A DNA stretch of 64,000 nt from Polychytrium aggregatum (Eukaryota > Chytridiomycota > Chytridiomycetes > Polychytriales), in contig NW_026516255.1 in assembly GCF_025602895.1 (NCBI RefSeq), positions 124,001 through 188,000 of the forward strand. Direction: 5' to 3'. Shown in pieces: positions 1-64,000 of this stretch (the first letter of the stretch is position 1; each line of letters begins with the position of its first letter). Below the pieces are notes generated by a model, which did no database searches, was not told the DNA's origin, and worked only from the letters and a program-made list of their open reading frames with translations. The translations under genes were made by a program, and so were the position numbers.

Positions 1-1718
1 CGAGAGCCGGGGCTCTGTCGATCGCGCAGTTCGATGGATTGCGTTGGCCAGTGGCGAGGATCGGTGCTCGCCGATATCTCTTCCCGCCAGTCCGAAACTG
101 TAGCAATATGTTGACGAACACCACTCCAAACTTCCACCGGGCTGGCTCTCCAAAGACATGGCGCCCTTCTATCAGTACCTCATCGAGAAGCTCAAATGGG
201 CTCCTGATGCCCAGCTCCTGGCAAAAATGAAGACTGCCAACGATGCCGAGCTGGCTCGCCTGCAGGAGAAGCTCGAGGATGCTGAGGCCAATCTGGGCGA
301 AACCGAGATCAGCGACGCCCTGACCGCCAAAGCCTTCTATTTGACAAAGATCGGCGAAAAGGTGGGCCCGACGAGACGATACCCGACGAGACGGTGCCCG
401 GATCTCATGTGAATGATATGGCGTCCTCCGTTTGTATCTGCTCCCAGGCGCTGCTGACATTCTGATCTCACAGGACAAGGCCGTCGATGCCTACACCACA
501 GCCTTCTCAAAGACCGGTCCCTTGGGCCAACGCATCGATATTCTCTTTGCTACCATTCGCATCGGGTTCTTTTTCGACGACAAGGATCTGGTGTCTCGTA
601 AAATCGGCGAAGCTAAGCGGTACGGACGACGAGGTTTTCCCGCTGCTGCTGCTTGCGGACCTGCGGGCAGTTGGCTCGAATGTCAGTGACGCTGATAGCT
701 CATGCGATGGCTTCCGAACGCCGGTAGAACTTGCGCGCTCTAACTATTGCAGGACCTTGTCGGTTTGCACAGGTTGATCGAAGAGGGCGGTGACTGGGAC
801 CGACGCAACCGCCTGAAGGCCTACGAAGGCATCTACAAACTCTCGATCCGGGATTTCAAGGGAGCCGTGAACCAGCTGATCGATACTCTGGCTACCTTCA
901 CCTCGACTGAGCTGATGGACTACAAGGAGTTTGTCCGCTACACTGTCCTGGCAGCCACTCTGATCCTGCCTCGTCCCGATTACAAGAAAAAGGTAGACGA
1001 GGACGTGTCTGCAGCCAGTTGCCCCCGCATCTGCAGCCATGTCTATTGCTGCAAGCTTCTGGAGCTAAATAATCCACCTCAATCGCCACTACATGCAGAT
1101 CATCGATTCACCCGAAGTCCTGGAGGTGATTCACGAAATCAACAATCTCTCGGACTTTGCCAACTCAATATACACGTGCGACTATGCTCGGTTCTTCCAG
1201 TCGCTCGGTGAGTCGCGCCGCAAGACCCACCATGTTTGACCTCGGATGCTTCTGCGACATGCTGACCGGCTCCTCGCTCTTAGCTACCATCGAGCAAGAA
1301 ATCAAGTACGACCGCATCCTTGCCCCTCATTATCGGTATTATGTGCGCGAGATGCGGATCCTTGCGTACGCCCAGCTCTTGGAGTCCTACAGAAGCCTCA
1401 CCATCGAGTCGCTGGCCAACTCCTTCGGCGTGTCGCAAGATTACATCGACAGGTGAGCAGACAGACCTGCAGCCCGTGACACCTTTGTCAAGTGGAGGAG
1501 CCAACCTGACACAACTGCGATGTGCTTCCAATTGCTTCCAAAGCGACCTGTCAAAGTTTATTGCTGCAGGACGCCTCAACGCCGTCATTGACAAAGTCGG
1601 AGGCATTGTCGAGACCAACCGCCCCGATGCAAAGAACGCACAGTACCAGTCCACCATCAAGCAGGGCGATCTGCTTTTGAACCGCATCCAGAAGCTCAGC
1701 CGAGTCATCAGCTTGTAA
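1..1718 (+). CDS. RPN7: 26S proteasome regulatory subunit RPN7/PSMD6, 5' partial
   Basis: Lid subunit of the 19S proteasome regulatory particle, which helps assemble the lid that recognises and deubiquitinates substrates; it acts in cytosol and nucleus. Proposed exons: up to 50, 104-361, 474-619, 773-992, 1099-1207, 1284-1452 and 1544-1718 (TAA). Phases join cleanly; from exon 2 the reading frame is 1077 nt. Family-diagnostic strings are seen in order: [65 protein letters not shown] (start of the PCI domain) and, at the end, [17 protein letters not shown]. The tag at 101-103 is the intron acceptor (ctgtag), not a stop. Exon 1 (about 3-50, encoding LSIAQFDGL) resembles the family's N-terminal region and is less certain. 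The true start lies left of the window. Confidence 0.93.
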
Positions 1719-2055
1719 CCTAGCTGTCGCCCGCCGCTGTTCTTGTGCCTGGCTTCCGTGTGGCAACCACCCGTATATGCATGACCAATACAGGCACCAT
1801 GATTGTTTGGCATAAAACCGGTGTCTCAAAGGGGTTGAGTCCACAGCGCAGCCGCCACGGGGACCGATGGTGCACGTCCGTCATCCAGCTATTCCTCCCT
1901 GATCAGTCGCTGGCGCCATCGACTCTGAGGAAACACTTGTTCGGAATCGAGGCGCTGCATTCGCTGTGTGTGTGTGTGTGCCGGCCAATACAAGCGATGC
2001 GCCGTGTTCGATCGTGCGTTCCCCTGATCCAGCTGCATCCCGCCGTCCCCCGACT
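1719..2055. other. intergenic RPN7-ARL5
   Basis: Gap of 337 bp between two genes in the same orientation. It holds a short (TG)n run near 1965-1980, just upstream of the ARL5 start. No other feature was found. Confidence 0.6.
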
Positions 2056-3559
2056 ATGGGCATCGTCCTGACCAAGCTCTGGCGGCTGCTCTGGAGCCAA
2101 ACGGAATACAAGATTTGCATCGTCGGCCTGGACAACGCCGGCAAGACAACAGGTGCGGGGCGATTGTCTGCTTGTCGTTGGCTCACCCGAGTCCGGATGG
2201 CGCCTGATGAACAGGTTGCTGGTGATGGAATACGGCCCTGGTCAACTTGCCGGTCCTCCGCCTGTGCTTGGATCCTGTTCTGCTGTATCGTATATGAAAT
2301 CAAGGGCTCAACCTTTATCCTTTGCCTCTCTGCCGGCTGCCATCGCAATCGCTCGCCCTCGGATCGCACCATGGCTCCGCCGATGAGCCAGTCCTCTATA
2401 GACTGTAGGTGCTCCTGCGAGCAAATGTCAGTGAACAGGATCTGGAGCCGGTCGTGCCTTCCTCTGAGTGTCTCTACTGATACACTGGGTGGTTGTTCCG
2501 TGGAATACAATCCATCAGGATATACAACGAGTCTGTCAGCACATCACCGACGATCGGGAGCAATGTGGAGGTGGGTCTCGATAGCGGCTGCACCATCGCT
2601 TCTGGCCATGCCGAACCCCACGGACACCGGCTCTGGTTCTCAATCGATGCCGAGATTCTGCCGGCCGCAGCTCTGATGACGGCGTTGACGGTGTGATGAC
2701 ACTCGGCGATACCGGCAATGTCAGCAGTGCCGCCAAGCCGCCATTGTGACCAACCCCGACTTTCGATACGGCCCACGCAGGAACTGAGGTACAAAAACAT
2801 AAGGCTAATGGTCTGGGATATCGGCGGTCAAGAGTCGCTGCGACAGTCATGGAGGTGAGTTCAGATTTGCTGGTGGCCGTCGGGGCGAACCGAGGCGAAC
2901 CGAGGGGGGCGAGCCAATGGGCTGCCCCTCCCTGAGCAACACCCTGGCTCTGACCTCCGGAACAGCACATACTATGTCAATTCCAAGGCTGTGATCATGG
3001 TCATCGATAGCAGCGACGTCGGACGGCTCCACATCGCCAAGGCAGAGCTACACCGCATGCTGGAGCACGAGCATTTGAAGAGTGCCTGCTTGCTCGTCTT
3101 TGCCAACAAGCAGGATGTCAAGGACAGCCGCTCGGCGATGCAAATCTCTGAGGCTCTGGCACTTTCGACCTTGAAAGATCGGCATTGGCATATCCAGGTG
3201 CGCCTCCCACGTTTTGTTGCAGTCGTATGGGTTCTTTCAGCTTCACTCACTCTGTCGAAAAGCACCACCATCGCGACCGAGAAACGGCAGCCACGAGCCA
3301 TATACTGAACATTTCTCCTTCTCTTGATGCAGGGATGTTGTGCCATCACCGGCGAAGGGTGAGCATCTATCGACGCTGGCTGCACAGCCCCAGTTTGACT
3401 TGATATGGGAATGTGTCGATGCTTATTCGTGCCTCGATACACTGCGCTAACACATTCTCGACTGCATGTCTCTTCTCCTGGTACTTGCTTGCATGGATGT
3501 TGGGTTCCCACAGACTTCATGACGGGCTCGACTGGATCGTCACTCGGCTAACTTCCTGA
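2056..3559 (+). CDS. ARL5: ARL5-type ADP-ribosylation factor-like GTPase
   Basis: Small Arf-family GTPase; ARL5 proteins act at the trans-Golgi, recruiting tethering factors for endosome-to-Golgi traffic (family knowledge). Exons: 2056-2152, 2392-2404 (13 nt), 2519-2570, 2781-2854, 2966-3197, 3333-3358, 3514-3559. Total 540 nt, 179 aa, normal for the family. Visible motifs: Gly2 for N-myristoylation (MGIVLTKLW), P-loop GLDNAGKT at 24-31, switch I SPTIGSN with Thr48, G3 WDIGGQE with Gln71, G4 FANKQD, G5 CAITGEG. TIGSNVEE and DIGGQESLR match ARL5 better than ARF1 or ARL1. The start is the ATG giving Gly2 in the expected position. The 13-nt exon supplies V-L-Y-R after the P-loop; without it the frame breaks. 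Confidence 0.92.
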
Positions 3560-4132
3560 ACACCCTGAATGTCGTAATGAAATACAGCAATGTGCCCAGT
3601 AGCGACAGGGTGGGGAACTGCATCGTGATAACCGGTGTGTTTCGAGTCGCTGTGACTTGGAACGCTATCGCATCTTGATGGCGATGAATGGTGGACGACT
3701 TGGTTTGTTCGCCAACGGATCGCCCAAGCAACAATACAGCGTGTTGAAGCAAAAATGAGACACATCGTCTCATTCGAGCAAACACGGCGAAGTCGGATCA
3801 TATCACAAGTGGATCTAATCATTTCCCTGTGTGAGAGAGATGCATGGAATGGGCGGGCACGACGGGGACCAGCGAGCCGCCGCAGATGCAGTCACTGCAG
3901 GCCAGAGCACCTGGGATGAGGGAGAATGACGCAGAGCAAAGAACAAAATCGACGCAAGACCTCGGCGAGTGGATTTCATGGAGTTCGGGTGCCGCCTGAT
4001 GCACACAACCCACAACCCACAACCCACGCAAGTTATCCGTGTGGGAAGATGTTCCCGCTCTCTCGACAAGGGCGAGCGAGCAGAAGCCTTATTCGATGGA
4101 TGTGAATGATCCTATTTCTAGCGTGTAGCGCA
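3560..4132. other. intergenic between converging ARL5 and SAS-6
   Basis: Gap of 573 bp between two 3' ends. Short direct repeats of an ACCCACA-like unit lie at about 4008-4028. No coding or RNA gene is supported. Confidence 0.55.
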
Positions 4133-7100
4133 CTATGCCGACGAGTTCTCGGCCCCTGTGCGATACGAGGGCTTGCGACTGCCAATCAATCCGCCGCCTG
4201 CACCAAAACGAAGCGACCCTGGGTCGGCCTCTGTTGGCACACCGGGCACTGGTCGTCGCAGCGGCAAACTTGACGTGTACTTCAGGGATGTGTAGGGCTT
4301 GTTCGCGGGCTCCCCTGTGGTTTCTTCCGAGATACCTCCGGCCTTGGTGCTGGCAGCGACACTGGGGTGAGAAAAGCGTTGGCCCAGTGTCGAAGACGCA
4401 GCGACGCCGGACAGCGTACCAGTAGCCGCCGGTGCGTATTTGGATCGATACTGGGAAGACGAGTCATTGATTGACAGGTGCGAACGAGTCAGTGGGCGTG
4501 GCGACACTACAGTGTACACACTTTCACATAGAAGGGATTGCTGACCGCCAGGCTGGTCGACGCTCGATACACCAGGCGGACATTCCCGACCCAATTCCTG
4601 GCCAAGCAACAGACAAGCCCATCGGGCCGTATCGAACTACTTACATTGGCCACGCCCACGGCTTCCGAGAGCCCCTTCGAGGGACCAGGGGTCAATGACG
4701 ACGCAAATCGATCAAAGTCGATCTGTCCAAAGCCTGCATCTGTGCCTGTGCGTGGCAGCAGTTGGCTACCGAGTGGTCGACCAAGGGCCTCTTCGTTCAG
4801 CTGCTTGTGAAGCCACTCAATCACTGTTCGGGCACGATGGAGGTATGGAACGCAGCCGAAAGCCATTAGCACAAAGAAAGGTTCGGAAGAACCACATCTC
4901 CACTTGCATACCCAGGCCGCAAGCGAGCAAGTAGCGAGGCCTCTGCCACATCAAAGCACACACCGTGATTATTGTCTTCGATTGTTTGGCGATCCTGCTC
5001 GATCTTGGCCTCGCGCTCCTCTAGCTTCTTCTGAAGTTCGGCAAGGGACCGGGTCTGCTGCTCGCACCGGCCTTTGAGCTCAGTGTGCTCCCGCTGCAGC
5101 TTTTCCAGCGAGGCCAGCCGCTCGTCCAAGAGCTGCTCCTGCTGCACTGTCACGGCGTTCTTGAGCTTGATCTTGTTCTTGGCTGTCTTGAGATCCCCCT
5201 GGAGTCTTCGGATGATTTCGTTGCCCTGCTCAAATCACCAGCGAGTGCGCGATAGCGATGAGCAGACTTTTCTGAGAGAGCGGCCCACCGCGATAGCATG
5301 GACGGATGGCTGGCAAGCCACCCGATGGATTACCTTGTTAATCTCCTCCGTAGCTTTGCCAAAGTTCTCTTGCAGCCGGTCGTTCTGGACCTTGTATATA
5401 TCCAAGGCTGCATCGCGTTTCTCCTGCAGCCGAGGCGAGTCAATTGACATGTAAGTGGCGCTGTCTGCATGCGGCTCCACCGCCAAGAACCAGGCGGAGG
5501 GACATCGCCGATCGACGCCCATAAAGTGTCCAGATAACGTCGCATACCAGCTGGCCCTTCGAGCTTTCAAGCAGGCTCTCCAAGCGGCGAGCGGCCTCGT
5601 CTCTTTCGCGCTCGCGACGCTCGCTGTTGGACAGCTGGGATCGCAGCATCTCACACTGCTGCTCGAGCTCTTGGTTGCGGAGGTCTTGGCTTTCGCAGAT
5701 CTGCCTCGTTTTTTCCAGCTCGATTTGGGTCTCATTCAGTCTCCTGTTGGCTGCATCGCTCTCGCGGGTCAGATTGCCCAGGTTTTGCTCAAGGGTCTTG
5801 TTGTGGGATAGTAGATGGCTGTGTGTTGCTGTAAGGGTATTGTATTTAAGCGTCAGGGCATTGAGCTTGAAGAACCAGAGAAAGACAGACGACAAGTTGG
5901 CGCAGTTAGCTCGAGTCGCAGAGCATCCAGAGTCCAGTCATGATCGATGCCCTGCCTCCACATTGCATCGGGCCGACGACGATGCAGAGTGCACCAGGCA
6001 CAGAAAACGAATCACATAGCAATCAGAGTCAACCCAAAACAGCCCACCCATAAGACCTTTCGAAACATGTGTTCCTGCCACCACATGCCAGAGCGTACCT
6101 CGTCGATATGAAGCGCATCGGCGTCACGCTTCTGTTGCTCGAGCTGCCTTCGGACTTCCTCTTTTTCCTTGTAGGCCTGCTCTCGCTCCTTGGCCATCTC
6201 CTCCGAGTGCCTCAGACTCAGATCACTGATCTGGTTTGCATGGATCAATTTGAGCGATTCGATCTCGGTGCTCTTCCTGGCAAGACTCGTCTCGAGGTCT
6301 CGCAGCCGGGTCGATAGCGATGTGCCTGTTGTATCGAGCTCACTCTTCAGCATGGCGTTTTCCGCCTTGAAGTCCACCACAAGTCCAGCCAAATACTCTT
6401 TGATTGCAACATCGTTGCCGGGAATGAACGCCAGCGCAATATGGCTGATGTGCTTGAATGTGTTGGTCTCGATGATGCTGAAGGTTGTTGTGCGGGGGCT
6501 GGAGGTTGTCAAAAAGGCCAGGTACCTGAATGGTGGAGGAAAGTCCCAGATCATGGTCAGATCGGAGTTGCTGAATGATGCCCATGTCTCGAGCTGCGGA
6601 CGATATGGCCATGGCAACAGGAAAGGAAATGGATCCGTCGTTTGTGATCGCAGTCGCCAAGCATACTTTGGATGATCGTCCGACCGACAGAGAATGCACA
6701 GGTCCAGGAGCTCGGTGACCTTTTCGGGAAACTGCTGAAAGTCAACCAACAGATTCTGCTCCGTTTTCAGAATGTGGAAATCGTCTTCCGCAATATCGAG
6801 TTGGTACAGAAAGTACGGGTCGGCTTCGTCGGTGATCCGGAACTGCAGGACCTGGAGTCGAGGCGTCGTTTCGTCAGCGAGTTGGAAGGGCACAGAGGCG
6901 ACGGCCGTGAGATCGGCGTTGTATGGTCTGGGCCTGAGGCTCGGCTCGGATCTCTCGATCGTTGTGTCCTGTGGATAGGAGAGTGCAGACAACACAGGAG
7001 CCGAGACCAGAGCTCATCCCACTCTTCATTTCCGCAATTCAGGCGAATCCGCCCCATTCCAAACCTTTAGCCTTCCACCCTGCTTGTGAGCCATTCTGAT

Positions 7101-7265
7101 CTGCACGGTGATGCCGCTGTGTCGCCGCTCTTGGAGAGCCCCAGATGCGGATGACGCTCCAGTCGACAGCGACGACGGCGAGCCGAGTGGGGCCGGCTGC
7201 GTCGACGAGGACTTGACGGTGATGGGCACCTGCTTGTTGTATATGATGCCTGCTGAGTCGTCCAT
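4133..7265 (-). CDS. SAS6: SAS-6 centriole assembly protein
   Basis: Structural core of the centriolar cartwheel; N-terminal head domains oligomerise into the ninefold hub and the coiled coil forms the spokes. Exons in coding order: 7265-7065, 6968-6667, 6525-6099, 5865-5548, 5423-5334, 5225-4964, 4823-4645, 4450-4133. Total 2097 nt, 698 aa (human SAS-6 is 657). Seen: head strands QVPITVK and SGITVQIRM; DEADPYFLYQL; LLVDFQQFPEKV; the PISA-type motif ETNTFKHISHIALAFIPGND; a long heptad-rich coiled coil from about residue 220 to 490; then the conserved NAVTVQQEQLL and VIEWLHKQLNEE near the coil end; then a Ser/Gly/Pro-rich tail. The start ATG lies just before the head domain. The second intron (6666-6526) is 141 nt with no in-frame stop, so it could also be read through; it is called an intron because the spliced form aligns continuously across DDHPK-YLAFL. 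Confidence 0.92.
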
Positions 7266-7860
7266 GCTGATCAGGCCGGCGATGTTGGAGATCGATCGAT
7301 CGGCGCAGCTGCAGGAAAGCGCCGAGTCTGGATGCTGTGTGTGATGGGGGCTGCAGACCGATGGTGTCGGGGATGGCCAAGGCCAGATGCAGGGGCGAGA
7401 GGCGGAAGAGGGATGCACGTTTCCAACGAAGCCGACCGAGCTGGCTGGCTGGACCGGCTCCAAACCCCGACCAGGGCCGACGCCGAGGCGGACATTTGGC
7501 GGGCGCTGCTCAGACGAGGCCAAGCGAAATGCCAGAGTGCTATGCGGGAGCATCCTCGTCATTCAAATCCATCCACACTCAAGCAGCGATCCAAAATGCC
7601 GGATCTGCATCGCCGATCCGATCCGATGCAGTGACCAAACGAGCCAAGAGCCCCCCCCCAGCGAAACCGGCGATCTTCGTTTGTATTCTGGCTCCGCTTC
7701 ATGGCCATCCGGTCGTCGATGATGGCCGCACAAACAGATGGGCAACCGGACGCATCACCGACGATGACGATGACGATGACGATGACGGCTCCGTCCGCAT
7801 GACTGGCACATCTGCGATGCGACTCCCGGCCCCCGATGCTGGCGGCTTGAATCGCCGTGA
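7266..7860. other. intergenic upstream of SAS-6
   Basis: 595 bp between the SAS-6 start and the stop of the next minus-strand ORF. Contains a (GACGAT)n run at about 7760-7788 and a C-run at 7650-7660. No gene is supported. Confidence 0.5.
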
Positions 7861-8346
7861 TTACATCTCTTTGCAAGCAGCCGCCAGCGCAGCCACTTCG
7901 TACGAGCCTCTGTAGTCGTGCCATCCAGAGGTATGGCGCTTCAGGATCTGGTGGATTTCGGCCAGGGACGTCCCCGAGTTGATCAGGGCAAGCATCACAT
8001 CGCGGTTGAGCTCGGAAGGGTCCTGCCAAGAGACGGCGCTGGCCAGGCTGGCAACGATTCCGACGGGGCCGGCCTCGTTTCGATCCTCTTCCTCCTCGGC
8101 GCCGGACCAGGTTTCGGCAGCCAGATCCTCGGTCTTGGCTAACCGGATCTCGAGGAGCAGGCCGTCCTCGTAGGCAGGGAGCCCGAACCAGCCCTTGCCT
8201 GGCAGAGTCAGGGTCGACCGTTTGAGGTGGAGGACGACCGGGACCTTGGTCTGGAGATGAAAGTTGGGATCCTCTTCGTACTCGACTTTCAAGTTGCGGT
8301 GGCGCTCGAGGAACTCCCAGACTGAGGCGGAGAGCAGCAGCATCAT
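7861..8346 (-). CDS. hypothetical protein, probably the 3' part of a spliced gene
   Basis: Not recognised. An open frame of 161 codons from ATG 8346 to the stop at 7861. The sequence has ordinary globular composition, with strings such as VWEFLERHRNLKVEYEED and LPGKGWFGLPAYEDGLLLE, an acidic stretch EEEEDRNEA, and a predicted-helical C-terminal part with LINSGTSLAEIHQILKRH. A cctcag immediately before VWEFLERH could be a splice acceptor, so the first seven codons may be intron. A possible upstream exon at 8650-8552 encodes LGDGVSAIAEENRAQSDRILL and ends near gtacgg, but its phase does not match this acceptor, so the two could not be joined with confidence. It lies head to tail with SAS-6; no functional link is claimed. 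Confidence 0.5.
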   Translation of the reverse strand: MMLLLSASVWEFLERHRNLKVEYEEDPNFHLQTKVPVVLHLKRSTLTLPGKGWFGLPAYEDGLLLEIRLAKTEDLAAETWSGAEEEEDRNEAGPVGIVASLASAVSWQDPSELNRDVMLALINSGTSLAEIHQILKRHTSGWHDYRGSYEVAALAAACKEM

Positions 8347-9582
8347 TCATAGAGCAGGTTGAGTGGACGGCGTATTCGCGGGGATGACCGTGGCATCGGC
8401 AGCAAAGCAATCCGAGTCAAAAAAAAAAAAGAATAAAAATGGACAGAACAACGGTCCAATTAGCTGACTTTGGGTTGGTGTGCGGTGAGCAGATCGCCAA
8501 CGGACACATGGGTTATTCGGGAGATAGAGGCGGTCGGGGGTGGGACCGTACTTGATTGCTGTCGACCGACCACCGAGAAGCAGGAGAATCCTGTCAGACT
8601 GAGCCCGATTTTCTTCAGCAATGGCGGACACACCATCTCCGAGTCTACAAGGTAGGAGGGGGGGGTTCAGCGAAACGGCGAGGCGTTCTGTCAGAGCTGG
8701 GCCTTGCGAATCCGGACCCTTGCATCCAGATCGCCGGTGCCAAAGTGGCAGAGTGCGAGATGATACGGGAGACCACGCAGGGTCGCTCCTCCATGGTCAT
8801 GGAATCTCGGGCATATGCATCGCTTGGAGCCATCTGCGAGCCGCTGACCGCGGGGAAGCGAGCGCCGCAGTCCGAGACGTACTTTGGACATATCCGTAGG
8901 TTGCGTTCGTACTCATTTTATGCAGAACTGACACGGCGATGGCGGCTAGATCAGTGGGTTCGACTGGACAGTCCTGGACGGGAGGGGGATGAGGACGCTC
9001 GCCGATGTGTCGCCTGGCCGCAGCAGGATGCAGATGGAATCGAAGCAAAAGGTTGCGATGCGAACACAGCAGCGAGTCCGGTCCTTCGGAAATCGCAGCT
9101 TTTTGTTGGAGCCGAGCATCGAGTGGCTCTGTGGGACGGCCAGTTCCTGTGCAGCCACCCCTCTTGTACTACGGTAATCAAACTCGCCCGAGCCTGAGCC
9201 CAAGCCTCGCGGTGGCTCGACATCAACAACCGCCGGGCTGGGATGGAAGGGCAGGTGTGCAGGCGGCTCTGGGTTTGGAGGCAGTCCAGGAACGGCAGCG
9301 CCGGCTGCGACGACAACACACCCGACAGGCCCCCCAATCGGCCGAAGCTCTGTCGTCACCCTGGCGAGCACGCGGCAGCATCTGGTGGCTCGTTGGGACA
9401 ACAACAGCACCAGCCCCAGCATGCTCGTCCATGGGGCTGGCGACAACAGTGCCAGCGGCATCCATGGAATGCCCTGGATGATGTCGTCTTGACGCTGTGT
9501 ACGCCAACAGGCCCGAGTCCAGCAGAATCCGTCGATCCACTGCTAATTTCGCCACCGAAAATCATCTTACAGCGTTTCCAAT
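8347..9582. other. mostly unassigned; possible minus-strand exon(s)
   Basis: Contains a 12-A run at about 8420-8431 and the candidate minus-strand exon at 8650-8552 (see the hypothetical protein at 7861). Open frames on both strands between 8690 and 9550 show no recognisable family and overlap each other. Confidence 0.35.
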
Positions 9583-10170
9583 ATGAAATGGGACACCCCT
9601 GTTTTGTGCATGGCTGTGCTTTTTCTGGAACCTGAATACACCCACCACTCATTGCATTCATGGCCAAGCAAGTATGTCCAAGGAGACCGAAGTGGTGATT
9701 GCCTTTGGGAATGCATCCTGGAAACAGGGGAGGGATATGCTTCCAGTCCCAGGAGACTCAAGTTCGCCAAGTATTTTGAGCAGTTCCACCACCACCAGAG
9801 ACGACCACCAGACCGATCCGTCTCCAAGATCCATGTGTGCTCGGTGAACGAGTCCAACACATCCCAGGTGTGCTCACATTGTCGGGAAGCCAAGCGACTC
9901 GAGAAGGTCGAGCATCTTGATATCGAGAAACCATGGAACTGTCCAGAGAGTCGAGTGAATGCACCACACTCACACATCGAGACATCAATGCAGCCAGGAA
10001 CATGATCTCGGTATGCCAGTCGATCATCGCCACAGGAGATCGACCAAGTGTATTCAAGACTGTGCTCCCGAAACCAACGAAAACAAAGAGTTTGCCAACC
10101 AGGATGGGAAACAATCTCACGGCTTGCCCACTGGGCCTACAAGTCAGTCAGCGGGTTTCAGATATCTGAA
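9583..10170 (+). mobile_element. decayed TnpB/Fanzor-like transposase, C-terminal part
   Basis: Remnant of an OrfB/TnpB-family RNA-guided nuclease of the eukaryotic Fanzor type (inferred from motifs). One frame (9583-10005) carries YASSPRRLKFAKYFEQF, then VNESNTSQVCSHC, where the Glu and the first CxxC match the RuvC-II and zinc-ribbon region, then NCPES. A second frame (9933-10169) continues with ECTTLTHRDINAARNM, the HRDxNAARN signature of RuvC-III with its catalytic Asp. A third frame near 9690 reads VIAFGNASW, the usual block before the conserved Arg-rich helix. At least two frameshifts therefore separate conserved blocks. RuvC-I and the N-terminal domain were not found upstream. No terminal repeats, target duplication or guide-RNA end could be defined. 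The copy is probably inactive. Related fragments lie at 31875 and 41038. Confidence 0.75.
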
Positions 10171-11048
10171 GCCAGGAAGTGACTGTTCCGTTTCTTTCTG
10201 GATAGACTGTACAGCATTCGCAACGGAGCCACTCTGTTATTGTCGCCAATTGTGCGCTCTTCATTGATGAACACTGCCGACTGGGTCGCCGCATTCATTC
10301 AATAACTCCCATCAACATGGCCGAAACAAAAGGAAACAAAAGGAAGCAATAGAAAAATCCGAACCAAACAAAATCAAATCAAGCGCACGAGTGCCCTCGG
10401 ACTCATCGCCACTGCAACCGGGCTGCAAACTGTGACTGGGTTACAGAGGGAGGAACGGTGCTGGGCAAGGACCGTTGGCCGTGCAAGCGCATGCGAAAAT
10501 CTCGAGAGCGGGCAAGACCACAATGTGCCCAGATCTCGACAACGACCGAATCAATAGAGTACCAGTGTGGTTGTGGTTGTTGTTGTCGTCGTCGCTGCTC
10601 CTGCTGCTGCGGTATCGCGACAAGTGGAAGCAAGACGACGAAAGGAGGTGATGACAGTAGAGATACAAGAGTGAGGCGAAGCAAAGACAGGGCAAGGAGC
10701 GGCCAGAAAGCCAGATTCCCGACAGAGAGTGGTGCTGCCGACGGGGCAGCGTCGTCGTCGATGAGGCAGAGCGGCCGGCACAGAGAGTAGAAAATAGACA
10801 GCCGTAAGGTGGGAGAAGGAACAGACCCGCCGTCGGGAGAATCGGACTGCTGACGCGGAGAAGCTGGGTGGTGATAGTGATAGTGGTAGTGAGGGTGGAT
10901 TGGATTTGGAGATCGGCTGAGGTTGGGTTGGCGAGCCGAAAACTCGGCAGGGAGTGGACCAGAGTGAAAGACGGCGGGCTTCGGCCTCAGGACAAGCGAG
11001 GTATATGCCCGGCGGCCGATAGATCGCTTAGGTGGCCACGGCGAGTGT
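10171..11048. other. intergenic, low complexity
   Basis: Downstream of the PP2C gene. A-rich near 10320-10380, with GTT/GTC/CTG triplet-rich sequence at 10560-10615 and a GTGATAGTGATAGTGGTAGTG stretch at 10867-10890. No gene is supported. Confidence 0.5.
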
Positions 11049-13461
11049 CTAGGGTTTCAGTTTGACGAGGATGACGCTGACGTTGTCGGTAGACCCGATA
11101 TCCAGGGCCTTCTGTGCCAGAACCTCGGCTACGCCCGTGGTGAGGATATCCACCGTGACGGCGTTGCTTCCCGCAGAGATCTCCGACTCGGCGTTATCCA
11201 GGCTCTGGGTGGGCTCGGCGAGGCTGGAGGTTCGACGGCCCCAGCCATTGTTGTCGTCCTGTACATTCTCTTCGAAATAGCCGTGCTCGCGCTTTCGGAG
11301 CCACTCGTGGATGTCCTTGTTGCTCATGACATCCGTCAGGCCGTCCGACGCCAGCAGCAGATATTTCTCCTTGCCCGTGAGGGTGATGCTCCGGGTCTGG
11401 GGAGTAGCGGTGACCTGAGGGATGTGGTAGTCGCCAAAGGACCTAGTGACGCTCAAGAGCCCGTTGAGCCGGATCGACCTGCCGTCCCGGAGAAACTCGC
11501 CACCTTCAGCCACACAGCGCTGCTTCTCATCCTCGTTGTGGCCTGTGTGCTCGACGATCAGCTTTTCGGATGTGCCGTCCTCGTTGAACAGAATGGCGAC
11601 CGAATCGCCGACCCAGGCAACATGCAGCTGGTTGTCTGCCAATGCGGCAACGACAGCTGTCGAGCCACTCTTCACGCGGCAGTCACCGGCCTCCATGGCG
11701 GCTTTGAGCTTGGAGTTGACCGTCCCAAACGCCTCCTTGAAGGCGTTTTCGGCATTGCTGGGAAATCCCGGCTGCTGGGCCACGACCCAGTGCAGGTGCG
11801 TGGCTACGTACTCAGATGTGACTTCCCCGGCATGGCCATCGTATACGGCATAGAACGACAGCGGCCGGTGCTCGGGACCCTGACGCGCATCATGAACCGG
11901 AGCCAAGATGTGAGTCAGCATGACGTGGCCTTGTCCGAGCGAGCCCGTATGCACCAGCATGGAGTATGGCGGGATGGCTGCGTTGCTCCACATCACAATG
12001 CACAGCAGGGCGGAAAGGGAGTGCGCTCGACAATGCGCACGAGGCTGTATCGTCCAAAAACAAAGCCGATTGCATCTGCCAAAGCCCTGTCGCCCGACTG
12101 GCGCCAGGTGCATGAATAACGACTTCGTACCAGGAGTTCGTTGAGATACGTTCGGACAACGATGCGATCCTCGTTTTTGCTCTTCCATCCCTTGAGTGAA
12201 GCGCCATCGGCAGCATATCGACGCTTGTCCACAGGCGCCGCCATGGCCTCACTGCGACAAGGAGAGACAGATCCGAAAGCCGTTCAGGGCATGAACCCCA
12301 TGTTCAAAAGAGATACACACCCTATGCACTCAATGAGCGCCGAGAGCAGGCCAGGAGAGGGAAGGACATACCGGACGACCTTGTCCAGCTGGGTTTCCAG
12401 CAGCGTCTGAAGGGCAGGTTGAACCCTGTCGATGACGTCCTGGCGCTTGTACACCTTGGGCGAGGGAGTCGCCACCCGCTGCAGCGTCTCGGTCGGATTG
12501 GACGGGAGGGTCGAAGATCGCGGGCGAGACAGCGTGAAGCTTGTGACGGCCGATCGCAGCAAGGAAATCGGATCGGCCCGTTTGGCGGTATTGTTGCGGC
12601 TCAAGGAAAAATAGGTCTTCCAGGGACTCGGGGGCCCGCCCTCATCGCTCGGCTCGCTCGAGATCTTGGGTACGGTCGTGTCCAGGAGGAGGGCATCGAC
12701 TTGCGGGCTGGGATGCACCTTGGTGGTTGTGGTGGTGGTGGTGTCTGTGCGGCGACGGATGTGGGGCGACAGATGTGCTCATGAGTTGTCTCTGGCCACG
12801 AATCCTCCAGATACCAGTGTCGAGTTGGGGAAGCAGCGACCAGCCACCGACATCATTCAGCGATGATGCGAATAATAAAGGCGCGTAGCAGTGGATACGT
12901 ACTCGAGAGAGCTCCTGACGCCTGCAGCTCCTCGACGACCTGCAGACACACGAGCCGGGCAATCTTTGTGGCGATAAGCTCGAGGACGGTAAGGGGAATC
13001 GGCACCCGCTGCGGGTCGTCGCCGAGCAAGGCGCCCTCGGTGGCCAGAGCAGAATATTCAGAGCTGCATGCGGATATCACAGCAGAAGCGACAGGTGGGT
13101 CCACCCCGAGAGCAAGACGGAGCGGTTAGAACAGCCAGGCAATGCGGGGTCCGACAGAGGAGGGGGGAGCCGGCCGATCCTGGCCGGGTCCACCTCCAAG
13201 GTCGCAATAGCAGCGGGGCGGCTTGATGCTTGGCAGTAGACACAAGCAAGTCGCATGGACTGAATGTGCTGACGACGGCGACTTGGACAAGAGTGCCTCC
13301 TGCGTGCTGCCGACTGCCAAGCGAAGGAGGAAGAGAAGAGCCAATCGCCGCACAAAGACACACCTGCAATAGACGCAAAGCATGGCCTCGCGGGCAATGA
13401 CGGGCAGGAGCTGCGAGGGCTCCACGTCGGCCGGGACCCATCGTCCGGCTCTGGGGGGCAT
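11049..13461 (-). CDS. PP2C-family Ser/Thr phosphatase with N-terminal extension
   Basis: Metal-dependent protein phosphatase (PPM/PP2C) that dephosphorylates Ser/Thr residues. Proposed exons: 13461-13364, 13063-12903, about 12744-12372, 12251-12131, 11879-11049; 1584 nt, 527 aa. The PP2C core occupies about residues 255-527: GWKSKNEDR (metal Asp), SFYAVYDGHAGE (DGH metal site), KSGSTAVVAAL, HVAWVGDSVAIL, SVTRSFGDYH, LLLASDGLTDVMS and GSTDNVSVILVKL (last metal Asp). The N-terminal 250 residues include a predicted-helical segment (LLPVIAREAMLCVYC, LTVLELIATKIARLVCLQVVEEL) and a Thr/Ser/Pro-rich linker, and were not recognised. The join of exons 3-4 (gtatgt donor, ttgtcgcag acceptor) places the ATG at 12244 inside the protein. 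A shorter transcript starting there would encode the catalytic domain alone. The exon 3 acceptor is the weakest call. Confidence 0.82.
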
Positions 13462-14757
13462 CGCTGGTGAGAGTAAGTCTGGGGTTCTAGATGACCGGGG
13501 GTCTGGTTGTGGATGGCCGATGCCACTGGGCAGCGACAGATGCGGACAAGAGCCCAGAGGAGAGGGGAGCCGACAGGACGAGACCAGGAGACGGCCTCCG
13601 GGCGAGAAGAGCCGCTCTCGCGGGAGGCGAGTGGCGACGGGCGCATGGAGCAGCGAACCTGCCATATATGGGGCGGGGCGTCGCACGGCGGCCGGCACTG
13701 GGCACAGTGGACGGCGGTTGGGCTGTGTGGGCTGGGGACAAGGGTCTGCGTGCGCAAGAGAACAGACATTTGGGCGATGTGCGATGTGCAATGTGCAATG
13801 TGTGGTGTGCGATGTGCGATGTGCGATGTGTGGTGTGGCCGGATTATACTTTCGGATGCATGACAACCGGCCATTTGGAAACACGGCACTTGCACATGTC
13901 CATGGTTTGTGTCCGTTGAATGCTGTCGATCCGGCCGCCTGGCTGAACGGCGCCCGTTTGCATTCGCGCTGATGCGATGGCCTTGGCCGATGAGATATCG
14001 CATTCTTGGACAAACTCCGTGGGCAGTCTAGTCACATTGGAATGGACACCCACGGAGATGATCGGGCCCGCTTGGTCGTTCGTGGACGAGTCCGCCCCAA
14101 GACTCGAGGACCTCCATCGCCCTCTCGGCCTCCGTTCCCACACCGGTCGCGCATGTACCCCACCCACCCAGACAGACAAGGACATGATGCCGATAGGCGC
14201 ACAACAGAGATGATCCGACGAGATGCCGATGGCATAAATGTACGCACAGCATGATCTAGCACCGGCAGGAGATGCTCCGGCTGTTGCACGCAACTGGATG
14301 AACCTGGCCCGGGCCGCGTGAACGCAGAGCAACTGTGTCGAATGCCTGCGTGCCGGTGCACATGCAGGGCTCTCGAGAATAGCCGATCCTCCACCTGGAA
14401 CCATGCGGCGACTATGCGGCGACTATGCGGCGACCATGTGGCGATCAGACTTGCAAAGTACTGCCGCCCAAGGTCCACCACCGGCCGAGAGCGCAGACCG
14501 AGAGCGCCGCCCCACGTGATGCGGCTGGCAATAAACCGGGGCGGCTGAGTGTGGCGCAGCACTGCCAGGGTCGGCCAACCAGCCCAACCATCCCTTGCGT
14601 CTTCGATCGCATCGCCTTGCATCGCATTGCATCGCCTTGCATCGCCTTGGACTATTGCCGTCGTCGCCGTCCAGGCCAGCCGCACTGACTGCATCTCTGT
14701 CTCGTCCACGTCCTCGTCCACACAAGCCACTCACCCGTCTGCATCCGCATCCCCACC
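13462..14757. other. divergent intergenic region between two PP2C genes
   Basis: Between the oppositely oriented PP2C genes, so it should hold both promoters. It carries the TGCGATG repeat at 13772-13838. A GCATCGCCTTGCATCGCATTG-like repetition at 14608-14650 lies just upstream of the phosphatase start at 14758. Long minus-strand frames in 13.1-14.7 kb have no recognisable domain. Confidence 0.5.
13772..13838 (+). repeat. short tandem repeat, about 7-bp unit (TGCGATG / TGCAATG / TGTGGTG)
   Basis: About nine imperfect copies of a 7-bp unit in the divergent PP2C-PP2C intergenic region. The sequence shows nothing about function. Confidence 0.75.
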
Positions 14758-17245
14758 ATGTTTCTTCCACGCTCGGCTCTGGGACTGCACTGGGCCCGCC
14801 ACGTCTTCCGCACCCAAAACCCGGTCGTGGCGTCGGCGCTCTCGGCTCGTCGCTGGTCGCCCAACACCAAGCTGCTCTTATCCGGCACGGGCCTGGTCAC
14901 CGTCTCGGCCCTCAGTCTCTACTACGGCAACCCGCATCTGCTGGGGCTCCAATGCGACTCGCACTCCACCAGCAGCGCCCAGAGCAAGCTTCCAGGTCGG
15001 CCGGACCTCTCAGCCGACGACATCAATGCCGAGCTGTGGAAGGACCAGTCGACGTTCGACACTGGCGGCGTCGCAAAGACCTGTCGCGTGGATGTCAACT
15101 ATCTCGAGTCCAACCGCCCGATCGAAGATCGCCACTTTGTCGGCACCTTTGACCGCGGCCTTCTCGTGGGCATCTTTGACGGTAAGGCGGCGCTACGGGG
15201 CTGCCAGCCGATGCATAGGAGTACATGGGTCGCTGCCCTGATCGGCCGCCGAGCACAACCGCCGCGACCGAGGCTTTGGACGCTACACGACGGGCACATC
15301 GGCGTATCGGCCCATCTTGCATGTGCATTCCTGGTGCAGTGCGACGCGCCTAAGCGATTACTGACGGCTCAAACCTGGCTTGCTCTCTTCCTTGATCAGG
15401 CCACGCCGGCGACGAGGCCGTCAAGCTGGCCAGCAATGTCCTCCCGAGCTACATCGGCAGCGCCATCAAATCCTCATCGTCCATCGGCCAGGCACTTGTC
15501 CAAGCCTTCGAGAGCTTTGATCGCCATCTCTACAACATCCCCAAAGAGATCCTGCCTGACTTTGAGCGCCTGAGCGCCAACCAGGTTTCCTGGATCGACA
15601 TTCCGGCCGAAGCCCGCAAGCGGCTACTCCAGGCTCTCTCGGGCTGCTGTGCCTCGTTTGCGTACGTCAAGAACGACAAAGTGACGGTGGCCAACTCGGG
15701 CGACACCCGCATCTTTATCGGCCATCGGCTGAGTGAGGGCGTCTATGAGGCGCGCGATCTGACGGACGACCACCAGCCTGGCAATCCTTCGGAACTGGCC
15801 CGCATGCGAGCCGAGCATCCCGGCGAGCACGAAACCGTGGCGAGCTACCACCCTTCCGAAGTCAACGGGCCCTTGCGCGTACTTGGCGGCATGATGCCGT
15901 CCCGAAGTGAGTATGGCGCATCCGCCCTTCTGGAAAGGGGGCTGTGGTTTGCCAACGAGCGGATTTACATCGGCAGCGACCAGTACTGCGTCTTCATGCC
16001 GTATGCTGGCAGATCACACTGTCCTGCATGTGTGTTGCTTCTAACTGCGAGCCGGTCGTCTGCCCCCACGTATTGGATCTGCGCATCCGCATCCATATCC
16101 AGCACTCGGCGACATGAAGTACAAGTGGCCACTTGCCTGGCACGAGAAGATTGACGAGATTGTCCTCCGTCGCCCAAGGATCACCAAGACCTCATACCGA
16201 ACCCGGCCCAACTACAAGACGCCTCCTTGTAAGTTGCCTAGCCGAGATAGCCACAACGACGATCGAGAAGTGGTTGTGGTTGTGGTTGTGGTTGTGGTTG
16301 TGGTTGTGGTTGTGGTTGTGGTTGTGGTTGTGGTTGTGGTTGTGGTTGTGGTTGTCGCACTCGGGTCGCACTCGGGTCGCACTTGCATCGATCGCTTGTG
16401 CTCGATGAGTTGGAATTGATAGAGTCTCTTGCCTTCTCGGCTCCTTCCTGGTGCGTGCTGGAGCAGACATCATTCCTACCCCTGAGATCCGCGAGTACGG
16501 CTTGAATAGCAACGACGAGTTCATGGTCCTGGTCACCGACGGTGTGAGCGAAGTACTCACCAACCAGCAAGTGGTTGACGCCGTCGGCAAGTACCTCAGC
16601 ACAACCACGTCTCGCCATGAGACCGCCGAGGACGGACACACGATCGTGGACTCGAACGGCGCAACGCACATCCTGCGGGAGACCCTGGGTCAGATTGGCG
16701 AGGGTGAGTTTGGTCCGCACACGCTCAGCCGGATGCTGTCGCTCGACCCCAAGACGAGCCGGTGGATCCGCGACGACATCACGATCATGGTGGTGTTCTT
16801 CAAGGGCAGCGAGAAGCACCTGAAGAACACAAAGAAGGACGTCCGGCTGGTCATCAGGCCGACGGACGTGAGCCCCTGCCCAAGGCCAAGCTCTGAACGG
16901 CGACAGACTTTGCAAACGAGAGGGCGGACGGCGAGCTGCATCTCCGCACCTGCACCTGCACCTGCAGCGATCTGGCTGCCATGGCTGTCGTCCTTGACAC
17001 AGACTGTCGTCGGGCACATATGTTTCGGGTGGTGGCGGTCTGTGAACACGTCCCGAGGAATCACCGGACGAAGCGAAGGCATAAGGAATCGGATGTCAGA
17101 ACCCGGTTGTCCAGGGATGCCGGAGGGTGGCGGTCGGTTTTGGAGGCGCAGAGGGATGCTGAAGAGTGTGCGGGGATGCGGGAGGATGGCATTGGATGCG
17201 GCTGCAAGCACCCCTTATGCGACCGGGGGTCACGCAGGTCCATGA
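14758..17245 (+). CDS. pyruvate dehydrogenase phosphatase-like PP2C, mitochondrial
   Basis: Member of the PDP branch of PP2C. PDP removes inhibitory phosphates from pyruvate dehydrogenase E1-alpha in the mitochondrial matrix (family knowledge). Exons: 14758-15181, 15400-15906, 16103-16228, 16467 onward. N-terminus MFLPRSALGLHWARHVFR is basic and amphipathic, consistent with mitochondrial import, followed by a hydrophobic stretch at about 40-58. Motifs: NRPIEDRHFVG, LLVGIFDG-HAGDE across intron 1, VTVANSGDTR, LRVLGGMMPSR-TLGDMKYKW across intron 2 (PDP has FRAFGDVKFKW), RPNYKTPPY-IIPTPEIREY across intron 3, MVLVTDGVSE, WIRDDITIMVVFF. These follow PDP rather than other PP2Cs. The 3' end is uncertain: homology stops near 16860, and a gtgagc at 16868 could be a donor, so the 126-codon tail open to 17245 may be intronic. 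Confidence 0.88.
16271..16354 (+). repeat. (TGGTTG)14 hexanucleotide microsatellite in intron 3
   Basis: Fourteen near-perfect TGGTTG copies inside the third intron of the PDP-like gene, between gtaagt at 16229 and the acceptor at 16465-16466. The purity suggests recent expansion and a length polymorphism. Confidence 0.95.
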
Positions 17246-17629
17246 GGCCACCGATCAACCATGAAGCCACCCATGAGGACACCGACGCAGGTCGTTTCAT
17301 GACCATGGCCATGCCAGTGTGGCTTGCATATGCACAAAGTAGCCCTGGACCATCGGACATTGCTCCCCGCCACCCGCCCGCCTGCCTGCCTGCCTGCCTG
17401 CTTTCCTGGCCTCTGCTCACATCCACCGCTGGTCGCAAGCCAACGGTGTCGCCCAAGCCGAGGCTTTCCTGGCCCCGTGAGCCATGAAGCGCTGGAGGAC
17501 GACGGCCATGCCCTCTCCCCGTGGCACTCGGGTGGATGAGAGGCGGCGGGCAGAAGCAGCCGCCGCGGGGACATGATGGCGACGCTCGGTGGCGCTATGT
17601 TGAAATCGGCTGCGCGGGGCGTCGGCCGT

Positions 17630-17690
17630 TGGTTTGTGGTCTGGTCTGCGGTTTGTGGTCTGGTCTGCGGTTTGTGGTCTGCGGTTCGCG
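17630..17690 (+). repeat. tandem repeat of GGTCTGCGGTTTGT-type units
   Basis: Three to four imperfect units of about 18 bp (TCTGGTCTGCGGTTTGTGG) upstream of the aquaporin gene. Confidence 0.75.
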
Positions 17691-17811
17691 GGGATTGCGC
17701 CGCTGTTGCGTTGTTGGTTTGCCAGCCCAGCGGATGAAAAAACGCAAACGCAAGGTGGTGGCGGGCTGTGGAATGCGAGAGGCAAAGCACGCATCCATAC
17801 AACCCAAGGGC

Positions 17812-17817
17812 TATAAA
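17812..17817 (+). promoter_or_regulatory. TATA box (TATAAA) of the aquaporin gene
   Basis: Perfect TATAAA 134 bp upstream of the aquaporin ATG, followed by a CT-rich stretch (17820-17940) typical of highly expressed fungal promoters. Inferred from position and sequence. Confidence 0.55.
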
Positions 17818-17945
17818 GCCGCCGCTTGCCCTCCCAGCCTCGTTTGCCTCCACGCTCCTGCATCCTCATACCAGGCCTGCTCTCTGCACATCCCTCCCCC
17901 AGCCTCGCATCCTCCTTCCCATCTCATAGCTCTCCCTCGCACGCC

Positions 17946-19386
17946 ATGCCCACCTATACCACCACCACCACCACGTCGTCGTCCTCGACCCTCCCCACCG
18001 ACCCCTTCAACGCCCCCCCGCGCTTCTCGGCCCTGACCAAGGACCTCCTCCAGGCCGGCAGTGAGCTCCTCGGCACCTTCATCTTCATCTTTGTCTCGCT
18101 CGGCGCCGTCCAGGCCGCCATCAAGACCCAGGGCGATGCCTTCAACCTGACCGTCGCCACCGCCTTTGGAGGTAAACAGCCGGTGGTGCTCCCGTGCGAG
18201 TGAGATGTGTTTCCTGCAGCTTCCCCTGGCCCTTTTGGTTTCCCCTTTTTCATCGTACTGCATGAAGAGAAGGGGAGTGGCATACACACACTCTGTCGCT
18301 TCTGCGGGTTATTGACATGTTTTCCGTCTGCTGTCCCATGTCTCCCAACATGCGATCCCGCAACCGCAACCACAATCTCCCCTCCGTCGTCCTTGTCTTG
18401 GTCGCCGTTGGCTCCTCTGATCGTGATGAATGGATGAATCGATGAATGAATGGATGGATGAAACGCCGGCAACGACATATCATCCTCCCCGACACCAGTC
18501 GCCCTCACCCTCGCCGTCTCCATCACCTACCGCATCTCCGGCGGTGTCCTCAACCCCGCCATCACCTTTGCCCTGTACCTCCTCAACCTCTTTGAGCTCC
18601 GCAAGTCGCTCCTCTACGCCACCGCCCAGGTCATTGGTGCCTCGCTCGCCACCGGCGCCGTTGCCCTCCTCTTCCCTGGTGACTTCAAGGGTGCCAACCA
18701 GATCCTCGACGACAAGATCACCGTCCTCCAGGTCATTGGCCTCGAGACCCTCCTGACCGCCCTCCTCGTCCTCGTTGTCCTCTTCCTCGCTGTTGAGAAG
18801 TCCCGCGTCACCTTCCTGGCCCCCGTCTTCATCGGCTTCACCGTCTTTGTTGCCCACCTCGTTCTCATCCCCTACGACAACACCTCCCTCAACCCCGCTC
18901 GGTAAGTGTGTGTGTGTGGTTGCGTATCGGATGGAGCTCTACATGGCCCACCACGGAGATGAAGGTGTGGATGTCGATGTGTGGATGTCGATGTGTGGAT
19001 GTCGATGTGTGGATGTCGATGTGTGGATGTCGATGTGTGGATGTCGATGTGTGGATGTCGATGGGAAGGGAGGGAAGGGATGCCAAAGGCTGATGATGAG
19101 GTGTCCCGTCTGCCAAGCAACAGATACTGCTTCCGCTCGTCGCATCCTGATGCTCGCTCATGCTGACATGCTCTTCACCGATCCATGTTCCTCCCCTCAC
19201 AGCTCCTTCGCTGGTTCCCTCGCTGCTGGTATCTGGGCCGACCACTGGGTCTTCTGGGTTGGTCCCCTCCTTGGTGGTGCCGCCGCCGCCGGTGTCTACA
19301 AGTTCTTCAAGTACGTCGACTATGAGGAGCTCAACCCCAACCAGGATGCCAGCAGCAACGAGCACAAGCGCATCATCCTCGTCTAA
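17946..19386 (+). CDS. aquaporin / major intrinsic protein
   Basis: Membrane channel of the MIP family for water or small solutes. Exons: 17946-18171, 18499-18901, 19203-19386; 813 nt, 270 aa. Thr/Ser-rich cytosolic N-terminus, then six hydrophobic segments: LLGTFIFIFVSLGAVQAAI, VALTLAVSITYRI, LLYATAQVIGASLATGAVAL, VIGLETLLTALLVLVVLFL, FLAPVFIGFTVFVAHLVLI and the segment after the second NPA. Both half-helix motifs are intact: GGVLNPAIT (first Asn at about residue 94) and SLNPARSFAG, the latter split by intron 2. The first motif has Val-Leu where classical aquaporins have the SGxHxNPA His. The tail ends YVDYEELNPNQDASSNEHK. Synonymous choice is strongly C-rich (ATC, CTC, GTC), which together with the TATA box suggests high expression. 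Confidence 0.93.
18965..19062 (+). repeat. 14-bp minisatellite, 7 copies (GTGTGGATGTCGAT)
   Basis: Seven essentially perfect 14-bp units in intron 2 of the aquaporin gene. The unit length is not a multiple of 3, yet all frames stay open, so several spurious ORFs cover it. Confidence 0.95.
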
Positions 19387-22300
19387 GCGAGATGCGCGTG
19401 TGGGCCTTTGGTTTGTGGAGGTGCTGCCGACAGGACGCCCCCTCACGGCGAAGTTGTGTTGTGCGTATGTGTAGCGAAGAAGTAAAGGCCCACGATTCCC
19501 CATGAATAGTGGGGAAGGAGGAAGGGAAGGGGACCCATCGGAGTTTGGCAGTCTTGTGACTTTGCCACCGCTCCATGTTTCCTCCCTCTTCCTCTTTGCG
19601 GGCTTCCCTCTCGCTTCACATTGCCGCAAACGGCCCTGGCCAACCCCCGGCAGACTTTCTGCATCCCCCTTGCACTCTCCCCACCCCCTCCCAGTTTGTT
19701 CTCTCGATAGTAATCAACCAGCAAAATGATGTATCTGCGTAGCCCAAATACACAGCTTTGTCCAAACGAGACAACAGTCGGAAGAGAGAGGCAGAGCGAA
19801 TGGATTGGATTCCACTTATCTGGGTGGAGCGGAGCACAGATGGGCCATGACTTGCCTGGTCCACCAGTGCGAGCCTGGCTGCAGCGCTGGTTATCGCTGC
19901 TGCTCTCGTGCAGGCCCGAAATCCGGTGGATCCGGCGGCGGCGAAGACGGCGTCAGCAACATGGCTCCCGGATCTCGCCGCACCAGGAGCCGCACCAGGA
20001 GCCGCGCCATGCATGCCATCATGGCGTGCCATGACCCAGAGCCAGATCCGCCCGACACGCGACGGCGACATGCGGCATGATTCGCCATCGCCTGGAGGCC
20101 TGCTCCACCGCACCACGCAGCCGCCGCCAGCAGCGGCAAACAGAAGCCATGCTCCAGGGCGGATCGGTTCTTTGGAATGGCGCTGACACCGTCTCTGGCG
20201 AGCGGCCCCAGCCTCGGGTCCTGGCCAGGAACGTGGGGGGGGGAAACATGGCCCAGACCAAGGCCCGCACCAAGGCGTGCGCATGTGCGGCAGGCAACGT
20301 GCGGGCGGTGCGGGCGGTGCGTGTGGGGAGCGGCATGTGCGGTGCTGATGGAAGACGGGCCCAGGCCATGTTGCTCCAGGACGGGATCGGTGTGATGGAT
20401 GTGAATGTGACGGATGTGATGGATGTGACGGGTGTGGTGAATTGACAGACACACCGGCGGCAGACACCTGTGGCAGAAGCATCGGCGACAGACCTGGGAT
20501 TGCGCAATCGATGGACGGACGAATCCAGCGAGGAGAAAGAAAGGAAACGAGAAGCAAACGAGCGACACCAGACATGTGCTGTGCTGCGGGACAGGGATCA
20601 AATTTGCACAGGGGGGGGGGACCAATTGCGCAGACCCTTGTTGCCGGGAGCAATCCACAGCCGCGGCACTGGGTGGATGTGCACCACTGCTGGTCTGCGT
20701 GAGTGTCGACATGTCGCCGAATCGGATCTGCAGCATCAATGTCGACAGGGCTGCACTTGATCAGCAACATCAATGGGGCGACTAGTCGCTGCACTGGATG
20801 TCAACATCCACGACGATGCGTCTCGTTTTCTCGTCAGCACGGCGTAATGCCCACAGACTTGCGATTGTCAAGATGCACAGCGACCCAGGCCTCGCCCATT
20901 CCTGCTGCCCACCCACTCTACTCGCACAGCGCAGCCCCGCATTTCATCAGGGCTCTCCGGGTCGGGTGTGCATCCCGCGCGGCTGCTGTTGCTGCTGCTG
21001 TTGTCACTCCAAGCCAAGCCAAGCCAAGCCGAGCCAGACTCGATCCCACCACCACGCCGACCGCCGCTCCATGTCGATCCTGCTCTCGCTCTCTTGTCCT
21101 GGCGCCCTCTTGCGCTCGTCGTGCGCTCGTCGTGCTGCATGAGTGAGTCAGGGCGACGATCGGATGCATTTTTGGGCATCGGACTGGCTGAAACCGGGCG
21201 GGCTGCATCGACAAGGGGGAAGCAGCGCCGCCACCCAAGAAAAAACGTACCCCACCCGGCAAACAAGGGCGTCGGACAGGTCGGATTCGGTGGCGGGTGT
21301 CGCGATCGAGAGGGGGATTGGCAAGAAATCCTGTCTGGTTCAGTGCGGCAGAGGCAAGCAAATCAGAGTGGCCAGAAACGACCAGAGGCCGTGGCAGACA
21401 GGCCGGCAAAGAGGCATCCTGAGCGAGAAAGACCAGGCCGGCATGGTGTTGTCGTGGCCGTGACGATGATGCCGATGATCTTGCGGTGACGATCTTGCCA
21501 TGATGATTTCGCCACGGCCACCTGCCGATCGCGATCCCCTGGCTGCCGACCCAGCCCCGCACGTCAACAAACTGCCCCGTGGCCCAGGCCGATCGATTGT
21601 GCCAGGCAGACAGACAAGAGCCAGCCGGAAAACAACCGAGCGAGCAGGCCCGCACAAGCAGGCAAGGCAGGACAAAGCAGCCAGAGCAGACGAGCGAGGT
21701 ACATGCGACACTGGCAATCCCGCCCCTTGTTGCCTCCCCCGCGCTCACCCGGCGGCCTTGCTGGGTTTGCCGGAGAGAGTGTGTGGTGGAGGACGTGCGG
21801 GCGGCTCGTTCGTCCCTATCGCTCGGGCCTTGTTGCGCCGCTATCTCTGGCTGACCTTTGCCCCGCATGACCTCGGGGCAAGGCGACACAGGCCTCGCGG
21901 CCCACTGGCGGCCCGGCTGCACGTTCTTTCTCCTGAAGACTGCCGGCCCTTGCTGCCCACCCACGAGGTACAGCGGCTTGGACAGCGTGTTATGGCCTCG
22001 GCGAGGAGGAGGCGCTGTGGAGACGAGAGCCAGAGCCAGGACCAAGGTGCGTGCGAGACGGGGGGCGAGCAGCAAAGCACGCGGACAGAGAATGCAGAAA
22101 GGGAGCAATGTGCAAGCCACGGACGATGCTGGTCGATAGCGAATGGCTGGTGTTGGATGGCTAATAGCTAATGCTCTGCGATCTGCGATCCCCAAGCAAC
22201 GACCCACAACCCACCATCCACAACCCAGCGAGACTGCCGAGACCAGACTTGCTCCTTGCGCAATTGTTTGCCCCTCTTGACCCGGTCCGTGACAGGCAAT

Positions 22301-24301
22301 GTTATTCGACAGGATCGGGCGCACTCCCTCCCCCCTTGTGGCAACAAGGGGCAGCACCAATGCACCAATCGCAGCATGTCGTGCAGCAATGCCCTCTTGC
22401 TGGCTGGCCCATGTGTACACGGACGGCCGCGACAGCTGGCTGCCGCTGCGACCCCCGGCGTCGCACGAGCCAGCAGCGCGACGCCGATTGGTGGAGTGCG
22501 GGGCGGTGCCGGCTGCCTTGCTGGCCCGCTCACCAAAGTTTCGTGCCAACAGCGGCGCCCACTCAGAAGCCGGGGCGGCAAGGCCAGGGTCGCCCGCACC
22601 CTGGCGGAGGCGATCCGCGGTGACCACGTGGTCCGTTGTCCTCTTGGCCGAGTGCGTTCGGTGGGCCGGCGGGTCTCGTTCCGCGTCGCGGAGAGAGGGG
22701 GGCCCTTGCTGGCCCCACACGGGCTGCAGCGTCCATCTGCGCGCCTGGGTGGTGGCGGCGGGTGGAGGAGGCCGTCTTGTTGAGCAACGGGCCAATAAGG
22801 CGATTTCGCCATCGCCCACCCGCACGCCGGGCTGCGTGGAGTGCTGGCGTGCTGCTGGGCGTGTGTTTCCAGGAGCCGGCCAACGAGCGCCGCCCACCGC
22901 ACGGTGTGTGTGTGTGTGCGAGCGGACGGACCGCACCGGCGGCACGCTGTCGCAGCGCATGTGGAGGCGGCGTTTCATCAGTGCGCTCGTGTGCGATGGC
23001 GGCAGTTGCGGCGAACAACGTGTTGGGGAGGGGCTGGCTCGGCCGCCGTGTCTGGCGGTGGACTCATGTCCGAGCCAAGCTGCTGCTGATGCCGATGCCG
23101 ATGCTGCGATTGCTGCCGGGGTCGCTGCCGGTCGTTGCTGGTCGCCTCGCCTGGAGGGATGCAAGTCCTGCGCTGTGTGATGCGCTGCTGTGTCATGGTG
23201 TCGGACATGTTGGAGCGACACAGGCAGCCCATGGCCAGACAGCCCATTACATTGCCAGCCCCCGGCTGCTGTTTGTGTGGCACTGTCCTGTGGTGCGGTT
23301 CTCTCTTGCAGTCGTTGTTTCTCTCAGGGTGTTGTTTCTCTCTCGCCGTCGTGAATCGCTCTCGCACTACACGCTTTGCTCTCGCCAATGTGCTTCTCCC
23401 CTCCTCCTCGCCCTGGATTGCACACTCCTCGCCCCGGCAGCGCTGCTTGTGCCCCGGCCTGGTGTTTGTGACTGCTTGGTGACGCAAACAGGTGCGGCAA
23501 CAAGCGAGTGCGCCCGCCCGCTGATTGGCCGACCACGCAGCGCCGCCGCTGATTCGCCACAGCCCGAGACACATGGTCGCCACTCTCTGCGTGGCGCCGC
23601 CCCACCCTCCTCGCTGCCGCCTCGCTGCCGTCTCGCTGCCGTCTCGCTGCCGTCTCGCTTGTTGCGCTTGTTGGTCCTCCGCCACTAATGCTGCCTTCTC
23701 GCTCGCACCATCATGACCACTCTCGCTTGTCCTATGGCCCCAGCCTCAGCAACAAAGCCCCGGCGCACTCTTACCCACTGCCCACGCCCACATGTGTGCG
23801 TCTTTCTCGCCCGCGAGCGAGTGAGCGAGGGACAGGCAGGGGTGAGTGCTCGCCCCGTTGATGCCATGCCCCCCCCCATGCCATGCGCTTTCTTGTCCTT
23901 TGCTGTCTCGGCTCCATGCCCCGCCCCGTCGCTCATATAAATGCCTGGTCGCAGCCTCCTCTGTCGCCCTTGGTCTTGGACTATCGCCAACCGTCCTGAG
24001 TGGTCCTGCCAGACGCACTGCCAGATCTTGTCTTTGCCCATCCGTCCCCTGCCCAGTGCATCATCCTGTTCCTCTGGCCCTCCCTTCCCTTGCCTTTGCT
24101 TCCGTGCAATCGCCCTCCCCCCCCATATAGATATTTGCTGCTCTCTCCAGGCGCATCTCCCCTCCACATCGACCGTGTGTCTCGTCCTGTCCCGTCTCGA
24201 CATTGGTTTTCCCACGCACACACACTCCACACTCACATATACAACTGCGCCCACTGTTAGTGCCATCCCCACTGCCCACTACTTCAATCGTCGCCACAAC
24301 C
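19387..24301. other. 4.9-kb GC-rich stretch without a supported gene
   Basis: Long overlapping open frames occur on both strands, the longest about 767 codons on the minus strand at 20918-23221. All are Arg/Pro/Ala/His-rich with no recognisable motif, as expected by chance in GC-rich DNA. Short repeats include AAGCCAAGCCAAGCC (21009-21028), GATGTGAATGTGACGGATGTGATGGATGTGACGGGTGTG (about 20395-20440) and CTCGCTGCCGT units (23609-23665). Likely intergenic, possibly with unannotated RNA or the promoter of the gene at 24302. Confidence 0.45.
23936..23941 (+). promoter_or_regulatory. TATA box candidate upstream of the Ser/Pro/Ala-rich gene
   Basis: TATAAA about 360 bp before the ATG at 24302, followed by a long pyrimidine-rich leader. 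Assigning it to that gene implies a 5' UTR of about 330 nt. Confidence 0.4.
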
Positions 24302-25405
24302 ATGACACTCCTAGAATCCGACTCGCTGCTGCTGGCCGACATCGAGCCCTCGACCTTCTTCTTTGGCCACACCGGCGACTCGCTGCACCAGTCCATCCAG
24401 GTCATGAAGTACGGCAACCAGGCCTTCGACACCTTCCTGCTGGTTCCCGCCAGCCCTGCTTCGACCTATGGCTGCTCCGAGTCCTCCGAGGACGACCAGC
24501 TGGCCGTCGATGTTCTCCGACCTCTATCCTCCGACCTCGACGACGACGACCTGGTCGAGTGGTCCCTGGCTTCCGATGTCTGCCTGGCTCCTCTGTCGCC
24601 GCCCACTTCGCCGGTGGCTTCGCTTGGTCTCTCAGCATCGGACGACCAGGCCTGCATGAACTTGCTCAGCCTGGACTCTGCCCCGGCTTCGCCAGCTGCT
24701 GAACAGCCCGAGAGCCCCGTTTCCAACGCACCTGTCAGCTCGGCTTCGTCGACCGGCTCTCCCTCGACAGCCTCCATCGCCTCCACTACCGCCACTTCCT
24801 CCTCCAAGGCCCCTGCCTCCAAGGACAGTGTCCACGTCGCCGCGGCTCCCCTTGCTCGCTCGTCCAAGTCGCTCAAGGCGCCCAAGCGCAAGTCGTCTTC
24901 CTCTTCGTCTTCGTCGTCGTCGCAGCGCCGCTCGACGGTTCGCAGCCGCTCGTCGCTCACCAGCGCCATCCCTGCCGACCAGCTCTTTGTCCTCGAGAAC
25001 GTCTTCACTCCCAGCAGCCAGTCTTCTTCCCAGTCCAAGCCTGCCGTTCCGGCGACCCCGGTCGCTGCCGCTGCCCCTGTCTCTGCCGCCATCGTTCCCT
25101 CGCACCCGGCCCCCTTTGCCACCTCGGCCTCGCATGTTGAAGCCGCCCACCACATGTCCTACTTTGACCACTTCATGATCTCGCCGGCGCCTGCCGCTCC
25201 TGCCCCTGCCGTTTTCCCGCAGCCGCATCTGGCGCCCTACCCCTATTCCATCGTCCACAGCCATCCCATCTCGCCCTCGCCCTACTTGTGGCCCGCCGTC
25301 CCCCAGCCTTTGGTTTCTGTTGCTCCCCTGGTCATGGTCGACCACTCGGGCATGCCTGCTCCGCTGTCGCCGCCATACGAGTTCTACTACGACCGCCCCT
25401 TCTAA
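24302..25405 (+). CDS. Ser/Pro/Ala-rich, probably disordered protein
   Basis: Intronless frame of 367 aa, not recognised. The start ATG follows CACAACC and a long pyrimidine-rich leader. N-terminal part (1-90) is acidic with hydrophobic residues (LLLADIEPSTFFF, SDLDDDDLVEWSL). The middle is Ser/Thr/Ala/Pro-rich. At about 195-225 a basic cluster (SLKAPKRK, a run of about ten Ser, then QRRSTVRSRSS) resembles a nuclear localisation signal or RS-type phosphorylation target. The C-terminal 100 residues are Pro/Ala/Tyr/His-rich and end SPPYEFYYDRPF. Codon use is strongly C-ending like the aquaporin gene, which supports real coding. A transcriptional or phospho-regulated role is possible but unsupported by any domain. 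Confidence 0.75.
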   Translation: MTLLESDSLLLADIEPSTFFFGHTGDSLHQSIQVMKYGNQAFDTFLLVPASPASTYGCSESSEDDQLAVDVLRPLSSDLDDDDLVEWSLASDVCLAPLSPPTSPVASLGLSASDDQACMNLLSLDSAPASPAAEQPESPVSNAPVSSASSTGSPSTASIASTTATSSSKAPASKDSVHVAAAPLARSSKSLKAPKRKSSSSSSSSSSQRRSTVRSRSSLTSAIPADQLFVLENVFTPSSQSSSQSKPAVPATPVAAAAPVSAAIVPSHPAPFATSASHVEAAHHMSYFDHFMISPAPAAPAPAVFPQPHLAPYPYSIVHSHPISPSPYLWPAVPQPLVSVAPLVMVDHSGMPAPLSPPYEFYYDRPF

Positions 25406-26682
25406 ACAGGGAGGGGGAGTCCTCCTGTTTCTTCCAATACCCCGCCCCTCTCCATCTTCCTCCTTTCATCCAATCCTTCGCATTCTCCATTGGCTGATTC
25501 ATATTTATTTTCGGAAACCTCTTCCAGAGTATTCCGACATGTTCTCTCCCGCTCCCTCCTCTCCCACATTCCGCGATCGCTTTTTGGGCACAACAACAGC
25601 AAAATCAATCCTCCTGCCGAGGCGAGAGCCCTGATGGCGGCCTTGTCCCCTCCCCTCTCCACCGCACTTGATAGATTCCTTTTCTTTCCTTCCTTCCTCC
25701 TCTTCCTCTGCTGTAATTACTTTTTCATGCATTTGCATCATCCTCTCTGCGCTGTAGACTCTGCTCTCTCGCTCGTCATCGGCTCGCGCCGTATTTATTA
25801 TTTATTCGGCCCACTGTCCGGCAAACGACACTTCTCGTCGCCAATGGATATGGTATCGGTAGATTTACACCTGTCGTGGTATGTGAAGGAGAGACAAATG
25901 CAATCTCTCCTCTCCAAGAAGAATATACACAGAATCAGAAACAGTTCCTTCGATGAATGCGGGTGTGGTGGGAGCAAGCGACGGGACAGTGGCCACCATG
26001 AATGCCGATGATCCCCATGAATGATGGTGCGGATCTCCATGAATGATGTCGTCGGTCTCTGCTCTTCGTCTGCTTCGTATGCATCTGCCCAGGTCAAAGG
26101 CGAGCAAACCAAGCCAACACTGGATCGAGAAAGACTGGGAGCCAGGCCATGGCGCGGATCTGTTCCCCCCCCCCACCACCACCACCACCACCACCACCAT
26201 CCATCCACCACCATCCATCCATCCACCCAACGAACGAACCAAGAAAAAAAATGCCGCGAGGCGTGTGGGGCGTGCTGACGCGGGGCCAGCAAACCGGCCA
26301 GCAGAAACGTGGGCCAGCGACTCGAGCTGATGAACAGACGAGAAGTCGAACGAGCGGGCAAACAGTGTCCAAGCAAAAACGCACACATCATCGGAGAGCG
26401 ATCCGAGCACGTCCGGCTCAGTGACTTTTGGGGGTCTTGGCTGACTCCATGAAGCAAACCGACTCCATGAAGCAGACCGATTCCATGAGGCAAATCGACT
26501 CCATGAGGCAGACCGGCTCCATGAGGCAGACCCACTTGTCGTTGTTAGCAAGACTTTTAATGAATTCCCAGAGATGCGGGAAGCAACAGACAACCTCGGT
26601 GCCGAGCAGGTCCCCCCCCCCAACCCGTCGGTTCATCACAGACAAGGAGAGATCCTCCTCAATACCGCCCACCGCCCGGGGC
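25406..26682. other. intergenic between converging genes
   Basis: AT-richer 3' sequence after 25406, a C-run plus CCACCA/CCATCCAT microsatellite at 26166-26232, and the 18-bp repeat at 26443-26532. No gene is supported. Confidence 0.5.
26443..26532. repeat. 18-bp tandem repeat, 5 copies (GACTCCATGAAGCAGACC)
   Basis: Five units of exactly 18 bp with a few substitutions, about 150 bp beyond the stop of the membrane-protein gene, so probably in its 3' UTR. In one plus-strand frame it would read as repeated DSMKQT, but no gene contains it. Confidence 0.9.
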
Positions 26683-27297
26683 TCAGTTGAAGCCGTCCTT
26701 GATGCCCTCCCACAGGTTGTAGATCAACTGGGACAGGTTGATCATCATCACCGGCAGGAACACAAAGATGCTCGATCGCTGGATATCGGCGGCCCCGTCG
26801 CACGTCACAAACTTGATGCCAAAGCAGGCCGTCACCACCAGGGCCGCCTGGAAGGCCGCCGTCACAAAGCACACCACCCGGCGCCATTTGAGAGCATGGG
26901 CCCGGTGGGCATCGACCTCGTTGTCGACGACGGCCAAGGAGATCATGCACGCCGCCAGGCCGCAGCATCCTTCCTCGGCCCCGGCTATGTAGTCCTTGGT
27001 CTTGGCCCGGCAGTTGAAGACCAGGTGGTAGATGGCCACGATCGTGTGGAAGACGGTCATGAGCGTCGCTAGCAGAACCAGCACGTTGTCGCACCCGATC
27101 TCGTCCGTCAGGAGCCAGTTGGTGCCGTAGTCGTCAAAGCAGATCAGCGGAATCAGCAGCGACCGACACTGCCCTCCGCCGCTTTGGTACTTGACCGTAA
27201 AGTACAGATCCATGCCGTGCTTGAGGAAAGGGAGGTAGTTGATGGCGGTGAAGACAAAGTAGCTCACGCCACGGGCCATAAGTGATGGAGAGACCAT
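26683..27297 (-). CDS. multi-pass membrane protein, unknown
   Basis: Intronless 204-aa frame, not recognised. At least four strong hydrophobic segments: SYFVFTAINYLPFL, VLVLLATLMTVFHTIVAIYHLVF, VVCFVTAAFQAALVVTACFGI and IFVFLPVMMINLSQLIYNLW, with shorter ones near CRSLLIPLICF and GLAACMISLAVV. Cys residues cluster in the first loop (GGGQCRSLL, EIGCDN) and in EGCCGLAAC. Start ATG 27297; a second ATG at 27279 would remove six residues. The 5' side (27298-27390) is a GGT/AGC-rich microsatellite. C-rich codon use supports coding. Confidence 0.75.
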   Translation of the reverse strand: MVSPSLMARGVSYFVFTAINYLPFLKHGMDLYFTVKYQSGGGQCRSLLIPLICFDDYGTNWLLTDEIGCDNVLVLLATLMTVFHTIVAIYHLVFNCRAKTKDYIAGAEEGCCGLAACMISLAVVDNEVDAHRAHALKWRRVVCFVTAAFQAALVVTACFGIKFVTCDGAADIQRSSIFVFLPVMMINLSQLIYNLWEGIKDGFN

Positions 27298-27378
27298 GGT
27301 GGCAATAGTGGTAGCGGTGGTAGCGGTGGAAGCAGCAGTGGTGGTGGGAGGAGTGGCAGCAGTGGTGGTGGTAGGTCA

Positions 27379-27864
27379 CTAGGAGATATCAGAGAGAGAG
27401 AGAAGGATATCGAGATGAAATGAGCAGATAGGAATTGGCTCGCTTGATCGATTGGCTGGTGGCTCGAGAGCGAGATTGTAGTCTGGGAAGGACAAGAAAC
27501 GAATCGAGTGAGTACCAAGCGGAGCCGTGGCCGAGTATCGACATGGCCGAGTAGTGACATGGCCAAGTGCAAAACCATCAGACTTTATGTCGCTGCGACC
27601 GAGCTGCATGTTGCAAGACGGAATGCCACCCGATAGCATGGCCGCGCACAGCCGTGGGAAGCCGTCAGGGTCTGGTTGTTGATCTCCGTCTCGAAACACT
27701 CCAAACATCGCCTGTGCTGGCATTGCACCGACACAGATGGGAGGGAGCGAGGTGTCTCGAGCAGCAAAGCGATATCCTGGATCGTCCTCGGTCCTTGCAG
27801 CCATCGTCGCCATCCCCAGCCGCACTCTGTCGGTATTGATGTGGAGAATCTCGCCCAAATCCAT
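27379..27864 (-). pseudogene. possible PP2C-like fragment
   Basis: Minus-strand open frame from ATG 27864. It reads LGEILHINTDRVRLGMATM and then AMPAQAMFGVFRDGDQQ, where PP2C proteins have MFGVFDGHG; the DGH metal site is disturbed to RDGD. Downstream sequence (after about 27560) loses similarity and becomes low complexity. A relic or a mis-spliced first exon of a PP2C is possible; a chance resemblance cannot be excluded. Confidence 0.3.
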
Positions 27865-28541
27865 GTTGGCCAAAGCGCGACGCCAGTCTCTCACCAAAAG
27901 TACTGAGCAATTAGATCGCTCGCTCGCTTGCTTGCTCGCTTGATCGGATCACTCGGCTTGCAGAAGCAATGGTGCCTGAAACTAGCCCAGGGTGGGTGGA
28001 AGCAATGATCGCTGGTGACTTTTTTTGTTCTTGACTGCTGGGGGTTGATCCGAGTGACGCTGGTGCGAACTTTGCCCGTCTCGCTTGGGATCTTATCTTG
28101 CTTCTCTGCTTGCTGTGCTGCTGCCGACCTGGTCGTCAATCAGTGGTTGTGGATGCAACTCGGGCATGAATCGGATGGTCGGCATTGATGCCGGACGAGG
28201 GACGGGCATGGCCTAAAAGAGCGACGGTCGGGCGGGGAATGAGAGCCGGAGGGGTGGGGTCCCTCCCTGCCCTGACGGGACCGATGGGTGGCCCGCTGAG
28301 GGTGTTTCTTTTCCGTTTCTTTCCTCCAAGGCCCGCCAGACGGCTCGCCGAGAGAGGGAGGGAGGTCAATGGGCGGATGGACGGAGAAAGGATGGAGGAG
28401 GGCAGACGGGCGAGCGGATCTGGCCGACTGGCCGAGTTGTCTTGTGGACCTGCCAAGAGTCTCAACCAGGGTCGTCAGGGACACTTTTGCCTCCGCATCC
28501 GCACGGGCCTGGGAACTGTCTACATGATAGTTTGCAGAGAG

Positions 28542-28657
28542 ATACTCCAGGCATTACACCCAGCCAATACTCCAGACATTACACCGGAGAATACTCCAGA
28601 CATTACACCGGGAATACTCCAGATATTACACTGGAGAATACTCCTGACATTATACTA
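28542..28657 (+). repeat. 24-bp minisatellite, 5 imperfect copies
   Basis: Units begin ATACTCCAGACATTACACCG with spacing 25, 24, 23 and 24 bp. It is AT-richer than its surroundings and lies in intergenic DNA upstream of the ankyrin gene. Confidence 0.9.
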
Positions 28658-29206
28658 GTCTATGCTCACGCCCGGATATTACGATCTGTTTCTCTCACCA
28701 CCAACTCCGTCTTGTTCTCGTCTCCCCCCCCCCGCGAAAGAGACAAGACCAGACAGGGCAAAACCCCTCCCCGACGCCCGCAAGAGCCGTCCGTCTCGTC
28801 GCCGCTCCGGCCCCGCGGGCTCGGCGTCGGATGGCAATGCTGGTCATTGGGGACGACGGTTGCTGAAGTCCGAGTCCCGTCCCCGCGGGACACAGCACGA
28901 CGGCTGGATCGGCAGATGTCGTCCGCCATGCCCTGATCTCCTCTGTCCTGCTCTCATCTATCCTGATCTGCCCTGATCGATCCTGTCCTGCTCTGCTCGC
29001 TGCAATCGCCAAGTCGATCACCGCATCCACACGACAACTGACCGTCATGGCCGACATTGTCTGTCGCACGGCGTCGATCGTGTCCTTTGCCGTCCTGCGC
29101 CGTGTCCCTTCACTTTCCTCTTGGTCCTCATCGTCCTCCTCGGGCTCTTGCCTGTCCCCGCATCCCCGACCCGGCCGCCCGTCCTTCAATCCCACCCACC
29201 GTCACC

Positions 29207-31162
29207 ATGGTCGACCTGGTCACCCTTCCTGACCCCGTTCTCGCAGCCGTCCTTGCCCACAGCAGCTCGCTTACCGCCGTCGTCCGGCTCAGGGCCACCT
29301 GCAAGCAGTTCCACCACGGCGCTTCCTCGATCCTGTTTGCTACTCGAATCGATGGCCTGCTCCGAGCCAGACTCGCCCAGAACACCGATTCGTCCTGGTC
29401 GCCGCTGTCCTGGGCCGTCTCCAAGTCGAGCCTTGCCCTCGCCCAGATGCTCCTGCAGGCTCTCGAGGCCTCCCCGGCACTCAAGCCCTTCCGCCGCCCC
29501 GAGCAAGAGGCTGCCCTGAACCTGACCGCCAAGCTCGGCAAACTGCAAATCCTCGAGAGCTTTCTCGACTCGGGCCTCAGCCCAAACCTCGTCGAGACCC
29601 CTGGCGGCCCTCAGCCGGACGGCCAGACTGACTTTGCCCCGTCGCCCCTGACTCTGGCGTGCGAGCATGGCCATGTGGATTGCGTCCAGTTGCTGATTCG
29701 CCATCAGGCCAACATCCACTACGAAGACGACATGTCCCTGGCCATGGCTGCCATCAACGGCCACCTGCCCATCGTCGAGCTGCTGCTGGAGGCCGGCGGC
29801 AGCCCCAACGCCGACAACGGCTATGCCCTGACCGACTCGGCCTACAATGGCCACACCGAGGTCGTCCGCCGCCTGGTCGATGCCGGCGCCTATGTCAACA
29901 TCAACCGGCTCGAGTCGCCGCTCACAATGGCCGCCTCGAGCGGCCAGAGCGAGATCGTCAAGCTCCTGGTCGAGAAGGGCGCCGACGTCCATGCTTTCGA
30001 TGAAGCTGCCCTTATTGCCGCCGTCGCCCGTGGCCACACCGAGGTCGCAAAATACCTCCTCGAGCCGGGCAGCGCCGACATCAACGCCGCACTCAAGTCG
30101 ACGCTCCTTTCCGCCTCCATTCGCAACTTCCAGTCGCTCGTCGAGCTCGACAGCTCCCCGCGCCTCGATGCCAACGACGGCTTCCTGCTCCGCTTCGCCG
30201 CCAAGAACAACCTGCCCGAGTTTGCGGCGCTGCTGCTCGATCACGGCGCCGACGTCCATGTCAAGAAGAACGATCCGCTTCGTCTGGCTGCCGAGGCCGG
30301 CAACCTCGACATGGTCGACATCTTGCTGTGTCGAAAGGCAGACATCAACGAGGCTTTCCTGTCTGCCATCGGGGCCGAGACCCCCAGCACGCCCACCCTG
30401 GATGTCCTGTTGCAGAAGGGCGCCGACGTCAATGGCTCCGACGGCGCCGCCCTCGATCTCGCCGCCGAAAAGGGCTCGGCCGAACTGATCCAGTATCTCG
30501 TCGGCAAGGGTGCCGATGTCGCTGCCCACGGCGGTCACGCTCTCCATATGGCTGCCGAGCACGGCCATCTGGAGGCGACCACGCTGCTGCTGGACCAGGG
30601 CGCCGACATCCACGACACCAACGAGTATGCCCTGCGCTGGGCGTGCGAGAACAAGCACACGCCCGTCATCAAGCTGCTGCTGCAGAGGGGCGCCAGCGTC
30701 GAAAATGCGCTGCAGTCGATTTGGTCCGCCGGCCATTCAAGCAAGACGGTCCTGACCCTCATCACCACCGCTAGCGAGCTGAAGCTCCTGGACATCAACT
30801 CGGCCTTCCGCGCCAGTGCCCGCTACGGCTACATCGAGGCCACTCAGCGGCTCCTGGGCATGGGGGCCGATCTTGCCGGCCAGGAGCACTACGCCGTGCG
30901 CTGGGCCGCCCGCAACGGCCACTACGACATCTTCAAGCTGCTGGTCAGTCGCGGGGCCAACGTCCATGCCAAGGGCGAGTATGCGCTCATGTATGCCTCC
31001 GAGAACGGCTACGCCGATGTTGTCGGCGATCTGATCAAGCTCGGTGCCAAGGTCCAGGCAAACGGCGGCTATGCCATCAAGAAGGCGACCGAGAACGGAC
31101 ACGCGGGTGTCCTCAGACTCTTGCTGAAGGCCAAGTCGCAGCAGACCAAATTGTGGAAGTGA
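29207..31162 (+). CDS. F-box-like ankyrin-repeat protein
   Basis: Intronless, 651 aa from ATG 29207 in a good context (gtcaccATGG). The frame is open further upstream to 29057, but that part is low-complexity. The N-terminus (LPDPVLAAVLAHSSSLTAVV, LRATCKQFHH) resembles an F-box or F-box-like helix pair. From about residue 125 to the end come roughly 14 ankyrin repeats, e.g. PLTLACEHGHVDCVQLLIRH, MAAINGHLPIVELLLEAGG, MAAEHGHLEATTLLLDQGAD, RWAARNGHYDIFKLLVSRGA and the final ATENGHAGVLRLLLKAK. F-box plus ankyrin would suggest a substrate adaptor for an SCF ubiquitin ligase; this is inferred, since the F-box is weak. A 516-codon frame on the opposite strand is a mirror of this gene. Confidence 0.9.
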   Translation: MVDLVTLPDPVLAAVLAHSSSLTAVVRLRATCKQFHHGASSILFATRIDGLLRARLAQNTDSSWSPLSWAVSKSSLALAQMLLQALEASPALKPFRRPEQEAALNLTAKLGKLQILESFLDSGLSPNLVETPGGPQPDGQTDFAPSPLTLACEHGHVDCVQLLIRHQANIHYEDDMSLAMAAINGHLPIVELLLEAGGSPNADNGYALTDSAYNGHTEVVRRLVDAGAYVNINRLESPLTMAASSGQSEIVKLLVEKGADVHAFDEAALIAAVARGHTEVAKYLLEPGSADINAALKSTLLSASIRNFQSLVELDSSPRLDANDGFLLRFAAKNNLPEFAALLLDHGADVHVKKNDPLRLAAEAGNLDMVDILLCRKADINEAFLSAIGAETPSTPTLDVLLQKGADVNGSDGAALDLAAEKGSAELIQYLVGKGADVAAHGGHALHMAAEHGHLEATTLLLDQGADIHDTNEYALRWACENKHTPVIKLLLQRGASVENALQSIWSAGHSSKTVLTLITTASELKLLDINSAFRASARYGYIEATQRLLGMGADLAGQEHYAVRWAARNGHYDIFKLLVSRGANVHAKGEYALMYASENGYADVVGDLIKLGAKVQANGGYAIKKATENGHAGVLRLLLKAKSQQTKLWK

Positions 31163-31605
31163 GCCGAGTCCCCAAGCCAGCGCCATCCAGAACTCGGACG
31201 GCTGCGAGGATAACTAGCTGCCTGTTTCTGAGTGTGCGTGCGTGCGCATGTGCTTTTGGTACTGGTTTTGGTTTGATTTTGGTCTTGGTCTTGGTCTTGG
31301 TCTTAGGGGGGAGTTTCGCTGTCGCCATTTCACGACTCTCTTTGCTTCTGCGCTTCTGCGTTCTGTCTGCGAGCCCAGCTCGTCATCTCATACGCCTGTC
31401 GGCTCGATCCTTCTCCATCCAACTGTCTGTCCGTGGACTTGATGTCACTCGACTTTCTCTTGCCAACTCACCCTTTCCAGCTCTTCGTCTTCGTTTCACA
31501 CACACTCCCTCTCTCTCTCGTCGCCCGCCTCTTATCCATACACACAACCCCCGTTCGGTTGTATAGACGCAGATTCTGCACGAATAGACAGGATAGCAAC
31601 CATTA

Positions 31606-31693
31606 CACTGACACTGACTGACTGACTGACTGACTGACCGACTGACTGACTGACTGACTGACTGACTGACTGAATGGCTGACCGACTGACTGA
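31606..31693 (+). repeat. (ACTG)n tetranucleotide microsatellite
   Basis: About 21 ACTG/GACT units over 88 bp with interruptions (ACCG twice, and AATGGCTG near 31673). Confidence 0.95.
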
Positions 31694-31874
31694 GCCCGAC
31701 ATGTGGATCATGTGCGGGTAGGGAAGGGGACGCTGGCTACTCCACACTGCAAATATGCGCATTCGTGTTGAAGAAACAAACACAACAAGATGGTGGTGAC
31801 AGTGACCGTGATCGATGGCGGATGAGAAAATGATGCGAGTCGAACAGTCCACCGAAACCTGAACACCCATAGGG

Positions 31875-31930
31875 CCTACGCAGACCCAGGCTCGCCAAGT
31901 ATCTTGAGCAGTTCCGCCATCACCAGAGGC
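31875..31930 (+). mobile_element. short TnpB/Fanzor-like fragment
   Basis: One frame reads LRRPRLAKYLEQFRHHQR, matching RRLKFAKYFEQFHHHQRR of the element at 9741-9800, with nucleotide identity across CGCCAAGTAT, TTGAGCAGTTCC and CACCAGAG. No other block of the transposase is recognisable nearby, so this is a small relic. Confidence 0.65.
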
Positions 31931-32174
31931 ACCCAAGTGTCCAGAGCACACGGCCGTTGGCCGACAGAACAAGCAGGCTCCTGGCTACAGAACCTGCATA
32001 TCCCAAATCATGGCGGAAACATGGTAGCATCAGTTTCACGGCCCATGTGCGATCGCAGTCGGTGGGAGCGACGGGGAGAATGACGGGGGAGTGGTAGTCG
32101 GTTCAGATATTGAGCGTCACGAAAACGAGACAGAGCAGCGCCAAGACCAGGCAACGAACAAGATGTGATGCCTC

Positions 32175-34099
32175 TCAACAGGCGGAAAGAGGGGGGGGAG
32201 GAGGAGGTGAGCGTACCAGTCCACCGTATTGGAGATTCAGCTCCATCGTAATGCTGCCGACCAACTTCAGGATCGTTCGGATCTGGTGCGTGTCCGTCGC
32301 CTGGGTAAAGTAAAAGTAGAGCTTTCGTTCCGGGTTCTTGCTGGCGTTCTTGAATCGCTCGGTAAAGTACTGTCCAATAGGCTTGGGTCGGTTTGGTCCT
32401 GCGTGGGCAGAATGTTGGCGGATGACACCCGACAGAGCGATGGCGTTGTTGGTGGCGCGGCGTTGGGCAGATCCACATCGTGCCGTTCGGTAGTGACAGG
32501 TCGAAATCGAAAGAGATGAGCATGGAGTGGAGAGGTCCCCGGCAACGAACCCTTATCCACATCGGCAATGCAGTGCGCCGCGGAGATAGCTCCTCGGCGA
32601 CGCTCTCGAGCCTCTACCGCCCACCTGTGTAATCAGGAAAGTACTTCTTGAACGACTTGTTTGGGTCAGCGAGCTTGGCGTTGAACAGGTCGATCTTGTT
32701 CATAAAGAGTAGTATGGCTGTGCTCTCGAGCGACGGGTGGTTGGCCACTTGCTCAAAGACCGTCAGAGCCTCGACCACTGAGGAGCACCGACGGGGGTCA
32801 GCACCATGCCGTGGCCACACCACCACCAGGTATCGACACAAGTGGATCGAAGGGGTATCCGTACAGCAGTGGTTCATTTCCATATCCCCGATTTGCAGCC
32901 GCTTGCTTGCACCCGTTCGTCTTTCTGCTCCCTCCACGCAAGTCTCTTCAATCGGCGTGCACTCACTTCGATTTGTCTGCCCATCTTCGATGATGTTCTG
33001 ATCGTACGATCCCACAGCAGCCACGAAGAGGATCGCTCGGACGTCGTCAAAGTAGTGGAACCATTTGCGCCGCTCGCTCCGCTGTCCGCCGACGTCGATG
33101 ATCTGGTATGGCACTTTGTTGATCATGAAGGTATGCTGGGTGATGGTGGTGGTCATGATGCGGGCCTGCAGGACGTCTTGCTCCGACGGATTGTAGTCGA
33201 TGTGGCATATGCTGGCTATGTTCTTCAGGAAGCTGGTGGCGGCATTGATACGGCGTTGTAGTGCATCAACAAAGGGTCGTTAGAGCCAGCGGCCCGTTCA
33301 TCCTCCTCCTGCCTCATCCACAGCCTCGATGGCCATCGCCATCGCTCTGTCGATGCACCACGTACTGTTCGCAGCAGTCCGGCAGGTAGAACTCTGTCGA
33401 CTGGCCAAAGCAGGCCTGTATCCCGGGATTCTTCCAGAAGCCAACAAGAAACTGGATGATGTTGGCCGGGATCTGCCGCCGCGGGATCTCGCCGTTCGAT
33501 ACCGATGTGAGTCCGAGGGTCGTTGGGAGATCATTGATGATGCTGGCCCATTCCTGAGAGTCCACGAGTCGGGTCAGCGGCAGCAGATACTCCGGCTTCC
33601 CGATTCAACGGATAGCCGCCGAGGCACTGCCGCTGTGCACCGTCGCCGAGCATCGTTGTTGCCGCAGACATACCTGCGTCGAGTCCGTAACGTGAATGTT
33701 ACGGGCCTGGGCTTGTGTCCACAGGGTAGTGACGCAAGTGACGACATTCTTCACCACCGCTATCTTGTAGAACTTGAGCTCGTCGGCCGTAAACCCCTCT
33801 CCGTACACGAGTCTGAACTGCTTCAGAATGGTCGACTTGCCCGATTCGCCCGATCCTACCGTGGGCATCGGTGCGCCGCAGCGGCCCAGTGAGTACATCC
33901 CAGTTTGCTATCGATGCGGCTCCGCCTCCGCTCATATGCTTCCTCCCGCGCCTTTGATCACTAGGTTACCAAGAAGCAGGAGCTTGATTGCGTTGGCCTT
34001 GGCTTTGGCGTCCTGTTTGATTTGCACATCGATCGACTTGCTCCGGTAAATGGACTCCTTGTCGGCGGGACAGCCGTCGATAGAGAAGCAAGACCGCAT
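32175..34099 (-). CDS. heterotrimeric G-protein alpha subunit (copy A)
   Basis: GTP-binding alpha subunit that couples membrane receptors to effectors. Exons: 34099-33970, 33855-33674, 33595-33366, 33232-32967, 32777-32625, 32398-32175. Motifs: P-loop G-SGESGKST split after its first Gly codon base by intron 1; ARIMTTTI with the switch I Arg; DVGGQRSERRKW with the catalytic Gln; FMNKID; FTQATDT. Length about 394 aa with the tail. The N-terminus is MRSCFSIDG: no Gly2 for myristoylation, but a nearby Cys. The frame passes the position where copies B and C stop (here GTA, 32216-32214) and adds RSPPPPPLSAC before TGA at 32175. Alternatively GTACGC there is a splice donor to an unseen last exon. 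Same orientation as copies B and C. Confidence 0.9.
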
Positions 34100-35053
34100 T
34101 GGGCTTTGGCAGGCTTGGAGCGAGCGAATATGCGAGTGGATGGGAAGGGGGGGGGCGATACGAATGATGCGGCCGACACGGTTGACGGGGCCGATGCAGC
34201 CGATGCGGTCGATGCAGTCGATGAAGTTGATGCAGTCGATGAAGTGCCGAACGCTGTTTCTGGCTCGTAAGCCGACGATGCTTTTCTCGCAGACAGTGGT
34301 GCGCACACCTCTGTCGATGGGCACCTGAGAGTTCTGCGGGGTGAGCGAACGGAGGATAGAACGCAGTGCAATGCGATGCGACACGGATAGCGACTCTAAG
34401 CCGATTCCGGGCCGAGCAAAGGCCGACGAGCGTAGTAGCCCTGTTCGGACTACTACAGAGGGTTCGATTGCGGGGACGACAGCGACTCACTGGCAGGTAA
34501 GCTGACGCCGGTGCTCGGTTATCGTCTCGCCAACTCTGAGAGCGAAAAGTACAAGGGTGCAAGCAAAGGCAACGAGATCGTTGGCTGCGTTGCTTGTTCC
34601 GCTCAGACCAGCGGAGATGCCATCGAGCTGAAGCTGGACGAGAGTTGGGCTGATTGGGTCGGATGCAGCGGCTGAATGTTCCAAGGGACTGTGTCCACAA
34701 TCGGGTGGGCGGGGGATGCAGTTTGAGTACAGCGGCTTTCCGGGCGCCAACACAGGATCGATGGAAAGGAGGGGACTTGCCATTCGTATGATTATTCAGG
34801 CACATCTACTCGAATCCGCCTCTATGCCCTCCTTTGTTGTGTCTGGGTGGGATGCCTGAATCGCCGTAATGTTTACTTGAACCCCTCCTCACCTTCCGAT
34901 GATGACTGCCCCGCAATCGGACCATCCGGCAGGCAGGAAGAAAGGAAGGAGCCGATATAGTCAGAGGGAAGTTGCTATGATATATTGATCTATATGTACA
35001 TTTCCAACAACAGGCAGCCCAGACAGGCCTGTGTGCCGTTCTCCCGGTCACGT
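34100..35053. other. intergenic between G-alpha A and B
   Basis: Contains imperfect GATGCAGTCGATGAAGTT-type repeats (34187-34252). A strong hairpin lies at 34427-34451 (GTAGTAG/CTACTAC, 7-bp stem, 11-nt loop). No gene is supported. Confidence 0.5.
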
Positions 35054-37254
35054 TCAGAGACCACTCTTCTGCAGATTGAGCTTGGTTATGATCGTTCTCA
35101 CGGTAACAAAGACTGTCGCCACTTGGCTCGTGTCCGTCGCCTGTGTGCTGTAGATATAGAGTTTTTTGTCCGGGTACCGGTTGACCTCGGCAAACTTGGT
35201 TCCGAAATACGACAGCGCGCTGGTTATTTCGTCGGGTCCTGCGAGGTTGGGTTTTGTTAGTATCCTGCTTGTGTCGCACCGCCGAGCATGTGGTTGGTTC
35301 GGTTGCCGTGTGCGCATGATACTTTTGACCAGGGTCATTCGACATGACTTGCGATTCGGGTGGCTGCGTGCTCGGGTGATCAGGAGTTTGTCCTCGATCC
35401 CATCAAGAATCGGTCCGCGCCGTGATCCGGTTCGAGCTCATCTTCTTTGGTTCTCTCTCGGCCAGCGCGCCTAAGGTGCCTACCTGTATAGTCGGAAAAG
35501 TAGTTTCCCAGCGGCTTGGATTCCAGCTTTTCTTTCAGTAGATCGATTTTGTTCATGAAGATGATCATCGCGGTTGTGCTCAAGAGCGGATTATTGCATA
35601 TGGCATCGAACAGCGTCAGGGCCTCAACCACTGCGACCGAGAGGCAGAAAGAGTGCGTAAGTACCATCCCTTCCGATCCAACGTTTCCCGACTCAAGCTA
35701 CACTGCTCTGTTTCTGGGCGTGGATTTGCAGGCGCCGGATACTCACTGCGATTGGTTTCGTTGTCCTCCGAGCACAGCTGGTCATAGGAACCCACCGCGG
35801 CCAGGAATATCACGGCTATGCAGTCGTCAAAGAAGCTGAACCACTTTTTCCGCTGGCTGCGCTGCCCGCCGACATCGTAGATCCGGTACTCGAGGCCCAT
35901 AATGTCAAACCGGTTTTCGGTGATTGTAGTCGTCATGATGCGAGCGCGCAGCGCATCGTCGTTTGTTGGGATGTAGCCCGGGGTTGCGATTCGGTCAATG
36001 TTGCTCATGAAACTGCAACAGCAACAACTTGGTTAGCACCATCCGGGCCAGAGTTGCCCAACCAAGTGAGCTTGTGCTCCTCCAGCGCAAAGACAGACTC
36101 GATACCAGATGGATATTCGTGAGTCGGAATCCAGAGACAGCCTTCCCCTCTCCCACCCCATCCGCCGCCTCTCTTTCGACTACCATACGCTGCGCTGAGA
36201 TCGTGCCCGCCGGTGCAAGAATGGCGTAGCCGGAATGCTATCGCCGGAACGTTCTTAACTATATAATCGAGTCGAGCATTTGGAACTCGTTCGCTCGCTC
36301 CATGCATTTTTGTGTGCCGGGGTCGGCCCACAGCGATTTCATCGACTCGACAAGGTCCTTGGAAAACTCCTCTTTCCCCGCCTCTGTCTTGAACCAGTAT
36401 GGGGCCTCTTGGATTGTTCGTATGCATGCCTGCGGCAGTTCCGCGAAATGGTTCCTCGCACTGTTAGCGACGTCCCAATACACGGGTGGCTCAAAGCGGT
36501 TCATAGTCCCTTGGCACCAGGGACATCAGACCCATTATCGCAAAGTCCCCGTTGATAGGAGCCGGGCAACTTTGAATGGATCCGCGCAGATGGCAAACCT
36601 ACAGTGCCCCTTCAATCCGAGTTTGACCCACCTCTGCATTCGCCATCTCCATCGAAATCTCCATTCGCTCCATCTCCGTGATCAGAATCTTCATGGCCCC
36701 GACAATGTTGCCAAAGATGGCGTCGCGATATCGCTCAATCTCGATATTTGTGAATCCTCCGCCATGAATCAGCTTGAATTGCTTCAGGATGGTGGATTTT
36801 CCAGACTCGCCCGCTCCTGTGGCACCGAGAGGCATGAGCGAGAAGCTGAGTATCGGATTCCTTAATGAGGCTCTTGGATCGCCAATGAGCCTTCGTGCCA
36901 GAGGCCATATCGCCAGCACAGATGCTTGCTGTGATATGGCGTCGATATCCGAGGCAGAAGAACGGCACATTTTCCTCGGCCCACAGCGCAGATCTCTGCC
37001 GGTTTCCTTCGACCGACCGCCCAGATGCGCATTACCAACTCGATTGCTGCCCCGGATGCCGGTTTTAGGGTGTCTACGCAAAGAGTCCGAGATTCTCGTG
37101 CTTAATGCACATCACGCATCATACCTAATAGTAGCAGTTTGACGCCAGCGTGTTTTCTTGACTCTGTTGCATGTCGTTTGATATCCTCGTCGATTTTGAT
37201 GCTCTTGCGCCTCTGATCAATGTCCTCAGGCGACTCCTTTGGACAGCACGACAT
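35054..37254 (-). CDS. heterotrimeric G-protein alpha subunit (copy B)
   Basis: Second tandem G-alpha gene. Exons: 37254-37125, 36816-36632, 36489-36260, 36012-35747, 35630-35484, 35238-35054; 1143 nt, 380 aa. Motifs: G-AGESGKST across intron 1, ARIMTTTITE, DVGGQRSQRKKW, FMNKIDLL, STQATDT; it ends LNLQKSGL. N-terminus MSCCPKESPEDIDQRRKSI lacks Gly2 but has Cys3 and Cys4, candidate palmitoylation sites. The exon 3 acceptor (ctttgag at 36490) was chosen because it is the one that keeps phase 0 after exon 2; exon 3 is then 230 nt, the same as in copy A. The terminal Cys used by pertussis toxin in animal Gi is Ser here, so the protein is predicted insensitive. Confidence 0.92.
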
Positions 37255-38337
37255 GATGTGGTCTCAGGCAGGCGATGCTTTCTTCGTCCTGTTTGTTGTG
37301 CTGAAGCCGGACTGTCTTGCCGGAACGAGCTCTCCGCCAGTTGCTGCTCGAATATCGGGACCCTGGGTGGATCGCGAGGGCAGGGTTGTTGCAGTTAAGG
37401 TGGACCATCTAGAGGCTCAGAGGCGACGGGATAGCCAGGGCGTGGGATGCCGATATTCTGCAGCCCACTCTCAGGCAGCTTCCGGGCCGAGAGTGCGCTC
37501 CACTCAACTCACCTCGTCGCTGAGCACAGACCCAAGTCGAATGAACGAAGACGCACTTGGTCCGTGCGATAGGGAACAAATGGCCGCCGTGAGCCGAACA
37601 GGTTATCGTTCGATTGCATTCGCCGGCAGCCGCAGCGTGATGATTCAATCGCCTGGCAGCAGCGCACATATCTCCAGATGCTGTCGGAGCGGCTCTGGTG
37701 CTTTGGTCATCCGAAGCTCCTCGCCTGTCGAATCAAGCCGCGGGCACTCACCCTACACTACAACGGCCCGAGCACCGGCCAGTGATGACCATATCTGACC
37801 AACAAGAATCAGCCAAGACCAGCATGCAAAACATGCCCAAAATGGGTTGAAATGGAACTGGTCCTCCATATCGACAAGCGTCTGTCCATTGATCCCCCGA
37901 TCTCTGCGTTGTTGCAAAGCATTTTGTGCATTGCTGTGAAAGATACTCTGTTTCAGTGCACCATTCGCAGACTTTCCGTATGTGTGCGGACTCCTTGGTG
38001 CAATCGGGGTGTCGATCTACACTGTACACACAACCCATTTGTCGGCGTAGTATGTGATGGCTTGCGTCAAGCGGAGCCATAAGAAATAGAACAGATCACT
38101 CTGGCAGCCTCCGAGTGAAGACCGCCGGTTGATCGAAAAACTGGGCGCCCCCTTCTTTATTGCTTTGACTGCAATCCGCAACTTGGTCGCGGTGTGTCCG
38201 CCAAGCAAAGCAGCCCAGGCAGGAAAGAGGCGAGCAGATGAGCCAGAAGGAGGAGTGGTCATGGCTGGTTTGCGACGATTGCATAGATGCCTCTGCCCGA
38301 TTGTTCCCGACTACACTGGTACTGCACGATTTCTGAA
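37255..38337. other. intergenic between G-alpha B and C
   Basis: No gene is supported. Holds one copy of an 85-bp dispersed repeat at 38041-38126. Confidence 0.55.
38041..38126. repeat. dispersed 85-bp repeat, copy 1
   Basis: From GGCGTAGTATGTGATG through AGTGAAGACC, nearly identical to 49247-49326, about 11 kb away. It differs at a few bases plus a one-base indel in the GATG(A)GCTTGCG part. Confidence 0.9.
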
Positions 38338-40429
38338 TCAGAGGCCGTTCTGCGCCAGGTTGAGATTTGCGACGATTTTGGTGACGGTCTTGATGACGGT
38401 GGTGACCTGCTTGGTATCGGTTGCCAGTGTCGAGTAAACGTAGACCTTGCGAGTCGGTGAGGTGTTGCAGGCCTTCAACTTCCCGCCAAAGTACACAAGG
38501 ACTTCCTCCCAGTTATCTATGCCTGAATGCCAACGTACATCCGCCAGCCGTGTCAGGGGTTAGCGCTCTGCATTGCCCGTACAGAGCCAACGTGCGGTAC
38601 GCAGTTGCGCCCGTCTGCATCGTCTACCTTGGTAGTCCGGGAAGTAGTTTTTCAGAGGAAGGCGCTTTATCTTTTCTTGCAGCAAGTCGATTTTGTTCAG
38701 GAAAATAATGAAGGACGTATTGGAAAGCAATGCTTGGTCGCACAGGTTCTGGAAGAGCTGAATGGCTTCCACCACTGCAATGTCGGTGTGCTCCGTCAAT
38801 AACGATACGCATCGTGCGACCGTCCGGCTGTTTTGCCCGTACCGGCCTATCTATCGGCATCCATTCATGGTTGGGCGAAACTTACTTCGGTTGGTTTCTC
38901 GGTCCTCGGAGATGACTTGGTCGTAGGAACCCACGGCCGCCATGTATATGATGGCACGGGCATCGTCAAAATAGGGAATCCATTTTTTTCGCTGGTTCCT
39001 CTGTCCGCCGACATCATATATCCGATACTGAATGCCCCCGATGTTGAATTTGTTTTCCGTGACGGTGGTGGTCATGATTCGGGCACGCAGGATATCGTCG
39101 GGAGTCGGCTTGAACGCGGTGTCACAGACTCGATCGATACTCTCCATAAAGCTGAATTTGAGACAAAAATGAAGGCGCAGGAGGTTGAGCGAGTCGGCGG
39201 AATCACGCAACCACACTGCAGATTGGGAACACGAGCGGCATCGCTGGGGGACCGAGGTGTATCGCACTGTGTCGTTGTCGAGATGTTTGCGATACCGCGC
39301 ACCAGGCGAGCCTCGTTCGAGGTGATCATCAGCTGAGTTTGGCGGCTGCCAAGTTCCCCCCCCCCATACTGCACCAGCACCGAGCATCCCTTGCAGATTC
39401 AGATGAGCACGTACTACTGGCACGAGTCGATGATTTGATATTCGTTGCGTCGTGCATAGCATGCCTGGACGCCAGAGTCGCTCCAGAGATACTTGAGTGC
39501 TGTCGATATTTCTTGAGAGATCATTTCCTGACCGGCTGAGGTCGAGTATACGTATGGCGCCTCCTTTATGACGCTGACATGGGACTTTGCACCCCGTTTG
39601 GTTTGGAACAACAAGAAACGGATGTTAACCAAGGCAAGCGGGGGCATCAGAAACGGTCGCGTCTATCATGTACAGCGGCCATAGTTATCCCGACGCTGTG
39701 TCGAATGAGCAACTGGGTCGCAGTGATGCGTTAAACTGAGAAATACCTTGGCATCAGCATAGCCGAATGGGATTTCTAGCCGCTCCATTTCGGTAATCAG
39801 GATCTTCATCGATCCGACTGTGTTTCCCAGGATGGCGGCTTTGAAGAGAGCAACATCACTATCGGAAAATCCCTCGCCGTGGATGATCTTGAACTGCTTG
39901 AGAATGGTGGATTTGCCGGACTCGCCCGCTCCTGTTTGGCGGGGACATCCCAGTGGAGTAACAAACAAGCCAAACAGCGTCAGTCGGTTGCTTCGGCAAG
40001 CACGCCGCCAATGCCGGTCGAGAGTGAGCTAAAGGCTTTGATCGCCCAGGGCACATCATCGAATGGTACGCAGCCGTGCTGAAAAGCGTGAAGCAGGCAG
40101 CCGGCATCTGATGCAGATAATTCTGTGCTGGATGTCTTGTGGGTTTACAAGGAAACAGACGAAAGCGCACCACGCCAAGCGCTCGCGCAAGGATGGTCAA
40201 GCGCAAGGATGGCCAGGCGCAAGCAGGAAAAGCCGAGACCCCGACGGTCACCGACAGGAATATGCAAATACGCCGTACCAAGGAGGAGCAGCTTGACCAT
40301 AGGCAGCTTCATCTGCTCCTCGGCTTCTTTCCGCAGATCGGCATCGATTTGGTTGCTGGCCCTCCGTGCGACTCGGTTCGCTTCACGGATCTCAGGATCG
40401 ACATTTGGAGCGAAGCAGTTCAGCGCCAT
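38338..40429 (-). CDS. heterotrimeric G-protein alpha subunit (copy C)
   Basis: Third tandem G-alpha gene. Exons: 40429-40279, 39931-39747, 39662-39415, 39151-38886, 38774-38628, 38522-38338; 1182 nt, 393 aa. Motifs: G-AGESGKST across intron 1, ARIMTTTVTE, DVGGQRNQRKKW, FLNKIDLL, STLATDT; it ends LNLAQNGL. N-terminus MALNCFAPNVDPEIREANR has no Gly2 but has Cys5. Exons 2, 4, 5 and 6 have the same lengths as in copy B (185, 266, 147, 185 nt); exons 1 and 3 are 21 and 18 nt longer, both multiples of three. G5 TLAT instead of the usual TCAT is a mild departure at the guanine-binding loop. Confidence 0.92.
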
Positions 40430-41386
40430 CGTGAAGACAAGGGGTATCGCTGCTCGAAGGAGGGTTTAAGGAGTCGATTGATGCTCTCAGAGGTGATGGA
40501 CGACTGTGGGAACTGCGGCACAATTCAGATGGCTGCCCGACGGTGCCGAGTGACGATGTGGTTGGTTATTTGACCGGAACGATGCCGTCCAAGAGTGCAG
40601 GCAGACGACGCAAACAGCCAAGGGCGTCCCAAGCAGCAGCCGCCTTCCCAGCGGTTCTCGTGGATGATGTCCACTTTTCAGCGACGCACTGGCCTGACAA
40701 TCTTGCCGGCTTTGCTCGAAACGACTCCAACAAAGCGTACACAAGAGAATGTTCCCACGAGCACCTGATTGGCCGGTTGAATGTTTGTTGCCGCCGATCA
40801 GCACTGTGCTACTGCCCCGCAAGTACAGTCTGTGGACAAGAGCGGGGTGGCTGTGATTTCAAGTTGCGCAGGACGACAACAGCCGCCCCAGCTGTTGTCA
40901 GTCGGTGGCTTGTTTGTCTGTTGAGCGGGCACGTACATGCGCATCAACAGCCCACTCGTTCCCGAATCGCAGATCAGGATGTTGTGGCTGAAGCTGCCTG
41001 TGGCAATCGCTCAAGAGTATACAGCGTACCCAAAGCGAAACGGGACACCCTCTTCGAATCAGGGCTGTCGCTTCCAGAGTCGCGAATACACATCTATCCC
41101 ATCATGGCCCAACGGTGTCTCCACTGAGATTGGCATTGTGATTTGCCTCTGGGAATGTGTCCTGGAAGCAAGGGAAGGGATACGCATCGAGCCCACCGAG
41201 ACAGGCTCGCCCGGTACTCGGAGCAGCCCCATCATTGCCTCAGGACATCGGCCGGGTGTATTCAAAGCCGTGCCCCTGCAACCACCAACTGAGACCAGAT
41301 ACAGTCGCATGGCCGCAGTGGTGCTGCGGGCAGCAGATCGTTGTGCTGAAGGCCGCGGTTGATGCAAAGGACTGAGGGACACTGCC
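40430..41386. other. intergenic between G-alpha C and GNL1
   Basis: Contains the deleted transposase copy at 41038-41290. The remainder (40430-41037) has no recognisable gene. Confidence 0.5.
41038..41290 (+). mobile_element. TnpB/Fanzor-like element, internal deletion derivative
   Basis: Collinear with the element at 9583. A GGGACACCC block is followed by ATTTGCCTCTGGGAATGTGT (compare ATTGCCTTTGGGAATGCAT at 9698-9716), then GGGATACGCATC and AGGCTCGCCCGGTACTCGGA (RLARYSEQ, matching RLAKYLEQ). Then comes a direct jump to ATCATTGCCTCAGGACATCG (IIASGHRPGVFKAV, matching IIATGDRPSVFKTV at 10021-10060). The segment encoding the RuvC-II Glu, zinc ribbon and RuvC-III Asp, about 230 bp in the 9.6-kb copy, is missing. 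Confidence 0.7.
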
Positions 41387-44300
41387 CTAGTTCGCTCCAG
41401 ACATGTCGTTGACATATACCTCATCGAGCACATCGTACCGGTGCGACTCACTCTCGGCATTCCCCAGAGACTCGGCCTCATCATCAAAGGGGCTCTCTGG
41501 TTGATCATCCACCGGGATCTCCCGGCCACCCACAGGTTCTTCCTCGTCTCGAGTTTGAAGAGAAAAGTAGCCAGCTGGCCTGTAGGCCCACGGAATCTTG
41601 CCCTCGCAAGCCATTCTCAGAATGAGGTTGGCTGCGCGATAAACATCCGGGCGAGCAGCACGAGCGGTCAGGAAGCCGCGCTGGATTGCGAATGCTGGAG
41701 TTGAGTCGACAGATGCTTCGATCAGCAGCAATACTGTGCATGCGCATCACAATGATCACGTACAGTGCCAAAGATCTGACGGAGCAGGTACTCCTGGCCA
41801 GGTGCACCTCAGCTGGCGGTTTCTACCAAACACAACAAACACAACAAACCCCCGAGCATGGCACCCATCGCGCGGCCGGCTTACCTTCGCATATTTTCCA
41901 TGCACTCCACTCTCGCGGACCACGATCCTCCTCTGAATCCACTTTGTTGTCATTGTCGTCGATGAAGGATACGCCCAGAATCGTCTCCAGGGGTATACGC
42001 TCAGCCAGATACTGAACGACTGAATATGGCTCTTGTACTTGGGCAATCTTGTACATGCCAGAGAGGATCTGTCAAGCCGTGCGCCGCGACAAGCGATGAT
42101 CGTGTGCGCCAGAAAACACCGCAGATCGTCAGCATCGCTGCGGTCGCCGAGAAGCGGTGCGCTGACGGATGGTGCACATGCATCGAGCGAGACATCTACT
42201 GCAGCCCTGATAGCAGGCACTGTGGGGGCTGCGAGGACAGGACTGATGCGAACCTGGAGCTGAGGCGGGATGAGTGATGGAAACACCAGCCCGGGACAGT
42301 CGCAAAGCCGGACGCGTGGAGCCAGATGAATCGTTTGGAAATGCTTGGTGTGGCCCGGGGTCTTGGATGTCGAAACTACCTTCTTGCCCATCAAACTGTT
42401 GATCAGTGACGACTTGCCTACGTTGCTATCACAGAAAGGACGCATCTCGATCAGCCCATGCTTTGGTTGCGTTGGGCTGTGGTTTGAGCAGTCGGCATAA
42501 TACTCACGGATGACCTAGATGGACGAGGCAGCGGTGTTACCACACACCCATGTAAACCTCGCCTTGGTGAACATATCCCATCTCAGAAAACAGAAGGACC
42601 GGGCGTCGGTACATACCTAGCATTCCGATGGTTACCACGTCGCTTCGAGCAGCCGGATCACTTTCCAACTCTCCTTGGAGCGGCTCATCATCATCGTCAT
42701 CGACTATCGCATTCGCTTGGTGTCAGAGGCTTTGGCCAATGAATCTTACGACAGTTTCCTCGCAGACTAGACACGGCACACAACCGCTCGCGGCGCGAGC
42801 CTGTGATTGCTTCCCAGTAATTCAGATGCAGCAAAACACACCTGAAGAATCTGCGCTGCTGGCATCGTCCTGCTCGACACCACTGTGTCCTTGGCGCTTG
42901 TAGCCGGCGGACACCTCATCATCGTCGCTGTCGCGACCGTGCGGCCCACGACGATATCCGTCGTACTCGAGCTTTTCGTTGCCAAGGCGCTGTCGCCTTC
43001 TAGAGCGACCCAGGAACCCATCCTGCTTCTCCCGCGTTGCGGCTTTGGATGCCTGATACGCTTCATACTTGCGAACCCGATAGAGCTGCTCCTCGATCAG
43101 CGAATCCCATTCCACAAGCGTGCCCTCCTTGGTCAAAGGAGTGGACTTGCAGGCGTTGAGGATATCGACAGTGCCATAGGCTCGAGCATAGCGCTTGAAC
43201 CGCACCCTCTTTCCTGGTGAAGCCGCGGATAGAGTGCGATCGGGTTGGCGACGTACACGACAGCCCCACTAACCGAGATTCCGTGATCGGACCCATGCGG
43301 CCAGCACCGATCCAGTTCGGCAGTGTGAAGCTGCGGCGTTGGTTGCTGTTCACTGCGCTCTCTGTGAAGGCTTACCTCGTTGAGCAAACGATTCTTTGGG
43401 ATACATGCTGAAACAGGCCGTCTTGAGTCCCGGAAAGCGTCCCTCGAAATACTTTTGCCATTCGAGGAGAGTTCGGCGGGGAACCAGGTCCACTTTGTTG
43501 AAGACCAGAACAACATCTTTGCCCAGATCCTTGCATATGTATTCGTGTAGCGCTGGCGGGAAATGCAGAACGGGATTGCGCGAGTCGACGACGACCAGGA
43601 TGATGTCTCTGGACCACGATCGGTTAGGAAGGATATTCGCTCAGTACGCTCGGGTGCCGTTGCCGTAACACTACGACAAGGCATTATCTCTGCTTTCGAT
43701 CAATGCGTGGATCCTTACGAAATCTCGCAAACCCTCCAGAGTTGCCGCCAGACCTGCAGAATCCAAGCTGTCTCGGGTGAGCACCGCAAACATCGTATAG
43801 CCCCAAGGTCGTCCTTGGCCACAATTCTCAGGCACAGCACTGATGGGAATGAAACCAGCACATCGAAGCTTGCACAGACATGGGATGACAGTAACCTCGA
43901 GATTCTGCTCAAAGTAGCTCAGATGATCCCCCTGGAACTCGGTGTGGACGCTTTCGATCCACGACTGAAAGTACGACTGCTCGCGCTCCTCGAGGACTTC
44001 TTTGCTGTCGTCGTAGCTCCAGGCCGGCCGCTTCGGAAGGGGTATTATCGCACTCTCGGGATAGAAGCTATCGTAGTCGACTTCCAAGCCAGTCTATACA
44101 GAAATAGAGGAGTCCATCAGTTTGCGATGGTGATTTGACGAAACACGGCCTGCCATAGAATCCTCCTCCCCCCGAGCCAACGAGCTGTGGCTGACCTCGT
44201 CCAGGCGATGGAATGGCTGCTGTGCCTGCTGCTTCAGGGCTTCCATGGCCTCATGCGGCATCCGCACGAACTTGGATTCGAGCCCTCTGGTGCCCGGTCG

Positions 44301-44835
44301 CATTCGAGACACGAGCGCATGACGCCGCCGAGAGCGATGCCGCCGTTTCCGAGCGATTTGATCGAGGCCGAGCCAAGAACGCATGGGTGCGGGCGTTGTT
44401 GTGCGTGTCGGGCAATCGTTTCAGCGAATGAATTCACTCTACATCCTCATCTGTCTTCATGGAGCATCATCGCTCGCGATACTCGCTCGAGGATCGAAGC
44501 CAGACCAAGCGGCTAGTTCTGGGATCCTCGCATCCACAGTCCTCGTCTACAGACCTGCTCTTCGATCTGGGCTTGCGCATACGATCAGCATCGCCAGTAC
44601 CGCCAGCATCGCCAGCAGCGTCCGAGCCCGAGCGCACACGTCGGTTCTGCGCTGAGCCCGGTGGCCGATGTCGGGACACAGCAAACGGCGCTGTGTCGTC
44701 CGGGTCGCTGGCTCCTGAGTGGTGCTCGTCGGCAACGTGGTGGGTTTCGGGTTGTGACTTGCGCAGACGCTTCTCCTGCAGCTGCTTCTTCTTCTGTTTG
44801 GCGCTGAAGGCCTTGGCACGGCCCGTCTCTCTCAT
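41387..44835 (-). CDS. GNL1: GNL1/HSR1-type circularly permuted GTPase
   Basis: Member of the YlqF/YawG circularly permuted GTPases, several of which act in ribosome biogenesis; GNL1's own role is less clear. Exons: 44835-44483, 44286-44196, 44093-43896, 43753-43719, 43608-43376, 43213-42842, 42703-42617, 42514-42508 (7 nt), 42425-42254, 42068-41885, 41694-41387; 2040 nt, 679 aa, phases all consistent. Motifs in permuted order: N-terminal KAFSAKQKKKQLQEKR; KRPAWSYDDSKE; SYFEQNLE-VWRQLWRV; SDIILVVVDSRNPVLHFPPAL; G4 VFNKVDL; then G1 GHPNVGKSSL; switch KTPGHTK; G3 DCPGLVFPSL; C-terminal RPDVYRAANLILR. An acidic, Ser-rich insert lies between G4 and G1. The start ATG is just before the conserved KQKKKQLQ block. 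The 7-nt exon supplies G-H-P of the P-loop. Confidence 0.93.
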
Positions 44836-45123
44836 CTCGCCGGTGCTCTTGGTTCGATGCGGTGTGAGCAGCGTCCTGAGGGCCAGATGCGGTGAAGACC
44901 CTGCGCAAATCGACATGGGCTCAAGCCAGGGGGTGTGGCTGGGCCTGTTCTCGGCGAGAAGGGAAGGCGCTCTCGGCGAACCACGGCGTCGATGCGAAAG
45001 CACATGCAACAAACACCAGCGCTGCCTCTGCCTCTGCCTCTGCGACAAAACCACAGCAGCCCCGGCTGGCGACTTGCTTGGCTGCATCGCCCGTATCGCC
45101 GCATCGTCCCATCGGTCGCACTC

Positions 45124-45408
45124 ATGCTCAACACCAAGTCGCTCTTTGCAAGCCTGCCCGCGGCCTACGAACGGGCCTTCCGAGAGAACGGCCAAGCCTC
45201 CCACTCAACCTCCACGCGCACCCAGCCTCCATCCCACGGCGGATTCGGCGACGACCTCTTTGAACGGGACTACCTCGGCTCGCTCTTGTCGGCCAAGAAC
45301 AGCACCCTGGCTCTGTCCTCGGCCTCAAAGAATACCCAAAGCGCTCAATCCCGAGCTGTCGAGCGCCTCAGTCGGATTGCCAGTCACTTGAAACCACATG
45401 CGGGATGA
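45124..45408 (+). CDS. small hypothetical protein
   Basis: Frame of 94 aa from ATG 45124, 288 bp from the GNL1 start and divergent from it, so the two may share a promoter. Not recognised. Ser/Ala-rich, with FGDDLFERDYLGSLL in the middle and SRAVERLSRIASHLK at the end, an amphipathic helix. The N-terminus MLNTKSLFASLPAAYERAF could be a weak organelle-targeting helix. Coding status is uncertain. Confidence 0.4.
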   Translation: MLNTKSLFASLPAAYERAFRENGQASHSTSTRTQPPSHGGFGDDLFERDYLGSLLSAKNSTLALSSASKNTQSAQSRAVERLSRIASHLKPHAG

Positions 45409-45850
45409 GTGGCCGGACGGCAGCCTGGGAAAGGCGGCTGCGACGGTCTGACGTCGGCCGCAACCATCTTTAGCATATGCGCACGACCTCTGATGCCGAA
45501 TCGAACATGCTGGCCCAGTCGGTGTATCGAAGGCCGGGGCACCCTGAGCCCGGACAGTGGTCCATGGCATTCCCACATCCGCCAGCCTGGATACACGGTC
45601 GGATCCATCGCCGAACAGACATTTCTCTCCTGCCCATCGTCTGTTTTTGCATGCTACTGCCACTGCAGCATCTCACCTGATGAATATAGTCCCTGTGATG
45701 TTGAAATGGGGGAAGAGGCGACTCCGGGTCTATCTGGGCTGGCGGCGGTGTCTGGCGTTGCCGAGGGCGAGGGCGGGGCTGCTTTACAGGAGCCAGCGCC
45801 GGAAGGGTGCCATCTCCTCGCCTCTTGGACTCAATCTCACCCCAACAAGG
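45409..45850. other. intergenic upstream of NAXE
   Basis: 442 bp, no feature seen beyond the presumed NAXE promoter. Confidence 0.5.
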
Positions 45851-47595
45851 ATGTCGATCAAGGTATGCAGTCGTGCGGGATGGACGCATCGCTCGCTCTG
45901 CTGCTGATGCGCAAGCTCGGGGCTCGTGGCCCAATACGACCGGGCTGAAATCTCGTTGCAATCGATCCAGCTTCTTTCCCAGAAAATCGCTCAGCAGATT
46001 GATTTGGACCTGATGAACCCGGCCCTCGGCGGGTTCTCCATCGACCAGGTGAGTTGACCAGCATTCCGGTGGCTTCTGGACTCGAAAAGCACATGGTCAC
46101 GAAAAGCACATGGCCCCGACATGCTCCTCGGCAGACTCTGACACAGCTCGGCATCTGGTCGGCCATGGTTGTCGACAGCTCATGGAACTTGCGGGCCTCA
46201 GCGTTGCCGAGGCTATCCACAAAGTTTACGACATTCAGACCCATCGGCGGGTGCTGGTCGTCGCCGGTGGGTTTGCATGCAGCATCGCCGATGCGGCAAG
46301 TCTCGGCCGAAAACACCAAGACTGAAGATCGAAACGACGGCCCCCAATCGTCCTGATGCATCACAAGCCATCACCATCGCCTCTGACACATGTGCATATG
46401 TATTCCTCGGCAGGCCCGGGAAATAACGGCGGTGATGGCCTCGTTGCAGCCCGGCACTTGCGTCACTTCGGGTACCGACCATCGATCTACTATCCAAAGC
46501 AGCCACAGAAGCCGCTCTTCATGGTAGATATTACTGGAGCCATAGCCTGGCATGGATATGAACGGCTGCTGATTGACGGGGATACCCACTGTCGATCGCC
46601 GCGGCCATGCAGCATGGTTGGTGGATGGAGCTGCAGTCCAACAATTGTCCGATCGGATCGCTCCGTTGACGAGTCGGGGGCATGCGATTCAGAACTTGGT
46701 TACCCAGTGTCGGAATCTGGATATCCCTTTTGTCGATGACTTTCCAACCGAGATCAGGCAGCACGACCTGCTGGTGGATGGCATCTTCGGTAAGACCATT
46801 GCTGCTTGCCGGCTTCTGCCACCGTTATCTGGGGCTATCAGATGAACGAACAAGTAGACGAACGACCGAACGGATGCAAGCAGCCGATGTTATCTGCATG
46901 CTGATCATTCCAACCTGTCTTGGGTGACTCTACTTTGGTTCCTTGATACATGGACCCGGGGCGCAACCAGGATTCAGCTTCTCCGGAGAGATTCGCGAGC
47001 CGTTTGCATCGATCATCAGGGTACGAAGATAGTCCTGCAGTCGCGGGAAACGGGCTGCTGTTATCCAAGAGAGAATGAGCTGCTGAATTGCCAGCGACTC
47101 CATGGTTCCACCTTTCCTTTAGACCATCAAGTCTGCCTCGCTCCCCGTGGCCTCGATTGACATTCCCTCTGGCTGGGATGTCGAGAATGGTACGTGGTCG
47201 CAGCATGGGCGGCTGGTACTGCAGAGACTGCTTCCCCAGGAGTACCGCCGAGCGCCGTCATACTCTGCCGAACTCGAGCCCAGGTGCCGAGCGAATTCCC
47301 ACGTCTGTGCCAATCTGCTGCGGCGGCATCATAACCCAGGCTGCCTCTTTCCTCTTGATTGTACACTATCGACGAAACCTGCCGCCGGACCCGACTGTAC
47401 ATCCAAGGCAACATCGGCGGGGACGGTCTGGAGCCCGAGCTGCTGGTTTCGCTCACGGCACCAAAGCTCTGCGCTCGTCACTTCAAAGGCAAACACCACT
47501 ATCTCGGTGGCCGATTCATCCCTCCATCTATGGCCAACCAGTACGAGCTGAACCTGCCCCGATACAACGGGAGCGAGCAGTCCGTGAAGCTCTAG
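45851..47595 (+). CDS. NAXE: NAD(P)HX epimerase
   Basis: Epimerises the R and S forms of damaged hydrated NAD(P)H so that the S-specific dehydratase can repair them (YjeF N-terminal / AIBP family). Exons: 45851-45862 (12 nt), 45971-46048, 46179-46266, 46414-46523, 46693-46789, 46971-47020, 47123-47189, 47408-47595; 690 nt, 229 aa, normal for the stand-alone enzyme. Seen: [32 protein letters not shown]; nucleotide loop [72 protein letters not shown] with the catalytic Asp; [23 protein letters not shown]. There is no dehydratase domain fused. The 12-nt first exon encodes only MSIK; no longer N-terminal targeting sequence is evident. Confidence 0.92.
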
Positions 47596-48427
47596 GCACT
47601 TTTTCGGCCAAGCACTACGCCCCGTTTCCGATGTGCAAGCGACATCATCGCCGTACATGTCATTCCATGCAGCGACGAGGCCGACACAAATAATGCATCT
47701 CACATGCTGCCCTCCATGCGCCGCTAGCGGAGACAATGGGATTCACGCCTGCACTTGTGCAGCCTCAGCCCCATGGAGACCATGACATGTGGCACCTCGT
47801 TTGTGGAGACGGAGTATGCAGCAGTACTGCGCCCGTGCGCAAATGCATCAAATGGGCTATGGCAGCAACAGGCAGGTCATGGCGACATCAACCTGACTGA
47901 GGCAATCGGATCCGGGAAGGGGCGGTCAGCTGGGTTGCTATGCCGGTTGGTGGCAGCTTCTCGAACCCGCCCTTCTCCCGCCAAAACCGACACAGACCGC
48001 CATGCTCTTCGAGCCTGGTCTGGAAGCGAGAGTCCACCCAGCGATGTCGTTGCCTTGAGCCAAGCGCAACATCAGTCCGCCAGCGCTCTGGATTTCTCCA
48101 GCCCAGACCGGATTTGCATCATCCGTGGCCGTAACTTTGAATGCGCGTAAACCTCACATGTCTTCAGACTCAAGTCCTGCCTGCATGTCCGGCTCGGTGC
48201 CAGGGAATGTGCAAGTACCTCCGGTCACTCTAACGCACGTATCATCCAATACGGTCGGCCGAATACACTATGGTGCGTGTACCGGCATCACTTTCATGCC
48301 GATTCATGTCGGTTCATGCCGATTCATGCCGGTCAATGCCGATTCATTAGCTCGCTGTTCCCTTTGTTTACCCGGCCCCCAACTCTCTCGACCCACCCTC
48401 CATCCAGCCACAACGACAGACTCGTCC
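47596..48427. other. intergenic with a short repeat
   Basis: No gene is supported. Includes the CATGCCGATTCATG repeat at 48296-48350. Confidence 0.5.
48296..48350 (+). repeat. imperfect 14-bp tandem repeat (CATGCCGATTCATG)
   Basis: About four units with variation (CGATTCATG, CGGTTCATG, CGGTCAATG), 80-130 bp upstream of the ATG at 48428. It is probably in the promoter or 5' UTR of that gene. Confidence 0.75.
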
Positions 48428-49180
48428 ATGGCGATGAGAACCATCCCATTCCTGGTGATGGGGGTCGTCTCTCTCACGACCGTCTATCTGCTGCTGTCGA
48501 CGCGGATCCTGGAGCTTGTGAATCCCATGACGACCTTCATCCAGGCGACCCAGGGATTCCTCATCAGCACCATCATGGCCTTTCTCGCCGTCGCGCTGCT
48601 GTTCCTGTCCAACTTTCTGAACCAGCGCGAGGAGGCCCGAGGCGAGCAGCGCTGGCTCTATGGTGAGCCGGACCTCAGCACTCTCAAGACCGGCCACGCC
48701 CGCAACATCGAGCATCATCGGGTCACTGTCGTTTGGCTTCCCAACGACCCCACACGCATCCAGATCCAAGACCTGGCGCTGGCGATACTGGACAGCGAGC
48801 CCGCCTCTGTTGTCTCGATCGAGACTCCCTCGGCCTCCTCCAGCGACAGTCTCCGTCCATCCGATCCGCCGTTTGCCCAGATGCTCGATCGGTCGCTCGA
48901 ATATGCCCAGCTCCGGTTCGGCAAGCTCATGCTGAAGCACAAAGGCAGGGCCGCCCCGCAGTCTCTTGGTGGGTCGCAGGTGTCTCTGTCGGACTATCAC
49001 CCACTGATCCCACAGCGGATCGTGGCGGCCGGGAACGTCGTGCATGACGACGGCTCTATCGAGATGAGGACCATCGCCGAGATTGAGCAGTCCGAGGAGC
49101 ATGTCTCGTCGGGATCGGGATCGGCATCAGGATCAGGATCAGCGTCTGTATCCTCTCCGTTGGCACATGGCCGCCACTAG
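48428..49180 (+). CDS. two-TM membrane protein, unknown
   Basis: Intronless, 250 aa from ATG 48428 (gtccATGGCG). The frame is open upstream, but that part runs through repeats. Two hydrophobic helices near the N-terminus (TIPFLVMGVVSLTTVYLLL and FLISTIMAFLAVALLFLSNF) are followed by a soluble domain with VTVVWLPNDPTRIQIQDLAL, an acidic/Ser patch, YHPLIPQRIVAAG, and a Gly/Ser repeat tail (SGSGSASGSGSAS). Not recognised. Codon use is ordinary for the window. Confidence 0.65.
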   Translation: MAMRTIPFLVMGVVSLTTVYLLLSTRILELVNPMTTFIQATQGFLISTIMAFLAVALLFLSNFLNQREEARGEQRWLYGEPDLSTLKTGHARNIEHHRVTVVWLPNDPTRIQIQDLALAILDSEPASVVSIETPSASSSDSLRPSDPPFAQMLDRSLEYAQLRFGKLMLKHKGRAAPQSLGGSQVSLSDYHPLIPQRIVAAGNVVHDDGSIEMRTIAEIEQSEEHVSSGSGSASGSGSASVSSPLAHGRH

Positions 49181-49979
49181 GCATATCACGACGACACGTA
49201 CACTTCACACATGAGCAAACGGGACACCCTCACGATCCCATATGCCAGCGTAGTATGTGATGAGCTTGCGTCAAGCGGAGCCATAAGAAATAGAACAGAT
49301 CACTTTGGCAGCTTCTGAGTGAAGACACCGGTCGTTCTCCGGTCTCCACAATCGACCTGCACACTGGTCTCGGAGTGCCAGCGGTGAATGGTGCTCTTGG
49401 CGCACTGGCGAATGGTCATGGCCAGCGCGCGGTGGTACTGGATAACAAAACATTTGATCAATGATCAAAATCGAGGGTATCCTGTTTCTTTCTGGAACGT
49501 ACGAAACATGCACGGACAGTCGAGACAGCACCCGGTCGGATATGGGATGCCTCTCGGCTCTCGAATGTCAACACAAGATCAGGGCCGGGAGACGATCTTC
49601 AGCGGGCTTCATCGATTCAAACTTGCATGAAATACAGCATTCGCATCATTAACGAGACACTTCCCAACCAGCCCAACAGTGATGATGATGATGAATATAA
49701 ATAGCGAGGCAGGATTTGGAGCCGTGGCCAGCAGCTGCGACGGATACAAGCAAGTCGAGCGAGGGATCAGAGGGATCAGAGGGATGTCGCAACCACACCC
49801 AAAAAGAGAAACAAAGGAAATGAAGGAGAACCAGCGCATACAATGTTGTGGTATCGACAGCAACGGTGGTGGATATGCCTCTTGGAAAAGTACTGCGACA
49901 GAGAGCGAGCAGGCTGGCCACGCTTGGCTGGGAACATTCGATTCACTTGGTTTCTGTGCAAAGACTTGCTTGGCCGAGC
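49181..49979. other. intergenic with transposase-related repeat
   Basis: GGGACACCC at 49220 resembles the start of the transposase blocks at 9588 and 41049. It is followed by the 85-bp repeat. On the minus strand the sequence 49400-49350 reads TIRQCAKSTIHRWHSE, suggestive of a helix-turn-helix, but frameshifts surround it. A GATCAGAGG triple repeat lies at about 49766-49788. No intact gene is supported. Confidence 0.5.
49247..49326. repeat. dispersed 85-bp repeat, copy 2
   Basis: Near-identical to 38041-38126, including an unbroken stretch from CTTGCGTCAAGCGGAGCC through AATAGAACAGATCACT. Confidence 0.9.
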
Positions 49980-52900
49980 TCATTTCAGCCTTGGTCTCTT
50001 GGTATCTGAGCCAGGGGAGTCTTTTGGCCGAATGCTGCTGCTCACATTCAACGGCAGGTCGTCCGAGGCGCTCTGGAAAAGCCACGGGGTGCAGTGTGAG
50101 TTAAAAGCACGACAGATGGCTCGATCTCAGGCGCAGCAGGGGTCAAAGAAGCGCCGCTTGTCGAGCTGCCCGTTGCGGCACTCACCTTGGGACGCTTTGA
50201 TACCCGGCTCAAATCAAGCCCCCAGTCGAATCCCACTCCGGGATACAACTGCAGCGGCGGCTCAGGGTCCCAGCTACGTTTCCGTCGTATCCGACCGTCA
50301 AGAGATGAAGCCGACTCGGCAGCGATTTCTCCGCTGCCAGTCGGCGGTGATGCTGCAACAGCAACACACGCAAGCTTGGACGGCAGAAGCCCGAATGGTG
50401 CTATTTCGAGGTGAAGGACAGAGAGCGTGGCGGGCGACTTTGCTTGGGAGGCGGCAGTGCGTTCAGGGAAGAGACCGACAGGCAATTGGATGTCGAGACC
50501 TTCATGTCTCGAGATCGGCCCGAGAGACAAAGTATCGCAGCACTCTACGCCATCCGCAAACAGAGACACCGAGTCTTCGTCGCTGAGTGAGTCATAGAAC
50601 TCCATATCTGTGTCGATTCGCGGCGTCGTTGCGCAATGGGAGATTGCCGGCGATGTCGCTGTCGTCGCTGTGGTCGAGAGGTGCGAGACGCTGCGAAAGA
50701 TGGTTCCAGGATAAAACTCGAACGCGGGCGGTGCCCTTGACCGCGCGTGGGAGCTGGATGGTGGTTGATGCTCGGAGACCTCAGACACCTCGGCATCTTG
50801 ATCCGGCCAAAAGTCGGGCGAGCCTGGGACATTTGGAGTCTCCAGAATGCTGGTGGCCGCCGAGAGGGTTCTGGCACTGGACTCGATGCCGTGGCTGCGC
50901 TCTGCGGGGTCTGTTTGTGACGATAGCGGCGGCGATAGCGATGGCGGGTCGGATTCAAGTTGGGTGCTGTCCGCTGGCAGCATGCTGATGATAGGCTCCT
51001 CCTCGCTGGCAACAAGTGAGGTCTCACTGGCGCCAGCCGAGCTGGCTGGACTCGGCGAGTCGTCAAATCCAAAGACATTCCATGCAGCAGGCTTTGTCGA
51101 GATCGGCGAACGAGACGAACAGTCGCTTGGGCTCGCTGGGGGCCGTTCGACACCATCATTCCAGCCGACGACACAGGGGCCAGAGAGGCTGCTGTGATAG
51201 TGCTGCTCGTGGGGAGAAACGGGTGCGGCTCGGGTCTGGCTGGATGCAAAGAAGCCCAAGTCGACGACCATGGTGGTGCAATCGTCGTTGCTTCTGCGCA
51301 CGATGCCCAGGTTGGTGATGGCAGCGGCAATCTGTTCGAGAGGGGCCAGCGCATCCGAGGGCGTCCCGACAAGCCCCTTGGCAATGTCGTTGTTGCTTTT
51401 GCTGTCTGGGCTCGAATCGACAGTCAAGAAGGGATCCACGGATCGCTGGTCGTCTTCCTTCATGCAAATCTCAATCAGGTCGTCCTTGGCAATCATGTGG
51501 TGGCGATCCAGACGAACCAAAGCGTCGTTGCTTGTCCTCTGGGCAGCGAGATCGATCAGGTCGCCGAGTTCCACGGTCTTGCTTTCCTCGGAACCCAAGT
51601 GCCTGAAGTGAGTCAGATTGGCGATGGCCGCATCGGTCGAGACAAAGGCTTTGCCGATCTCGGCCGAACTCATGACGTCCTTCCTGCGAAAGCAAGGATT
51701 ATCGATGGTGTCAATACAAAGGCAGTCTGGCGCAACAACAGAGTATGTTTCCATCGGCCGATCAGGCAAGGCGGGTTGGATCTGCACGACAGCGCTCGCC
51801 GGAGTGCCCACGACGTCGCTGCGACTGCAATGCACTTACACTCCATCGGTAACAAGTACCGCAGCGAGACATCCTGACTCTGTCTGTCGGACGAGTGCCG
51901 GGATATCGAAGCAGTACACAGTCGTGCGATTGAAGAGCCGAGCTGGTGCGGGCAAGAGCAAGGAGTGGACCAAAGCAGGATCAGTACGTGGAGCAAATGA
52001 ATGTCGGGGTGGCAGCGGTGCACGCCTCGGGGCAAGAGCAAGAAAGCAGGGCAGCAACGAAGACGGACGAGCGATCGTGTCGTCGCGGGTGATCCAATCC
52101 CACGTAGCAGCGTCATGCCCGGTCGCTTGCTGCCCACCTTTGTGGTTGTGGTTTCCCAGAGAATTGGTCATGCACAACCCGTAGTCGCTCAGGGCACTGG
52201 AAACGGTGTAGTAGATCCTGTCGCCGCGGCGCGAGGCTCTGCAGTTGTCCTTGATCTTTTCGTAGTCGCGCGAGACCGACTTGAGGCTTTGCCCCTCCGG
52301 CAGGGAGCTGGGATATCCTTCGAGCGAGTCTTCATAGGAAGCCGTGTGGCACACGTCGTCCAAGCCATTCCCACGCCTCCAGACCTTGAGCGGCTCGCCC
52401 GAGATACGGTCAAAGAGCATCATGGACGAATCGCCAACGTTGCAGAACCACACCGTGGAATGCAGAACGATGCCGAGGCTCAGCGTTGCGCCGTTGTCGC
52501 GGGACAGATTGGGATGTGCCTGCAGGAGATTATCGTCGATGCGGACCTGCAGATGTTTGAGGAGCCGGGTGATGTGTCCGTACAGCCTGTGGAGCGACGA
52601 GGCCACCGATAGCACATTGCCGTCCGAGGTGCTGGGCACGCTGGCGTCCAAACTTGATGGGTGATTGACAGGCGCCGCACCGACCCTGCGATCCTTTTGC
52701 TCCAGCTGTTGCAGCTCCAGCAATTCCTCCTCGGGGTCCTTCACGCCCTCGAAGGATCTTGGTCTTGGAGATGAAGGCTCGGGGCGAGTGGTCTGGAAGA
52801 AAGCGAGGAGCGACGTCACAGAGTCCACGCGGTCGGAGGACGGATCGGCAAGAGTTCTTGGTTCTGGGTGGGGCGATGACATGGCAGCTGACGCAGATGA

Positions 52901-53476
52901 GTCCTTGGCAGATGAGCCCTTGGCAGACAAAGGATCAACCACATGAGAGTGAATTGCAGTTGCAGTTGCAGTTGCAGTTGCAGTTGCAGTTGCTGTCGCG
53001 GACGGTTCCGAGCGCCAGAGCTCCAGCTCGCCTCGTTTCCAGCAATCAATGGCGTCGTCAAAGATCTCCTCCAGAACCTGGCGAACAACAGGCTTGAGGA
53101 CGCGCATGAATTGCTCGGCTTTGCTTCCGCTCCACTGCGAGGCGGACAGGCGGGTCTGGGGCACGGCATAGGACTCTCCATGTCCGTCCGCAATGTAGAA
53201 GACCGAGACATGGTGGCATGCTGGCGAGAGGACCCGTGGGTTTGCGCAGGCCGAGAAATCGGTGATTCTGCGCAGCGAGCCAGGCGTAATGGCAGACGGC
53301 AGCCGGATCGTGAAGCAGAAGGTGTCATGTGCGTCCTCGTTGACGACGATCTGGTTGAAGCGGGTCTTGAGATGGCAGTGCTTCCGTCCAGGAATGGAGA
53401 CGACGGCGACAGGAAGGGGCGCGGAATGCGGCGGCTCGGCTTTGGGCGTATCCATGGCGAGCAAAGCCTGCGACAT
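49980..53476 (-). CDS. large divergent PP2C-like phosphatase
   Basis: Exons: 53476-51840, 51683-50186, 50072-49980; 3228 nt, 1075 aa. PP2C marks are spread out: FYIADGHGESY (DGHG metal site, about residue 100), TVWFCNVGDSSMMLFD, AVLVTDGV-KDVMSSAEI across intron 1 (gtaagt donor), and RSNDDCTTMVVDLGF, where the last metal Asp sits. Insertions of Ser/Pro/acidic low complexity separate them, and a TTGCAG hexamer run encodes an Ala-Thr repeat. The 400 residues after the PP2C core are Ser/Pro-rich with acidic patches and a basic GRIRRKRSW, ending KRPRLK, a nuclear-localisation type end. Start ATG 53476 was chosen over upstream open frame of poor quality. The last small exon was chosen for its gtgagt donor and ttttccag acceptor; reading through would end at 50048 instead. 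Specific subfamily unknown. Confidence 0.75.
52952..52993. repeat. TTGCAG hexamer run within coding sequence
   Basis: Seven hexamer copies inside exon 1 of the large PP2C gene, translated on the minus strand as an Ala-Thr dipeptide repeat. Confidence 0.9.
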
Positions 53477-54007
53477 CGACCGAGGAAGCGTTGCGGGAGG
53501 AGGGAGAGCGTGCAGACGTGAGGATGGCGGAGAGCGACAACAGACGGAGGAGCGATCGACACAGCAGGCGAGAGCAGCACGAGGGGACAGGGCCCTGGGC
53601 GGCGATGGCTGGCGGGCCGACATGCGGGTCGGAGACGAGCGGATGCGGACCTGCAGGAGACGGTGTGCAGACGGAGACAGCGAGCAGGGGTGCGGGTGTC
53701 GGGGGTGATGAAGAGCAGGACGAAGCGAAGCGAAGGCGGCGAAATCCCAAAGCAAAACGGCCTTTGCATTGCGCAGCCGTGCTGCGAGCCATGGGCGAGA
53801 GGCGGGCGAGAGGGAGGCGAGAGGGAGGCGAGAAGCGAGCGAGAAGCGGGACGCGTCGGCCCTGGATTTGAATCGACACTTCGATTGCACTCTTGGATTG
53901 TACATTACACTCTCTTGGATTGTACATTACGCTCGTATCGGCTATTTCATCGGCCCTCGTATCGGATTATCATCCTCCATCACCATCTCCACCGATTGGC
54001 CCTAAAC
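53477..54007. other. divergent promoter region
   Basis: 531 bp between the large PP2C gene (minus) and the AIM18-like gene (plus). Contains GAGGCGAGAGGGAGGCGAGA repeats (53803-53840). A direct repeat TCTTGGATTGTACATTAC lies at 53891-53908 and 53913-53930, about 80 bp before the ATG at 54008. Confidence 0.55.
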
Positions 54008-55395
54008 ATGGTCCTGCTGCAGCGCATCCGTCCGTGCCAGTCGATCCAGCCCGGCCGACTCATCTTCTGGGCTGCCTCTCGCAAGCTCAACCCACGCATG
54101 ATCGCAGAGCCCGGCCTGCGTATCGCCGCGCTGCATTCTTCGCCGCTGCAGCTGCTCGCCCGTCCCAGAAGCAGGAGCAGAAGCAGCCTCTGGGCCTATG
54201 GAACTGGCCTCCTGCTGGTTCTTTCGGCTGCCCTGGCTGGCGGTTCGGTTCTCAACAGCGAGCAGGCCCACCCCATTCCGCTCCGCGGTGAGCTCCCTTG
54301 CATCCTTTGCTCCTTTGCCGAGCGCACCCTGACCCGGCGCTGATGCCTTCATTCCTCGCCGGCCGCAGAGGACCCCGTCACCCACGCAAGGATCCCCGAG
54401 AGCTTGCGGCTCCCGAGCCGCGATCCGCAGCAATCGTTCCGGCTGCTGGGCCTGGGAAGCCGGCACGTCACCTTCCTGCAGATCCCGGTATATGTCATTG
54501 GAGTCTATATCGACAGCGTGACCGAGCATGCCATCTCGACATGGAAGGCATTCGACGCTGAGGCCTTCCTGAAGCACAACGTGGCCCTGGACCACCTCGT
54601 CAAGGGCAAGGGCCAGATAGCAATCCGCATAGGTATCCTGCTTCCTGCTTCCTGCTCCCTGCTTCCTTCACGGTCTCCTCGCCAGCATCGGCATCGGCAT
54701 CGGCATCGCCGTCTGCTCATTCAAAATACCTGGCAAGTGTGCATCCGCTGCACACACACTGATCCCACCCATCGTCTCTCTGCCCGATTCATTCCAGAAC
54801 CCACTCGTGCAACAAACGGCCCGCATCTCCGCAACGGTGTTGAGCGATTCCTGAAGCTCCAGCTTGCACAAGACCAAGCCTCGCTCACAGAGACTGAACT
54901 CCAGGTACAATCAGAGACTCCGGTCATGATAACCCCCCCCCCGTTTCCATTCAAATCGTGTACTCATGTCTCTTCCTCCCTTCCTCCCTTCCTCCCTTCC
55001 TCTCCCCAACAAACTTGACATATTCCAGGAAATCAAGGCTGCCATGACCGAGCTGCGCGCCAACTTCCCGCCCGGCGTCGTCAAGGCGGGCCAGTCGTTC
55101 GTTTTCCGCAAGACGACCGAGAACACCCTGGAGATGGAGTTTGAGGGCGAGCTGATGGTGGTGATGAAGAGCAAGTGGGTCGCCGAGACCTTCATTGCAG
55201 CGTACTTGCGCGCCGACCCGCCGATCAGCGAAAAGGTAAGCCCGCCGAGTGTACTTTGTCGACAGCGAGTCCGCGGGCGAATGAGCCAGCGAACATGTGT
55301 GTGGTCAGCAAGTGACGCTCGTGGTCTGCTCTCTCATCCAGACACGAGTCAGCGTCGCCGATGGCCTGCAAAAGGCGCAAAGTGGTGCGTTGTAA
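54008..55395 (+). CDS. mitochondrial chalcone-isomerase-like protein (AIM18/AIM46 type)
   Basis: Exons: 54008-54287, 54369-54632, 54798-54904, 55029-55235, 55342-55395; 912 nt, 303 aa. N-terminus (MVLLQRIRPCQSIQPGRLIF, then many Arg) is a likely mitochondrial presequence. A hydrophobic helix AYGTGLLLVLSAALAGGS at about 65-82 suggests an inner-membrane anchor. The chalcone-isomerase-like domain follows: SFRLLGLGSRHVTFLQIPVY, VIGVYID, LRANFPPGVVKAGQSFVFRK, MEFEGELMVVMKS, and the C-terminal VAETFIAAYL. Fungal members have no proven isomerase activity; fatty-acid binding is proposed for the fold. Exon phases are consistent throughout. The family call rests on these motifs from memory. Confidence 0.8.
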
Positions 55396-56594
55396 ACCAC
55401 CAAGGATGGAAGCCCAGGTGACAGCCCAGATGGAAGCCCAGATGAAAGCCCAGGACATCAATGAAGCTCCATTCTCTGACCGATGAACATCGCTGCAAAT
55501 AACAGCCACGGTTCCGTGTTATGGGGGGGGGAGAGCGTTTGTATTTTCTTACTCTTTTCGTTGGGGGTACCCTATATCAACAGCATGGGACAAAAACAAA
55601 GCAGGTTCGAGAAAGCCAGCAATGCAAAGCAGGGAAAGGGCCAGGTGCGATGGATGAAGGGACGGAGCCAGCCAAAGAGAGCGGAAGCGATGCAGCGAAG
55701 ATGATGGCGAAGAAGCGAGAGAGTGAGTGAGCAAAAGTAGAGAGAGAGAAAGGAGAGGGGGGGGGAGGAATAGCCGGGGTGAGGGAGGAAACAGTGCAAG
55801 AAGAAAAATAGAATGGCCAAAGCGCACACCAGAGCAATGGGCAGCGCAGGGATTGATCGTGCAAGGCCACAGGCGTTCGGGAGGCGGACGATCAATCAGC
55901 ATCCGAGCCCGCAGGCTGGAGGCAGTGCCAGGGACATAGCGAGACAGCAACTACAACGCAGAGAAAGCCAAGTGAAGAAGAGCAAGGAGTGGGTTGAGGA
56001 TGGGTGGTGCGAGGATACGAGCAGAGAGCATACACAACAACGACTAGTAGGAATCATGATACGGCGAAAGTGAGCCAAGGGGTCTCACCCGCAGGGGCGG
56101 AGGTTCGTCGGGCTCTTGTGAGTACGTGAGCATAGAGGCCCATCAGGGCTGCGCCGGCTCGGCGGATGGCAAGGAATTGATGAGACGGATAGCATTTCTG
56201 TGGGGAATCGAGTCTAGAGCACGGCCGGTGTTGCTCGGCGGGTCGACAGATCGACAGGCAAGTCCAATCCGTATCCACATAGCCACTCAGGAATGCCATG
56301 TCCAGCCCGGTTGGATTTGGTGTGAATGAAGGTATGATGCCTGAAGAAATATGCAGGCAGGTGTAGTGGGTGATAGGGTAAGGTGTTGGAAGGAGAGGCG
56401 TGGATGAATGGAGTGTGGGGACACGACAGGGACAACAGGAAGCCCTGTGCAAGAGGCACAGACGAGGCATGGTTGGGTCGATAGGGCCATCCGAGCCGCA
56501 TCGGAGATAAGAGTACAGTGCGGAAGGCAGAAATAAAGAAAGAAGGAAAGAAAGAACGATAGGACCGCCGCAGAGCGGAGAGAGGCCGGCTCGC
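55396..56594. other. intergenic between converging genes
   Basis: Purine-rich (GAGAG, GGGGGG) in 55690-55790; A-rich with GAAAGAAGGAAAG at 56535-56555. No gene is supported. Confidence 0.5.
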
Positions 56595-58962
56595 TCATGG
56601 CGAATGGGCGGCGCTGGATGCTCGGCTCTCGATGTAGCTGGCAACCTTCTCGATCACAGGCCGGATGTCATTGAAGGAGTCGCGGATGAGCCGGTCGCCG
56701 TGGACGCGGGCACCACAGTAGGTTCGCTCGGTGCACTCGTAGTCGACGTTGTCGTTCTCCATCAGCCAGCAGTATTCCTGGCCTTCCGAGGGCGGCGAGG
56801 CGTAGTGGTAAGGGCGAGACGACCCGTTGTGCTTGAACTGAGAGTCGTTCTCGGACGAGTCGCTTGAGCTCCCGTCGCACCAGAGGCCGGGAGATGTCGA
56901 CGGCTGCTGGTGCCTCTTGGAGGTATCCGCGCCCGGAAATGACGAGGATTTGCTTGTGGGGATGTCTGGCGATGGAATGGATTTGCTTGTGTGGTCCTGT
57001 GCTCGCGATGCTTTGAGCATGGTCTGCGAGATGTCTTGGAGCAGCAGGGGCAGCTTGCTGTCATCGGCGCTGGCTATGGAGGAGGACAGGGGCGAGCTCA
57101 GCAAGAGTCGTTCGTGCGAGGGAGTGAGCGGCGTGAAATAGGTGCACCGGCGGGTGTCGCCGTTGTAGGGCGGGCCGATGAGATCCAGCAGGACGACTCG
57201 ATCGGAGACTGCCTCGAAGGAGTGCAGGTTAGCGCCCTGGCCCGGCTCGATGATCATGAGAGACTCTGGAGATCCGGCGCTGACGACGCGATTTAATCCC
57301 AGGCGGGTGCGATGCACTGGAATGTGATGGCGAGAGGCGGGATGCTGGTTAGTGGCGCATAAGCCAGGGATGTGATGCATAGAAGGGCAGCAGGCACATG
57401 CCGCCACAGTTTGTCGGCGGGTTGGCCGGCGGGTTGGCAGAACGAGCAGGGTGTGGGTGCGAATTCCAGGACGCAGCCACGCGCCAACAGGCAGATTGGA
57501 GCCCTGGCCGGTTTGATCGGCGAAAGCCCATTGCGACAACACGGAGAAAAGCAGGGGGGGGGGGAGCATTCTACCTGTGCATGGCTGCAAAGTGGTTGGG
57601 TCGATGACAGTTTTCAGGCTGTTGAGAGAGCATGCCCAGAGTCAGCCAAGCAGCAACAGCAGCAGCAGCAGCCAGCGACAGGGGGGTGTTTGGACAAGGA
57701 GACACTCACTCGTTGTTGCTCTTGGGCAGGAATTCAAATGTTTTGACAAACATGTCGCCACTGACGATTTTGCTGGATGAGGCGAGAGAGCGGGGCGGTT
57801 AGGATGCAGTCGGGGACGGTTGGGCGGGGCGTGCCCGATTGATGCTGCAGTCATCCCAGACGCAGCCCAAAGGCAGCAGGCCGCTGGTGGCGCACACGCA
57901 GACGAGCCACAACCACAGCAGCGGAGGGGGCCGAACGGGATTGTGGATTTGGGCGCACAGCGAGTCTGTCCCCAGAGCCTGGGTTGGCTCAGGGGCGGCT
58001 GCGGCCAGCTGGCCGTGGACAGACGCAAAGTGGTCGAGACCAGGGCCAGGTTGCAGTCGAGGGAAGGCGAGGGCGATGAGTGGGAAAGGCACAAGCCGGA
58101 CGGAGAGGAGGGACAGGGGGATGAATGCAGCCGATGCACAAGTACGCATCCGCGGCCTAACCTGAAGACGGTCATATCAGGGTGGTCGTGGATAGGCATG
58201 ATCGTTCCCCGCTTCAGAACGAACACACATATTGTGAAGACGCTCGACTCATAGACGGAGTAGTACTCGACTGGAGCGAGAGACTCCTGCAGTGACGCAA
58301 GCAGAAGAGTGTGAATTCAAGATGGTCACTGCACGGCGAGCAAGCAGGCCGTGTGCACCGGAGATGAGCGGGGTTCCTGATGGTCTGCCACAGCCTCGAC
58401 ACAGCAATCGGGAGGCAACCAAAGGCTGGGAGAGCAGGAATAGGGCTGTGGCGAACAAGGGCGACAGAGCGGTGGTAACGGGGCTGATGGTGATGGCCAA
58501 GGGGCGCCGATATGCCAGCAAGCGGGTATGCTCTCGCTGAGCCGAGCCGGCCGAGCCGGCCGAGCAAGCGCCCTGTCACCGAGACAGTGCGGCATCGAGA
58601 AGTAGAGAGCGCAAGGCGGGTGCTAATTGCACGGCCGATGGCGAGAGGGAGCACTGTCGGATGTGGTGCTCGCGGTGCTGGTGGTGGGTGCCGCTGCGAT
58701 GATTGCTGCGACCACTGGCTTGCTCTAGCGTTGCGGATGGCGACGAAAAAGTCGGCAAGCGGAATCGCAGAGGGCAGGCAAGCATCAGCAACATGCAGGA
58801 TGTAGGGGCGAGATATACCTTGATTTTGAGGGTCTCGGCCGTGATCCCGTTTAGGAGGGTGCAAATCCGCTGCCACAGATACCGGTGATGGGGTGTGTTG
58901 AGTTTGTTGTGCGGAAGCGTAAAGAACTCTTGGGCCAGGACGGCGACGGAGTGAATCAGCAT
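56595..58962 (-). CDS. thiol dioxygenase, ADO / plant-cysteine-oxidase type
   Basis: Non-haem iron enzyme that oxidises cysteamine or N-terminal cysteines using O2; in animals and plants it links oxygen to protein turnover. Exons: 58962-58819, 58286-58162, 57772-57710, 57618-57575, 57316-56595; 1098 nt, 365 aa. Cupin motifs: VFVLKRGTIMPIHDHPDM with iron ligands His81 and His83; SGDMFVKTFEFL; then GQGANLHSFEAV, where His (about 157) is the third ligand; VVLLDLIGPPYN. A low-complexity Ser/Pro/Lys insert (about 190-285) separates the core from the conserved end EYCWLMENDNVDYECTE. Longer than human ADO (270 aa) mainly because of this insert. Intron 3 contains a short CAG run (57648-57672). Confidence 0.85.
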
Positions 58963-58981
58963 GGCGTCTCGGTGGTTCGTT

Positions 58982-59030
58982 TGGCAATGGCAATGGCGAT
59001 GGCGATGGCGATGGCGATGGCGATGTATTG
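58982..59030. repeat. (TGGCGA)n hexanucleotide run
   Basis: About eight copies (two TGGCAA, six TGGCGA), starting 20 bp upstream of the ADO-type ATG, so within its 5' UTR or proximal promoter. Confidence 0.9.
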
Positions 59031-61679
59031 GCGGATATCGTGTGTGGAGGGAGGAGCGAGAGGGAGCAAGTGTCGATGGGGAAGCCAGTTGAGCTGGCAC
59101 CGAGACTCAGCAGCAGCTACGGGACGAGCAAAGCTAGAGAGTCCGACCGGTGCGATCGCGGATCTGGAGAGGCAGAGATGATGGAAGGGCAAACGGGCGG
59201 TTGGATTCAGATTTGTATGGCCGTGGTTGCCAGGCATCGATCCGGCAGGCAGCGAAGGCAGTGGAATCAACGAGAGCGGTGAAGTGGTTTTCTCGCAGAG
59301 GCTTTGTCCCAGGGCCGCCCGAAAAAAGAAGGCAGCAAAGACGGCTCTTTGGTCGCCCTCGGCCTGGACGCATGGGCGGCAGGTGAGTCAGTCGATGAGT
59401 CAGTGCGAGTGTGGGTGCGCGGGGCGGCGGTGGTACTGTTGCGGCGGCCGCGCTGTGCTGCTTCTGCCGCTGTTTCTGTGCAGATGCCGCTGTCTGTGTG
59501 GGAGCTGTTTCTGTGGGGGTTCGTGCTCCTGTCTGTTTGCCACTGCTCCTCTGTCTGTTTGCCACTGCGCGGTTGGCATCAATGGACTTCATTTGAAATC
59601 AACCCGCCAACTGTCCTCCCTCGCTATCTGTGTGCGATTCTGCCTGTGCAGCCGTTGTGCCGCGCCGCAGTCTCTGTCGACACAGCTCTGCGTGGACAGC
59701 ATGCTGGGAAGGCGCGTCGCGGCCAGGGCCAGTGTCAATCGAGACGCCGAGCGCAGCGCCACGCTGCGTCTGTGTCTGTGTTCGTTTGTCCGCCATCTCG
59801 CTCGCCGTCCGCGTCTCGGTCTCGGTGTCTCGGTGCGCTCAGTCGTGGCCAGAGTGACTCACTGGCCATCCAGCTCGACCGAGAGAAGGACCCCTGTCCG
59901 GCAGCACACCTGCGCGCAGGCCAAGTGCTCTCGCTGCGGCCTCGGCCGCTCTCGCCGAGCGTCTCTGTGTCGCCGTTGAGTCATCGTCGATCCGTCCTTG
60001 TTGCGTCGCCGCCGATTCTGATTCGCCTGGCACTCCTGGGGGCGCCGCCGATTGGGTGCTGTCACGGTTGTGCCCAGTCGACAACGCGCGCCTGGCGGGG
60101 AAACCTCTGCGTTGATCCGAACCGCCCTGTCGTTCAGAGCAAGACAACCCGCAGTCCTCTCGCAAGCGAGTGGGATATTCAGGTCTCATGTTCGAGGACG
60201 GGCTGCATTCGACGGAGGGGTTCATCCAAAACATGATAGATTGGTGTCGGCTGACTTGCAGGGCTGCGAATGCGAATCGCTATCGTCATAACGCGGGGGA
60301 TCAGCAGATGATTTCACATCCCATCCCAAGCGCAATCATACTCGATGCAATCGCATCTGGTCTGCCCAATCCGCCCCCACCACGTCGGTGAATTCCCACC
60401 CAATTTTTCCCGCGCCAGCGGATCTGTTGTGGCTCGTCGGTCCGCCTGTCGGTCCTGGCCCGCCCTGTCGATAGCCGTGCCTGAGTTGAGGGATTGACTT
60501 CCCCTGACACTGCGTTACTCCTGTGGATCCGGACGCCGAACGGGCCCAGCTGCGCTCCTTTGATTCCCCTGCTCCTGCCCCGATATTCACACCACGGCTA
60601 CAAGCATCAGCAGGCGAGCGAGTTGCTCCTCGGGGTGATGTTGATCATCTCTCGCTTGGCGAATCGGCCTGGTACTGGCCAGTGCTGTCCAATACTGCCC
60701 GGCACTGCTCGATTCTCGCGCGGCATTCCGATTTCGCGAGTGATCATCTTCCTGTAATTCCGGAGCCATCAAGATGAAACACGCTTTCCTCCACCCCCAG
60801 ATGCTCTTGCATACCACGGCATCGTCGGCACCGTAACCTTGGTCGCCCACGGCCATCGTGGCTGTCTCGAGACGACAGGCATCACACACCAGAGCCGCCA
60901 AGAGCCCATTCCCGCAGCAGTGCGCACAGTCGAGCCCTGAAGAGCAGCCATGCCCGACAAGCAGACGCCGCATGCATCCGCCAAACGTAGCAGTATCGCA
61001 TCCGCAAGGCCAGGCAGCGAGCACGGCAACTCGGAGACATTCCGTTCCCCCCCCCCACCGCAAGTTGCGGCGTAACCGCCTTCCTGCCGTTTCTGCGATG
61101 GTGTCTCAACCCACCCCTTCATCGCTGGCACATGAAATGGCATCCAACCCGAACGATCACACCAACCAACAGGGCCGCGAGCCCCGCGCGCAAGACTGGC
61201 TTGCAGCTGATTGCGATTTATCCCGACTCGCGGCGCTGGGGCGGCATGGATTGTCTGCCGGACAGCAGATCTGGCGGAACACTGCCGACCGGGCAGCAGA
61301 GCGCTCGCCAGTCGTCCTGTGGGTGTCTGCCTCCGTTGACGACAAAGCCGCCCGTTGCCACCGGCAAAGACACCCGGCTCGCAACCACTCCAGCGCCCTG
61401 TCGCTCCTTTCAGCCATTCATCCTCCGCCTTGCTCAAGCCGCCAGGACAGGGTCGAAGCAAGGGTCATGGAGCGGATCGCCGGCAGGTGATTGATGTCCG
61501 TGCCCTGTCGCCGCCGGTGCATTGTTCGTATCGATGCTGCCACTGCTGCCTTGGTTGGCTCGCATAGACAACGCTGCCGACCAACAGAAATGCAACCAGC
61601 ACGCCGGGCGGCTCAAGCATCCCCCGGTGCATTGGTCCGCAGGATCTCCACCATGAGCAAGCCACCGCCCATCCTCCAT

Positions 61680-61735
61680 TGAATATGCAATCGAATATGC
61701 AATTCAATACGCAATTCAATACGCAGTTGAATCTC
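61680..61735 (+). repeat. imperfect 13-14-bp tandem repeat (AATATGCAATCG / AATACGCAATTC)
   Basis: Four units in locally AT-rich sequence, followed by a second small repeat CATCCTGCTAATGCACAC (61768-61790). Confidence 0.8.
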
Positions 61736-62139
61736 CAGGGTATACACCACTATTCTGCTAATACACACCATCCTGCTAATGCACACCATCGCACCGTCAT
61801 CGATATCCCGCACACCATGGCCAAGTCCCCCCTCGCTCCTGCCCAGCACGTCGCCTGTTCTGCTTTCACGTGCGGGCTGTGCCTGGTGATCTGCTCGCCG
61901 CCCATCACAATGACACACCTCGGCCTCAATCAAACCCGATAAAAGTCCGATGCAACCCGCTCCGCTGGCCTTTCTCCTGTCGTCGGTCCTCTGCGCCCCT
62001 CGTCTGTCCTGCTCGCCTTCCTTTCTGCATCAAGACCTGGCCTTGCTCCTCGTCCTGCTTGTTTGATCAGCTTTTGTCCTCCCCCCCCTCCCGCTTACCG
62101 CTCGCAGCTTCTCCCTCATCCGCTTCGCGACCCGCCCAC

Positions 62140-64000
62140 ATGCAAAACCCGATCATTGTTGTTGGTGGTGGTTTGGCCGGCCTTTCTGCCGCCCACACCA
62201 TCGTCGAACGCGGCGGCAACGTCGTTTTGCTTGACAAGAACCCCTTCCTTGGAGGTAAGCGTGCGTCTCTGCACATTACCACGGCCTATCTCGTTTCCCG
62301 TGAAGTACACCTGCTTTCCTTGATCATGGGCTGGCTTGCCACTCTTTTTCTCGCTTGATCCACCGCGACCCTGGTTCATTCGATTGTCCGTCATCGTTGG
62401 TCAGCGAACGACCCAAATGTCGCGACATGACTCATTCTTCACGGCGGCTTGCTGATCCCTGTGTCGGTGGTCGGCGCGGCTCTCTATCTCTGATTTGCGG
62501 TTTTGCGCGAGCGAGGCTTGTTCTGCGGCCCTCTCGAGTCTGTCCTTGACGTTTGCTTCGGACGTGCCGAGGCAATGGTCTCTGGACCCTTCTCTTGTCG
62601 GCTGCTGTGATTTTGCTCCTATCGCCACCAACACACCCGTCGGCCATGTGCGGCTCTGCTCATCGCTTTCTGATCATGGTGCGACCCGCACTCATATCCG
62701 CTCTGCGTCCGACTTCGCTGCTCTCCAGGCAACTCCACCAAAGCCACGTCCGGCATCAACGGTGCCGGCACCACCGCCCAGATGAAGCTCGGCATTCCCG
62801 ACACTCCCGCCATCTTCTACGACGATTCTGCTCGTTCTGCCCGCGACCTGCTCAACCCGGCCCTCACCAAGGTTCTGACCTACAACTCGGCCTCGGCGGT
62901 CGAGTGGATCTCGGAAAAGTTCAAGGTCGACATGTCCCTGGTTTCCCGGCTCGGTGGCCATTCCCAGCCCCGCACCCACCGCGGCAAGGAAATGTTCCCT
63001 GGCATGACCATGACCTACGCCCTCATGGAGACCTATGAGGATCTCTGCAAGAGCTCGCCCCACCGCGCCCAGCTTCTCAAGAAGGCCGAGGTCACCGAGC
63101 TGATCTACGAGAACAACCGTGTCGTTGGCGTGCGCTACCAGAAGGACGGCGCTGTCCACGAAGCCCGTGGCCCCGTCATCCTCGCTACTGGCGGCTATGC
63201 TGCCGATTTCACCAACACTTCGCTCCTGAGACAGTTCCGGTAAGCATCGGCCGCACATCGACCCGCATTTATTGAGGGCATTGCCCATGGGTGACTGGAA
63301 GCCAGATGCCAAGCATGTCCGACCATCGATCAGGCCCTCCTGACAGACTATATCGCTCCTTTCCGTGTCGCTCTCGTCATGCCTCTGCTACGATCGTGTG
63401 CTGTTCCCTGTGCCGGTGCATCTCGCTCGTGCACAGTCCGGAGCTGTGGGATCTGCCCACTACCAACGGCGACCACTGCACTGGCGATGGCATCAAGATG
63501 ACCCTTGCCATTGGCGGTGGCACCCTCCACATGGACAAGGTCCAGGTCCATCCCACGGGCCTTGTCGATCCCAAGGAGCCCGATGCTAAAGTCAAGGTAT
63601 GTACAGACCAGTCCATGTCCCGCTGCAGCCACTCGCCTTCTCTGTCGGAGACGCCCTCATTCACAGCATGGCTACAATCTTTTCCGTGTAGTTCCTGGCC
63701 GCTGAGGCCCTCCGCGGTGTGGGCGGTCTCCTTCTCGATGCCAACGGAAGCCGCTTCTGTGACGAGCTTGGCCACCGCGACTACGTCACCGGCATGATGA
63801 ACAAGAACAAGGGCCCCTTCCGCCTCGTTCTCAACGGCAAGGGCGGCAAGGAGATCGAGTGGCACTGCAAGGTAGGCTGTCGCTCGCGCCGTTCTTTTGT
63901 GTCGAGTCTCGCATGCAACTGCCACAACCCCACGCAGCTCCCACAACAGGTGTGCATGCCTCTCACCCTGCCTTCCTTCGCGCCATCCCGTCTGCAGCAC
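62140..64000 (+). CDS. fumarate reductase / flavocytochrome c-like FAD protein, 3' partial
   Basis: Soluble fumarate reductase family (yeast OSM1/FRD1 type), which reduces fumarate to succinate with FADH2 to reoxidise flavins under low oxygen (family knowledge). Exons: 62140-62254, 62729-63239, 63437-63596, 63692-63871, then an intron running toward the edge. Seen: dinucleotide-binding IIVVGGGLAGLSAAHTIVER; LLDKNPFLGG-NSTKATSGING across intron 1; RLGGHSQPRTHR (active-site His/Arg region); VILATGGYAADF; NGDHCTGDGIKM; VHPTGLVDPKEP; LLLDANGSRFCDELG. The start ATG directly precedes the Rossmann motif, so no presequence or cytochrome-b5-like N-terminal domain is present; a targeting signal could be encoded in an unrecognised upstream exon. 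The C-terminal part lies beyond the window. Confidence 0.92.

Follow-up and report, generated by a model that had tools for sequence, protein, structure and literature searches.

A decayed Tc1/mariner copy with a Fanzor1 remnant in Polychytrium aggregatum, and its relatives that code for transposase and Fanzor1

Positions 9583..10170 of the window, the whole 64,000-nucleotide stretch of Polychytrium aggregatum DNA analysed here, were taken in a preliminary description for the decayed remains of a TnpB/Fanzor-type RNA-guided nuclease. Such a relic raises the questions of which element it came from, whether intact relatives persist in the same genome, and what a Fanzor does for the transposon that carries it.

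All three peptides on which that description relied are present on the plus strand, each in a frame of its own: VIAFGNASW, the RuvC-II strand, in frame 2 (9695..9721), VNESNTSQVCSHC in frame 1 (9844..9882), and THRDINAARNM in frame 3 (9972..10004). The frame-1 peptide contains the first CxxC, and its E aligns with the repositioned glutamate E541 of SpuFz1; the RD of the frame-3 peptide aligns with SpuFz1 D606. Together they mark a Fanzor1 C-terminal part of about 160 codons, the last fifth of the gene (9678..10169, plus strand), in which VIAFGNASW, the first CxxC and the RD are retained, and Fanzor homology runs from about 9678 to near 10217. The zinc-ribbon spacing reported earlier holds in part, as the first CxxC (CSHC) is preserved and the stretch expected to hold the second is scrambled. 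The RuvC-I region is deleted, and the relic, with its coding spread over three frames, has neither an open frame nor a complete D-E-D triad. The assignment to TnpB/Fanzor-type nucleases stands and can be narrowed to Fanzor1; the word transposase, which was also applied, does not fit, since a Fanzor is a nuclease, and in the parent element the DDE transposase has a gene of its own.

The limits given before fell in the right region, with the ends lying slightly outside them. An inverted-repeat scan, with coordinates rechecked, revealed a 644-bp non-autonomous element with Tc1/mariner ends at 9568..10211 (plus strand), with TA at both outer ends. Its left terminal inverted repeat, TACAGCGTTTCCAATATGAAATGGGACA, occupies 9568..9595 (plus strand; five mismatches to the pattern), and its right one occupies 10184..10211 (minus strand; two mismatches), ending in ...GACTGTA and reading TACAGTCTATCCAGAAAGAAACGGAACA on the reverse strand from 10211. 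The left end is 77% identical over 44 bp to that of element B, one of the relatives described below, and the DNA of the Fanzor part is 86–87% identical to elements A and B. The relic contains no transposase and is assigned to Tc1/mariner by its ends. Elements of similar build, about 620–641 bp long, were found by the same scan at three other loci (L002, L007 and L008). Judged by its repeats and by the TA at 9568 and 10211, the feature is a dead, internally deleted Tc1/mariner copy, derived from a parent element that carried Fanzor1.

Proteins of 20 long-frame loci from the same genome matched the window stretch in tblastn (best E-value, 1e-67), and the DNA of the stretch is 85–90% identical to these loci, over 534–551 bp in 19 of the 20 and over 391 bp in L024. 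On these alignments, the three-frame peptide match is far above chance. The frame-1 piece alone matched the Pfam family PF07282 (Cas12f1-like TNB) with an E-value of 9.2e-5 and 23 bits (curated cut-off, 26.3), and all nine protein matches found for the frame-1 reading came from P. aggregatum. An Rfam scan of the window gave no hit at gathering score.

Elsewhere in the window, a second relic of this kind, in a more advanced state of decay, lies at 41020..41288 (plus strand), with a left repeat and two short Fanzor C-terminal pieces; the inverted-repeat scan recognised no right repeat for it. A short Fanzor C-terminal fragment at 31882..31935 (plus strand) is 81% identical to elements A and B. 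The relic at 9568..10211 is adjoined by an open frame on the minus strand (11049..12248), the translation of which resembles a PP2C-type phosphatase.

The search for relatives covered 64.7 Mb in 418 contigs. With the window core as query, 150 matches were scored out of 1,512 first-look candidates, a lower bound, and 28 of the 150 lie in stop-free frames of 768–1011 aa, some of them on apparent duplicate contigs. Full-length copies, as had been anticipated, therefore exist elsewhere in the genome. Twenty of the 28 were read, and comprise 14 elements of type A, five of type B (L012 without its left part, L024 without its right end), and L015, with the later part only. The ends of these elements are far more numerous: the genome holds 420 mariner left ends, 524 right mariner repeats of the B/A type (including those inside type A), 261 type C right ends and 135 type A left ends, all with no match to the reversed control patterns, and 133 type A right ends, with one control match. 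A further left-repeat variant, TACAGTCAATCC..., occurs in at least six places among the matches listed (genome G000, C24:143389, C35:73065, C46:760085, C57:92371, C72:76328 and C157:101303). Long open frames beside the elements at L012, L021 and L024 read in translation as LTR-retrotransposon pol/gag-like. Three predicted host proteins of P. aggregatum (P0010, P0011 and P0014) match the Fanzor C-terminal part and have F-box, male-sterility/AMP-binding and kinase domains among them; in the sequences of P0010 and P0011 the Fanzor pieces are visibly joined to the host domains, and such fusions may be either gene-model artefacts or exon capture. In the viral contigs covered (one scan of eight), 39 pattern matches were obtained and no relative was confirmed.

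The sequences of the intact relatives identify them as Fanzor1. A DPG motif is a Fanzor hallmark according to the excerpts of PMC10711439, and the RuvC-I motif WIGIDPGVGS has its D592 invariant in 12 of 12 aligned A and B copies, and is the same in the type C Fanzor (FzC). The glutamate of VNEFNTSQVC, also invariant in the relatives, aligns with SpuFz1 E541 just before the zinc finger, and is followed by a C4 zinc ribbon and the RD (CSHC...CASC...WDRD). Counted along the alignment, the SpuFz1 residues D383, E541 and D606, which are named in the retrieved portions of PMC10432273, align with the aspartate in IGIDPG, the glutamate in VNEFNTS and the D of WDRD, so that the triad D592/E787/D830 of L020, invariant in the 12 aligned copies, supplies the DED triad that an intact homologue had been expected to keep. 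PF07282 scored above its cut-off in all three full-length proteins scanned. A profile of 12 relatives matched SpuFz1 at 3.7e-30, GtFz1 at 8.7e-18 and the TnpB-like L79 at 2.3e-9; comparison of a single sequence with solved structures gave a best E-value of 0.018 (Cas12m) and did not reach SpuFz1 or GtFz1.

Complete elements of types B and C are about 3.75 kb long and code on one strand for a DD34E transposase and a Fanzor1 of about 790–900 aa; inverted repeats and a TA target duplication, the Tc1/mariner criterion, are present in both types. The complete type B element L025 (about 3.79 kb) consists of a left repeat (TACAGCCAATCCAATAAAAAACGGGACA), a 310-aa transposase, a Fanzor on the same strand, and a right repeat. 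The type B transposase matches Pfam DDE_3 at 6.4e-24, with D145, D221 and a spacing of 34 to the E; at least 128 copies of it were scored among 538 candidates. Its frame is open in L016, L024 and L025 and broken in L010. In type B, the Fanzor frame of L010 and L016 runs up to the right repeat, and that of L012 and L025 stops about 116 bp short of the right end. Type C elements have the ends TACAGGCAATCCAATAAAAAACGGGACA... and ...TTGTCCCGTTTTTTTCTGAATAAAGTGTA (with the left-end variant TACGGGCG in L060 and L062), are about 3.74 kb long, and share 95–98% identity with one another. In six of them, picked by their transposase and not by their Fanzor, the transposase frame is open in five and the Fanzor frame in three. 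On chosen contigs, 61 left ends were examined for a partner (at least two are of another left-repeat variant), and for 50 of them a type C right end was found: 42 of the resulting elements measure 3.2–3.8 kb, and eight are short, namely five of 283–385 bp, with no room for either gene, and three of 1,114 bp.

Over the 1,019 aligned bases between the left end and the stop codon of the transposase, the DNA of types B and C is 96.6% identical, whereas their Fanzors agree in only 41% of residues. In the Fanzor tree, five of the ten inner branches of which are well supported, FzC adjoins FzA and FzB (100/100) and then the search-database protein P0013 (98/98). Thus, nearly one transposase precedes two well separated Fanzor1 lineages.

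Type A holds a B-like Fanzor between CACTA-like ends, with target duplications of 3 bp. CACTA (EnSpm/CMC) transposons have CACTA termini and a 3-bp target duplication; type A likewise starts with CACTA, its ends being CACTATCAATTTTTTCC... and ...AATTTTTTCATAGTG (in short, CACTATCAA...ATAGTG), and differs in having no transposase gene inside, as none was seen on reading the element sequence. Read by eye, perfect 3-bp direct repeats flank 13 of 22 distinct insertions and are absent in nine, against about 0.3 with such repeats by chance. These 22 are the insertions with both ends read, after the duplicates L028, L032, L047/48 and L049/50 were set aside and L014, L017 and L022, without a full left end, were excluded. 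Inside type A, the right mariner repeat is preserved, as are the final codons of the transposase gene (these were read in L020), and from these remnants it follows that the type A carrier acquired its Fanzor from a mariner. As candidate sources of the enzyme moving type A, loci matching Transposase_21 (PF02992) may be named, with 29 matches in the genome, many of them identical short frames. The eight 1.57-kb type A copies that were read, as well as L005 and L006, have internal deletions that match to within a few bases, which identifies them all as one amplified derivative. The very short type A copies L031 and L032 (295 and 278 bp), together with L029, were considered as empty precursors and set aside, since they look like deletion derivatives. 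A single exact gapped pattern for an empty type A site had no match in the genome. At two places (G000, C51:45753-46824 and C142:26633-27914), type A left ends stand in opposed pairs about 1.1–1.3 kb apart, which resembles the layout of a symmetrical or fold-back element.

The intact Fanzors are under purifying selection, also in the transposase-free type A. Mean pairwise dN/dS over 19 full-length A and B genes was 0.31, for copies that were picked for long open frames and are to that extent biased toward intact genes. Changes private to one copy within the sample numbered, as N:S, 125:89 in FzA (n = 12, p 4e-6), 120:89 in FzB (n = 8, p 2e-6) and 65:85 in FzC (n = 6, p 6e-14), against a neutral expectation of 72–73% N; the corresponding figures for the transposase were 16:23 in B and 13:20 in C. 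In the shared C-terminal codons, 16 full-length copies had 16N:18S and 14 short copies 47N:18S (Fisher p 0.016), the short ones being ten of type A (26N:9S) and four mariner copies, that of the window included (21N:9S). The window copy is therefore neutral debris, an ordinary relic. A protein-level function of the short copies, considered in view of their pairwise pN/pS of 0.22–0.33, was rejected: their private changes are neutral, and the pairwise values are low because the variation is shared.

Silent divergence between A and B amounts to 0.27–0.58 in windows before codon ~465 and to 0.06–0.17 beyond codon ~566, and past codon ~560 it is at about the level within A. This fall points to an exchange of the C-terminal Fanzor part between types A and B. 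It was not accepted as proof of an overlapping RNA, since the divergence comes down to about the within-A level, which fits such an exchange.

DD34E family transposases excise at inverted repeats and insert into TA. In the reading that we prefer, and regard as probable, the relic descends from a parent mariner with both transposase and Fanzor1, in which the Fanzor copied the element back by RNA-guided cutting. The transposase would excise the element at its inverted repeats and insert it at a TA site, and Fanzor1 would bind an RNA from the right end of the element, the 3' tail of which would be neighbouring host DNA. The nuclease would then cut the matching, still-empty site beside a short adjacent motif (TAM), and repair from the filled copy would write the element back into the cut site. 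In such a scheme, for which we infer the cleavage, the guide RNA and the TAM from sequence, the transposase would move the element and the Fanzor would raise its copy number. Fanzor genes would also be exchanged between carriers, two of them now standing behind a near-identical transposase and one in a CACTA-like element.

A conserved guide-RNA end, proposed in the preliminary description, was not demonstrated: right-end RNA folding gave no significant fold, with z from -1.08 to +0.30 against shuffles. As the type B Fanzor frame ends at or near the right end, a type B guide RNA would overlap the gene or be very short. Type C has left two ghosts in the window, both on the minus strand. The longer, at 49199..49501, comprises a decayed left end and transposase start, the last Fanzor codons, a 3' non-coding block and the right end, and the shorter, at 38018..38173, shares the 3' non-coding block. 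The left end and the block that follows the Fanzor stop are retained in both ghosts, which probably derive from one ghost lineage, because they share derived differences. In the 52-column block that begins at the type C Fanzor stop, the full element and the ghosts are identical at 46/52 and 46/51 columns, and in the columns that follow at 29/51 in one ghost; this conservation is at most suggestive of a guide RNA.

The window copy and its short relatives might, like the ghosts of Spizellomyces, carry guide RNAs that serve the intact Fanzors in trans. We hold this to be unlikely, though it deserves some weight, for the short elements retain the right end, the post-stop block in the window ghosts is better conserved than the columns behind it, and ghost RNAs functioned with SpuFz1 in human cells, as reported in the excerpts of PMC10432273. 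Ends persist, however, in the deletion derivatives of any transposon, the short copies tested show no protein-level constraint, and no significant fold was obtained; moreover, the relic at 9568..10211 belongs with type B, in which a non-coding block of this sort is lacking.

The base in front of the left end bears on what the Fanzor does. Genome-wide, T precedes the TA (giving TTA) at 169 of the 175 left ends that match type C exactly, and it does so in six of six type C elements read. In exact type B left ends, the base at this place is T in five cases, C in two, G in one and A in at least three (one of them in L024), so that T accounts for five of at least eleven; in this small sample of eleven ends, the share of T would fall with further A-preceded ends, and one T case (C326) may duplicate contig C63. 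The two types differ at Fisher p 7e-6. At the right end of type C, the TA is followed by A in one copy of six. Because the bias is one-sided and shifts with the Fanzor while the transposase is nearly constant, it seems to be the Fanzor, and not the transposase, with which the flank base varies, as expected of a TAM. The excerpts of PMC10432273 provide a precedent, as the conserved CA before the left repeat in S. punctatus agrees with the measured TAM, CATA, and those of PMC11423790 place the TAM-reading residues in the REC and WED parts. A broader proposal, which we put forward tentatively and at slightly less than an even chance, is that the Fanzor decides which insertions multiply. Left flanks would then record the TAM of each Fanzor (TTA in type C), and a swap of Fanzors, including that into the CACTA-like carrier, would be a way to change the TAM.

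The T bias may instead belong to the transposase or to the left repeat, since B and C differ there by 3.4% and their repeats differ. Carried further, this leads to the Fanzor as a passenger, with the mariner transposase doing everything and the T of type C being a preference of the transposase or the left repeat. In type C the transposase is indeed intact more often than the Fanzor (five against three of six), and T also precedes eight of eight paired short type C-ended elements (five of 283–385 bp and three of 1,114 bp). The Fanzor genes are nonetheless constrained, even in type A, where no transposase accompanies them; type B shows no T bias, although its DNA over the transposase is 96.6% identical to that of type C; and a symmetrical transposase complex predicts a bias on both sides or in either orientation, not a one-sided one. 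We therefore rate a passenger Fanzor as rather improbable, a shade below guide RNAs acting in trans. That the window piece is a fragment of an unrelated zinc-ribbon gene can practically be dismissed: taken alone it stays below the PF07282 cut-off, but its DNA is 85–90% identical to that of full-length copies with a profile match to SpuFz1 and a preserved D-E-D, and the best matches were not to a zinc-ribbon protein devoid of RuvC similarity.

This genome is a good place to examine what Fanzors do for transposons. It offers complete elements with transposase and Fanzor, hundreds of ends, and transposase-free carriers with a constrained Fanzor. The natural pair of nearly one transposase with two Fanzors permits a direct test of the effect of the nuclease on spread, and there are intact Fanzor1 proteins to assay, with TTA as the predicted TAM. 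Were the flank reading true, the left-end flanks would be a TAM record written by the genome, and swaps of Fanzors would change the motif.

The system as a whole is of a known kind, Fanzor1 on DNA transposons. In searches that left most subscription papers outside, no paper was found on Fanzor together with Polychytrium or with CACTA, none on the transposable elements of P. aggregatum, and no passage in the text portions retrieved that connects Fanzor with EnSpm. Three features of the system had no counterpart in the portions of the PMC literature compared, namely the pairing of almost the same transposase with two Fanzors, the transfer of a Fanzor to a CACTA-like carrier that can still be traced in the DNA, and a flanking base that seems to vary with the Fanzor. 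According to the excerpts of PMC10711439, Fanzors reach up to hundreds of copies. The closest likeness is to Spu-1/SpuFz1 of Spizellomyces punctatus, likewise a chytrid Fanzor1 with inverted repeats, (putative) TA duplications and many copies, and also with short ghosts, one or more conserved bases in front of the left end and a repositioned glutamate (excerpts of PMC10432273 and PMC3627910). According to the excerpts of PMC10432273, no transposase was found within the ends of Spu-1, whereas the parent elements here code for one, and the flank on the left is CA in Spu-1 and T in type C. The Spu ORF has 633 aa, while the Fanzors here have about 790–900 aa and an N-terminal CxxC...H...C motif. 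The mariners PGv-1 and PUl-1 (Bao and Jurka 2013, PMC3627910, in excerpts) likewise combine a transposase and Fanzor1 with TA duplications, and their relatives also share transposase ends and differ in their 3' cargo. Those are four related single-copy elements with swapped cargo that includes other enzymes; here, in contrast, two Fanzor1 lineages stand behind near-identical transposase DNA, with hundreds of ends in the genome. The same excerpts place Fanzor transposons in the Helitron, Mariner, IS4-like, Sola and MuDr superfamilies, which represents the same capture by different carriers; in P. aggregatum, the capture is readable in the DNA, in the right mariner repeat and last transposase codons of type A.
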